DNA from: a virus
Direction: 5' to 3' (one strand)
Virus record (IMG/VR): IMGVR_UViG_3300011116_000511
Location: 1 to 37,014 of that record
DNA length: 37,014 nucleotides
Made by a program: the position numbers and the translations under genes. How positions within the stretch are numbered: the first letter of the stretch is position 1; each line of letters starts with the position of its first letter. Positions 1-37,014 of this stretch are shown here, piece after piece. Below the pieces are notes generated by a model. That model was not told the origin of the DNA, searched no databases, and saw only the letters and a list, made by a program, of their open reading frames with translations.

Positions 1-178
1 TTGCATCTACTGTGTCTGCACCGAAAAACGGAATGTAAGTTGCCGTCAAAGAACCGCTTGTTGTGAACAAGATTGCTTCCTCTGTGTAATATGGCGCTGT
101 TATAATAATACAAGTTCCATATTGTCCAGCCGTGTAACCACCATTTGTTGCCGTAGCGGCGTTAATTGCCTGCACTAG
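1..178. repeat. Terminal direct repeat, left copy (assembly overlap)
   Basis: These bases repeat at 36837-37014 with a single difference: A at 52, C at 36888. On the coding (minus) strand this changes a codon from GCT (Ala, right copy) to TCT (Ser, left copy). Both copies lie in the same reading frame of the sheath gene, and merging them restores the gene. The simplest reading is an overlap at the ends of a circular or circularly permuted genome, with the mismatch reflecting population variation or error. Confidence 0.93.
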
Positions 179-499
179 TTTCAATGATGCGTTTGCAAGA
201 AAGGCGTCGTCTGCGGTTGTGCTTCCTATCACATTACCACCAACGGAAGCTATTAGCGTATCTGTTGCCGCTACCGTACCTAATAATCTTATTCGACCCT
301 TACAAGGAAGTGTAATTGGATTAATACCCAATCCCTCTGCCTGCTCAAGTGAAAAAATCTTGTTAATGTACGGCGCATTGGCAAAACCAGACGGCTTTTC
401 GTCGCTGTAAAAAGCAAAACCACTAATGTAGTCTTGACCAGGTAATGGACGACCTAAGCCGCCCTCACCCTTGTTAAAGATAATATCTGATAACGCCAT
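1..499 (-). CDS. Contractile tail sheath protein, N-terminal part (DUF2586-like), gene split by window ends
   Basis: This is the 5' part of the sheath gene. It starts at the ATG at 499-497 (MALSDIIFNKGEGGLG) and runs off the left edge in frame. Codons 1-107 cover 499-179; the remaining bases duplicate 36837-37014. Joined to 35548-37014 it gives a 595-residue protein. The N-terminus, with GEGGLGRPLPGQDYISG, resembles DUF2586 sheath proteins of Bacteroidota phages, which polymerise around the tail tube and contract during infection. The gene follows the major capsid gene by 19 bases and precedes the tail tube gene. About residues 74-145 form the first copy of an internally duplicated module. 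The sheath call rests on family resemblance plus position. Confidence 0.8.
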   Translation of the reverse strand, partial: MALSDIIFNKGEGGLGRPLPGQDYISGFAFYSDEKPSGFANAPYINKIFSLEQAEGLGINPITLPCKGRIRLLGTVAATDTLIASVGGNVIGSTTADDAFLANASLKLVQAINAATATNGGYTAGQYGTCIIITAPYYTEEAILFTTSGSLTATYIPFFGADTVDA

Positions 500-518
500 A
501 AGAATTTTTTTTAACTGA

Positions 519-1472
519 TTAAGAAACCCAGCATTGCACTAAGTTCACAACTCCTTTCAAGTCAGAACGAACATATTTACCACCCATCATTACCAAACTT
601 GATAAAATGATACCGTAGTATTCTGGTTTTCCTTGTCCGTTGTCGCCTGAATCAGAGAACACACTAACAGAACCGAGTGCTTTAGCTACTGCTGAACGAT
701 GCCATGCAAGACACCCGTAGCAATCTGTTGCCGCCCCTGCGGCTCCAACTGCTTTCAAAGTACCAGTTATGCCCGATGTGTATTTTGTCCAAACATTCAC
801 CGTTGGGCGAAGCATGACATTGAATCCGAACAATTGTGCAACCGTTCCACTAGCAACAACCGAAGGTTGAACCATGAAACCGTTGTAAGATGCACGAACC
901 ACCTCTGAAATTGTAAACAACTCCCAGAACATCGCTGTTGGCATTAACAAGTAACGATTTTCGCGTGGCATTAAATCATTATCCAATTGCTTGGCTAAAT
1001 CAGAAATGTCAGCTAAAGCTACCTGCTTACGAGTACCAGTTGCAGACGGCGACAAACTTGTCGCAACCGCGGCGCCAGATGTGATAACAACGCGAGTAGC
1101 ACCAGTTGGGTCAGAAACCCATTGGTTACAGATGTAATTTCCGATTGTTTCAGAAAGAACCTGAATGTTGTTATAGTTTACACTCATACGCTTGTCGTAA
1201 GAGATTTGCAATTCGTCGATGTTGGTAATCAGCGTTGGGTCTGTGCTGAATTCAGCAAGATTGTAGGTTAAATCGTTGTCAGTTCTTTGCGCAATTGTGG
1301 CTGGCAAAGATGAACGGTTAACAACTACGCCAGGTTTTGCACCAGCGTTTGGAATATGTACCGTTTTGTAGGTTACATATCCTGAATGGTCTACTGACAT
1401 TGTTGTATAGAGCGCACTCTGATACAAGTTTTCCATAATGTCCTGCACCCATACTTCTGTTTGTAATGCCAT
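519..1472 (-). CDS. Major capsid protein
   Basis: This 317-residue protein begins MALQTEVWVQDIMENLY and lies directly downstream of the protease-scaffold gene, the usual place for the HK97-fold major capsid gene. The N-terminal part (VWVQDIMENLYQ, then HIPNAG, then DLTYNLAEFSTDPTLI) resembles capsid proteins of Bacteroidota phages, where the N-terminal arm is followed by the spine helix. The C-terminal part contains a run of small residues and a CLAWHRSAVAKALG segment typical of a P-domain strand. The length is normal for an unadorned HK97 fold. Its start has an A-rich leader (TAAAATAAATC before ATG) and no Shine-Dalgarno. Call by context and general likeness; no single diagnostic residue. 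Confidence 0.8.
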   Translation of the reverse strand: MALQTEVWVQDIMENLYQSALYTTMSVDHSGYVTYKTVHIPNAGAKPGVVVNRSSLPATIAQRTDNDLTYNLAEFSTDPTLITNIDELQISYDKRMSVNYNNIQVLSETIGNYICNQWVSDPTGATRVVITSGAAVATSLSPSATGTRKQVALADISDLAKQLDNDLMPRENRYLLMPTAMFWELFTISEVVRASYNGFMVQPSVVASGTVAQLFGFNVMLRPTVNVWTKYTSGITGTLKAVGAAGAATDCYGCLAWHRSAVAKALGSVSVFSDSGDNGQGKPEYYGIILSSLVMMGGKYVRSDLKGVVNLVQCWVS

Positions 1473-1502
1473 GATTTATTTTAGTTTAGTTGGTTTAAAA
1501 AT

Positions 1503-2669
1503 TTAGAATTTGTAGTCTGTTTTGTAAGTGTCTTTGAAGATTCTCTCAAACTCTGCTTGATTGTCAACTTTCAATGTTGACCAACCTTTTGGGTCTTTCT
1601 TTTCCCAATCGCGAGCCGTCCAGTCTTTTCTGTCTTCTGCTATTTTTACTGCTGGCGCGTTTTTAATTGCATTGGTTATTTTTGTAGGTGATGAAGACTT
1701 GCCCATTGCTTCGAAAGCGTTTTTAACCGCGCTCAAATCAACTTTTGCAAGTTTCATCCACGAATCTTTTTCCGCGTCTGTGATTTTATTCAACTTTACA
1801 GCATTGGTTACCAACTCTGTTGCCTCTGCTTCAACTTTCGCTGTTTCATCGGCTTCGATTTTGGATATTTTTGCTTCCAGTTCAGTTTTTTCAGTCTTCA
1901 ATTTTTCGATTGTAGCTGTTGCATCTGCAATTTTCTGATTTAAAGCACCAATTGCATCCGCAATTGCATCGTCACTTGCTTCGTTTTGAAGTCCTAAAAG
2001 TTTTAATGTTCTATTCATGATTGTTGGGTTTATTAAAAGTGTATTGTAAATGGCGTATAGTTTACTGCTGTTCACTATGCCTTTTCCATCTGTTACCTTT
2101 GGTAATTTTTTATTCGTTGTAAAAACTTCATCAACAAAGCCACATTTAATGGCATCACTACATCCCATCCATGTTTCTTTCGACATCATTTCATCCATCG
2201 CTTCTTTAGTGAACCCTGTTTTGTTGGTTAGTGTTGTGCATAAAGAATTTTTGATAAGACCTAGTATTTCTCTGTCTTTATTTGTTTTGGGCTCTTTATT
2301 ATCCATCGCTGGGTCGTGAATCATTAACATACCAATATCTGCCATGTAAACTTTTCTACCAGCCATTGCAATAACACCAGCTATCGAAGCCGCCATACCG
2401 TCTATGTATGTATCAACTTTTATTGTTGAATTTTGTATTGCTGAAAAAATTGAAAACCCTTCCATAACAGAGCCGCCAACTGAATTGATGCGAACATTTA
2501 TTTTTTTCGCTTCGCTGTATTCCGCTAGCGCGTATATTTCTCTTGCAAATTGTTCACCGTCTATACCTTTTCCGTTTTCTGGATTCTTACCAATAGGAGC
2601 ATATAGAAGCATCGTAACCACTCCGTCTTTGCTCATATTGTTGATGTATGTCAGGTCTTTTATTTTCAC
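1503..2669 (-). CDS. ClpP-like prohead protease fused to scaffold domain
   Basis: This 388-residue protein has two parts. Residues 15-190 are a ClpP/S49-type serine protease: an INSVGGSVMEG segment at 61-71, the nucleophile Ser95 in GMAASIAG, and His118 in MLMIHDP. Residues about 240-300 are a charged, Glu/Lys/Ala-rich coiled coil typical of a capsid scaffold. The enzyme would mature the prohead by cutting scaffold and possibly capsid protein, while the coiled coil guides shell assembly. It sits just upstream of the major capsid gene. The start used is GTG (2669-2667); an in-frame ATG at 2636 (MSKDGVV) is an alternative that loses only 11 residues. Confidence 0.85.
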   Translation of the reverse strand: MKIKDLTYINNMSKDGVVTMLLYAPIGKNPENGKGIDGEQFAREIYALAEYSEAKKINVRINSVGGSVMEGFSIFSAIQNSTIKVDTYIDGMAASIAGVIAMAGRKVYMADIGMLMIHDPAMDNKEPKTNKDREILGLIKNSLCTTLTNKTGFTKEAMDEMMSKETWMGCSDAIKCGFVDEVFTTNKKLPKVTDGKGIVNSSKLYAIYNTLLINPTIMNRTLKLLGLQNEASDDAIADAIGALNQKIADATATIEKLKTEKTELEAKISKIEADETAKVEAEATELVTNAVKLNKITDAEKDSWMKLAKVDLSAVKNAFEAMGKSSSPTKITNAIKNAPAVKIAEDRKDWTARDWEKKDPKGWSTLKVDNQAEFERIFKDTYKTDYKF

Positions 2670-2714
2670 GATTGTAAAGTAATAGCAATAAAAACTATAA
2701 AAGTCAAAAAAAGA

Positions 2715-2879
2715 CTATTTAATTTTTTCTTGCTTGTTTAAGAAATCAACAACTGCATTGCGAATAACATTGGCTGGCTTGTCAGATGTGCGCTTAATGT
2801 ATTCATCAAACTTCTTTTGCGTGCAAGGCGCAAGTTGTGTTTTCAGTTGCTTAGAAATATATTTTGGTTTGTCGTTCAT
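2715..2879 (-). CDS. Small ribbon-helix-helix-like protein
   Basis: A 54-residue basic protein starts at the ATG at 2879 and ends at TAG 2715-2717. The pattern, a short N-terminal segment followed by KKFDEYIKRTSDKPANVIRNA and VVDFLNKQ, fits a ribbon-helix-helix (CopG/Arc-like) DNA-binding fold, with the first helix at residues 20-28 and the second at 34-48. It lies three bases after the fiber gene and before the protease gene, so it is co-transcribed with virion genes. It may regulate late genes, but no operator was found nearby. Fold assignment by eye; function inferred. Confidence 0.55.
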   Translation of the reverse strand: MNDKPKYISKQLKTQLAPCTQKKFDEYIKRTSDKPANVIRNAVVDFLNKQEKIK

Positions 2880-2881
2880 GT

Positions 2882-3691
2882 TTAATCAGCGTAGAAATGA
2901 ATACCATCTAGAGCGACATCAATTGAGCCACCTAGTGTATCTGTATAGAAAGTGACAATTCCACCAGAACCGAATAAAATTGAGTATTGTTGACCTAGAT
3001 TAACTCCAAACGGTTCACAAACTTTGAAACTTACCGTCTGAATTGGTCTGTAACCTAGTGGTAATGTTAGCATCGGTGAAGCGTTGACTGCTACAGCGAT
3101 ATTCATTGTGCCTCTTAATGAAATTAATCCTGTTGTGCCTCTTCTGTACGAACAAGTGTACCCCGCTGTCGCTGTCCATGGTGCTGTAGGCACTATTGCT
3201 GTCCATGCGCCTTGACTGATGTTTGCTTTTGCGTTTAATTGATTCCAGATGTCGTGATTTATTCGTGCGCTCTCTACTATGTTTACATCTAGATTGATAT
3301 ATTCACCAGTCGTCGCGCCTGCGGTTACTATAACTGTTTTTGTTTCGTCAAAATTATGAACACTTGCATCATTAAAAACTCTTGTTGTGAAAGTAGATGC
3401 TGGATTCTGATACACTTTAGTCATGTAGCTTCCAGAGTACGCTGGGAAATATATAATATCACCATTGAGCAAAACATATCCTTCCGAAATATTTGCTGTT
3501 TGCGTCATTGTGTTAATCGATGTGTAATACATACCAGAAAGAATCTTCCCGTTTGTTATACCTGGGAAATAACCCCACGCCTGAAAGCTGGCTATTAATA
3601 CCTTGTATATTTCGTCTTGAATCGTACCATTAATGTCCCCAGAGTAGAATGGTGCGCCGCCGTTGGCTAGTGGTGATACTATTTTTTTCAT
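2882..3691 (-). CDS. Tail fiber or receptor-binding protein (short)
   Basis: This 269-residue protein begins MKKIVSPLANGGAPFYSGD, a pattern common in phage fiber and baseplate-attached proteins: a first strand, then an IQDEIYKVLIASFQAWGY segment that anchors to the baseplate. The C-terminal half is rich in Gly, Ser, Thr and aromatic residues (GLISLRGTMNIAV, TLPLGYRP), like a trimeric beta-rich tip. It directly follows the baseplate J and wedge genes, the expected place for a fiber gene. The genome has a second, much larger fiber at 28180-30228, so there may be two adhesins. Exact role not determined. Confidence 0.65.
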   Translation of the reverse strand: MKKIVSPLANGGAPFYSGDINGTIQDEIYKVLIASFQAWGYFPGITNGKILSGMYYTSINTMTQTANISEGYVLLNGDIIYFPAYSGSYMTKVYQNPASTFTTRVFNDASVHNFDETKTVIVTAGATTGEYINLDVNIVESARINHDIWNQLNAKANISQGAWTAIVPTAPWTATAGYTCSYRRGTTGLISLRGTMNIAVAVNASPMLTLPLGYRPIQTVSFKVCEPFGVNLGQQYSILFGSGGIVTFYTDTLGGSIDVALDGIHFYAD

Positions 3692-3701
3692 TGTTTATGT
3701 T

Positions 3702-4232
3702 TTAGTAAGAAATTATTTGATAAGTCGTTCCTGCAAGTTTAAAGTAGTCTAGTTGTGCTTCTATTTGAATTAGTGATGTAGCATATAAAGTCGCTGGTAC
3801 CCATACCGTGAAATCATACACTACCATGTATTCTGATTCGTTGTAAAAGTAATAAGGCGTTGCTTCTGCAACATTATAAAGATACTGCGCTGGGTAACCC
3901 TCGTCTATTCTGTACCAAAAATTAAAATCCAGTAGTGAGTAGTTGTCTTCAATCCAAATATCAGAGTGTGGCGGAGCCGTTGGCGCACCCCAAGGCGGTT
4001 GTCTGAATACGGTTGAAAAATAAGTGTTAAGCCAATACTCAAATAGTATTATCTGTGCATTGGTTTTTGTTTTGAAGATTACATCTGGATAATAAACATC
4101 GAAAATATAATCATGAAATATTTGTAGCGGTGACATTATAACTTTCATCCACGCGATATGAATTGCTTTTCGCATCTTGAAAGGAATCAGTCGTTTGGCT
4201 TGTAGCCACCAAGTAGCTGTATATATACTCAT
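3702..4232 (-). CDS. Putative baseplate wedge protein (position of Mu gp48 / P2 gpI)
   Basis: This 176-residue protein is unusually rich in aromatic residues (Trp, Tyr and Phe throughout, for example WWLQAKRLIPFKMRK near the N-terminus and WFYRI-like segments later). It is not recognisable by motif. Its ATG overlaps the TGA of the baseplate J gene (ATGA), so translation is coupled. In Mu-like and P2-like phages the gene after J is a wedge protein that links baseplate to fiber, and the next gene here is a fiber. The role is inferred from this position only. Confidence 0.45.
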   Translation of the reverse strand: MSIYTATWWLQAKRLIPFKMRKAIHIAWMKVIMSPLQIFHDYIFDVYYPDVIFKTKTNAQIILFEYWLNTYFSTVFRQPPWGAPTAPPHSDIWIEDNYSLLDFNFWYRIDEGYPAQYLYNVAEATPYYFYNESEYMVVYDFTVWVPATLYATSLIQIEAQLDYFKLAGTTYQIISY

Positions 4233-5086
4233 AGTGACATTGTTAGTGTATCGTTCAAAGTAAATAAAGCGGTATCTTCTGGGATAATATACCCTGCAAC
4301 CGTTTCATAGTCTTGTGTAACTGTAACGACTCCGCTAGAGCCGTGTGGTGTTGCTTCATCTCGCGCTAAAACATCTAAAAGCACTACATCCACAACACCT
4401 TGCACGGCTTGAATCGCATCGACCAAGCCAGGGTTAGTGTTTCCCCCGTTTATTCTTACAAAGGAATCAAATCCCAAATTGTAGCAATAATTTGTTATTG
4501 CTGTAATCACATTTGCTTTAACCAGCGCGGCTGTGTATTGACCATCGTAATAAATAGTCGCATCTACTTGTAAGCGGTCAGGGAGCAACGAAATAGCGTC
4601 CATTTGAATACCAGCGAACTTGATAACGGTTAGATATTCTTCAAAAGCTATCAATTCTGCTCCAGATAACGGAGCCAACGAACCAACAACACCTTTAGCC
4701 ACTTTTACTTTTACTAAGTGATTTGGCGCTTCTTTAATTGCACATTGAGTGATTATATTAAGCAACGGGTCAACTGTCGGATACTCTGGTGCTAGTGTTG
4801 TCGTGTTTAATTCAATCACTTGCGGTGTGACTGCATCATATTGAAAATATAAAGCCATTTTTCTTATCCAACTTGGTGTCCCAGGTACGGCGCTCGCGGC
4901 TATCGCTTCAATCTCTAGCTTGAAGATGTCCCAAAGTTGCTCATGTAAATTAATAACTACTGCGGTTATATACTTCCATAAAGTATAAATCGCCGATTGA
5001 CTGGGTGAATTCAATGTTGCCAAATCAGGTTGTAGCGCCTGTTCGGTGTCCATTTCAATAATAATATCTTCGATTGATGTAGCCAT
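4229..5086 (-). CDS. Baseplate J / gp47-like protein
   Basis: A 285-residue protein carries the layout of the baseplate J family: an N-terminal region (MATSIEDIIIEMDTEQALQ), then LWDIFKLEIEAIAASAVPGT, a central domain with APNHLVKVKVAKG, and a C-terminal domain (IPEDTALFTLNDTLTMSL). Segments such as VVDVVLLDVLARD and the closing strand match J-type wedge subunits that surround the hub of contractile baseplates. It is a little shorter than Mu gp47. It is flanked by a tail-terminator-like gene upstream and a wedge-position gene downstream, with stop/start overlap to the latter. Confidence 0.65.
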   Translation of the reverse strand: MATSIEDIIIEMDTEQALQPDLATLNSPSQSAIYTLWKYITAVVINLHEQLWDIFKLEIEAIAASAVPGTPSWIRKMALYFQYDAVTPQVIELNTTTLAPEYPTVDPLLNIITQCAIKEAPNHLVKVKVAKGVVGSLAPLSGAELIAFEEYLTVIKFAGIQMDAISLLPDRLQVDATIYYDGQYTAALVKANVITAITNYCYNLGFDSFVRINGGNTNPGLVDAIQAVQGVVDVVLLDVLARDEATPHGSSGVVTVTQDYETVAGYIIPEDTALFTLNDTLTMSL

Positions 5087-5088
5087 AG

Positions 5089-5598
5089 TTAAATGCTTTG
5101 TACTATTTCTTTAATTTCAGTTAATTCAATTGGTGCCGATGTCGGTACTAAATCGTTTAGTCTTGATGTGTTCAAGTCCATTAATGTTCCTTCGTACTGC
5201 AATTTGAAAATGTAAACACTAGAGTCATTAGAGTCTTGAAATTCTGCTGACTTGTTTAGTGGTATCCATCCAACTGTAATCGTCGTGTCGCCTGGCAATG
5301 TATTTGTTATCGCTTTGTCTATCTTGTCTTTTAATTCAAATATCGAAAGGTCTTCTAGTTCGTAATTTGAAATTCCGATATGAAAAAGCATTGTTAATTT
5401 ATAGCACATTACACCCGCTGTAAAATCCATCGACTCTATGTTTGCAAACTCAATAAACACACAAGGAAACTCAAATGATTCCTGCTTCTCATTATAAGGT
5501 AGTTGATTGTTCCACAATTTGCAATACTTTACTTCTGTCACATCTGTCAGAATCTTTGTTTGAAGCGCCGTATAGAATACTGATTGTGCTGATGCCAT
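5089..5598 (-). CDS. Putative tail terminator / minor tail protein (Mu gp37-like position)
   Basis: This 169-residue protein has alternating beta strands and helices: MASAQSVFYTALQTKIL, a helix, then FPCVFIEFANIESMDF and CYKLTMLFHIGISN. The helix-then-four-strand pattern, with a 'measure the input' strand such as VYIFKLQYEGTLMD, is typical of tail terminator proteins (lambda gpU / Mu gp37 class). The start codon overlaps the stop of the Mu G-like gene (TAATG), and the J gene follows three bases later. Family membership is inferred from this pattern and order; no diagnostic motif. Confidence 0.45.
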   Translation of the reverse strand: MASAQSVFYTALQTKILTDVTEVKYCKLWNNQLPYNEKQESFEFPCVFIEFANIESMDFTAGVMCYKLTMLFHIGISNYELEDLSIFELKDKIDKAITNTLPGDTTITVGWIPLNKSAEFQDSNDSSVYIFKLQYEGTLMDLNTSRLNDLVPTSAPIELTEIKEIVQSI

Positions 5599-6038
5599 TA
5601 TTTAAAAGCGTTTTCGATGTTGCTATTAATTTTATCCATTATCTTCTTAATTAATACTGCGCTTTCGCCCATGAATTGTCGCTTTGGCATTTTAAAACCA
5701 CGACCTCTACCTGCTCTCAATCCGTAATTGTGTACTGGTGCATAGTCTTGACTTGCGCCCAATCCCATGTCTGAAACGACTGTAAAACTATCATTTGTAA
5801 GTTGTTTTACTAATATTGAACGCCTTAAAGCGCCAGAACTCACTAAAATAGCTTTACCTATCGTTCTTTTAGTTTCTTTTTTTCTTGGTTGCCACTTCTC
5901 TAGATGCTTGTCTGTAAAACCTTGATTGGTAAAACTTTCGATGAAAAACGCTCTGGACATAACAGAACCTTGACGCACACCAAGTTTAATTGCTTGTGCA
6001 ATACGCTTTTCAGTTTCTTTTAATCCGAATTTTTGCAT
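5598..6038 (-). CDS. Mu G-like virion morphogenesis (tail completion) protein
   Basis: A 146-residue basic protein. The chosen start is the ATG at 6038-6036, giving MQKFGLKETEKRIAQA; it shares a base with the stop of the upstream gene (TGATG). A TTG three bases earlier is possible but less likely. The pattern is that of the phage virion morphogenesis family (Mu gpG, gp31): an amphipathic N-terminal helix, then WQPRKKETKRTIGKAILVSSGALRRSI, where 'L..SG.LR.SI' is the hallmark, then a segment ending YAPVHNYGLRAGRGRG, matching the usual 'YA.iHq.G'. The family joins head and tail. It follows the Mu F-like gene, as in Mu. Confidence 0.82.
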   Translation of the reverse strand: MQKFGLKETEKRIAQAIKLGVRQGSVMSRAFFIESFTNQGFTDKHLEKWQPRKKETKRTIGKAILVSSGALRRSILVKQLTNDSFTVVSDMGLGASQDYAPVHNYGLRAGRGRGFKMPKRQFMGESAVLIKKIMDKINSNIENAFK

Positions 6039-6781
6039 CAATCTGTTTTATACGCTGGCAAATTAAAATTATTTTCCTTCAATTTTTCATATTTCTTTTC
6101 AACCTTGAAGTATGGGTGACTAGGCGGAAACACCATTCTGCTTTCGCCTGGATTGAACTGAAATTCTGGCGGTATGTTCTCTATGTCTGGTTTGTTCGTA
6201 GACAACGCTACGCCGTCTTCCTGCTGTACTACCGTACAAAGACAGTTATAATGATTGCTCGGCATTATCTTGCCCCAAATCGAATCTGTTGCTCTTGCTG
6301 TAAATCTATCTAGTGGCGCACATATCGGGCAAACTCTTTCGTCTTGAGTCGTTATATAAGTCAGTATTGGAAACAATTCTGCATCTCTCATAATGTTTTC
6401 CCATAATTCAGCGTTTTGACTTTGACCAACTGCGGTGTTGTATTCGGTTTTAAGCCAGTCGGTATTATAAGTATCGAATATCTCGAAAGCGGTTTTTTTA
6501 AATTCAGAATAAGGTACTCGATGTCCATTACTGCCGATAATCGCCTCTTGCATTTGTTTAACTTGCTGAAAAGTTTTTGCGGCGCTGAAATAGTAAACAT
6601 TGTCGACCAAATCTTCCAACATAATGGAGTTAGGGTCAGATGAACCAAACCCCATTCTAACCCCTTCTCCAAGATGTTGGGCTATTTGTGAATATAGTTT
6701 CTGCGGCGGCTTTTGTACCGTCGTTTTACCATTGTAGATGTTGTTAAACAATCTATCTATATCGTTCTCGCTATATTTCAA
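6038..6781 (-). CDS. Mu F-like head morphogenesis protein
   Basis: This 247-residue protein ends with the Mu F (gp30) signature: YITTQDERVCPICAPLDRF with Cys151 and Cys154, then, about 20 residues on, PSNHYNCLCTVV with His177, Cys180 and Cys182. These probably bind a metal. The N-terminal 130 residues are mostly helical, as in the family. Such proteins are minor head proteins needed early in prohead assembly. The gene starts inside the last 11 bases of the upstream gene and its TGA shares a base with the next start. Length is short compared with Mu F (about 400 residues), as in other compact Bacteroidota phages. Confidence 0.85.
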   Translation of the reverse strand: MKYSENDIDRLFNNIYNGKTTVQKPPQKLYSQIAQHLGEGVRMGFGSSDPNSIMLEDLVDNVYYFSAAKTFQQVKQMQEAIIGSNGHRVPYSEFKKTAFEIFDTYNTDWLKTEYNTAVGQSQNAELWENIMRDAELFPILTYITTQDERVCPICAPLDRFTARATDSIWGKIMPSNHYNCLCTVVQQEDGVALSTNKPDIENIPPEFQFNPGESRMVFPPSHPYFKVEKKYEKLKENNFNLPAYKTD

Positions 6782-7169
6782 TTGGACAATCTTGTTCCAT
6801 TAAACTCTGATACGCTTTGTCGTAATCAGTCATTGTAAAACCTTCATTACACACAACGCTTTCTACACCTTCTTCGTTCTTGATAGTTTTTACTTTGTCA
6901 CCATCGAACTCAAAGTGAATGTGCTGTAACTCTTGCACCTTATCAGCTAGTGATTGAAAACGAACATTGTTTTGCTTGTGAAACTCATTAATCTTTCCGC
7001 GGAGAAACCAATACAGTACATTACCTCTTAATTCCAGAATCGTATTGTTGAAATTTAAAAGGTCTTGATTGGTAAAACGACCAAAGACTGGCTGAATTTT
7101 AGGTGGCACTTCTTTGTTTTCTTTAACTTTTTCGATTGTTTCTTCTACTTGTTTGTGTACTACTTCCAT
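6771..7169 (-). CDS. Hypothetical protein between portal and Mu F-like genes
   Basis: I do not recognise this 132-residue protein. It opens with a Glu/Lys-rich helix (HKQVEETIEKVKENKEVPP), then a mixed region with ELRGNVLYWFLRGKINEFHKQ, and ends acidic. The start is preceded by AAACATC, the leader found before several genes here. It is 11 bases after the portal gene and overlaps the Mu F-like gene, so it is part of the head operon and may be a structural or chaperone-like head protein. Confidence 0.6.
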   Translation of the reverse strand: MEVVHKQVEETIEKVKENKEVPPKIQPVFGRFTNQDLLNFNNTILELRGNVLYWFLRGKINEFHKQNNVRFQSLADKVQELQHIHFEFDGDKVKTIKNEEGVESVVCNEGFTMTDYDKAYQSLMEQDCPIEI

Positions 7170-7180
7170 GATGTTTGTTT

Positions 7181-8434
7181 TTAATGTTTATAAATGTTTT
7201 TAATCTGTTCCTGCATTGGTGCTATTTGCTCTTCTTTCTTTTCAGTAAGTTTTAACTCCATCAACTCGCTAACTTGATTTATGTCTACTTGAATACCTGA
7301 TGTGTTTAGCTGTGAAATAATCGTAGCCATTTTCGTATTGTAATCAGCTTGAATTTGTTTTTCTTGTACTTCTTCTGCATCATTATCCCAAATCAACTCC
7401 GTATTATCTGGAATCTTAAAACCTAAGTTGCGCATAAACGGAAACAACTTATCTCTACAAATCATTTTAATAAATCGCATATCGTTTTTCTCTTTCTCAA
7501 ACCCTGTTTGTATTGCCTGGTCTTCGTTACCCAATTTACCGCTAGTAGAGTCAGCCGCGGCGCTATGACCTAATATCAACTTGGATAATTCAGCGTTCAT
7601 CAACTCAATCAGATTAATAAATATATCAGAACTGTTGCTACCGCCAGATGTTGAGCCAAAATCCAAATCGTCTTCTTTATCAATAACCGCCCATGGGGCG
7701 CGACTCATATTCTCCATCATTTGTTCACCGTTCTTTCTCGTCTTGTCGTCACGAACATCAGTCTTTAGTATTCTAGGTGGTATACCAAACAACTCGGTGT
7801 ATTCGCCCCATATTCCTATTGTTGCGTTCTTAGTTATAGTGTAAAACGCCGCCTTCATTAGAAGTCCTAAGTCGAAGCGATGTCCAACACCTAAAGCGTA
7901 GTCTGAATATGGTGGCTCCAGAAAACTTGGTCCCGACGGTTCGTTAGCCGTCACAACAAACTGTCCTTGCTCTGGTTTTACATTTATTCTTGGCACTAAT
8001 TCAATGTCGTAGAAACCTTTATTGGTATCAAACTCTCCGAATTGAATTAATGAATAACCCCAGTAAATGGAGTCAAGCGCCATGTTCATAAAGTCAAAGA
8101 ACCATTGTCGACGAAACATTTCTGTTAAGCGTTCGTCTTTTATTTCTTCTGTCCCGATACTGAATTCCTTTAATAGTATTCTATCCTTGCGCTGGTCGAT
8201 TAAACCCGAAAGGTGCGCATCCAGAACAACATCACGATAGGTTTGATAAAGTAAATATCTTGTTGGATAATAAACCTGCTCTGCAATCTGAATAGCTGTT
8301 CGCCACTTCTTAATATCTTGTCGTATTCTATACTGCTGTAATTGTTGAATGACTTTAATGACTCTATCTCTTTCGTTAGGGTCAACAAACTTGTTAGATA
8401 TTTTTAAATCGTAATTTGTGAATGGTATTTTCAT
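7181..8434 (-). CDS. Portal protein (DUF935, Mu gp29-like)
   Basis: A 417-residue protein with the DUF935 layout: an N-terminal helix bundle (KVIQQLQQYRIRQDIKKWR), then DAHLSGLIDQRKDRILLKEF matching the usual 'D..v.sil..R...v', then a long middle region containing WGYSLIQFGEF, LVPRINVKPEQGQF and EYTELFGIPPRI. The C-terminal third is helical (LSKLILGHSAAADSTSGKLG). It forms the ring through which DNA enters the head. Length matches the compact branch of the family. It directly follows the connector gene, with one base between them. Confidence 0.85.
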   Translation of the reverse strand: MKIPFTNYDLKISNKFVDPNERDRVIKVIQQLQQYRIRQDIKKWRTAIQIAEQVYYPTRYLLYQTYRDVVLDAHLSGLIDQRKDRILLKEFSIGTEEIKDERLTEMFRRQWFFDFMNMALDSIYWGYSLIQFGEFDTNKGFYDIELVPRINVKPEQGQFVVTANEPSGPSFLEPPYSDYALGVGHRFDLGLLMKAAFYTITKNATIGIWGEYTELFGIPPRILKTDVRDDKTRKNGEQMMENMSRAPWAVIDKEDDLDFGSTSGGSNSSDIFINLIELMNAELSKLILGHSAAADSTSGKLGNEDQAIQTGFEKEKNDMRFIKMICRDKLFPFMRNLGFKIPDNTELIWDNDAEEVQEKQIQADYNTKMATIISQLNTSGIQVDINQVSELMELKLTEKKEEQIAPMQEQIKNIYKH

Positions 8435-9316
8435 TTAGCAATAAGATTTTGTTGACCTTAAAAACTCTGAATTGCCAGAACTTATAGAAACTCCTGGCAC
8501 GGTAGCGAATTCGTATCGCTCTGGTATTTCTGCATTTATCTTTCCGCTTGCTACATTCTTTAACCACCCGATTGCACCACCAATTTGTGTTTCGTGATTA
8601 CCGTCGTAGCGTATCATTCTCATTTCTGGTATGTTGCGTGGGTTTATTCTAGCGTGTAAATGATATAATAAAATGTCAACACACTTTTGAACAAGCTGAC
8701 CGCTTCTATTGTCGCCTTGCGTCCAATATGCTGTATCTTCTGGATAGACTCCAGATGTGTCACTTGAATTTGAAACAAACTCCCAATAAGTATTAACCGT
8801 TCCGTCTGCGCTTAGTGGTTGTATGCCTGGAAATATTGTTCGTGTCGCTTTGTAGATTTTATCATAGAACACAATATGGTCGTTAAGATAGTATACTTTA
8901 TTTCCGTTGTAATACGGGAAAGGAAAAATGTTATAGTAAATAGAATTATTAGCAACTACTAGCACCCAGTCTAATGGGCTTGAAATAGGATTATCACCCG
9001 TAGTGTTAGTCAATGCTCTGTATATGTTATCGTCTGAACCAGTTGCATAATCACCAATAACATAAGCGGTAGCGATTAACCACGGTGCAACCGTCCACTT
9101 GATTCTGTTACCTAGCTTGTATGTTGCGTTTATATCAAATGTAGTGAATGGTAAAAATGCTTTATCAACATCGTATCGTTGCATTAAGTAGCTTCTCATT
9201 TCTGAAATCGCCTCCAACTCCATTCTGTCTATTCGTGTATCGTCAGAATTGGTTATTTGATTTAACCCTTCTTGTTCGATTAATTCTAGTACATCTTCTA
9301 ACAGTAGAAATGTCAT
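8435..9316 (-). CDS. Head-tail connector-like protein with embedded carbohydrate-binding-like modules
   Basis: This 293-residue protein starts MTFLLLEDVLELIEQ and has a first helical part (residues 1-60: DDTRIDRMELEAISEMRSYLMQRYD) and a last helical part (about 205-250: SGQLVQKCVDILLYHLHARIN) that look like a DUF1320/gp36-type adaptor. Between them, residues about 74-182, are two segments resembling carbohydrate-binding module repeats: ATAYVIGDYATGSDDNIYRA...DWVLV and YLNDHIVFYDKIYKATRTI...YWEFV. It lies between terminase and portal genes, so a neck or head completion role is likely. The insert may be surface-exposed. Family assignment is moderate. Confidence 0.6.
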   Translation of the reverse strand: MTFLLLEDVLELIEQEGLNQITNSDDTRIDRMELEAISEMRSYLMQRYDVDKAFLPFTTFDINATYKLGNRIKWTVAPWLIATAYVIGDYATGSDDNIYRALTNTTGDNPISSPLDWVLVVANNSIYYNIFPFPYYNGNKVYYLNDHIVFYDKIYKATRTIFPGIQPLSADGTVNTYWEFVSNSSDTSGVYPEDTAYWTQGDNRSGQLVQKCVDILLYHLHARINPRNIPEMRMIRYDGNHETQIGGAIGWLKNVASGKINAEIPERYEFATVPGVSISSGNSEFLRSTKSYC

Positions 9317-9350
9317 TGCTTGATTTTAAAATGTAAACCTAATTAATTTA

Positions 9351-10736
9351 TTAGTAACTTTTAGCATAATTCGGTTTTCGCTCTCCTACAAGTATCGTTG
9401 GTAGTCGATTACCTTTCTGATGTAGTGTAAATTCAGAGCGATATACATAGCACAAAAGATAATCACTTGCATCTGATGTGTGACCGTATTTCTCATATTG
9501 AATACCACTATTCTCGCTTTTCTCTTTCTCTTTCGCTTTACGCCCGTCGCTCGCTTCTTGTAGATATTGATAATCACGAACAGAATTTTTACAATTATTA
9601 CCGATAGTGATATTAATTCCACCAAAGTTGTGTTCAAATATCGCATTTAGAAAATTACCTCTAGCTACAACTGGCGGCGCACTACCACTTATTCGCATTG
9701 ATGGATTGAAAGACTCTAATTCGTTGCGAATAATAGTGAAGTCGTTATAACCTTCTTCTGTTCGTTTTTCTACTCTTGTATCTTCATGCTTGCCTGCTGG
9801 GTCGCCATAGATGAAAAGACCTGCTTCGTGATGTTTGTATCTGCGCTTAAACTCTCTGCATATTGCAACGGTCGTGTTATTGGGATTTGGCAAACACAAT
9901 TCATCAATCTGTATTGCGTTCAGACCGTCAATCTGCCATATTACACAAGTCATGTATGGATTCACATTGAAGTCAAATGATATATGTAACGGCAAATCTT
10001 TTTTATAAAAAGCGGTCACTCCATTCAATACTTGATTAAGCTTGATGTGCTTAGATGAACGGAAGCATTTATAAAATTCACCGCCATAGATAACCTTGCC
10101 CCACTCTCCTAATACATAGATGCGATATAAATTTTCGTTGTGCTTGAGTCTTTCCTCAAGATGTCGTACATAGTCAGCATCCAAAAAGGCATTAGTCTTG
10201 TAGTTGGCGTGAATAGCTTTCACTTGGTCGTCTGCTATATCAAAGAAGCGTTTCTTTATCCAATGGTCTTCATCAATTGGGTTGAATGATAAAATAAACT
10301 GCTTGTAGTTTTGTGTTTCACCTCTCATTCTTAATTCGACCTGACTGAAATCATTTTCGGTAAACTCTGTTGGCTCTTCGCACCATATTGAAGTTGGTGT
10401 TACGATAGATTTTAGCTTCTCTACATCATCCAATCCTGCAAATAGTATTTCGTTGCCATTGCGTATGCAAGTGATGTGCATATCCGTTTCGCGTATATGA
10501 AATTCATTCGCAAGATTATCGTCGTTGATTGTTGATTTAATTAAAGCGAAGCAAGACTCTCTTAATGTTCTAGCTACTTTTCTTAGAATTAATATTCGAT
10601 GTCCTTTTTCTGTTAAAATTCTTGTGATAATTTTCTGCGACGCGAATACCGACTTACCAGAACCAGCCGAACCGTATAGAATTAAATATCTGGACTGGTC
10701 ATTCAAACATGGGTAAAATATCTCATTTACTTTCAT
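9351..10736 (-). CDS. terL: Terminase large subunit
   Basis: A 461-residue packaging ATPase and nuclease. Walker A is GSAGSGKS at residues 22-29; Walker B is SIWCEEPTEF with the acidic pair Glu120-Glu121; motif III-like FILSFNP follows at 147-153. The C-terminal nuclease has the acidic residues Asp255 in HISFDFNVNP and Asp312 in LFIYGDPAG. It resembles the PBSX/Terminase_3 group. The protein pumps DNA into the prohead and cuts it. The start ATG overlaps the stop of a short upstream frame (ATGA). A 123-base gap with a small hairpin separates it from the small-terminase gene. Confidence 0.93.
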   Translation of the reverse strand: MKVNEIFYPCLNDQSRYLILYGSAGSGKSVFASQKIITRILTEKGHRILILRKVARTLRESCFALIKSTINDDNLANEFHIRETDMHITCIRNGNEILFAGLDDVEKLKSIVTPTSIWCEEPTEFTENDFSQVELRMRGETQNYKQFILSFNPIDEDHWIKKRFFDIADDQVKAIHANYKTNAFLDADYVRHLEERLKHNENLYRIYVLGEWGKVIYGGEFYKCFRSSKHIKLNQVLNGVTAFYKKDLPLHISFDFNVNPYMTCVIWQIDGLNAIQIDELCLPNPNNTTVAICREFKRRYKHHEAGLFIYGDPAGKHEDTRVEKRTEEGYNDFTIIRNELESFNPSMRISGSAPPVVARGNFLNAIFEHNFGGINITIGNNCKNSVRDYQYLQEASDGRKAKEKEKSENSGIQYEKYGHTSDASDYLLCYVYRSEFTLHQKGNRLPTILVGERKPNYAKSY

Positions 10737-10751
10737 TCGCGTAAGTTATTC

Positions 10752-10768
10752 AAAAAGAGAGTCTTTTT
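10752..10768. other. Short A/T-rich hairpin upstream of terL
   Basis: The sequence AAAAAGAGAGTCTTTTT forms a 7-bp stem AAAAAGA/TCTTTTT with a three-base loop. It lies 16 bases before the terL start. It is a weak structure that could act as an attenuator or processing site. The gap 10737-10859 also contains short direct repeats (GAAACGCG/GAAACACG; TTTTAAGCG twice). Confidence 0.3.
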
Positions 10769-10859
10769 AAGCGATTTTAAGCGCGTATAAACGACGAACG
10801 AAGCATAAAGCATATCTATACTAAGTAAAACACTAGAAACGCGTAGAAACACGCCTAAT

Positions 10860-11273
10860 TCATTCGCTTTTTTCATCGTTTTCATCAATGGCATTTTCAT
10901 CAATGGCATTTTCTTTAGTGGAAACAACTTCAATTGTCAGTACACTATTGAATTTTTCGCCCGCACTTGTGATGTCAATAGACTGAAATGCTTTTCCATC
11001 AACGCGGTCTAATATTTCTTTTATCGCGTTCATCTTGTTCTTACCACCTACTGCTTCTTGAATTAACGCTGAAATAATATCAGCTTCTTTTATATACTTA
11101 GTACCAGCCGTGCCGTCTGCATTTCGAACCTTGACTGCTAGTCCGTTCGAAAGCGTTTCTTTTAGTAATGTAGATAATCGCTTTCCTTTTGGTGCGCCGT
11201 GCGGGTTTCTTACTTCACCTGGCTTGATTTGGGTTTCCTTGCCAATGTTTGGGTCAAATTCTTTCTCACTCAT
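10860..11273 (-). CDS. terS: Putative terminase small subunit (DUF5681-like)
   Basis: This 137-residue basic-then-acidic protein carries QIKPGEVRNPHGAPKGKRLS near residues 17-36, the DUF5681-type motif (GQSGNPxGRPKG) found in many small terminase-position proteins. A helical region follows (AIKEILDRVDGKAFQS). It probably recognises phage DNA for packaging. The C-terminus has a short tandem repeat, ENAIDENAIDEND, made by a 15-bp DNA repeat at about 10883-10912. It is the first gene of the head operon and precedes terL by 123 bases. A DNA-binding role is inferred from motif and position. Confidence 0.65.
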   Translation of the reverse strand: MSEKEFDPNIGKETQIKPGEVRNPHGAPKGKRLSTLLKETLSNGLAVKVRNADGTAGTKYIKEADIISALIQEAVGGKNKMNAIKEILDRVDGKAFQSIDITSAGEKFNSVLTIEVVSTKENAIDENAIDENDEKSE

Positions 11274-11298
11274 AGTAACGCCTTTTTTACGCCATTAA

Positions 11299-12438
11299 TC
11301 AGTATATCTTCCATTTCATTCCATCCACACAATTCACATCGGGATTGATACCGTAGCTTGACAAAAATAATCTTTTTTGTTCATTGCTCTCATAGTATAG
11401 ATTTATGAAGTGGTCAATGTTGTTGTTGATACTCTTTCTGCGCTTCCATTTGTCGTTAGCTGAAAGGTCTTTCGTCGCTTCATTAAATTCTTCTTTTGTC
11501 TGCGCTTTAAACTTGTTTTGTTCTGGAGTCAGTATGAAGTTCTTACCTTCCAGATAGACCACATATTCATCAACCCATTCGCTTAGATATTTCTTAGCGT
11601 AATATTCTTTTTCTTCACTTGAGTCAAAGCACAAGCAAAGAAAGTTGTCTAGACTTACATTATAGTTCTCTCTGTTACCGCGCTTCGCTAGTTGACTGAA
11701 AATCATTTCGCCATTAGTTGAGCTAATTCGCTCTGCTTTAATCCAGCACATCGCTTCGATTAGTGGAAAATTATACACGAACAAATCAAAGTCTTTAGGT
11801 GACTTTTCTTTCAGCGGAAACAAGTGCTTGTAGTTCATCACATCTTGGCTTCGCCCGAACCATTCGTAGCATCTGTTGACTGGCAAATTATTCTTATAGA
11901 TATAAGCCCATGTAAGTCTGTCTGATACATTGTAGATTGGGTACGCTTTTCGCGACTTCGGTTGCTTCCATCCAGCTTGATTGAGCATCAGTCTTCTAGT
12001 TGGACTATCATTCTGCTTTATTCCAATCAAATTAAAGTCAAAGTGTTCCAATTCATAGATAAACTTTTCGCCCGCTTTCAGCGGCAGTTCATTGTAGTAT
12101 CTCATATCAAATATCTTATTGATACATAATAAGTCAGACACTTGTAGCTTCGTGGTTATACCGCTTTCGATTCTGGTAATAACCACGCCGCGTTCTTCAT
12201 AGTAATCGTAAACTTCTTGATTGTAGCTTAAACCTTCGATAATGACTTGACTATACACAGCAGTCTTCAAATTGTTCTTAATCGCTCTATCTAACATCAT
12301 TACAGAATCTTTTCCCGTACTGAATGACAGAACATATTTTAAACTTCGGTCTAGTTGTGAGAATAAGTTATCTGAAAAGTCTAAAGTCTGTTTCAAAGAA
12401 ACTTCGTCCACAACCACACGCTCGCGTGGCAAATACAT
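11299..12438 (-). CDS. PAPS-reductase-like PP-loop protein
   Basis: A 379-residue protein of the adenine nucleotide alpha hydrolase group related to phosphoadenosine phosphosulfate reductase. The PP-loop SFSTGKDSVMM is at residues 38-48 and would bind ATP or a nucleotide; further matches include RVITRIESG-like and SPTRRLMLNQAGWKQPKSRKAYP with a conserved basic cluster. Phage relatives of this family are thought to take part in DNA or RNA sulfur or base modification rather than sulfate assimilation (inference), because no sulfate pathway genes are near. It precedes the terminase genes. The start has the AAAACATCT leader before ATG. Confidence 0.75.
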   Translation of the reverse strand: MYLPRERVVVDEVSLKQTLDFSDNLFSQLDRSLKYVLSFSTGKDSVMMLDRAIKNNLKTAVYSQVIIEGLSYNQEVYDYYEERGVVITRIESGITTKLQVSDLLCINKIFDMRYYNELPLKAGEKFIYELEHFDFNLIGIKQNDSPTRRLMLNQAGWKQPKSRKAYPIYNVSDRLTWAYIYKNNLPVNRCYEWFGRSQDVMNYKHLFPLKEKSPKDFDLFVYNFPLIEAMCWIKAERISSTNGEMIFSQLAKRGNRENYNVSLDNFLCLCFDSSEEKEYYAKKYLSEWVDEYVVYLEGKNFILTPEQNKFKAQTKEEFNEATKDLSANDKWKRRKSINNNIDHFINLYYESNEQKRLFLSSYGINPDVNCVDGMKWKIY

Positions 12439-12469
12439 AGATGTTTTATTTTAGATGTTTTAACTTGTA

Positions 12470-12634
12470 CTAGGTAGAAGATTCGCTTGTACCAGCGGAG
12501 CGACCAGATGATGCACCTTTGCTTCCAAACTTTTTACCGACTCCGATTCCTCGTCCGAATCCTTTTGGCATTCTTGATAACCCCGCGCCTGGGCGTCCGT
12601 TAATTGCTCCTTTCTTTTTGCTTTTAGTAGCCAT
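12470..12634 (-). CDS. Small basic Gly/Ser/Lys-rich protein
   Basis: A 54-residue protein, MATKSKKKGAINGRPGAGLS..., very rich in Gly, Lys, Arg and Ser with no acidic residue except one Glu near the end (TSESST). It starts at the ATG at 12634, two bases after the acidic gene ends, and stops at TAG 12470-12472, 31 bases before the PAPS-reductase-like gene. It is likely unstructured and nucleic-acid binding, by composition only. Such small Gly-rich basic proteins occur near terminase genes in Bacteroidota phages. Confidence 0.6.
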   Translation of the reverse strand: MATKSKKKGAINGRPGAGLSRMPKGFGRGIGVGKKFGSKGASSGRSAGTSESST

Positions 12635-12636
12635 TT

Positions 12637-12891
12637 TTAAATTTGTTTAAATTCGTTTTCAATGCTTGGTATGAATTCAAAATTATAGGTGCGAAGAAAT
12701 GCAACTAATTTTTTTCGTTCAACTTCGTTGTCAAATTTAACCAGATATTCCGAAAATGTTTTCGTGGGATAAACTGCTTCATCAACATCGTCGTCGTCGT
12801 TTTGTTCATCTTCAAATTCATTGACAAATTCAAAATCATCACCAATGATATTAACATTTTCAATTTCATCAGGCAATTCTTTTTCGTTCAT
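12637..12891 (-). CDS. Small acidic protein
   Basis: An 84-residue, strongly acidic protein; residues 1-40 contain runs of Asp, Glu and Asn (DEQNDDDDVDEA). The second half, TKTFSEYLVKFDNEVERKKLVAFL, resembles the N-terminus of the gene at 12952-13293 (PKTFSEILIEIIREDERKQLL), suggesting a shared small helical module. A TAAATTTG element lies at 12896-12903, just before the ATG, which would make a transcript almost leaderless. Function unknown. Confidence 0.6.
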   Translation of the reverse strand: MNEKELPDEIENVNIIGDDFEFVNEFEDEQNDDDDVDEAVYPTKTFSEYLVKFDNEVERKKLVAFLRTYNFEFIPSIENEFKQI

Positions 12892-12928
12892 AAAACAAAT
12901 TTACAAATTATTTTTTTATCAATTTTAA

Positions 12929-12950
12929 TTTTAAATGGGCAACCATTTTT
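12929..12950. terminator. Hairpin between two small genes, possible terminator
   Basis: AAATGG (12933-12938), loop GCAA, CCATTT (12943-12948) forms a perfect stem, extendable by A/T pairs on both sides. It starts four bases after the TAA of the gene at 12952-13293. A T-run follows on the plus strand and an A/T-rich tail on the minus strand, so it may end transcription in either direction. Candidate only. Confidence 0.45.
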
Positions 12951-12951
12951 T

Positions 12952-13293
12952 TTAATCTAGCATTTCTATTTTAATCTGCGCTTCAATCAATATTTTTTTT
13001 ATATCGTCTGGCAACTCCAATTCAGAAACCATATCTAACACCGCGCAAATCATATTTTTCATTTCAACTAACAACTGACTCTGCTTTTCAATTAGTTCGT
13101 GTTGCTTATTCATGAAATTCATGTGCTGTTGTGAGAATCTCTTTATAGCTTCATAAACTAAATCTTGTCTTATCATAGTGTATTCAATATCATTGTGCTT
13201 TCTATTATACACAGCATCTGCTAGTAGTTGTTTTCTTTCGTCTTCTCTAATTATTTCAATTAGTATTTCGGAGAATGTTTTTGGATTTTTCAT
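12952..13293 (-). CDS. Hypothetical helical protein
   Basis: A 113-residue mostly helical protein. Its N-terminus, PKTFSEILIEIIREDERKQLL, resembles the C-terminal half of the acidic protein at 12637-12891. The middle part (FSQQHMNFMNKQHELIEKQSQLLVEMK) has coiled-coil character with heptad-spaced hydrophobic residues. Its start overlaps the stop of the gene upstream (ATGA), so both are translated together. Not recognised; possibly forms a small oligomer. Confidence 0.6.
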   Translation of the reverse strand: MKNPKTFSEILIEIIREDERKQLLADAVYNRKHNDIEYTMIRQDLVYEAIKRFSQQHMNFMNKQHELIEKQSQLLVEMKNMICAVLDMVSELELPDDIKKILIEAQIKIEMLD

Positions 13294-13589
13294 CTTGCAT
13301 AATTTTTAACAGTTAATACAGGTTCATCTTTGTATTGGACAGAATGAATATCACACTTATATTTTATACAGTTTTCATTTCCAACATGAATACCATCATA
13401 CAAACTTTTGTGTGAAAGTATCTTCCATTCATCTTTCTCTTCAAATTGTTGAGCGAAATTATCAAATGCCTTGCTATCAGATAGACTTCTATCTATATTC
13501 CAATGCCTGCTAAACTCTTTAGCAATAGCTTTCAAATCTTCTTTATTTGAGAGAAGTAACTCTTTTTGTTTATCCGTTAGATTTGTCAT
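13290..13589 (-). CDS. Hypothetical protein
   Basis: A 99-residue protein, MTNLTDKQKELLLSNKEDLKA..., with a helical first half and a beta-like second half (CIKYKCDIHSVQYKDEPVLTV). It is the first gene after the long hairpin at 13631-13679 and after a good promoter-like element at 13684-13714, so it may head its own transcript. Two Cys (residues about 77 and 82) are spaced CIKYKC. No family recognised. Confidence 0.55.
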   Translation of the reverse strand: MTNLTDKQKELLLSNKEDLKAIAKEFSRHWNIDRSLSDSKAFDNFAQQFEEKDEWKILSHKSLYDGIHVGNENCIKYKCDIHSVQYKDEPVLTVKNYAR

Positions 13590-13630
13590 TTGTTTATTGT
13601 TTAAATTGTTTAATAATTGAATCTCTTTGA

Positions 13631-13679
13631 TAACATCAGGATTAACGAAGTGTAATCATTTCGTTTAATCCTGATGTTA
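13631..13679. other. Long stem-loop in intergenic region (5'-UTR element or terminator)
   Basis: The left arm 13631-13649 (TAACATCAGGATTAACGAA) pairs with the right arm 13660-13679, which is its exact reverse complement apart from one extra T. The stem is 19 bp with one bulge, the loop ten bases. It sits between two genes. On the minus strand it would begin directly at the predicted start of a transcript from the promoter-like element at 13684-13714. No T-run follows on the minus strand, so it is not a classical terminator. Confidence 0.75.
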
Positions 13680-13683
13680 AACG

Positions 13684-13714
13684 CAAATTTAAACCCCTTC
13701 ATCCTCGTCATCAA
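13684..13714 (-). promoter_or_regulatory. Candidate Bacteroidota-type promoter
   Basis: On the minus strand TTG (13714-13712), 20 bases, then TAAATTTG (13691-13684) matches the Bacteroidota consensus TTG-N19/20-TAnnTTTG. It overlaps the end of the gene at 13689-13931 and points to the gene at 13290-13589. The predicted transcript start, near 13677, lies at the base of the long stem-loop. Confidence 0.45.
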
Positions 13715-13931
13715 TTAGCTTTTCACTCTTACTCAAATTCATTAGTCCTTTTGCAATTTCTTTCAGTTGCTCGCCTGTTTCTCCATCGTATTTGTTTGCT
13801 ATTTTTTTAATCCGTTTGCTCATCACATAAAATGTCCACTTAGTTTTAATGTATGGCAAAAAATAGAATTGCAAAAAAATGGCAAGTCCTAATGTTGCCA
13901 TCACCCATAAAATAATTTGTAGTGCTATCAT
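13689..13931 (-). CDS. Small membrane protein
   Basis: An 80-residue protein with a clear N-terminal membrane segment, residues about 2-26 (IALQIILWVMATLGLAIFLQF), followed by a basic stretch (KTKWTFYVMSKRIKKIANK) and an acidic C-terminus ending DDEDEGV. The positive-inside rule suggests that the C-terminal part is cytoplasmic. It lies between two structured non-coding gaps and is not translationally coupled to its neighbours. It may be a moron-like accessory protein; function unknown. Confidence 0.6.
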   Translation of the reverse strand: MIALQIILWVMATLGLAIFLQFYFLPYIKTKWTFYVMSKRIKKIANKYDGETGEQLKEIAKGLMNLSKSEKLIDDEDEGV

Positions 13932-14056
13932 CGTTTTTAATTTTATTCCGTCTGCTGAAAACGGGGTTTAAATCAGCGTTTAACAATGTATTGGATTCAA
14001 TAAAGCCATTTTTTATTTGAAGTATTGGCATGGCTTTACTAAACCAATACTTACCG
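13932..14056. other. Structured 125-bp intergenic region with interleaved inverted repeats
   Basis: Three inverted repeats are visible. GCTGA/TCAGC pairs 13954-13958 with 13973-13977. AAAGCCAT (14002-14009) pairs with ATGGCTTT (14030-14037). AAGTATTGG (14020-14028) pairs with CCAATACTT (14044-14052). The last two are interleaved, so they can form an H-type pseudoknot or be mutually exclusive. A further GTATTGG at 13988-13994 could compete for CCAATAC. The region follows the secreted-protein gene and precedes the small membrane-protein gene. Confidence 0.6.
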
Positions 14057-14440
14057 TTATTCCTTAACACTTTTCATCATATCAATAATCACTTCAAACC
14101 TTATTATGCTTTCAATTATTTTATTCTTATCAGCGTAAGGAATCAACACCTTAAGATTATCCCGACTGACATCAGCATTGTTATTATTCTCTAATGTAAC
14201 TCTGTCTAATGCAGTCTTATTCTGTTTAGTATTAGGGATTTCAATCACTCCATCATAAGTATCAGGTTCACCTTCTACTTTAAGAGTAAATGCCATCATC
14301 GGGAGTAGCTTACTGACTTCGCTTAGTTTGTCTAAATAGATTTTAGAAAGCTGGAGTTTATTCATTGTGCTTAATGTGGCTTCGTCATATTGTTGAGCCA
14401 AGCAAGGAATTGATAGTAAGATAAATAGCAGTGTTTTCAT
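14057..14440 (-). CDS. Secreted/periplasmic hypothetical protein
   Basis: A 127-residue protein with a short signal peptide, MKTLLFILLSIPCLAQQY, predicted to be cut after CLA or CLAQ. The rest is mixed helix and polar residues, with VEGEPDTYDGVIEIPNT in the middle. It would be exported from the infected cell's cytoplasm. Its ATG overlaps the TGA of the pentapeptide gene (ATGA). A truncated paralogue of its first 19 codons lies at 14948-15010. No family recognised; possibly a host-envelope effector or an accessory (moron) gene. Confidence 0.65.
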   Translation of the reverse strand: MKTLLFILLSIPCLAQQYDEATLSTMNKLQLSKIYLDKLSEVSKLLPMMAFTLKVEGEPDTYDGVIEIPNTKQNKTALDRVTLENNNNADVSRDNLKVLIPYADKNKIIESIIRFEVIIDMMKSVKE

Positions 14441-14934
14441 TTAAGTGACTTTAAATAGTTAATGAATCCAATATATTCTTTTAAATATTGTTCGTTGTCT
14501 TTATGAGTTTCATTTACTTGATTCTCAAATTCATCAAGCGAACCTTTAAAACATCCGCAATAGATTATATCATCTTCAAAAGAATAAGTTGTCATTCGCT
14601 TTACAGACCCAATACAAGATACTTGTATATATCGCTTGTCTAAATTCGCAGAACTCAAATCCGCAGAACTCAAATTCGCAGAACGCAAATCCGCAAAACG
14701 CAAATCCGCAAAACGCAAATTCGCAAAACTCAAATTCGCAGAACGCAAATTCGCAGAACGCAAATCCGCATAACGCAAATCCGCAAAACGCAAATCCGCA
14801 GAACTCTTACCATCAGCGAGTTCTTTTTTAATATACTCTTTTACTGTTTCTGATATTGTGTTGTCATCAGATTCGTATTCAAAGATTAATGAACCTGTGA
14901 ATCGGTTTTTTATTTGTAATTTTATCTTTGCCAT
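14437..14934 (-). CDS. Pentapeptide-repeat protein
   Basis: A 165-residue protein whose residues 45-99 are about eleven consecutive A(D/N)L(R/S)x pentapeptides (SADLRF, ADLRY, ADLRS, ANLRS...). These form a right-handed quadrilateral beta helix. The flanks are an N-terminal strand-helix part (KIKLQIKNRFTGSLIFEY) and a C-terminal part with a CIGSVKRMTTYSFEDDIIYCGCF segment. The architecture resembles the widespread phage pentapeptide proteins of unknown role; some relatives (Qnr, MfpA) mimic DNA to protect gyrase, but this is not shown here. The DNA encodes nearly identical 15-bp units at 14640-14810. Confidence 0.85.
   Translation of the reverse strand: MAKIKLQIKNRFTGSLIFEYESDDNTISETVKEYIKKELADGKSSADLRFADLRYADLRSANLRSANLSFANLRFADLRFADLRSANLSSADLSSANLDKRYIQVSCIGSVKRMTTYSFEDDIIYCGCFKGSLDEFENQVNETHKDNEQYLKEYIGFINYLKSLK
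14640..14810. repeat. Tandem 15-bp repeat inside the pentapeptide gene
   Basis: The unit CAAATyCGCArAACk recurs about eleven times, one unit per encoded pentapeptide. The near-identity at third positions shows recent expansion or gene-conversion-like homogenisation, so the repeat number may differ between relatives. Confidence 0.85.
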
Positions 14935-14947
14935 GAATTAATTAGTT

Positions 14948-15010
14948 TTAATTATTATATTGTTGAGCATAACAACAAGATGAGAGAAGGAGAAGGAGAA
15001 GTGTTTTCAT
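14948..15010 (-). pseudogene. Truncated copy of the secreted-protein gene start
   Basis: A 20-codon frame, MKTLLLLLLSSCCYAQQYNN followed by TAA, matches the signal peptide of the gene at 14057-14440 (MKTLLFILLSIPCLAQQYDE). Both are preceded by similar 3' ends of an upstream frame (YLKSLNK and YLKSLK) and both start with ATGA overlap. The remnant ends soon after the signal peptide. It contains a CTTCTC triple repeat. It may be a decayed duplicate or a functional micro-peptide. Confidence 0.55.
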
Positions 15011-15078
15011 TTGTTTAAAGATTTTAAGTATTGAATCCATTCTTCCCATGAATAGATGTAAATATTAGGATAGGTCAT
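15007..15078 (-). CDS. Very short frame (23 codons), duplicate of the pentapeptide gene's 3' end
   Basis: MTYPNIYIYSWEEWIQYLKSLNK starts two bases after the NinG stop and ends in TGA overlapping the next ATG. Its last ten residues resemble the C-terminus of the pentapeptide protein (INYLKSLK). Tight spacing suggests it is translated, but it may be only part of a decayed duplication. Confidence 0.35.
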   Translation of the reverse strand: MTYPNIYIYSWEEWIQYLKSLNK

Positions 15079-15080
15079 AA

Positions 15081-15479
15081 CTAGAGTTCTACGGTTTTTC
15101 TTTTAAAGTGTTCAATCATTAACTGAATTTTACCTCTATCTGGTGAAAAAGAATTATGACTTCGAATCATTAATTGTTGCGCAGTACCGACACCGTATCT
15201 TTCATCAATAGCTAATCCAAATTCATACTGACGACCTTGATTGTGCATATTACAAGCGTAGCATTGCGCGGCGCAGTTCGCTTCATCCCATCTAGTGGCT
15301 TTATGTCGTCTGGAAACAAAGTGACCGCATTGTGAAGTTTTGAATGTCATTGGCTTGCCACAAGTAACGCAAAGAGAATAGCCACCGCCTTTCATATCTC
15401 TTAATCTGATATAGATTGAGAAGACGGTGTCTAACTCCTTGGTCAATTGCGATAGTGTCTTAATTCTAATTCGTGCCAT
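15081..15479 (-). CDS. ninG: NinG-like recombination protein (zinc-finger)
   Basis: A 132-residue protein of the lambda NinG/Rap family. The zinc-binding cysteines are in CVTCGK (Cys37, Cys40), CGHFVSRRHKATRWDEANC (Cys51, His53, His59, Cys69) and QCYACNMHNQG (Cys73, Cys76). The family contains a bacterial-type HNH-like fold; lambda Rap is a structure-specific (Holliday-junction/D-loop) endonuclease that supports recombination. It would work with the annealing protein and exonuclease encoded at 19.3-20.9 kb. It overlaps the upstream gene by 14 bases. Length is shorter than lambda NinG (204 residues), as in most Bacteroidota phages. Confidence 0.88.
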   Translation of the reverse strand: MARIRIKTLSQLTKELDTVFSIYIRLRDMKGGGYSLCVTCGKPMTFKTSQCGHFVSRRHKATRWDEANCAAQCYACNMHNQGRQYEFGLAIDERYGVGTAQQLMIRSHNSFSPDRGKIQLMIEHFKRKTVEL

Positions 15480-15780
15480 TTTTTAGTTTGCTTAATTTTC
15501 TGAATTGCTCTAATCTGTCTTGTGAATTTTTAACCCACCGCTTACAATCAGCTATTTCGCTTTCGTATTGGTGTCTGGTATCAAGTATTTGCCGTAACTT
15601 CTGCATAAATATCGGGTATTCCAAACATATAGCACCTCTAGACATTAAAGAGTCGTCTAGCACCGCATAAAATACAGTTCTTGCCTTTACAGTAAGTGTT
15701 TCCATATTGTACGGGTCCATAAGTTCATCCTTAAAGACGCCAATTCTAGTGGCGATTGCTTCGATTAAATCTTGATTCAT
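15466..15780 (-). CDS. Hypothetical protein, weakly DnaA domain IV-like
   Basis: A 104-residue helical protein. Residues 1-75 follow the pattern of the DnaA C-terminal DNA-binding domain: an N-terminal helix (LIEAIATRIGVFKDELMDP), a second helix rich in Ala and Arg (TLTVKARTVFYAVLDDSL), a turn and a final helix (FMQKLRQILDTR). The usual DnaA signature (GRDHSTV) is not present, so it is only a candidate. The C-terminal part is a basic helix. It overlaps NinG and the upstream gene, so it belongs to the early operon and could help to direct replication or transcription. Confidence 0.5.
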   Translation of the reverse strand: MNQDLIEAIATRIGVFKDELMDPYNMETLTVKARTVFYAVLDDSLMSRGAICLEYPIFMQKLRQILDTRHQYESEIADCKRWVKNSQDRLEQFRKLSKLKNGTN

Positions 15781-16166
15781 TTCATTTCTCTTTTTGCTTT
15801 ATAAACATAAGCTACAATCGTGTCGACCTCTTTGGCTATTTCAGCAACAGACCTTTTTGTTTTTAGCAACTTCTGTATTCTGTCCCATTTTGTGTTAGGC
15901 GATTTCTTTTTATTTTCTACTTTCTTTTCTTTTTTTGGCTTAACCAATTTCGTTTTCACAGTTTTTATTTCTTCCACTTCAATTTGTTCTACTTCAATCT
16001 TGTCGTCTTGCAATTTCTGTTTGTTTAAACGATTAGCTATAATTTCTTTAGCGACATCGATACTTAGACCGCGAAAATGTCCGCTATCTAGCTTTGATTG
16101 TAGTTGAGTGATACTTTGTTTTGAAAGTGTCTTGTGTGCTTGTTGTTTTAATTCTGACTGATTCAT
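15777..16166 (-). CDS. HTH-containing DNA-binding protein candidate
   Basis: A 129-residue basic protein. The C-terminus, WDRIQKLLKTKRSVAEIAKEVDTIVAYVYKAKREMK, read in parts, has the helix-turn-helix pattern 'I..ll...rsv.eIA.e.....a.VYk.kr'. A similar HTH with YIYKLKREF occurs at the N-terminus of the AAA+ protein (residues 35-58). The middle is a charged low-complexity linker (KTKLVKPKKEKKVENKKK). Residues 1-45 form another helical part (SITQLQSKLDSGHFRGLS). The ATGA overlap with the next gene couples translation. DNA-binding role inferred. Confidence 0.55.
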   Translation of the reverse strand: MNQSELKQQAHKTLSKQSITQLQSKLDSGHFRGLSIDVAKEIIANRLNKQKLQDDKIEVEQIEVEEIKTVKTKLVKPKKEKKVENKKKSPNTKWDRIQKLLKTKRSVAEIAKEVDTIVAYVYKAKREMK

Positions 16167-16217
16167 AATATTTGTGACTATTTTACTTCTGTCTGGAAGT
16201 TATGTTTTTGAATTTTT

Positions 16218-16733
16218 TTATCCGATGTACTCATAGCTATAAGTCATTTTTCTTGTGCTTGTTGAGCCTTTCATTATGCCTTCGCTCTCTCCAGTTCTGC
16301 CCTTTCGCGTAACTATCCATCGCTTGTCTTTCGCTCTCTGAAAAAATAACGCCTTTGTGGAGGATGTTATGATAAATCTATTTCCCATTTTCACATACAT
16401 TTCAGCTATATGTGTTGAGAATTTATGCCCGATACCTAATCCTTGATAATCAGGCAAAACTACTAGTCGATGTCCCTTTTTAAAATTCTTTATCAGCGCG
16501 TGTGGAAAATGAAGAACGGCAAAAAAGCAAGCTGGATTGTTTTCAATGTATCCTACATAGCAATCAGCCGTTTTATTAATGTCTGAATTCATATAGTGAT
16601 ACTTTCTAAATAGCTTCCAAATTTGGGTGCTACATTTTCTAACTTCAAGCTGGAGCGTTGGTCGTTTGTTCCCTTCCTTGCAAAAAAAAACCTTTGTTCG
16701 TCTGTGTCGTAAATCCAATCTGGCTCCAACCAA
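16218..16733 (-). CDS. GNAT acetyltransferase part of a frameshift-joined ABC-GNAT protein
   Basis: The frame carries a GNAT domain: the acetyl-CoA-binding loop RLVVLPDYQGLGIG (Q-x-x-G-x-G), and FFAVLHFPHALIKNFKKGH before it. Residues from RPTLQLEVRKCS onward match the linker of COG2401 proteins, an ABC-type ATPase fused to an acetyltransferase. There is no good start: the only upstream start is TTG (16733), and the first ATG (16592, overlapping the ABC stop as ATGA) would cut off the conserved LEV...LFRKYHY segment. A -1 shift at the T9 run (16690-16682) joins it to the ABC frame; 154 residues would come from here. Confidence 0.8.
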   Translation of the reverse strand: MVGARLDLRHRRTKVFFCKEGNKRPTLQLEVRKCSTQIWKLFRKYHYMNSDINKTADCYVGYIENNPACFFAVLHFPHALIKNFKKGHRLVVLPDYQGLGIGHKFSTHIAEMYVKMGNRFIITSSTKALFFQRAKDKRWIVTRKGRTGESEGIMKGSTSTRKMTYSYEYIG

Positions 16734-17281
16734 TCAACTATGTCGCGATGGCACGCAACTGCAACGAATTGTTTATTTGTCTTGCGAACGGCTTTGCTAA
16801 TGGCATACGATGCCGTTTTTGCTACCGTACGGTCAACGACTGATGTGAATTCATCGAACACTACAACCTTATTATCTAGCAAGAGAGAGCGCGCCAAATC
16901 GACTCGCATACGCTCTCCCATAGACAAAACCGAATAGGGTTTTAACCACGACCAAATCGTGGCAAAGCCAACGCTATTGAACATATTCATTATCTCTTGA
17001 ACATCTAAGTTCTTTGGCATATTATCAATAACTGCATTGTCGTCGTACTGATAAGCGTTTATATAATCTGCACCAAATAACTCTTTAGCTATTGTAGATT
17101 TACCTGAACCAGATGAACCGACAATAATGCCAATCTGCCATGATTCGTTTTCGATTGCAATGTTTCCGTGAAACTGCTCCTGTATTTTGGAGTCTATCTG
17201 CAAATCAAATTGACCAATCACACTTTGTGTTCTGAATGTTCTTTTCAGTTCACTCTCTTTTATAATGTTAAAACTCGGCAT
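16589..17281 (-). CDS. ABC-type ATPase (COG2401-like), joined to GNAT by -1 frameshift
   Basis: A 230-residue ATPase with Walker A GSSGSGKST (residues 55-63), a signature motif LSMGERMRVDLA at 119-130 (a variant of LSGGQ), Walker B VVVFDEF at 139-145 and the H-loop histidine at 178 (ACHRD). It lacks a membrane domain, so it is a soluble ABC ATPase, not a transporter. After residue 200 (FFF at the T9 run) the zero frame continues for 30 residues without homology, while a -1 shift leads into the GNAT domain, giving a 354-residue fusion. It starts inside the upstream gene's end. The substrate of the acetyltransferase is unknown. Confidence 0.85.
   Translation of the reverse strand: MPSFNIIKESELKRTFRTQSVIGQFDLQIDSKIQEQFHGNIAIENESWQIGIIVGSSGSGKSTIAKELFGADYINAYQYDDNAVIDNMPKNLDVQEIMNMFNSVGFATIWSWLKPYSVLSMGERMRVDLARSLLLDNKVVVFDEFTSVVDRTVAKTASYAISKAVRKTNKQFVAVACHRDIVDWLEPDWIYDTDEQRFFFARKGTNDQRSSLKLENVAPKFGSYLESITI
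16682..16690 (-). promoter_or_regulatory. Slippery T9 run for -1 frameshift (ABC-GNAT)
   Basis: On the coding strand the run reads AGG TTT TTT TTT GCA in the ABC frame. Slipping back one base gives TTT TTT TTT TGC AAG, entering the GNAT frame. Nine identical bases favour either ribosomal -1 slippage or RNA polymerase slippage. Confidence 0.7.
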
Positions 17282-17463
17282 ATAAATCCTTTTTCGGTTA
17301 ATTCGTTAAACAATTGTTCTTGTTGCTTCTCGTTGTCACAAACAACCTCTAAAATATATTCTATTTTAGTTTCATTGGACAAGTCCTTTGTCTTTGTCTT
17401 CTTCACATAAACATTATCTTCATCTGATATGATTATGTTTCCAAATAAATCAGTTGTTGTCAT
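17260..17463 (-). CDS. Small phage protein, 'LF...L...G..CRVLTL' type
   Basis: A 67-residue protein. The N-terminus (TTDLFGNIIISDED) and C-terminus (VVCDNEKQQEQLFNELTEKG then FICRVLTL) follow a pattern often seen in small proteins encoded near replication genes of many phages, with a strand-helix-strand ending in C-R-V-L-T-L. Function unknown. It overlaps the gene before it by 14 bases and the ABC gene after it by 22, so it belongs to the same tightly packed unit as the ABC-GNAT gene. Confidence 0.6.
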   Translation of the reverse strand: MTTTDLFGNIIISDEDNVYVKKTKTKDLSNETKIEYILEVVCDNEKQQEQLFNELTEKGFICRVLTL

Positions 17464-17791
17464 TATGCTTATACTTTAGTTCGTTTAGTTCTGTCTTAAC
17501 TTCTTCTGTCTTTATTTTGTGTCGCTTGTTGTAGCTGTGTCCTCTTAGATGCACAAAATCTTCCTCCAACTTTCTACGCGCTCTTGTTATTGAACCTGCT
17601 TTTGTAATCTGGTCTTTATGTAACATAACAAAAAACTCATACGCTGAAATATCTGTTGATGAAATATGTTTTTTTAATAATTCGTCAATCCAAATTCGAC
17701 AACAAAGTCTGTTGTCGTCGTCCGCATAGGTTACATCTTTCTCTAGTAATTTTCTAACCGCATCATCTATGTTGCTTATTTCTTTTTTCAT
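17450..17791 (-). CDS. Hypothetical protein with 'ITRARRKLEEDF..LRG..Y..R' motif
   Basis: A 113-residue protein with DDDNRLCCRIWIDELLKKH and SITRARRKLEEDFVHLRGHS, then KRHKIKTEE. This layout is common in phage early regions: an aspartate-rich turn with DNRL, a helical middle and a conserved basic motif near the end. Its role is not known. It is the first gene downstream of the promoter candidate at 17811-17840 and begins 20 bases after the element, so it heads a transcript that includes the ABC-GNAT gene. Confidence 0.6.
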   Translation of the reverse strand: MKKEISNIDDAVRKLLEKDVTYADDDNRLCCRIWIDELLKKHISSTDISAYEFFVMLHKDQITKAGSITRARRKLEEDFVHLRGHSYNKRHKIKTEEVKTELNELKYKHNDNN

Positions 17792-17810
17792 TACTGATGT
17801 TTTAATAGCA

Positions 17811-17840
17811 CAAAGATAATAACTATATAACTAATGTCAA
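17811..17840 (-). promoter_or_regulatory. Candidate Bacteroidota-type promoter
   Basis: TTG (17840-17838), 19 bases, TATCTTTG (17818-17811) on the minus strand is an exact match to TTG-N19-TAnnTTTG. It lies in a 72-base gap and would start transcription near 17804, 13 bases before the gene at 17450-17791. Confidence 0.6.
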
Positions 17841-17863
17841 GAACAAAATGTGGAATCACTAAG

Positions 17864-18682
17864 TTAAATCTGGACTGTCAATAATTCTTTCGACAAATCA
17901 AAACCACTTTCTTTCCAAACTTCAAACCACTTTCGTAATGTTATTTCTCTTGCGATGTTTTTTATTGCACCTAATTCATTCTTTGGCATCAATCCTTTTT
18001 CTAGTTGAACAATTAACTCGCGAACAGCATCGCTTCTTCTGACTTGTTCGCTCTTTACTTCGTGTAAGTACAATAATCTCGCTTGCTCCAGAGTCTTTTG
18101 TTTTTCTTCATCTGGTTCTTTAATTAATTCTTTTCGCTCTAGTGTTAAATATTTACCAGCCGCATCTATGATAATACAAGTTGGTTTTTGACAAAACTTG
18201 TTAAAGTCATTGATTATAGTTTCAAGATGTCTGCGATTTATTTTCTCTAGTTCTTCTTCTGTAATTTTTGGTTTGTCGTTCACGATTGTACTTTTTGTTT
18301 CAATTTTAAATTGCTCTACTCTCTTGAGAAAAGCGTTTAACACTTTACACATAAATTCAACGCTGAATAATTGAAAATGACCAATTGGTTCATCCGCGGT
18401 TACATTCATTTGAAAAGCCATCTTGATTTGTTCGATTGTCAGTAAGCGATATTTCGGTGTGTTTCTGATTATATCGAATATCATTAGTTTTTCTTCTTGA
18501 CTTGGTAAATTCTTTATACCATGTGCAACACAAGAGTTTACAATGATTAATTTTAGTTGTGTTTCAAATTCAGTATCGTTTAAATCCATCAATCGTGGAG
18601 TCTGCTCCGCTTTCTGTAAAACAATATCAGTTGTTAAGAAAGTTTTTAATGTCGTCTTTGTTGTTTCTGCCAATTCGTTCAT
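17864..18682 (-). CDS. Replication-associated hypothetical protein
   Basis: A 272-residue, mainly helical protein. The middle (SVEFMCKVLNAFLKRVEQFK, residues about 107-126) and the charged C-terminal half (KSEQVRRSDAVRELIVQLEKGLMP) have no diagnostic motif. It overlaps the end of the DUF1376-like gene by 56 bases. In Bacteroidota phages a protein of this position and size often follows the initiator-like gene, so a helicase-loader or replication-accessory role is possible, but no Walker motif is present. Function unknown. Confidence 0.55.
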   Translation of the reverse strand: MNELAETTKTTLKTFLTTDIVLQKAEQTPRLMDLNDTEFETQLKLIIVNSCVAHGIKNLPSQEEKLMIFDIIRNTPKYRLLTIEQIKMAFQMNVTADEPIGHFQLFSVEFMCKVLNAFLKRVEQFKIETKSTIVNDKPKITEEELEKINRRHLETIINDFNKFCQKPTCIIIDAAGKYLTLERKELIKEPDEEKQKTLEQARLLYLHEVKSEQVRRSDAVRELIVQLEKGLMPKNELGAIKNIAREITLRKWFEVWKESGFDLSKELLTVQI

Positions 18683-19322
18683 CTGATTTATTTTTTAGTT
18701 CATGAAATCCTTTCCAACCTTTTTCAATTGCTAGACACAACACCTCGTTTGCGTTTTCAATTGTGTCACCAGTTATTTTAAAAAGCGAATCAATTGCCGC
18801 TTGTTCCGCTAAAATGCTTTTGTATTGAAATTTATGTTGTTCGTGTTTATATCGCTTCCATTTAGCCCAGAGATATTCAAATGCTTGATTTTCTGTAAAA
18901 GGAATTTTTATTGTCAGTTTCTTATACTTAATCTTTTTCTTTTCTATTTCATCTTCATCTTCTAAAAGGTTTTCTACGGTAGTTGTTTGGTTTTCTTTTG
19001 GTTCAACCGCGGTTGTTTTTGTTTTACTCGTTCTGCGTTCTGATTGCTTTTTAGAATATTCTTTTGACTTAGCGATTGAATTCTCCAGCCATTCGATGAA
19101 ATAACGCTCACCGTCGAACTTTAAAATTAATTCTAGTGCGTACCAGCAACTTTCAAAATCGTTTCCCAAAACCTTTGTAATGAGTTTTAATTCTAGTCGG
19201 CCAAATTTTCGTTGTGCTGAAATTATATCGTCGTAGGCACCACGCTCAAGGCGATTCATGTGCGCCTTGTCGCGCGAAGCATCAGTATCGTAATAAGTGA
19301 AACAAAAATCAAGTTGTGCCAT
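18627..19322 (-). CDS. Replication initiation-like protein (DUF1376-type N-terminus)
   Basis: A 231-residue protein. Residues 1-95 follow the DUF1376/replisome-organiser pattern: FTYYDTDASRDKAHMNRLERGAYDDII, where 'h...l..l.rGaY..ll' is the hallmark, then a winged-helix-like region ending FIEWLENSIAKSKEYSKKQS. A charged linker follows (EPKENQTTTVENLLEDEDEIEKKK), then a helical domain with YLWAKWKRYKHEQHKFQYKS and LAEQAAIDSLFKI. It probably binds the origin. It directly follows the exonuclease gene with overlapping ends. Its exact operation is not visible from sequence. Confidence 0.6.
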   Translation of the reverse strand: MAQLDFCFTYYDTDASRDKAHMNRLERGAYDDIISAQRKFGRLELKLITKVLGNDFESCWYALELILKFDGERYFIEWLENSIAKSKEYSKKQSERRTSKTKTTAVEPKENQTTTVENLLEDEDEIEKKKIKYKKLTIKIPFTENQAFEYLWAKWKRYKHEQHKFQYKSILAEQAAIDSLFKITGDTIENANEVLCLAIEKGWKGFHELKNKSDERIGRNNKDDIKNFLNN

Positions 19323-20007
19323 TAGCTAAATTGTTTAAATAAATTCTGCATTCATCAATTCGGTCGTAAATCGTGGAGAAATTTTCATAATCTCTTTCAA
19401 TAACAATTTCATAAACACGCTCGTTAATCGGTATATCGTCGTAAACAAGTAGCTTGTCTAATTCTTTACACGCCTCTATATAAGTTGGGTCTTCATCATT
19501 CAGCACATTTAATTTCCATTGTAACTTTCTCATTTCATCATTACGAATTACTTCTGGTGTATTCACTAAGCAATAAACTAAACGACTTGAATCAAGATTA
19601 AATAACTCCATATAACCCTGCAACTGCCAGTAATAATCTTTGTTAATGGTTTTACTCTTAACAGACTTGAAAAATGAAAAAATATCCCAACTACTCTTAA
19701 TGTCAATTATTAAATCAGTCACGATGTCTGGATGACCAGTAATAAATTTATTACCTTTTCTTACATCATTTTTTAGAAACATTGATTTTTTATGTTGCGA
19801 ATAAAGTGTGAGTGAATCTTCTTCAACCATTAAACCTTTAGCAAGATACTTGCTTTCTATTTCGCGCGTTCTTGAATACTTCTCTGCGATAAATAATTCA
19901 TTCAAGTAGCTTCTAGTGGTTTCTGAAAGTGTTTCACTTTTACTCTTTGGCTCGGTCATTAGTTTGCCTAATGAACTGCACCGAAATTCGTATTCTGAAA
20001 AATTCAT
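19309..20007 (-). CDS. YqaJ-like (PD-(D/E)XK) exonuclease
   Basis: A 232-residue protein with a PD-(D/E)XK core: GHPDIVTDLIIDIKSSW, where Asp94 and the Asp102-x-Lys104 motif are the metal-binding and catalytic residues. The N-terminal RCSSLGKLMTEP segment is typical of YqaJ/lambda-exonuclease relatives ('RaS..g.imt'). Later YYWQLQGYMELFNLDSSRLVY provides the Q-x-x-x-Y helix. It would degrade one DNA strand and hand the other to the annealing protein encoded immediately upstream, whose TGA overlaps this ATG. The two together form a two-component recombination system. Confidence 0.82.
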   Translation of the reverse strand: MNFSEYEFRCSSLGKLMTEPKSKSETLSETTRSYLNELFIAEKYSRTREIESKYLAKGLMVEEDSLTLYSQHKKSMFLKNDVRKGNKFITGHPDIVTDLIIDIKSSWDIFSFFKSVKSKTINKDYYWQLQGYMELFNLDSSRLVYCLVNTPEVIRNDEMRKLQWKLNVLNDEDPTYIEACKELDKLLVYDDIPINERVYEIVIERDYENFSTIYDRIDECRIYLNNLANGTT

Positions 20008-20933
20008 GATAGAAATTCTTTTTTATCTGTGAACAATTTTTTCATTTCAGTTGTCGTACAATACAACTCAAGCACCGATAGTTCTTCAATGCTAGATGCT
20101 TCTTTAATCAGTAATTCCAATCGCTCTTTCTCCTTGTCTGCTGACTTAGGCGCTTCTTTACTCTTACTAGGTCGAAACGCTTGTTCTACACTTGTGTCGC
20201 CGTCTTTGATAGCTTGACCTATTCCGATAAGTGTAACGATGTCTTCTGATGTAATATGACTAATTGATGCTTTGCCTACAACCTTGAGTATCTCCGCTTC
20301 TTTCAATTGAAATGTATCCTGTAAGCCATCAAAGACTTGCTTTCGTCTTGCGTTGAACTTTACGCTATCAGATACATCGCCCGTTATAACTTGAATTGAT
20401 GTATTGTAAACTTTATCTACAATACTTCGTGGTATTACTGCAAGTATGGCATTTCGTAATGCGATTGAGTTACCAGCGTTGCCAGTAACGGTTATCATAT
20501 CGTCATTCATACGAATCATTTTACCAGTACGCTTTCCGCCAGCGTATTCATTCTGCATAATAGAACGCTTCACTTGTGTCTTGATTGCAAGATTGTTTTC
20601 TAAATCAAAGCAAACTGCTTCGCTAGTAATGTGCTTATCGTCAATTGCAACCACTTTGGACTCTATACGAAGATTGCCCCAGACTTGAGCAAGTATCTTA
20701 GCTAGATGAACTGACGGTCCCGTTATTGATTTACCACCGCGTGGCACCGCATAAGTGCAAGTGCGCGCCGTTGATTCGTCAATAGTCACAATAGCAATTG
20801 CGTTTGAAATTGAGCGTGTGATGTTTCTTGGATAGGTCTTCGCGGTAGTTATCTGCATATCAATCGCGGCCTTATCCTGCTGATAAACTATTTCAGTCGA
20901 AATAATTTCAGCTAGTTGTGTTTCATTTTCCAT
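20004..20933 (-). CDS. Putative single-strand annealing / recombination protein
   Basis: A 309-residue protein. Residues 56-82 hold TARTCTYAVPRGGKSITGPS followed by VHLAKILAQVWGN, a signature I associate with a phage family that accompanies recombination exonucleases. The middle (NSIALRNAILAVIPRSIVDKVY) and the C-terminal charged tail fit an annealing-protein core plus a linker. Position beside a YqaJ-like exonuclease with ATGA coupling strongly suggests a single-strand annealing protein, although it lacks an obvious RecT, Erf or Sak motif. It may be a less-studied family. Function inferred from context. Confidence 0.6.
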   Translation of the reverse strand: MENETQLAEIISTEIVYQQDKAAIDMQITTAKTYPRNITRSISNAIAIVTIDESTARTCTYAVPRGGKSITGPSVHLAKILAQVWGNLRIESKVVAIDDKHITSEAVCFDLENNLAIKTQVKRSIMQNEYAGGKRTGKMIRMNDDMITVTGNAGNSIALRNAILAVIPRSIVDKVYNTSIQVITGDVSDSVKFNARRKQVFDGLQDTFQLKEAEILKVVGKASISHITSEDIVTLIGIGQAIKDGDTSVEQAFRPSKSKEAPKSADKEKERLELLIKEASSIEELSVLELYCTTTEMKKLFTDKKEFLS

Positions 20934-21084
20934 TGCTTGATGTTTTTTCTAATTCTTGTTTTGCGAATAATTTTAGTGCATGATTTACGACCCAATTTCT
21001 GGAGCGGTCGAATTTCTTTGCGACTTGTTTCAAGTCTTTTAATACTTGTTCGTCAAGTCTGAACGCGGTTTGTCTTTTCGTCAT
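20923..21084 (-). CDS. Ribbon-helix-helix DNA-binding protein
   Basis: A 53-residue protein, MTKRQTAFRLDEQVLKDLKQ..., with the typical CopG/Arc layout: strand RQTAFRLDE, helix 1 QVLKDLKQVAKKF, turn DRSRNWV, helix 2 VNHALKLFAKQEL. It starts at the ATG at 21084, 30 bases after a 41-bp near-perfect palindrome (21115-21155), a likely operator for a dimeric or tetrameric repressor. The gene overlaps the start of the annealing-protein gene by 11 bases, so it may autoregulate the recombination operon. Confidence 0.8.
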   Translation of the reverse strand: MTKRQTAFRLDEQVLKDLKQVAKKFDRSRNWVVNHALKLFAKQELEKTSSNGK

Positions 21085-21114
21085 GATTTTTATTTAAGTT
21101 TTTATTTTTAATAA

Positions 21115-21155
21115 CGCAAATGTAATACAATGTTTTATGTTGTATCACATTTGCG
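21115..21155. promoter_or_regulatory. 41-bp near-perfect palindrome, candidate operator
   Basis: The left arm CGCAAATGTAATACAA (21115-21130) and right arm TTGTATCACATTTGCG (21140-21155) differ by one base from perfect symmetry, around nine central bases. On the minus strand the arm contains TACATTTG (21124-21117), a -7-like TAnnTTTG element, so a bound repressor would cover the promoter. It lies 30 bases before the ribbon-helix-helix gene. It could also act as an RNA terminator hairpin for the upstream genes. Confidence 0.75.
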
Positions 21156-21174
21156 AATATTTATTTCTGGTCTT

Positions 21175-21405
21175 TTAATTATTTTCGGTTTGCTTTTTTA
21201 CTTTCATTTCATGTATTAAGTTTTTAAATACTTCAATTACTTTTTGTTTGCTTATTATAGATGTGTTGATGTGTACTTGCATAGACTGTGTCGTTTCGTC
21301 GCCTACAATTAATATAAGTGGGGTATCCGCCGCTAGTAGTTGCATCCATAGTTCTTTTAAGTCGTCTTGACTATTTAGTTTTAAGTCGTCGAATGATGTG
21401 TACAT
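21175..21405 (-). CDS. Small hypothetical protein
   Basis: A 76-residue protein: an N-terminal acidic helix (MYTSFDDLKLNSQDDLKELW), a beta segment (PLILIVGDETTQSMQVHIN) and a C-terminal basic helix ending KKQTENN. No family recognised. It is the last gene before the palindromic operator, so it may end the transcript that comes from 25.5 kb. Confidence 0.5.
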   Translation of the reverse strand: MYTSFDDLKLNSQDDLKELWMQLLAADTPLILIVGDETTQSMQVHINTSIISKQKVIEVFKNLIHEMKVKKQTENN

Positions 21406-21424
21406 AATTTTGGGTTTTATTTTT

Positions 21425-21706
21425 TTATTTTAAAAGTTTTGATGAACAAACTATTGCATCGCCGACAATCATGTCATTTGTTTGTCGGTCTCGTTGATAA
21501 AGTATCGTGGCTCTACGATTTATCTCGTTTGGTTTAAGTTTACCCTCTTCGTCGATTATCATTATTCGACCATCAGATAAATTTACCACTTCAATTAATT
21601 CACATTTCAAAAAGTTGTAACACTCGCTAAGAGTAAAATCTTTCTGATTGAGCGGCTCAATTTCTAAAATCATTCCGCCTGTTTTGAACAGATATGCTGT
21701 TTTCAT
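21425..21706 (-). CDS. DUF3846-like protein
   Basis: A 93-residue protein matching DUF3846: GGMILEIEPLNQKDFTLSEC, then CELIEVVNLSDGRIMIIDEE with GKLKPNEINRRAT, and VGDAIV at the end. The DUF3846 family occurs in phages and integrative elements of many hosts; its function is unknown. It is separated by two bases from the DUF6573-like gene upstream. Motif agreement is good along the whole length. Confidence 0.65.
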   Translation of the reverse strand: MKTAYLFKTGGMILEIEPLNQKDFTLSECYNFLKCELIEVVNLSDGRIMIIDEEGKLKPNEINRRATILYQRDRQTNDMIVGDAIVCSSKLLK

Positions 21707-21708
21707 TT

Positions 21709-22113
21709 TTAGTCTTCGTTTGGTAAGAGTACGGTTAAAACTGGGCGACCATCGTCACCACCATCACAAACGGAATAAAATGGCATCTTTCTTATTCCAC
21801 CCGTGTATTTTGAAAAACACGGTGCTTCAAAGTCACATCTATTGCTTTCTTCTTTCTTTGCGGCATCAAACAATGCACACAAAAGTTTATAGAGTGCTTC
21901 GAAGTAGCTGGAGTATTTTTTCTCTACCGCTTGATTGAGCAACGATTGAACACCAACCGTTAGTGCTACTGGGTATTTGAAACCCATCTGTCTTGCAAAT
22001 CCAGTCACATCGAAAAGAAAGCCATCCTCAATGGCTTGTTTTCTTGTGTAGCGGTCTATTATATCTTGTTTTGTAAACAAACCACTTGTTAATTGTGTTT
22101 CTATTTTTTTCAT
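21709..22113 (-). CDS. DUF6573-like protein
   Basis: A 134-residue protein with DRYTRKQAIEDGFLFDVTGF and KYPVALTVGVQSLL, the layout of DUF6573 ('Yt+.qA..DG.l.Dv...A...G...PVa.T'). This family is common on phages and plasmids beside DUF3846. It has no known function. The C-terminus is Cys-, Gly- and Pro-rich (FYSVCDGGDDGRPVLTVLL). It follows the 254-bp intergenic region and has an ATAAATC leader before ATG. Confidence 0.7.
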   Translation of the reverse strand: MKKIETQLTSGLFTKQDIIDRYTRKQAIEDGFLFDVTGFARQMGFKYPVALTVGVQSLLNQAVEKKYSSYFEALYKLLCALFDAAKKEESNRCDFEAPCFSKYTGGIRKMPFYSVCDGGDDGRPVLTVLLPNED

Positions 22114-22367
22114 GATTTATACTTATTTAGATTAATTCTATTTAACTGATTTATGTCTAGTTTTTAGTACACTTTTTAGTGTTTTTTAGCTTCTTTTTTT
22201 CGTCGTTTTAAGCTAGCAAAGGGCGATTATTTTAGTAAGTAGTACATAAGACTGCATTTAAATCGGAACGCGCTCTAAACACGCTAAAAAGCGCACAAAA
22301 AGAGTGCTTTTTTTTCGTCGTTTTTCGCGCTTTTAAAGTCTTCATATATAGTTTTTTTTATATATAA
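22114..22367. other. 254-bp AT-rich intergenic region with repeats and a hairpin
   Basis: No gene fits here. A 16-bp direct repeat TTTTTTTCGTCGTTTT occurs at 22194-22209 and 22309-22324. AGCTAGCAAA (22211-22220), ACGCTAAAA (22281-22289) and AGTGCTTTTTT (22303-22313) each recur in the other large gap (25496-25812). A terminator-like hairpin is at 22286-22315, and ATATATA/TATATAT (22343-22365) can pair. No TTG-N19-TAnnTTTG element was found on the minus strand. The region could hold a termination site or an origin. Confidence 0.5.
22286..22315 (-). terminator. Candidate terminator after the methyltransferase-like gene
   Basis: On the minus strand GCAC-TCTTTTT-GTGC forms a short hairpin flanked by AAAAA and GCTTTTT, so the stem is extendable and a T-run follows. 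It lies about 53-82 bases after the stop of the gene at 22368-23027. Candidate only. Confidence 0.4.
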
Positions 22368-23027
22368 TTAAAACCATATACCTTGTGACTCTCTTTTTTC
22401 AACTATTTTTCTTCGTTGCAAAAATTCTTTCATCCAGGAATTCATATACCAATTTTTATTTTTTCTGTTCACATTATTTTTAAACTTGTTATGCAACTTT
22501 TTTATATCAACTAAATTGTCTGTGCTGATTTTCGCCCAGATGTCAAAATATATCACATCAAATTTTTCTGTGGTTTTAAAGTCGAAAATATTTTCATTAA
22601 TTATTCTGACTTTATTATTTTCAAATTTATCGCCAACCAAATCAATCACATCGCGATTATTTTCCACTACCACTATTTCAGCCACTTCTTTTTTCATCAT
22701 GATTGAATTGATAATCATTCCTAGTCCCAAGCCAGCGATTAATACACGCCCGTTTGCGCGCTTGACTATTTCTGAATTACTGATTCGCTCCATCGGAGTA
22801 TCGCTCATCATTAACTCTTTATTTATAATCAGTTTAGTATAGTCACCGCTTCTGACTCTAAATATCGCGCCCATATCTCTAGTAGCGCGTAAGTTGTAAA
22901 ACATCGCTTCGCTATCGCTGATGCTAAAGCGTTCAATAACTACTGAATTTTTTTCTTCTACTTCTTTAAAAAGTGGTGTTACACTTTTAACCAGATAGTC
23001 TTCGTTGTTTAAGATTAATTGCTTCAT
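22368..23027 (-). CDS. Class I methyltransferase-fold (spermidine-synthase-like) protein
   Basis: A 219-residue protein. Residues 95-104 hold VLIAGLGLGM, the SAM-binding motif I; VVVENNRDVIDL at 119-130 provides the acidic residue that binds the ribose; FDVIYFDIWAK at 156-166 is the motif IV-like segment. The arrangement is that of spermidine-synthase-like methyltransferase folds often found in phages. No target-recognition domain is visible, so the substrate (DNA, tRNA or metabolite) cannot be told. The leader CACAAACATC precedes ATG. It is the last gene before the 254-bp gap. Confidence 0.7.
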   Translation of the reverse strand: MKQLILNNEDYLVKSVTPLFKEVEEKNSVVIERFSISDSEAMFYNLRATRDMGAIFRVRSGDYTKLIINKELMMSDTPMERISNSEIVKRANGRVLIAGLGLGMIINSIMMKKEVAEIVVVENNRDVIDLVGDKFENNKVRIINENIFDFKTTEKFDVIYFDIWAKISTDNLVDIKKLHNKFKNNVNRKNKNWYMNSWMKEFLQRRKIVEKRESQGIWF

Positions 23028-23041
23028 GATGTTTGTGTTTT

Positions 23042-23140
23042 TTAGTTTTTAGAAATGTGATAAATTATCTCTGCTAGTATCAGCAAGCCAATCAACATGG
23101 ATATAACGGCTGATGTTTTATTTATTTTTTCGTTTCTCAT
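23042..23140 (-). CDS. Tiny single-span membrane protein
   Basis: A 32-residue protein: MRNEKINKTSAVISM, then LIGLLILAEIIYHISKN. It has one hydrophobic segment, residues about 12-28, a basic N-terminus and a short C-terminus. It sits in the early operon between two genes, four bases after the upstream stop. A membrane micro-protein of unknown role; small size lowers certainty. Confidence 0.5.
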   Translation of the reverse strand: MRNEKINKTSAVISMLIGLLILAEIIYHISKN

Positions 23141-23144
23141 GATT

Positions 23145-23528
23145 TTATTTTTTAAAGTTTAATCTAATAGCATCCATATTTTCTTTTTCATGTTCTCTCT
23201 CTTCTTCTAAGAGTTGTTCGCGCTCTTTTATTTCGTGTCTTCGTTCATCTTCGTAATCCTGTTCGGATATAACCAAAGTGTATAGCTTATCAAAAGCGCA
23301 CACAAGTCTTGTGTTGAATTCAGTTGCGCCTATTTTTGTTTCAGATAGTCTATGCGCAAACGGCGTCACATTAACATACTTTAAATTCGCTATTGCGCTT
23401 TCAATAGTCGTATGCTCGATTGAGATACATTCATTTTCGGAAATCCAGCAAGTGGAGTGACTATCCGTTCCCGTGTAATATGGAAACTGAATTTCCATTT
23501 CTGTTGTTGTTTGAATTTTAATTTTCAT
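23145..23528 (-). CDS. Hypothetical early protein
   Basis: A 127-residue protein starting at the ATG at 23528 (MKIKIQTTTEMEIQFPYY), chosen because CACAAACATC precedes it, the same leader as for neighbouring genes; an upstream start (23606) would overlap the previous gene by 35 bases. A beta-rich first part is followed by ESAIANLKYVNVTPF and a C-terminal charged coiled coil (EDERRHEIKEREQLLEEERE). No family recognised. It is in the operon downstream of the AAA+/VWA-like pair. Confidence 0.6.
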   Translation of the reverse strand: MKIKIQTTTEMEIQFPYYTGTDSHSTCWISENECISIEHTTIESAIANLKYVNVTPFAHRLSETKIGATEFNTRLVCAFDKLYTLVISEQDYEDERRHEIKEREQLLEEEREHEKENMDAIRLNFKK

Positions 23529-23571
23529 GATGTTTGTGACAATATTTATTCTGTCGTCGGCAGATATGTTT

Positions 23572-24432
23572 TTATTTACAGTTGTTAAAAGAAATTTCGG
23601 TTTCAATTTTCAAGTCATTCAATAACTCTGGCAACATCTTCATTAAGTAATTACTGGTTTCCTCTTTTGTGTTAAACTTACAAGACACATTGTTGATTGT
23701 TTGAAAGCGAATTATATTTTCATTATTACTAAATCTTTCTTTTTCGTATTCACAAATGGGTCCATATCCTAAATCCATAAACCCATCTAACACTTCGACT
23801 CCCTTTAAGAACATTCTACGCATCATGCTGGGATGTGCTAAAGCGAAAGCACAAACGGGAATATTTAAACTTTCGCTTGCATCTTTTATTTTTACACTTA
23901 TCAAGCTATCACGACCGCCTGGTTTAATTGAATAGTAAGAATATAGGTTTACTCTTACACCGATTCCTTCAAGATAGTCAACAACTGAAAGTGCAACAGA
24001 ACCGTAATTAATTAATTGCTCTGGATTATACATCGCGCTTGCTATTGTGTTAAAGTATATATCTACTTCCTTGTAACCTTCTTTTATATCTTCTTCCCAG
24101 TCTAACATACATTCTGGTTCGCCAGTCATGAACAAACCCATTTCAACACTTTCACCATAAACATCAAATCTTGGTTTTAAAGTTTTTTCTACTCCTTTTG
24201 CTTTTATATCATCCAGCATCTTAGCAAGTAGCTGAGTTCCTTTATCCCATCCGTGTCTTGCTAAGTCAATCGCTTCGTTGATGTTTTTACTTCCATACCA
24301 TTCTTTGTCTGCGGTACTTTCAGATGAATTCTTGCAACCTTTTCCGATATTCTGTTCAACAAAATCAATGTATTCGTTGAATGTAAAGTCAGCACGGGTA
24401 ATTTTGTTTTTAACTACTAATTCTTTTTTCAT
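23572..24432 (-). CDS. VWA-like protein (DUF7192-like), partner of the MoxR ATPase
   Basis: A 286-residue protein. Residues 123-168 (VDIYFNTIASAMYN, then INYGSVALSVVDYLEGIG and VRVNLYSYYS) follow the first strand, helix and second strand of a von Willebrand factor A domain as in CobT-type proteins, but the metal-site motif DxSxS is degenerate (N-T-I-A-S). The N-terminal part, with EPECMLDWEED, resembles phage DUF7192 proteins. MoxR ATPases normally act with VWA proteins, and its gene is 22 bases upstream with the same AAACATC leader. Together they may remodel a protein or DNA-bound complex; the target is unknown. Confidence 0.6.
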   Translation of the reverse strand: MKKELVVKNKITRADFTFNEYIDFVEQNIGKGCKNSSESTADKEWYGSKNINEAIDLARHGWDKGTQLLAKMLDDIKAKGVEKTLKPRFDVYGESVEMGLFMTGEPECMLDWEEDIKEGYKEVDIYFNTIASAMYNPEQLINYGSVALSVVDYLEGIGVRVNLYSYYSIKPGGRDSLISVKIKDASESLNIPVCAFALAHPSMMRRMFLKGVEVLDGFMDLGYGPICEYEKERFSNNENIIRFQTINNVSCKFNTKEETSNYLMKMLPELLNDLKIETEISFNNCK

Positions 24433-24454
24433 GATGTTTAGTTTTAAAATTTAA

Positions 24455-25495
24455 TTAACAAGCTACTTTGTGTTTTAACTCTCTTGAATTAAGATTCGCG
24501 CCGCTAGTTATAATTTCCAGTTCGTCTTTAGTAAGACCATTTAAAACGGTTAATTCCAAAACTTCCCAGTAATTCATTCCAGTAGTTAGTAACTTACAGC
24601 CATTAAATGTGGCTCTTGGTGTCGCTAGTATTCTTAATTTTTTATCTTCAATAACTCTTCTTATAGAAACGATAATATTAAACCACTCTTGATTAGTTGC
24701 TAACTTAGATTCCAATTTTTCATCATAATCAAAATTTTTCTTTACAAAGCGGTCAAGAGTCGCGGCATCTAACTGATTGCGACCGACATACATTCTGTCC
24801 GCTCCCTTGCCGAATGTGTTAGCGGCGGCAACGCAACGAAAGTCTTCATGTTTTTCAACCATTCTATCTGGGAAAGCGCATACTTCGTTTGCTAGTGCGG
24901 CATTTATGATAGTCATGATTCCGGAATTTCCTGCATCAATTTCATCAATAAGAAATACACCACCGAATTCATACGCGTTTCTAAAGTGAGTGGTAACATA
25001 AGAGCCAGTCGCATTCATGTAACCCATGAAATCCGACTTGCTGGTTTGTGCGCCTACACTCATTGCGTAAAAATTTAATTTCAGGTGCTTAGCGGCATTC
25101 ATGGCACAAGTAGTTTTACCAGAACCAGCGGCGCCAATTAACATGATGTTAGTGTTTACACTTAAACAATCTACAATTGTCTGAAAAGCGTAATGATGTA
25201 GCTGACCGTGGTCGACTTTTTTCGTTTCGACTTTTTTCGTTTCGACTTTTTTCGTTTCGACTTTTTGGATTTTAACTTTCACTTTCTTTTCCTTGATTTC
25301 ATCGCCTACATCAGCTAAACCAAATTCGCGCTTTAATTTATAGATGTATGCAATATTATCACATGGTAAAACGCCGTAAGCGATTTCCTTTGCTGACAAA
25401 CCTTCTAGTGCTTTCGCTTCTACAAGGGCTTTAAACGCATTGAGCATAGAGTTAAACTCCTTCTGTTCACCGTTAATTGTTACAGTTGTCTTCAT
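24455..25495 (-). CDS. MoxR/CobS-like AAA+ ATPase
   Basis: A 346-residue ATPase. Residues 35-58 form an HTH-like start (LSAKEIAYGVLPCDNIAYIY). A Lys/Glu linker with three KVETK repeats follows (78-94). Walker A is GAAGSGKT at 121-128; Walker B is GVFLIDEID at 179-187; AAANTFG with RLDAATLDRF provides sensor 1 and the arginine finger region; the layout is that of the MoxR/AAA_5 (CobS) class. Phage CobS-like proteins occur in several myoviruses. It is the first gene after the early promoter candidate (25546-25575), so it is probably expressed early, followed by its VWA-like partner. Confidence 0.85.
   Translation of the reverse strand: MKTTVTINGEQKEFNSMLNAFKALVEAKALEGLSAKEIAYGVLPCDNIAYIYKLKREFGLADVGDEIKEKKVKVKIQKVETKKVETKKVETKKVDHGQLHHYAFQTIVDCLSVNTNIMLIGAAGSGKTTCAMNAAKHLKLNFYAMSVGAQTSKSDFMGYMNATGSYVTTHFRNAYEFGGVFLIDEIDAGNSGIMTIINAALANEVCAFPDRMVEKHEDFRCVAAANTFGKGADRMYVGRNQLDAATLDRFVKKNFDYDEKLESKLATNQEWFNIIVSIRRVIEDKKLRILATPRATFNGCKLLTTGMNYWEVLELTVLNGLTKDELEIITSGANLNSRELKHKVAC
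25200..25262. repeat. 15-bp tandem repeat encoding the KVETK linker
   Basis: GACTTTTTTCGTTTC is repeated three times plus a partial copy at about 25214-25265. It encodes KVETK units in the AAA+ protein's linker. The perfect copies suggest recent slippage. Confidence 0.8.
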
Positions 25496-25812
25496 GTTTT
25501 TGTTTTTAGTTTTTAAGAGTTATTAAAGTGTTATTATTCATGCGTCAAATATATATCAATAAGTGATACAAACAAGCAAATAATATAATTTTTTAAAAAA
25601 AGTTCAAAAAGTGCTTTTTTACGCTAAAATCAGCGTTTTTTTATCAAAATAAAGCTAACTAGCTGATTATCAATAAGTTATGCAAATGAGAGTTTATACA
25701 TATAGTATAGCATAAAAAAGCACATTATAAGCGCGAATAAGACACGATAAAATTTAGCTAGCAAATAACTGACTGACTGAAATAAGCGCGCGCGCACTAA
25801 CTAGAAACGACT
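25496..25812. other. 317-bp intergenic control region between late and early genes
   Basis: It contains the early promoter candidate, an 11-bp direct repeat TATCAATAAGT (25554-25564 and 25668-25678), a perfect hairpin ACGCT/AGCGT (25621-25625/25632-25636) followed by T7 on the plus strand, and A/T stems with AAAAAG/CTTTTTT. It also holds AGCTAGCAAA (25756-25765), ACTGACTGACTG (25769-25780), and a 10-base alternating GCGCGCGCGC (25786-25795) that stands out in AT-rich DNA. It marks the end of late transcription and may contain the replication origin. Confidence 0.6.
25546..25575 (-). promoter_or_regulatory. Strong candidate early promoter
   Basis: Minus strand: TTG (25575-25573), exactly 19 bases, TATATTTG (25553-25546). 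This is a full match to the Bacteroidota consensus TTG-N19-TAnnTTTG. The transcript would start near 25540, 45 bases before the AAA+ gene start at 25495. One TATCAATAAGT repeat lies within the spacer, a possible operator. Confidence 0.65.
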
Positions 25813-26220
25813 TTAAACTATGTTTAGCATAAAGTCTTCTTTGTTCATGTATAGATTGAACTTTTCAATTGAGTCGCCAGAATGTATCGTGTCTAGTTTT
25901 AAGTCAGCATTAATATCCTTGAGCGCCGAACCGAGCGCAATACAACCGCGCAATTGAGTATAAAAGTTGGCTGAATGAATTCTGATACCAAGTCGACCAG
26001 TCACACCAGTCACTTCGTAGGTAAATTTCTTGAAAGAAGGCGAATAAGTCCACTTGCATAAGTATCTACCTGACGGGATGCAGGAAACACCATTGGCATT
26101 TCCTTTCCATCCCAACTCAAGTGTTTTGTAAACATACACTTCTTCGTCGCCCGTTACGGACAACGACCCAAGTGATTGTTTGTTGTCTTGAAGAATTCTA
26201 AGCAAGTAAACTTCTCTCAC
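25813..26220 (-). CDS. DUF5675 protein, endolysin candidate
   Basis: A 135-residue protein with the DUF5675 pattern: LLRILQDNKQSLGSLSV, YKTLELGWKG, SCIPSGRYLCKW, then VTGRLGIRIHSANFYTQLRG and CIALG. The histidine (His82) and cysteine (Cys93) separated by a short segment recall the His...Cys catalytic pair of L,D-transpeptidase-like folds. It is the last late gene and follows holin-like membrane proteins, so it may be the cell-wall enzyme of the lysis cassette. It starts at GTG (26220), overlapping the upstream TGA. Enzyme activity is inferred. Confidence 0.65.
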   Translation of the reverse strand: MREVYLLRILQDNKQSLGSLSVTGDEEVYVYKTLELGWKGNANGVSCIPSGRYLCKWTYSPSFKKFTYEVTGVTGRLGIRIHSANFYTQLRGCIALGSALKDINADLKLDTIHSGDSIEKFNLYMNKEDFMLNIV

Positions 26221-26411
26221 TTAATAATTTTCGTTTTTATAAACGACCAGTCACCGCCCATTGACTTACAGATTGCTCTAATACCATTCATCGCAGTCTG
26301 CTTCGTGTTATATCCTGTGCCGTAACCGATTATTTTATCAAGATAAGAAATACGCCATTCAAATTGAGTGGAGTTTTTCATCTTGACTACTTCATACTTA
26401 TATAATCTCAT
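26217..26411 (-). CDS. DUF1508/YegP-like small protein
   Basis: A 64-residue protein. FEWRISYLDKIIGYGTGYNT then KQTAMNGIRAICKSMGG matches the DUF1508 (YegP) pattern 'f.Wrl...g.iia.s.gY.sk..a..gI..v'. The family is small, beta-alpha, and of unknown function, often single or tandem in bacterial genomes. Here it lies in the lysis region, with overlapping start and stop codons on both sides. It may be a moron gene. Confidence 0.55.
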   Translation of the reverse strand: MRLYKYEVVKMKNSTQFEWRISYLDKIIGYGTGYNTKQTAMNGIRAICKSMGGDWSFIKTKIIK

Positions 26412-26620
26412 TTGCAGTATTTTAATACTACTGATTCTACCACGCTGATTAAAGTACCAACAATCAATTTAACGATTGGGTTTTTAATCATAGCTTTCAA
26501 CGCATCAAGTCCAGCTATGATTACGAATTTGTTTTCGCAAATTACTGATTGTGCCGATACTTCAACTCCCGCGGAATTGGTAACTACGGCTTCTGTGTCT
26601 AGTGAAATGTTGTCTAACAT
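26408..26620 (-). CDS. Small hypothetical protein in lysis cassette
   Basis: A 70-residue protein with a polar N-terminal part (SLDTEAVVTNSAGVEVSAQS) and a hydrophobic C-terminal half (KNPIVKLIVGTLISVVESVVLKY). The hydrophobic part may lie on or in the membrane. It lies between the holin-like genes and the DUF1508 gene, overlapping the latter's start. Possibly holin- or antiholin-related; no family match. Confidence 0.5.
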   Translation of the reverse strand: MLDNISLDTEAVVTNSAGVEVSAQSVICENKFVIIAGLDALKAMIKNPIVKLIVGTLISVVESVVLKYCK

Positions 26621-26631
26621 AATTTTGGGTT

Positions 26632-26820
26632 TTAATCGGTTGCTAAATTAGTAATTGTTTTTCCGAACCAGGTAAGAATTAAACCAGTAATAGCTAGTTT
26701 GTCGTTGCCTGCAAATATTTGTGTTCCTGTAAATAAAGTTCCTAGTGCAAGTATTGAGTCACCAATCTTGCGCCATTTTGCTGGCGTTGGAGTTGCGTAG
26801 TATTCTATTATTTTTTTCAT
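26632..26820 (-). CDS. Holin-like small membrane protein
   Basis: A 62-residue protein with two short hydrophobic segments (residues about 20-37, DSILALGTLFTGTQIFA; and 41-58, KLAITGLILTWFGKTITNL) and a basic N-terminus (KWRKIGD). This is the layout of small class II holins and of Bacteroidota phage holin-like proteins. It is coupled to the preceding membrane protein by a four-base overlap. It would make the membrane lesion for the cell-wall enzyme. Role inferred from layout and place. Confidence 0.55.
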   Translation of the reverse strand: MKKIIEYYATPTPAKWRKIGDSILALGTLFTGTQIFAGNDKLAITGLILTWFGKTITNLATD

Positions 26821-27065
26821 TCGGCTTTTATTTTTTTAACTGACATTTCGTCCATTTGCTTATCTAGTCTATCTAGTCTGTAAAGAATGAGATTGGTTTG
26901 CCCAGATTGTTTTGTTTGAGTAATGATAGCTTCGTTCATTGAGTGAACAAGTTCATTCTGTTGTTGATAGAAGTGATATAAAAAAACTGACACGATTGAA
27001 AGTAATATAGGAAAAGCCCATGCTTTTATTTTATCGGCGATTAGGAGTTGCGTTTGTGGTGGCAT
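26817..27065 (-). CDS. Membrane protein with coiled coil, holin/spanin-like
   Basis: An 82-residue protein with one hydrophobic segment (residues about 14-32, AWAFPILLSIVSVFLYHFY), then a polar, heptad-patterned helix (NELVHSMNEAIITQTKQS, LILYRLDRLDKQMDEM). Single-span protein plus coiled coil resembles hemolysin-XhlA-type holins and some spanin-like proteins. It overlaps the esterase gene end by 35 bases and the next holin-like gene by four. Function inferred from layout and position. Confidence 0.5.
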   Translation of the reverse strand: MPPQTQLLIADKIKAWAFPILLSIVSVFLYHFYQQQNELVHSMNEAIITQTKQSGQTNLILYRLDRLDKQMDEMSVKKIKAE

Positions 27066-27813
27066 TGATAAAGGTTAAAAAGTTCAAAAAAGAAGTGGTT
27101 ACTCGATAATTATATTCTGAATCTTTAGGCAATAAACCATGTTTATATCCTTCCCACACAAACCAATCTGTCTTTACCTCTTCTAAAATAAGTTCTGCAT
27201 TAATACTCTGCGAACCACAACAACTAACCCCGAAAGCATTACCGCAATCAATAGGAACTGTCTTATCGTAATCAGTTGAAACATTATAAACCGGAACATT
27301 GTTCTGACTTAAATATGTTAGATTCAAAACTCCACCCCATCCATTTAAAACTCCTGCTACTTTCTGTTTGTGCTGATAAGCTATCCCTAAAGCTACGAAT
27401 CCACCTGCCGAAGTTCCTGCTAAATAAATTCTATTCGTATCTATATGATATTCGTTAGCGTGTTGCTTAACCCATTTTAAAGCGTTTACTCCATCACTTA
27501 TTCCTTTATTAGCCGCACTTAAAGAAGGAAAAGAAACCGAATAAGAAACCTTACAACTAACATAACCTTGATTAACAGCTAACGAACTCCATGTATTACA
27601 TATTGCCCAGTTTTGTGTCATAAAGCCACCACCAGGAAAAAATAAAAAACAAGGTTTTAACTCATTGGTGCTTCCTTCTATTCTTATTTTATTCTTACCG
27701 TCGTAAGTCTGCGCCTGTATCGGAAATTGTTGTATCACTAGCAAAAACAAACAAACGATTATAATGATAATCACCCAGAGAAATTCATGAAACCAATCTT
27801 TTTCTTTTTTCAT
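27031..27813 (-). CDS. Membrane-anchored or secreted alpha/beta-hydrolase (esterase)
   Basis: A 260-residue protein with a hydrophobic N-terminus (residues 10-28) that ends IQAQT, like a signal peptide or anchor. The rest is a hormone-sensitive-lipase-like esterase: oxyanion hole PGGGF (60-64), nucleophile Ser135 in AGTSAGG, Asp181 or Asp183 in VSTDYDK and His225 in EGYKHGL. It would hydrolyse an ester in the periplasm or outside. It sits between a tail-fiber-associated gene and the holin-like genes, not an ordinary place for an esterase. It may remove acyl groups from host surface polysaccharide. Confidence 0.75.
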   Translation of the reverse strand: MKKEKDWFHEFLWVIIIIIVCLFLLVIQQFPIQAQTYDGKNKIRIEGSTNELKPCFLFFPGGGFMTQNWAICNTWSSLAVNQGYVSCKVSYSVSFPSLSAANKGISDGVNALKWVKQHANEYHIDTNRIYLAGTSAGGFVALGIAYQHKQKVAGVLNGWGGVLNLTYLSQNNVPVYNVSTDYDKTVPIDCGNAFGVSCCGSQSINAELILEEVKTDWFVWEGYKHGLLPKDSEYNYRVTTSFLNFLTFINATTNATPNRR

Positions 27814-27819
27814 TTTTTT

Positions 27820-28176
27820 TTAGTTTAAGTCAAATCCAAATAATGCTTTAGTCACATTCTGAAACTGATGAACGAAAAATATTGACGCAATATAATCACC
27901 ATTAAAGTAAATAGAAACTTCTTGTTTTCCCGTATTGCACCAAACTGTTAATTCAAATTCTTCATCACTTCCAAATACTCTTTTATACCTGCCTAATCCA
28001 TACTCGTCCAAGTATGCAGTCATTCCAAATTTAGTAGTAGCATAGCTTTCTGTAAATATGATTGGCGTGTAGGTAGCTATTGAGTTATCAATATCATCTA
28101 AGTCCTGTTGAGTAAGAATAGTATTATTTACTGTTCCTAACTTTACTATTGAGCCAACTCTTAGTTCTATATCCAT
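27820..28176 (-). CDS. Hypothetical protein downstream of the large fiber
   Basis: A 118-residue protein, MDIELRVGSIVKLGTVNN..., with beta-rich segments (FELTVWCNTGKQEVSIYFNGDYIASIFF). It begins three bases after the fiber gene and is probably structural or a fiber chaperone. No family recognised. The esterase gene follows seven bases later. Confidence 0.55.
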   Translation of the reverse strand: MDIELRVGSIVKLGTVNNTILTQQDLDDIDNSIATYTPIIFTESYATTKFGMTAYLDEYGLGRYKRVFGSDEEFELTVWCNTGKQEVSIYFNGDYIASIFFVHQFQNVTKALFGFDLN

Positions 28177-28179
28177 GTT

Positions 28180-30228
28180 TTAAATAATTTCTAAATAGTA
28201 CCCTGAAAAATAAGCCGTGTCCGCCGCACTTGAAAGTTGAATTGTAATAATTACATACAAATCAACCGTTAAATTCACCGTTGTACTTGTTACCGCACCA
28301 GTTGATTGGTTGGTGTCGCTTGCCGTTGTTGTTGCAACTTGCCAACTTTCAACAGTTGTTGCGGTTTTAATTAAAAACATTCTTTCTAATTGTGAATATA
28401 ATATTGTTGCGCCATTGCTATACAACGCAACCTGTGAACCAGCAACGGCGGCGGAAGTGTGAAAACGAAAACGAACACTCCATGTTCCTGCCGTGCCAGT
28501 TTTGCGACATCGCGCCTTTATGTTTAATATTTTCCCACTTGAAAGCGTGTTGGCTGGTATTGCAAATGAATACATTAAAGTTTCTGCCGTGCTTCCCGTT
28601 AGCGAAACATCCGCTGTGCTTTTATTTATTATATAGGCGTTGTCGTGTGCCGCAACAGCTGGATTTAACAACTCCCATCTTGTGTTGGCTAAGTTGTATT
28701 GAAGTAAACAAACAGCCAATGCGCCAGGAATGTCACCAACAACCAATGGTGAGCCACCGTATTTTGTTATTGTTTTTGCACCCAACCCATCTGGATTAAA
28801 TGTTACGCCAGAAATCGTGTTCTCGCCACTTGCCACAAAGGAGCATTTCATTTTATCGGTAAGAGTTAACGGCTTTGTATAGGTAGCCGTTATCACATTG
28901 ACTGTACCAGTCGCGGTTGCAACCTGAATCGTGTCTAGTAAATCAGCAACCGTTGTGTCTTTATCCTGAATTGTTATTGTTCGGTTTGCCGTTGCCGCTG
29001 TTTCAAATTGAGCATAAAATGTTTTTGCTGAATTAAACAATCTGAATTTTGCGCTAACAAAATGCCATACTGCATCAATAGTTAATGCTGCCTGTTGTAT
29101 CCATGTCTTTATTTTACTTGGTACAACAAACAGCTTCGCTCCTGTTCCACCTGTATCTGTATAGGCGTTCATTTCAGCTTGGGTTGCTTCTTCAACAACA
29201 CCCTTAACGGTTTCACTCGCATCAGCTACACTTGCTGTACTTGTTGCAGGGTTTAATAATTCCCATCTTGTATTAGCAAGATTATACTGCAATAAACAAA
29301 CCGCAAGAGCGTTTGGAATATCCCCTGCTACTAAAGCCTGACCACCTTTTTTAACAATGGTATGTGCTGTCAGTCCATCAGGTGAAAATGTTGGTGTTGT
29401 TGTTGCGTTTGCACCACTTGCCACAAAAGCACACATAGTTAAATCTGCTAATGTTAATGCTGGTGTATATGTTGCCGTAATAGCATCAACACTTCCACCT
29501 GCAATCGCTATTGGGACAACACCATTTGAACCATCGGCTCCCGTGTCACCCTTGTCGCCATTTGATGAAAAAGAAACCACCAAACTTTCATTATTCGAAA
29601 ACGGTAAGTTGTTAGATGCTAAAATTGTTACGGGCGATAATTCATACACATTCGCCGTTGGTGTCACCACCTTAAATGCGAAATCTATAAACTTTGCTGA
29701 ATCAAATTCCGAAAAAATCCGAATTCTTCCAAGTGTTTGGCTTGTTGATAATGCCAACGCATCCAACCATGTGGTTACATCAACGGAATCACCATTTATA
29801 TTTTTAATATAACAAAGTGTTGGCGTTGTGTTGTCGTCAAAACTAATTTTAGTATTTGCTGGAGTTGTAGTAAGAGTGTTATCGAATAAATATGGCATTG
29901 AATCACCACCAAAAACGCCATCCGTTCCGTTGGTTCCGTTTGCGCCTTTGATGTTTCCTTCTATAGTCCAAATTCCTGCAATCTTCTTATATACATCACC
30001 ACTTGTTGTGTTTAAGTAATAGTCGCCGTTGTTTCCAAGTCCGCCACCAGGAGCGCCAACTCCGTCATACCATAAATTTGTTGCACCTACCCAAGACTTT
30101 AGTGTGTCGAAAAGAATTTTGAAATTCTCCCATGATGTTCCGTTGTATTTACTCAAGCGGAACAGTTCTGTCCCATCTATATCGACTAGAAGTAACGCTG
30201 TTTCTGCTGATGTGGTCTTGTTGCTCAT
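28180..30228 (-). CDS. Large tail fiber with tandem duplicated domain
   Basis: A 682-residue protein. Residues 1-85 are a beta-rich attachment part; 91-107 and 226-238 contain collagen-like Gly-X-Y stretches (GNIKGANGTNGTDGVFG; GDKGDTGADGSNG). Two copies of a domain of about 90 residues lie at roughly 236-330 and 433-526, both ending with NALAVCLLQYNLANTRWELL or GALAVCLLQYNLANTRWELL. The C-terminal region (about 530-682), with AETLMYSFAIPANTLSSGK, looks like a trimeric beta tip that would bind the host. It is the largest gene and follows the baseplate genes. Confidence 0.8.
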   Translation of the reverse strand: MSNKTTSAETALLLVDIDGTELFRLSKYNGTSWENFKILFDTLKSWVGATNLWYDGVGAPGGGLGNNGDYYLNTTSGDVYKKIAGIWTIEGNIKGANGTNGTDGVFGGDSMPYLFDNTLTTTPANTKISFDDNTTPTLCYIKNINGDSVDVTTWLDALALSTSQTLGRIRIFSEFDSAKFIDFAFKVVTPTANVYELSPVTILASNNLPFSNNESLVVSFSSNGDKGDTGADGSNGVVPIAIAGGSVDAITATYTPALTLADLTMCAFVASGANATTTPTFSPDGLTAHTIVKKGGQALVAGDIPNALAVCLLQYNLANTRWELLNPATSTASVADASETVKGVVEEATQAEMNAYTDTGGTGAKLFVVPSKIKTWIQQAALTIDAVWHFVSAKFRLFNSAKTFYAQFETAATANRTITIQDKDTTVADLLDTIQVATATGTVNVITATYTKPLTLTDKMKCSFVASGENTISGVTFNPDGLGAKTITKYGGSPLVVGDIPGALAVCLLQYNLANTRWELLNPAVAAHDNAYIINKSTADVSLTGSTAETLMYSFAIPANTLSSGKILNIKARCRKTGTAGTWSVRFRFHTSAAVAGSQVALYSNGATILYSQLERMFLIKTATTVESWQVATTTASDTNQSTGAVTSTTVNLTVDLYVIITIQLSSAADTAYFSGYYLEII

Positions 30229-30235
30229 TTGCTTT

Positions 30236-30754
30236 TTATTGTCTTAGTTCTACTCCACCGTCTTCTCTTAATTCGTAAGTATAGTCTTCTCTTAATTCAA
30301 ATTCTCCCGCTTCAATATTTTCTGAAACCCAATTACTAACCGTAAAAACATTGTTGCGAAAGTATGTAGGAAACTTTGTCTTTTGAAATTCAAATATTGC
30401 TATGTCGCCTGTTGATATGTCTGTGTCAATATCTAAAAACCCGCTTTCTTGAATTAACTTATAAGTGAATTTCAAATCGCCATACAACTGAATAACTACA
30501 TCAAATATTGATTGTGAATTTAAGCAACTAAGTTGTGTTGGGTTTTCCGCGATGAATTCCTTCGCTCTCTTTATTACTGGCTTTGCAAGTCGCTCGTATT
30601 GAACAATCATACCCGTCGCTATTTCTGTATTCAAATCTGGGATAACAGAGATGTTATCGCTGATTAGCTTCATTGTGTACGAAGTATCGCCGTATGTAGC
30701 TATTGCCACATCGTAAATCGTTTGACCGTCTTGACAATTATAATCGAATAGCAT
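30236..30754 (-). CDS. LysM-like baseplate-associated protein
   Basis: A 172-residue protein with two similar segments, CQDGQTIYDVAIATYGDTSYTMKL at residues 7-30 and NSQSIFDVVIQLYGDLKFTYKL at about 79-100, each like a LysM fold ('G.tiydia...Yg......l'). LysM-like proteins occur in contractile baseplates (gp53 type). The C-terminus has short ELRED repeats (FELREDYTYELREDGG). It follows the gp25-like gene with 17 bases overlap. Role as wedge/hub connection is inferred. Confidence 0.6.
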   Translation of the reverse strand: MLFDYNCQDGQTIYDVAIATYGDTSYTMKLISDNISVIPDLNTEIATGMIVQYERLAKPVIKRAKEFIAENPTQLSCLNSQSIFDVVIQLYGDLKFTYKLIQESGFLDIDTDISTGDIAIFEFQKTKFPTYFRNNVFTVSNWVSENIEAGEFELREDYTYELREDGGVELRQ

Positions 30755-31028
30755 CTATGTAAATGTCTTTATTATTTCGTACATCAATCTGATTTACTTT
30801 GTAGTTGTCGCTAGTCAACTGAATTTTTATGTTCTTAATAAAGTCTTGCATATTATTTGGAGCGTTTATGTATTGGTCTGAACCAACCCCTAGCAACGGA
30901 AATTCCTTCCATTCTCCTTGAGCCGTCGCAATTATCAATTGTATATGCTGTTGGTCAGAAAATGAAATCAAAAAGTCACCATCAGTAATGGTTAAATCGT
31001 ATTCTGTTAATATTGCATCTGTTACCAT
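30738..31028 (-). CDS. gp25/gpW-like baseplate wedge protein
   Basis: A 96-residue protein whose order and size match the Mu gp46 / P2 gpW type. It contains DLTITDGDFLISFSDQQHI, QLIIATAQGEWKEFPLLGVG (with the conserved G-E of the gp25-like fold) and IKNIKIQLTSDNYKVNQIDV. It follows the spike gene, with the start overlapping that stop (TAATG). It would be a wedge component that initiates the sheath. Family call by pattern and position. Confidence 0.65.
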   Translation of the reverse strand: MVTDAILTEYDLTITDGDFLISFSDQQHIQLIIATAQGEWKEFPLLGVGSDQYINAPNNMQDFIKNIKIQLTSDNYKVNQIDVRNNKDIYIDAIRL

Positions 31029-31543
31029 TAGTGCTTGAATTTTGTGTCTTTGTATGAATTAGCGTTCAAAGGTATAATAGCGGCTGACGATATGTTGAAA
31101 GAAGTAGAGCCAAGTCCACCATCAATTGCTGATTGAGCCGTATAAGCCACTTTGATAGCGTTTATGAGTGCTGTAAACTGACTATTTATACTAGTCGTTA
31201 TCTGATTGATGTTTACTAACCCATCATTATCACCGCCATTGTAAACAATATTATCGCAATCAATAATGATTTTATCAACTTCGGTACATAAAGAAACAAA
31301 GGCCACATTAGTCGTAAGAAAAGTAACGACAACATAAGAATTTTTTTTAGGGATTGACACTATACCTTTTGTTGCTGATAACGAAGACTGCAAGCGCACA
31401 TCAAATATCTGCGCTGACTCATTGATTGGAGAAACCACGCACACTCTTTTTATTTCATCAACGCTATCAACTTTCGCTACCAACGAATAAAGTTCGTCGC
31501 TGGTCTTTGCTAGTCGTTGTATCACTTGCTTTATTTCGTTCAT
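31028..31543 (-). CDS. Baseplate spike / gpV-like protein
   Basis: A 171-residue protein with an N-terminal OB-fold-like part (DSVDEIKRVCVVSPINESAQ, DVRLQSSL, KGIVSIPKKNSYVVVTF) and a C-terminal repeat-like part with SSAAIIPLNANSYKDTKFKH. This matches small membrane-piercing spike proteins of Mu (gp45) and P2 (gpV). The C-terminal His-rich end may bind metal, as in the known spikes. The start overlaps the hub gene stop. Function inferred from pattern and order. Confidence 0.65.
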   Translation of the reverse strand: MNEIKQVIQRLAKTSDELYSLVAKVDSVDEIKRVCVVSPINESAQIFDVRLQSSLSATKGIVSIPKKNSYVVVTFLTTNVAFVSLCTEVDKIIIDCDNIVYNGGDNDGLVNINQITTSINSQFTALINAIKVAYTAQSAIDGGLGSTSFNISSAAIIPLNANSYKDTKFKH

Positions 31544-32523
31544 ATCTTATTAGCTAGTTCTATTTCTTGTCTATAACCACCAGTACCAAATTTGTAAGTC
31601 ACTTGCTTGATTAAATATGTACCATCTCTTTCGGGTAAAACTGGGTCGTGTAAAACAACCGCGTCACCGTGACGGACAAATGGAACACCAAACGCCGTAA
31701 AGCTACCATAAAACCCCGTGTAACGCATTTTGAATATTTCTCTTTCTGCATACTCTTTTAATTGCTCTGCATTAAGATTGTATTGATATACTGTTCTTGT
31801 TTCGCCGTTCGAGTCACCTGCTTCGTATTTGATAGTCGTGTTGTCTGGGAAAATACTTATTGCAGTAAGATTTATTTTAACCTGGTCTTTATCTCTGTAA
31901 TCAAGAGAATCGCTTATAATGTTTTTAGTGAATGTAAATTTCAAGTCTTTTCGTTGCGCAGGAACATAAGCCAAACCAACATTAAGAACACCGTCGCGAA
32001 ACCAACTTACAAGTCCGTAGGTTTTCTCTAGTTCCGAAAGTATCATTGATGTTGATGCTCTTGTAATTCTAAACTGACCTAAATCGACCTCTACTCCATT
32101 GGTAGTCCAAGGTACTGAATTGCCAATTACATCGTGTAATAATTCAGAAAGTTTTACCGAAGCATAACTCTTTGTGAGCGTGTTGTTTTTTAAAAACCAC
32201 ATATCATCCTGTAATGAAATCGTGATTGGTAGCTTAGGTTGTATTGCTGAAACATAACCAACAAGTATCGTGTTCATTTCTGCTTCCGTGGTTCCTTCTT
32301 GAATATAACCAACGCTTATTGAAATCTTACTACCTACTTTAATAAGCGGATTGACTCCAGCAACAATGTCGCGACCTTCAAATGAAAGTTTCCGTGGTAT
32401 AACCATGGTTCCAATGTCAGTCTGTTGTTTCCAAGTTGATGTAATTTCAATATCGCTTACATGCTTGAAAACAACTGTACTAGCATCAGTTACTATTTCT
32501 ATGTTGCTCTTTAGAATCTTCAT
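31540..32523 (-). CDS. Baseplate hub protein (gpD-like)
   Basis: A 327-residue protein with the order of a late-control/gpD-type hub: an N-terminal beta-rich domain (DIEITSTWKQQTDIGTMVIPR, VGSKISISVGYIQ), a middle with SVKLSELLHDVIGNSVP, and a C-terminal part (LKEYAEREIFKMRYTGFYGS, FGVPFVRHGDAVVLHD) resembling the closing domain of gpD and gp27. It docks the spike and tube end. It is flanked by the DUF6046-like gene and the spike gene, both with overlaps of four bases. Confidence 0.7.
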   Translation of the reverse strand: MKILKSNIEIVTDASTVVFKHVSDIEITSTWKQQTDIGTMVIPRKLSFEGRDIVAGVNPLIKVGSKISISVGYIQEGTTEAEMNTILVGYVSAIQPKLPITISLQDDMWFLKNNTLTKSYASVKLSELLHDVIGNSVPWTTNGVEVDLGQFRITRASTSMILSELEKTYGLVSWFRDGVLNVGLAYVPAQRKDLKFTFTKNIISDSLDYRDKDQVKINLTAISIFPDNTTIKYEAGDSNGETRTVYQYNLNAEQLKEYAEREIFKMRYTGFYGSFTAFGVPFVRHGDAVVLHDPVLPERDGTYLIKQVTYKFGTGGYRQEIELANKI

Positions 32524-33206
32524 TTAACAATTAATTCTATTGGTGCATCGCTTATAGCTGAAATCTCAAAGTATTGCGTGTTCATCGTGCCTGTAATTTG
32601 CGGAAAATTAAAGTCCGTAATCACGATATTGTAAATACCAAAGAGAAAAAAGAAATTACTTGTTATCGGTACTGCTTGATTTGCCTGACATACTTGTAGA
32701 AGATTATTGACTTGCTCTTTTGGGTATCTGAACGGCGAAGCATCTACAAGCGCGCCTCTTAATTTAACGACATAATCACCGTCGCTTATATATTCTTTAA
32801 CCGTTCCGTTATAACCTTGTAATGAAGTCGTAATAATGTTTTTTGACTGCATTATCTCACAAAGCAAAGAATCAATATACACTTGCGGAACAGCGTGTTT
32901 AATTCCTTGTAAATCTGTCCACTCAAACTTATTAAAATAGAACTGGTCAAAGGTTGGTAAACCAAGAAAACTAGCTTGTACGGCTGACCTATCCCATCCA
33001 GCTAGTTTTTCTTCTGAATCTCTCGTTTCTGGTGACCCAAGAAAGATGTTGCCCAATACAAACCCAGCCGTCTTGATTGATTGAAGACCTGCATTAGAAA
33101 GGATTAATTTCTGTTTGTCTGCTATCGACAACGCTTTTCCTTTAAGTGTTGGCTTCGGTGGATTAACCACGGTAAGCGATTCGTTAGGTTTTGTGTATTC
33201 GTTCAT
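32520..33206 (-). CDS. DUF6046-like tail/baseplate protein
   Basis: A 228-residue protein, which I associate with DUF6046 of Bacteroidota phages on the basis of layout: FDQFYFNKFEWTDLQG, LRGALVDASPFRYPKEQV, a beta domain, and the end YFEISAISDAPIELIV. It lies between tape measure and hub genes, where Mu gp43 or DNA-circulation-type proteins are found. It probably connects tube and hub. Family call is from memory of the pattern. Confidence 0.6.
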   Translation of the reverse strand: MNEYTKPNESLTVVNPPKPTLKGKALSIADKQKLILSNAGLQSIKTAGFVLGNIFLGSPETRDSEEKLAGWDRSAVQASFLGLPTFDQFYFNKFEWTDLQGIKHAVPQVYIDSLLCEIMQSKNIITTSLQGYNGTVKEYISDGDYVVKLRGALVDASPFRYPKEQVNNLLQVCQANQAVPITSNFFFLFGIYNIVITDFNFPQITGTMNTQYFEISAISDAPIELIVK

Positions 33207-34600
33207 TGCCCAGCTATTACTTGTGCATCATTAAGACCTTCTAGCAACGCTTTCACAACAGCGTCCTTTATTTTTGTTGTGCTTTCTGTTAAGTTGGTCG
33301 TGTTTATTTCTAATCGCTCAATCAACTTAGTGATATTCAAAGTGATATTCGTTGCTTTGGTTCCTGATACATTTCCTGCCGCGGTGCCTATTTCTTTGTC
33401 TTGCGTATCAATAACATTTTCAAGATTGTCACCTGACTGATAATTGGTTTTTGCGCCCTTCTTACCGTACTTTAATTCAAGACTTGCAAAAGAACCGCCG
33501 TCTCCTTTCCATCCATCGCTGTTTTCTGTTAAACCTAAGATACCTTTTATGCCGTCGTACATCTTCCAGATATAGCCTACCAATGTTGTGATTGTATTAG
33601 TTACTGCTGTAAGCGTCTCTGCTACTGGTGTTAAAACATAATCTAAAAGCGAAAATGTTGAAACCAATAAATCAACACCTGATTGTCCGCCCAGAATTGC
33701 TTCTCGCATTTTCTCTAGCGCGTTCCATAGTCTGCCGATTGCATTTCGTAACGATTCTGTTTGGTCCCAACAATCTTGTAAAGTCTGCCACCACGAATCA
33801 AATCGCTTCTGTGTGTCGCTTATCTTGTTCATTAACCAATCCAGAACACCATTAAGCGGACCCTTTATCTTCTCAAAGATGTGATTGAAGAAGATAAATA
33901 ATTTATCGCCGACATTCGACAATTTAACCGATGTGTTGTTAGCCATATTCTCAAGCCCGTGATAATACATACCACCTTTTTCAGACGCTTTTTTGAGTGC
34001 GCTGTCCAATTGCTCAAATGTGACTTCCATTCCTTTCTTGTAACCAATATTTGCTTTCTCTAATACTTTGTAAATGTTTACACCCGCAAAAGCAAACTGC
34101 TTTATGTCCATCGCGCTCGCTTTGCCTACATTCTTAATCTGTTGCAAGTTGACAACCATTCGTTGTAGCTTATCGCTACCGCCACCAGTTGCCGCAATCG
34201 CGTTCGATAAGTTGTGTACTGCATCAAAAGATTTTTCCGCTGAAAGCCCTGTGCTTATAAGTGCCTTGTTGGCGTCCAGTAATGCTTCAAATGAGAACGG
34301 TGTTTTCTGCGCTTCATTTAACACATTGTCGATAACGCTTTTTGCTTGCTCTGCCGTTCCTAGTAGTGTGGTTAACCCAGTCGTGGCATCTTCTACCGTC
34401 GTGCCTGCTTTCACTACTGCTTGTGTGAACTGCGCAATAGCTTGAACACCGAACGCAATACCAAACGCGTTGCCTAGCATACGAACGCTATTAGATAATT
34501 TATTGAATGATGTTTCTAAAGCATTTGTCGAAGCGGTCGCTTGCTGAATCTTAGAATTAAAATTCCCAGTTAGATTAAACTGCCAATTTGTATTAGGCAT
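33203..34600 (-). CDS. Tail tape measure protein
   Basis: A 465-residue protein in the tape measure place, right after the tail chaperone frames. Residues 75-215 have the conserved tape measure region (ATTGLTTLLGTAEQAKSVID, FSFEALLDANKALISTGLS, MVVNLQQIKNVGKASAMDIK, QFAFAGVNIYKVLEKA). A second part is hydrophobic (TLTAVTNTITTLVGYIWKMY), and the C-terminus is helical. At roughly 0.15 nm per residue this predicts a short tail of about 70 nm (an estimate). The start ATG overlaps the end of the chaperone extension frame. Confidence 0.85.
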   Translation of the reverse strand: MPNTNWQFNLTGNFNSKIQQATASTNALETSFNKLSNSVRMLGNAFGIAFGVQAIAQFTQAVVKAGTTVEDATTGLTTLLGTAEQAKSVIDNVLNEAQKTPFSFEALLDANKALISTGLSAEKSFDAVHNLSNAIAATGGGSDKLQRMVVNLQQIKNVGKASAMDIKQFAFAGVNIYKVLEKANIGYKKGMEVTFEQLDSALKKASEKGGMYYHGLENMANNTSVKLSNVGDKLFIFFNHIFEKIKGPLNGVLDWLMNKISDTQKRFDSWWQTLQDCWDQTESLRNAIGRLWNALEKMREAILGGQSGVDLLVSTFSLLDYVLTPVAETLTAVTNTITTLVGYIWKMYDGIKGILGLTENSDGWKGDGGSFASLELKYGKKGAKTNYQSGDNLENVIDTQDKEIGTAAGNVSGTKATNITLNITKLIERLEINTTNLTESTTKIKDAVVKALLEGLNDAQVIAGQ

Positions 34601-35107
34601 AGAATGTTGTTTTACCGTTTTCGATTTTTACTTTACCTGTAATCTTGAGCGCGTACCACAATTCATTCACTCGTTGCACCCAATCGTCTTCCGACAAAGC
34701 TAATGGGTCTATGTGAAAATAAAAACGAAGCAAAGCATCATTTTGCCTTGCTTCGTCGTTATCAAGTTCCTTAGAATCTTCTGCTAATTTTTTTTTAACT
34801 CACCAGTTCTAGCTTGTAAGATTTCAGCGCAACAATCACCAGCACTTCTTAGCGCATCAAAGTCTTGAGTTATCAATTTCGGGTCGTCGCCTGCAACCCA
34901 TAATGTATTGATTAAAACTTCTACCCCTTTTAGAGCATCGTCTTTAATCATTTTAGATATGATTGCAAACGCTGGTCTGTCCATTTTCCGTAAATAACAA
35001 GTTGCAAAACTTGTTCGTTCGTCGTTAAGCGGGATTTTTAGTGTCCATAACCCGTTGTACTTCTTTTTTAAATCTTCAATATTGAGGTCTTCTACTGATG
35101 TTTTCAT
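34593..35107 (-). CDS. Tail assembly chaperone long form (G-T type), by -1 frameshift
   Basis: The zero frame (34784-35107) ends at TTA AAA AAA AAT TAG. A -1 slip on the A9 run (coding strand; plus 34788-34796) changes this to AAA AAA AAA TTA GCA and continues for 64 codons (LAEDSKELDNDEARQ..., ending VKIENGKTTFYA) to a TAA at 34593-34595, which overlaps the tape measure start. The fusion has 171 residues. This is the classical gpG/gpGT arrangement of tailed phages; the acidic then aromatic/basic T-like part fits. The two forms wrap the tape measure during tail assembly. Confidence 0.88.
34784..35107 (-). CDS. Tail assembly chaperone short form (G type)
   Basis: A 107-residue protein: KTSVEDLNIEDLKKKYNGLW, then a helix with CYLRKMDRPAFAIISKMIKDD, and DPKLITQDFDALRSAGDCCAEIL, ending GELKKN. 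Short, helical proteins before the tape measure gene are the G-type chaperones. It starts with the AAAAACATCT leader, 17 bases after the tube gene. It is translated alone unless the ribosome slips at its end. Confidence 0.82.
   Translation of the reverse strand: MKTSVEDLNIEDLKKKYNGLWTLKIPLNDERTSFATCYLRKMDRPAFAIISKMIKDDALKGVEVLINTLWVAGDDPKLITQDFDALRSAGDCCAEILQARTGELKKN
34788..34796 (-). promoter_or_regulatory. Slippery A9 run for tail chaperone -1 frameshift
   Basis: On the coding strand TTA AAA AAA AAT contains X XXY YYZ type positions A AAA AAA; slipping back one base avoids the TAG directly after. The extension frame is open from the run to 34593. Confidence 0.88.
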
Positions 35108-35124
35108 AGATGTTTTTTAATTAA

Positions 35125-35541
35125 TTAAACCACAAACTTCACTTGTCCGATAAGCAAAGGTATTTCGACTGCAATCATTAAATCGCCAGTCTTGTTATCT
35201 CTTATATTCGACTTGAATCTACAATTAAGCAAAAAGTGTGTTGCTACACGACCGTTCTGCTCAAACGAAACTGTAATGTTAAATTCTGGTATCTCTTGTA
35301 ATCTTCCGTTCGGCGCGGCTACCTGCAACGCTTCAACTTCTTCCATCATAAGAGTAATTGCACCATCAAATTTAACAGTACCGAATCCACGATTGACTGC
35401 ATACGGTCCCGCGCCGTAGTTGTCTTGCATTTCTTGTTCGTCGCTATACTTCAAAGCCGTAATTCCTGCTACTGGGTTTCCGAGAATGTTAACCGTGATT
35501 GAAGCGTAGGAATATGTTATGCCGTTGATTAATGGTATCAT
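35125..35541 (-). CDS. Tail tube protein
   Basis: A 138-residue protein with a compact beta-rich pattern: MIPLINGITYSYASITVNILG, then GAITLMMEEVEALQVAAPNG and a strand with GDLMIAVEIPLLIGQVKFVV. It lies immediately after the sheath gene and before the chaperones, the standard place for the tube, and the length fits small contractile-tail tubes. It polymerises inside the sheath to form the DNA channel. Confidence 0.75.
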   Translation of the reverse strand: MIPLINGITYSYASITVNILGNPVAGITALKYSDEQEMQDNYGAGPYAVNRGFGTVKFDGAITLMMEEVEALQVAAPNGRLQEIPEFNITVSFEQNGRVATHFLLNCRFKSNIRDNKTGDLMIAVEIPLLIGQVKFVV

Positions 35542-35547
35542 TTGTTT

Positions 35548-37014
35548 TTAAATATTTACGGTGAAGCCAATGTTTACTACAATTTGTTTTGCCACTCCGA
35601 CTGGAACAAGTTGAACCGTCAATACAAGTTCTGATGTCGATAACACATCTTGCAATGGGTCAATGATAATCTTGCTTGCTGATAGTTCGCCGTTTCGTTG
35701 CATATCGTCAGTAGCGTTTTGCGCCAGTCCTTGAAAGTATCCAATTGTGGCGTTAGTCAATGTTCCATCTGGGTTAACATACAAAGGAGAATTTAAAGAA
35801 GGCAAAAGATTTGTGCGAATATTTCTAATCGCTTTATCAATTGTTCTATTGTTCTCAATTGTGCAATAGTCAGATGTGCTGATAGTAGCTGTCCAACCGT
35901 AATTCCAGAAAGAACCAGTCGTGCCAACCAACTTGCGAAGGAAGTTATAATGGTAATCATCCAGAGTGGTTAAAAGCGAATCTGCGGTGCTGTTGTATAA
36001 ATCTCCGTTCGCGAATGCAAGCGTGTCTAATGTCGTACCGTCGTCAAGGTTGAATTTTCCTACCCAACCTATGTCTTCATGTACTCTTGACAAAGAAACC
36101 GTTCCTAGCATAGCGCCAATGGCTGTAATCGACACACCAAATGCGGTGAACAGCTCAAGACCTACTCCTACACCGTCTTGAGCGATACAAAGCGAAACAT
36201 TATCTGAATCTAAAAGACTCAAATCAGGCAAGTCCACTAGTGCGGTTCCCACGATGTCTGCACCATAAAGAATTTCAAACGGACGATGCAATGTATAATT
36301 GTCGTCGTAAACACTTTGAAGTGCTTGAATTTGTGTTGTAGCGAATGCTTCAAATGTTTGATAAACGCCTATCTGACGAATTTCGCCATTGGCATAGACT
36401 TGTAATTCAGTACACTCCAATCCATCGAATGCTACTGGCACATCAAAAATCCCTACATAAAGAACACCTTTTGGTTGTACTCTGAAAAATTCTGAAATGT
36501 GATAGTGTATCACATCAAATGAATTAGAAGCAACACCACCACTCCATGAACCGATTGTCGCCGCAGTTGCACCGCTGGAAACATAAGTTGTTGTGTATGA
36601 ATTGCCTGCCGTACCTGTACCAGTTGGTGCCAGTATAGTGACCACCGCATTTAGCGAAGTTGCCGTAAAGCCACCGTTGGTATATTGTGCTGTTGTGATA
36701 GCTAATGCTATCGCTGTTGCGACTGTTGTTGTTGTTGGTGCGACTGGGATTGTAGCAATACCTATTGATACGCCGCCGATTTTAACATTGATTGTGTCTG
36801 CCGCCGCTCCAGTAACAGTTACAGTTAATGTAGCTGTTGCATCTACTGTGTCTGCACCGAAAAACGGAATGTAAGTTGCCGTCAAAGCACCGCTTGTTGT
36901 GAACAAGATTGCTTCCTCTGTGTAATATGGCGCTGTTATAATAATACAAGTTCCATATTGTCCAGCCGTGTAACCACCATTTGTTGCCGTAGCGGCGTTA
37001 ATTGCCTGCACTAG
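35548..37014 (-). CDS. Contractile tail sheath protein, C-terminal part (gene split by window ends)
   Basis: Codons 108-595 of the sheath gene whose start is at 499. Reading enters from the right edge in frame (...LVQAINAATATNGG) and stops at 35548-35550. Residues about 110-145 and 180-235 are two copies of a short module ending GTCIIITAP and AVVTILAP; about 245-300 (DVIHYHISEFFRVQPKGVLYVG) begins the conserved sheath core. The C-terminal domain includes TFEAFATTQIQ, SLSRVHEDIGWVGKFN and the closing strand KQIVVNIGFTVNI. It precedes the tail tube gene by six bases. Confidence 0.85.
   Translation of the reverse strand, partial: LVQAINAATATNGGYTAGQYGTCIIITAPYYTEEAILFTTSGALTATYIPFFGADTVDATATLTVTVTGAAADTINVKIGGVSIGIATIPVAPTTTTVATAIALAITTAQYTNGGFTATSLNAVVTILAPTGTGTAGNSYTTTYVSSGATAATIGSWSGGVASNSFDVIHYHISEFFRVQPKGVLYVGIFDVPVAFDGLECTELQVYANGEIRQIGVYQTFEAFATTQIQALQSVYDDNYTLHRPFEILYGADIVGTALVDLPDLSLLDSDNVSLCIAQDGVGVGLELFTAFGVSITAIGAMLGTVSLSRVHEDIGWVGKFNLDDGTTLDTLAFANGDLYNSTADSLLTTLDDYHYNFLRKLVGTTGSFWNYGWTATISTSDYCTIENNRTIDKAIRNIRTNLLPSLNSPLYVNPDGTLTNATIGYFQGLAQNATDDMQRNGELSASKIIIDPLQDVLSTSELVLTVQLVPVGVAKQIVVNIGFTVNI
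36837..37014. repeat. Terminal direct repeat, right copy (assembly overlap)
   Basis: Repeats bases 1-178 with one mismatch (C at 36888). It is in the same frame of the sheath gene as the left copy, which supports a circular or permuted genome rather than a real local duplication. Confidence 0.93.

Follow-up and report, generated by a model that had tools for sequence, protein, structure and literature searches.

A dual-coded tail and differing candidate recoding signals in a phage ABC-GNAT gene family

On the minus strand of IMG/VR virus record IMGVR_UViG_3300011116_000511, whose 37 kb (37,014 nucleotides) are the window analysed here, an ABC ATPase frame runs through nine T and ends shortly afterwards, and an acetyltransferase frame continues from the same run in the −1 register. 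Is this locus one gene decoded in two ways, and if so, which products does selection keep? The zero-frame ORF (16589..17281, minus strand, 230 aa; PF00005, E 2.5e-10) comprises 200 codons through the end of the T run, then 30 codons and a TGA. Its Walker A (GSSGSGKST), signature (LSMGE), Walker B (VVFDE) and H-loop (CH) motifs are intact. The −1 frame (16218..16682, minus strand, 154 aa and a stop) reads TGC AAG GAA GGG AAC AAA CGA CCA from 16682 on, stays open to 16218, and encodes a linker and a GNAT acetyltransferase domain with an intact acetyl-CoA loop, DYQGLGIG. Its Pfam match (PF13508, E 5e-5) falls just under the cut-off, and its match to phrog_11143 has an E value of 2e-33. A −1 shift on T_TTT_TTT yields an ABC-GNAT protein of 354 aa, as the sequence-only reading had proposed, and both parts lie in order on the one-chain phrog_11143 profile (357 positions): 6–215 of the ABC ORF map to profile positions 3–206, and 20–171 of the GNAT frame to 196–350. 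The window locus is a member of the phrog_11143 ABC-GNAT family.

The two frames share a dual-coded overlap (16589..16681, minus strand), which reads ARKGTNDQRSSLKLENVAPKFGSYLESITI up to the stop as the ABC-frame tail and CKEGNKRPTLQLEVRKCSTQIWKLFRKYHYM as the GNAT-frame linker. The GNAT-frame YHY motif (16593..16601, minus strand) has a fixed position in the family, and the codon following it overlaps the tail stop. In the AF2 model of the ABC-tail product, the core has a pLDDT of about 83–97 and the tail about 52, which is low confidence. Protein searches were queried with the frames of the phage protein and of its phage relatives joined in silico. The PDB sequence and fold matches are transporter ATPase domains. 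An ABC transporter proper, or the annotation ‘iron siderophore transporter’, was considered and rejected, as the scanned domains are only ABC and GNAT and the gene sits in phage genomes. The AF2 model of one relative, L016, matches a protein of Leptospira phage LE4 with a TM score of 0.88.

The junction on the minus strand of the contig reads ...GAC GAA CAA AGG TTT TTT TTT GCA AGG..., which confirms the nine T (16682..16690, minus strand) and an ABC frame ending 30 codons later. Within the run, a −1 heptamer, T_TTT_TTT, occupies 16688-16682 and is in frame with the ABC ORF. The window as a whole is not enriched in T9 runs (three found vs 9.2 expected), so that position, frame and conservation are the evidence and the run by itself is not. 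T_TTT_TTT occurs at the homologous place in eight relatives (L002, L005, L007, L009, L107, L215, L216 and L229), one of which, L229, has T9 there; the nearest relative of the window is about 55% identical. Most ribosomes would read the ABC frame through T9 and terminate 30 codons on, and their product would be the ATPase plus a short conserved tail. Some would change to the −1 frame at T_TTT_TTT and translate the GNAT domain as well, which would yield an ATPase-GNAT protein. The −1 frame could be reached by tandem tRNA slippage or on transcripts carrying one extra U from polymerase slippage. That the window locus is one gene decoded two ways, into ABC-tail and ABC-GNAT, is in our judgement highly probable; the actual shift in the window phage, and its rate, we infer from the sequence.

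Neither a clear downstream structure (z 0.04) nor a well-placed upstream Shine-Dalgarno (SD) sequence was found in the window, which also has no prfB-type SD-NNN-CTT site. The T9 run must hence suffice, and ribosomal and transcriptional slippage are both possible on it. A shift through mixed transcripts instead of a ribosomal −1 shift, with identical products, is a serious candidate to which we give somewhat less than even weight. U9 is sufficiently long for polymerase slippage, the window is devoid of a stimulatory structure and a well-placed SD, and long runs recur in the family (T9 in L229, A10 in the in-frame class). On the other hand, the window site contains T_TTT_TTT in the right frame, and relatives in which T7, A7, G_GTT_TTT, A_AAG_GGC and SD or hairpin elements occur are consistent with a ribosomal shift.

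We collected 290 loci from IMG/VR, GTDB genomes and phage records, of which 222 non-redundant ones, window included, were left once identical ABC cores had been removed. These are 150 relatives with a single ORF, 68 split members with the GNAT in the −1 frame (window included), three scored as +1 and one with a stop. The split members include isolated phages of Lactococcus (P335), Oenococcus, Streptococcus and Thomasclavelia, a Gilliamella prophage and an Alicyclobacillus complete genome, as well as MAG contigs filed under Spirosoma, Dojkabacteria and Bathyarchaeota, for which the binning may be wrong. A canonical X_XXY_YYZ heptamer stands in the ABC frame at the junction of 61 of the 68. Most are A_AAA_AAA or T_TTT_TTT, with A_AAG_GGC and G_GGA_AAG once each, and a further five members have G_GTT_TTT. 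Chance heptamers were considered and rejected as the explanation: as homopolymers also score as heptamers out of the ABC frame, the argument is based on tail conservation and, above all, on the position and frame of the GNAT. The codon at which the ABC frame stops is the same in all split members and falls within the YHY[LM] motif of the GNAT frame.

The relatives also bear on a homopolymer sequencing or assembly error, in which the true run would have ten (or seven) T and the gene would be one uninterrupted ORF. T9 is an error-prone context, single-ORF relatives make up 150 of the 222, and such an error may account for one relative (L156), with A8 in place of the A9 of its sisters. Yet the split layout recurs in 68 members with many slip sequences, some of them not homopolymers (G_GTT_TTT, A_AAG_GGC, G_GGA_AAG), in isolate phages and in eight prophage loci with identical ABC cores, and L229 repeats T9 at the same site. 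With T10, too, conservation of the tail frame would hold, as it does in single-ORF members. Because independent contigs and isolates share the 0/−1 layout with different slip sequences, this error is ruled out for the family, and for the window we regard it as very unlikely.

Potential stimulators vary among the split members. Among 32 representatives, predicted structures with z under −2 occur in six. One clade has GGAG 8 nt upstream, and hairpins are found in some relatives (the streptococcal group, one A_AAA_AAA clade and, by eye, L230). The L230 hairpin, GGGCGG-CATGA-CCGCCC, directly follows the putative slip, and in L012 and streptococcal relatives a CCCCAC/GTGGGG hairpin spans the overlap. 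The hairpins of L230, L012 and the streptococcal relatives are likely frameshift stimulators. The Thomasclavelia phage TR-TP2 (L015), on a long branch, is split and has a conserved tail with no recognisable slip heptamer (CTG GGG GAG). As for the three +1 members, L217 looks like a bad model hit, L156 has the above-mentioned A8, and L206 has a T9 run; the last two reflect either sequencing error or a further frame state.

Translational coupling, with termination at the TGA and restart at an overlapping ATG to give a free GNAT, is in our view very improbable. The window does have an ATGA overlap (16592-16589, with the ATG at 16590..16592, minus strand), a possible re-initiation start, and the GeneTack authors class ABC-transporter frame transitions as coupling (PMC3711429). 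This ATG is unique to the window among the 68 split members, the others having CTA, TTA, CTG or TTG. It lies downstream of the conserved RP...W..F..YHY block, so that a free GNAT would be without those residues, and the GNAT frame is conserved upstream of it. Coupling also leaves the slip heptamers unexplained. The only other candidate start of the window's GNAT frame is a TTG at 16733, in agreement with the sequence-only reading, which had listed a TTG and an ATG after the conserved start as the sole options. No ATG or GTG is present in the GNAT frame near the junction in 19 of 34 representative split members, and separate genes with clear GNAT starts, the refuting case of the sequence-only reading, were not seen among the relatives.

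We then inspected the tail frame for selection with a null that shuffles synonymous codons while keeping the GNAT amino acids and the codon usage of each gene, scored over the 22 codons before YHY in 218 members. As the sequences are related and their counts therefore not independent, the figures are to be read with this in mind: the tail frame contains no stop in the 218 members vs about 132 expected, and none in any of the three groups as first sorted (about 42, 38 and 52 expected). The third frame has no comparable shortage. Restriction to 92 tree representatives plus 12 distant phages again gives no stop vs about 55 expected, and all 12 distant phages (Gordonia, Arthrobacter, Vibrio, Pasteurella, Leptospira, Pseudomonas and others) are open in the tail frame. 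In 26 control windows of the same genes the ratio of observed to expected stops is 0.82-1.19. The tail stop falls at one fixed codon in 216 of 218 members vs about 98 expected. Substitutions at GNAT codon positions 1/2/3 are distributed as 0.41/0.18/0.42 in the overlap and as 0.18/0.13/0.69 in single-coding GNAT sequence, and the two-frame pattern in the overlap is alike in split and single-ORF groups. Amino-acid similarity of the tail between designs also exceeds a stop-free synonymous null. By comparison of the sequences, the open tail frame, the fixed stop and the two-frame substitutions show that ABC-tail and ABC-GNAT, and with them the tail, are selected across the family. That GNAT amino acids and codon bias keep the frame open as a side effect, with no tail product made, has next to no credibility, for although conserved GNAT residues dictate most tail residues, a null that keeps those amino acids and the codon usage, and is calibrated elsewhere in the same genes, expects the roughly 132 stops of which none is seen, and the tail stop, substitution pattern and tail similarity agree. 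The description of the 30 residues after the run as non-homologous was therefore mistaken, as they belong to a conserved dual-coded tail that occurs in the whole family. The comparison of relatives strongly supports the proposed programmed shift giving an ATPase alone and an ATPase-GNAT.

The single-ORF relatives have signals of their own. At the junction, 73 of the 150 have CAA AAA AAA AAT. In 67 of the 76 lacking a long A run, an SD-like hexamer is followed by three bases and CTT, a codon that makes up 13% of the Leu codons in the genes of these 76, and five more have SD-NNN-CCC_T. The prfB site has the same arrangement, an SD approaching AGGGGG with CTTT three nucleotides downstream (PMC12421855). 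In the single-ORF relatives, the base after CTT is mostly C, no in-frame TGA is present and the GNAT frame goes on; a +1 shift at SD-NNN-CTT leads into the tail frame of the split members. Judging from layout and conservation, these prfB-like +1 sites are presumably used. In the A10 design the shift could be +1, leading into the tail, or −1, leading to an early stop. The view of the single-chain relatives as plain fusions was thus rejected, as recoding signals and the conserved tail frame are present in them too, a point on which the sequence-only reading needs changing.

On a tree of 103 rows, the three designs need only five changes. The +1-type members are widespread outer groups, and the split and A10 types fall in one large clade with switches inside; the positions of L015 and L232 are unsure because of long branches. 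From these sequences, the same two products appear to be kept by differing signals, namely −1 heptamers (A, T and mixed), prfB-like +1 sites and A10. We moderately favour a reading in which interchangeable signals of opposite direction (−1 heptamers, prfB-like +1 sites, homopolymer slippage) replaced one another while the products and the dual-coded tail were kept and the default product was swapped between lineages. On this reading the tail is a functional peptide, and through it the stoichiometry or the activity of a DNA-modifying ABC-GNAT complex would be set.

Known recoded genes offer partial parallels. The dnaX products tau and gamma arise by −1 frameshifting in E. coli and by transcriptional slippage in Thermus. 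The ABC-GNAT gene resembles dnaX in being one gene for an ATPase with and without a C-terminal domain, with a slippery A/T run and a ribosomal or transcriptional route, which in dnaX depends on the species. It differs in belonging to another family, in that translation without a shift often gives the shorter product, and in conserving a tail of about 30-45 residues in the second frame. Like prfB (RF2), single-ORF relatives have the SD-like hexamer, three-base spacer and CTT (the 67 of 76). Unlike in prfB, no stop codon follows CTT in them, so that the site does not serve to sense termination, and a +1 shift would take ribosomes off the long product and into the tail. The phage tail assembly chaperone G/G-T likewise has a conserved −1 shift at XXXYYYZ that gives an extended minority protein, and L146 has the GGGAAAG motif known from phage lambda; the proteins and gene position are unrelated, and in ABC-GNAT the zero-frame tail is conserved and dual-coded. 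To our knowledge, family-wide conserved viral recoding has few examples beyond those of tail chaperones, transposases, dnaX and prfB.

Domain order and motifs are those of phrog_11143, presumably COG2401-like, ABC ATPase-GNAT proteins and of the ABC-GNAT DNA-modification pair predicted by Iyer and Aravind (cited in PMC7824862), and many members share a ParB/Srx-like neighbour. What sets the present gene apart is recoding, which the papers searched do not mention for these proteins. A term search of open-licence literature found no mention of recoding in the ABC-GNAT family in PRFect, GeneTack, the Atkins 2016 review or the BREX, Dnd and jumbo-phage papers. With at least three signal types at one junction, the family is a natural series for asking which features are held by selection (the product ratio) and which are free to drift (the mechanism). 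Recoding would also explain why annotations of Lactococcus, Oenococcus and Streptococcus phages divide the gene into ‘ABC transporter’ and ‘hypothetical’ or ‘GNAT’, and the gene provides a handle on a predicted, uncharacterised DNA-modification system.

As for function, Aravind and colleagues predicted modification of DNA bases by a GNAT that acts together with an ABC ATPase (cited in PMC7824862). Following this prediction, the likely activity would be acyl modification of DNA bases with a ParB/Srx-like partner. The analogy with dnaX tau/gamma suggests, as a likely role of recoding, a set ratio of two subunits that share the ABC dimer interface, one of them with the acyltransferase. The complex would presumably be an ABC dimer of mixed ABC-tail and ABC-GNAT subunits. 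A ParB/Srx-like gene lies directly upstream of ABC-GNAT in many relatives. In the window this place is taken by a 67-aa ORF (17260..17463, minus strand) that overlaps the ABC start by 22 nt and is homologous to the C-terminal end of that protein; a search of the window for a ParB_N domain found none, and the ORF is either a stand-alone remnant or a module. In 105 of 110 scorable loci the last 22 nt of the preceding gene, stop included, are shared with the ABC start; this is another conserved overlap, opposite to the dual-coded one. The genes after ABC-GNAT in L295 and L299 (also L291 and L297) have phosphoribosylglycinamide formyltransferase, aspartate decarboxylase or tRNA methyltransferase annotations, and possibly encode further base-modification steps. 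The ABC part of L016 (2501-3589) has a weak PADLOC match to mad3 of the MADS defence system. Elsewhere in the window, an ORF with a PAPS reductase domain (11299-12438, minus strand) adjoins the terminase gene.
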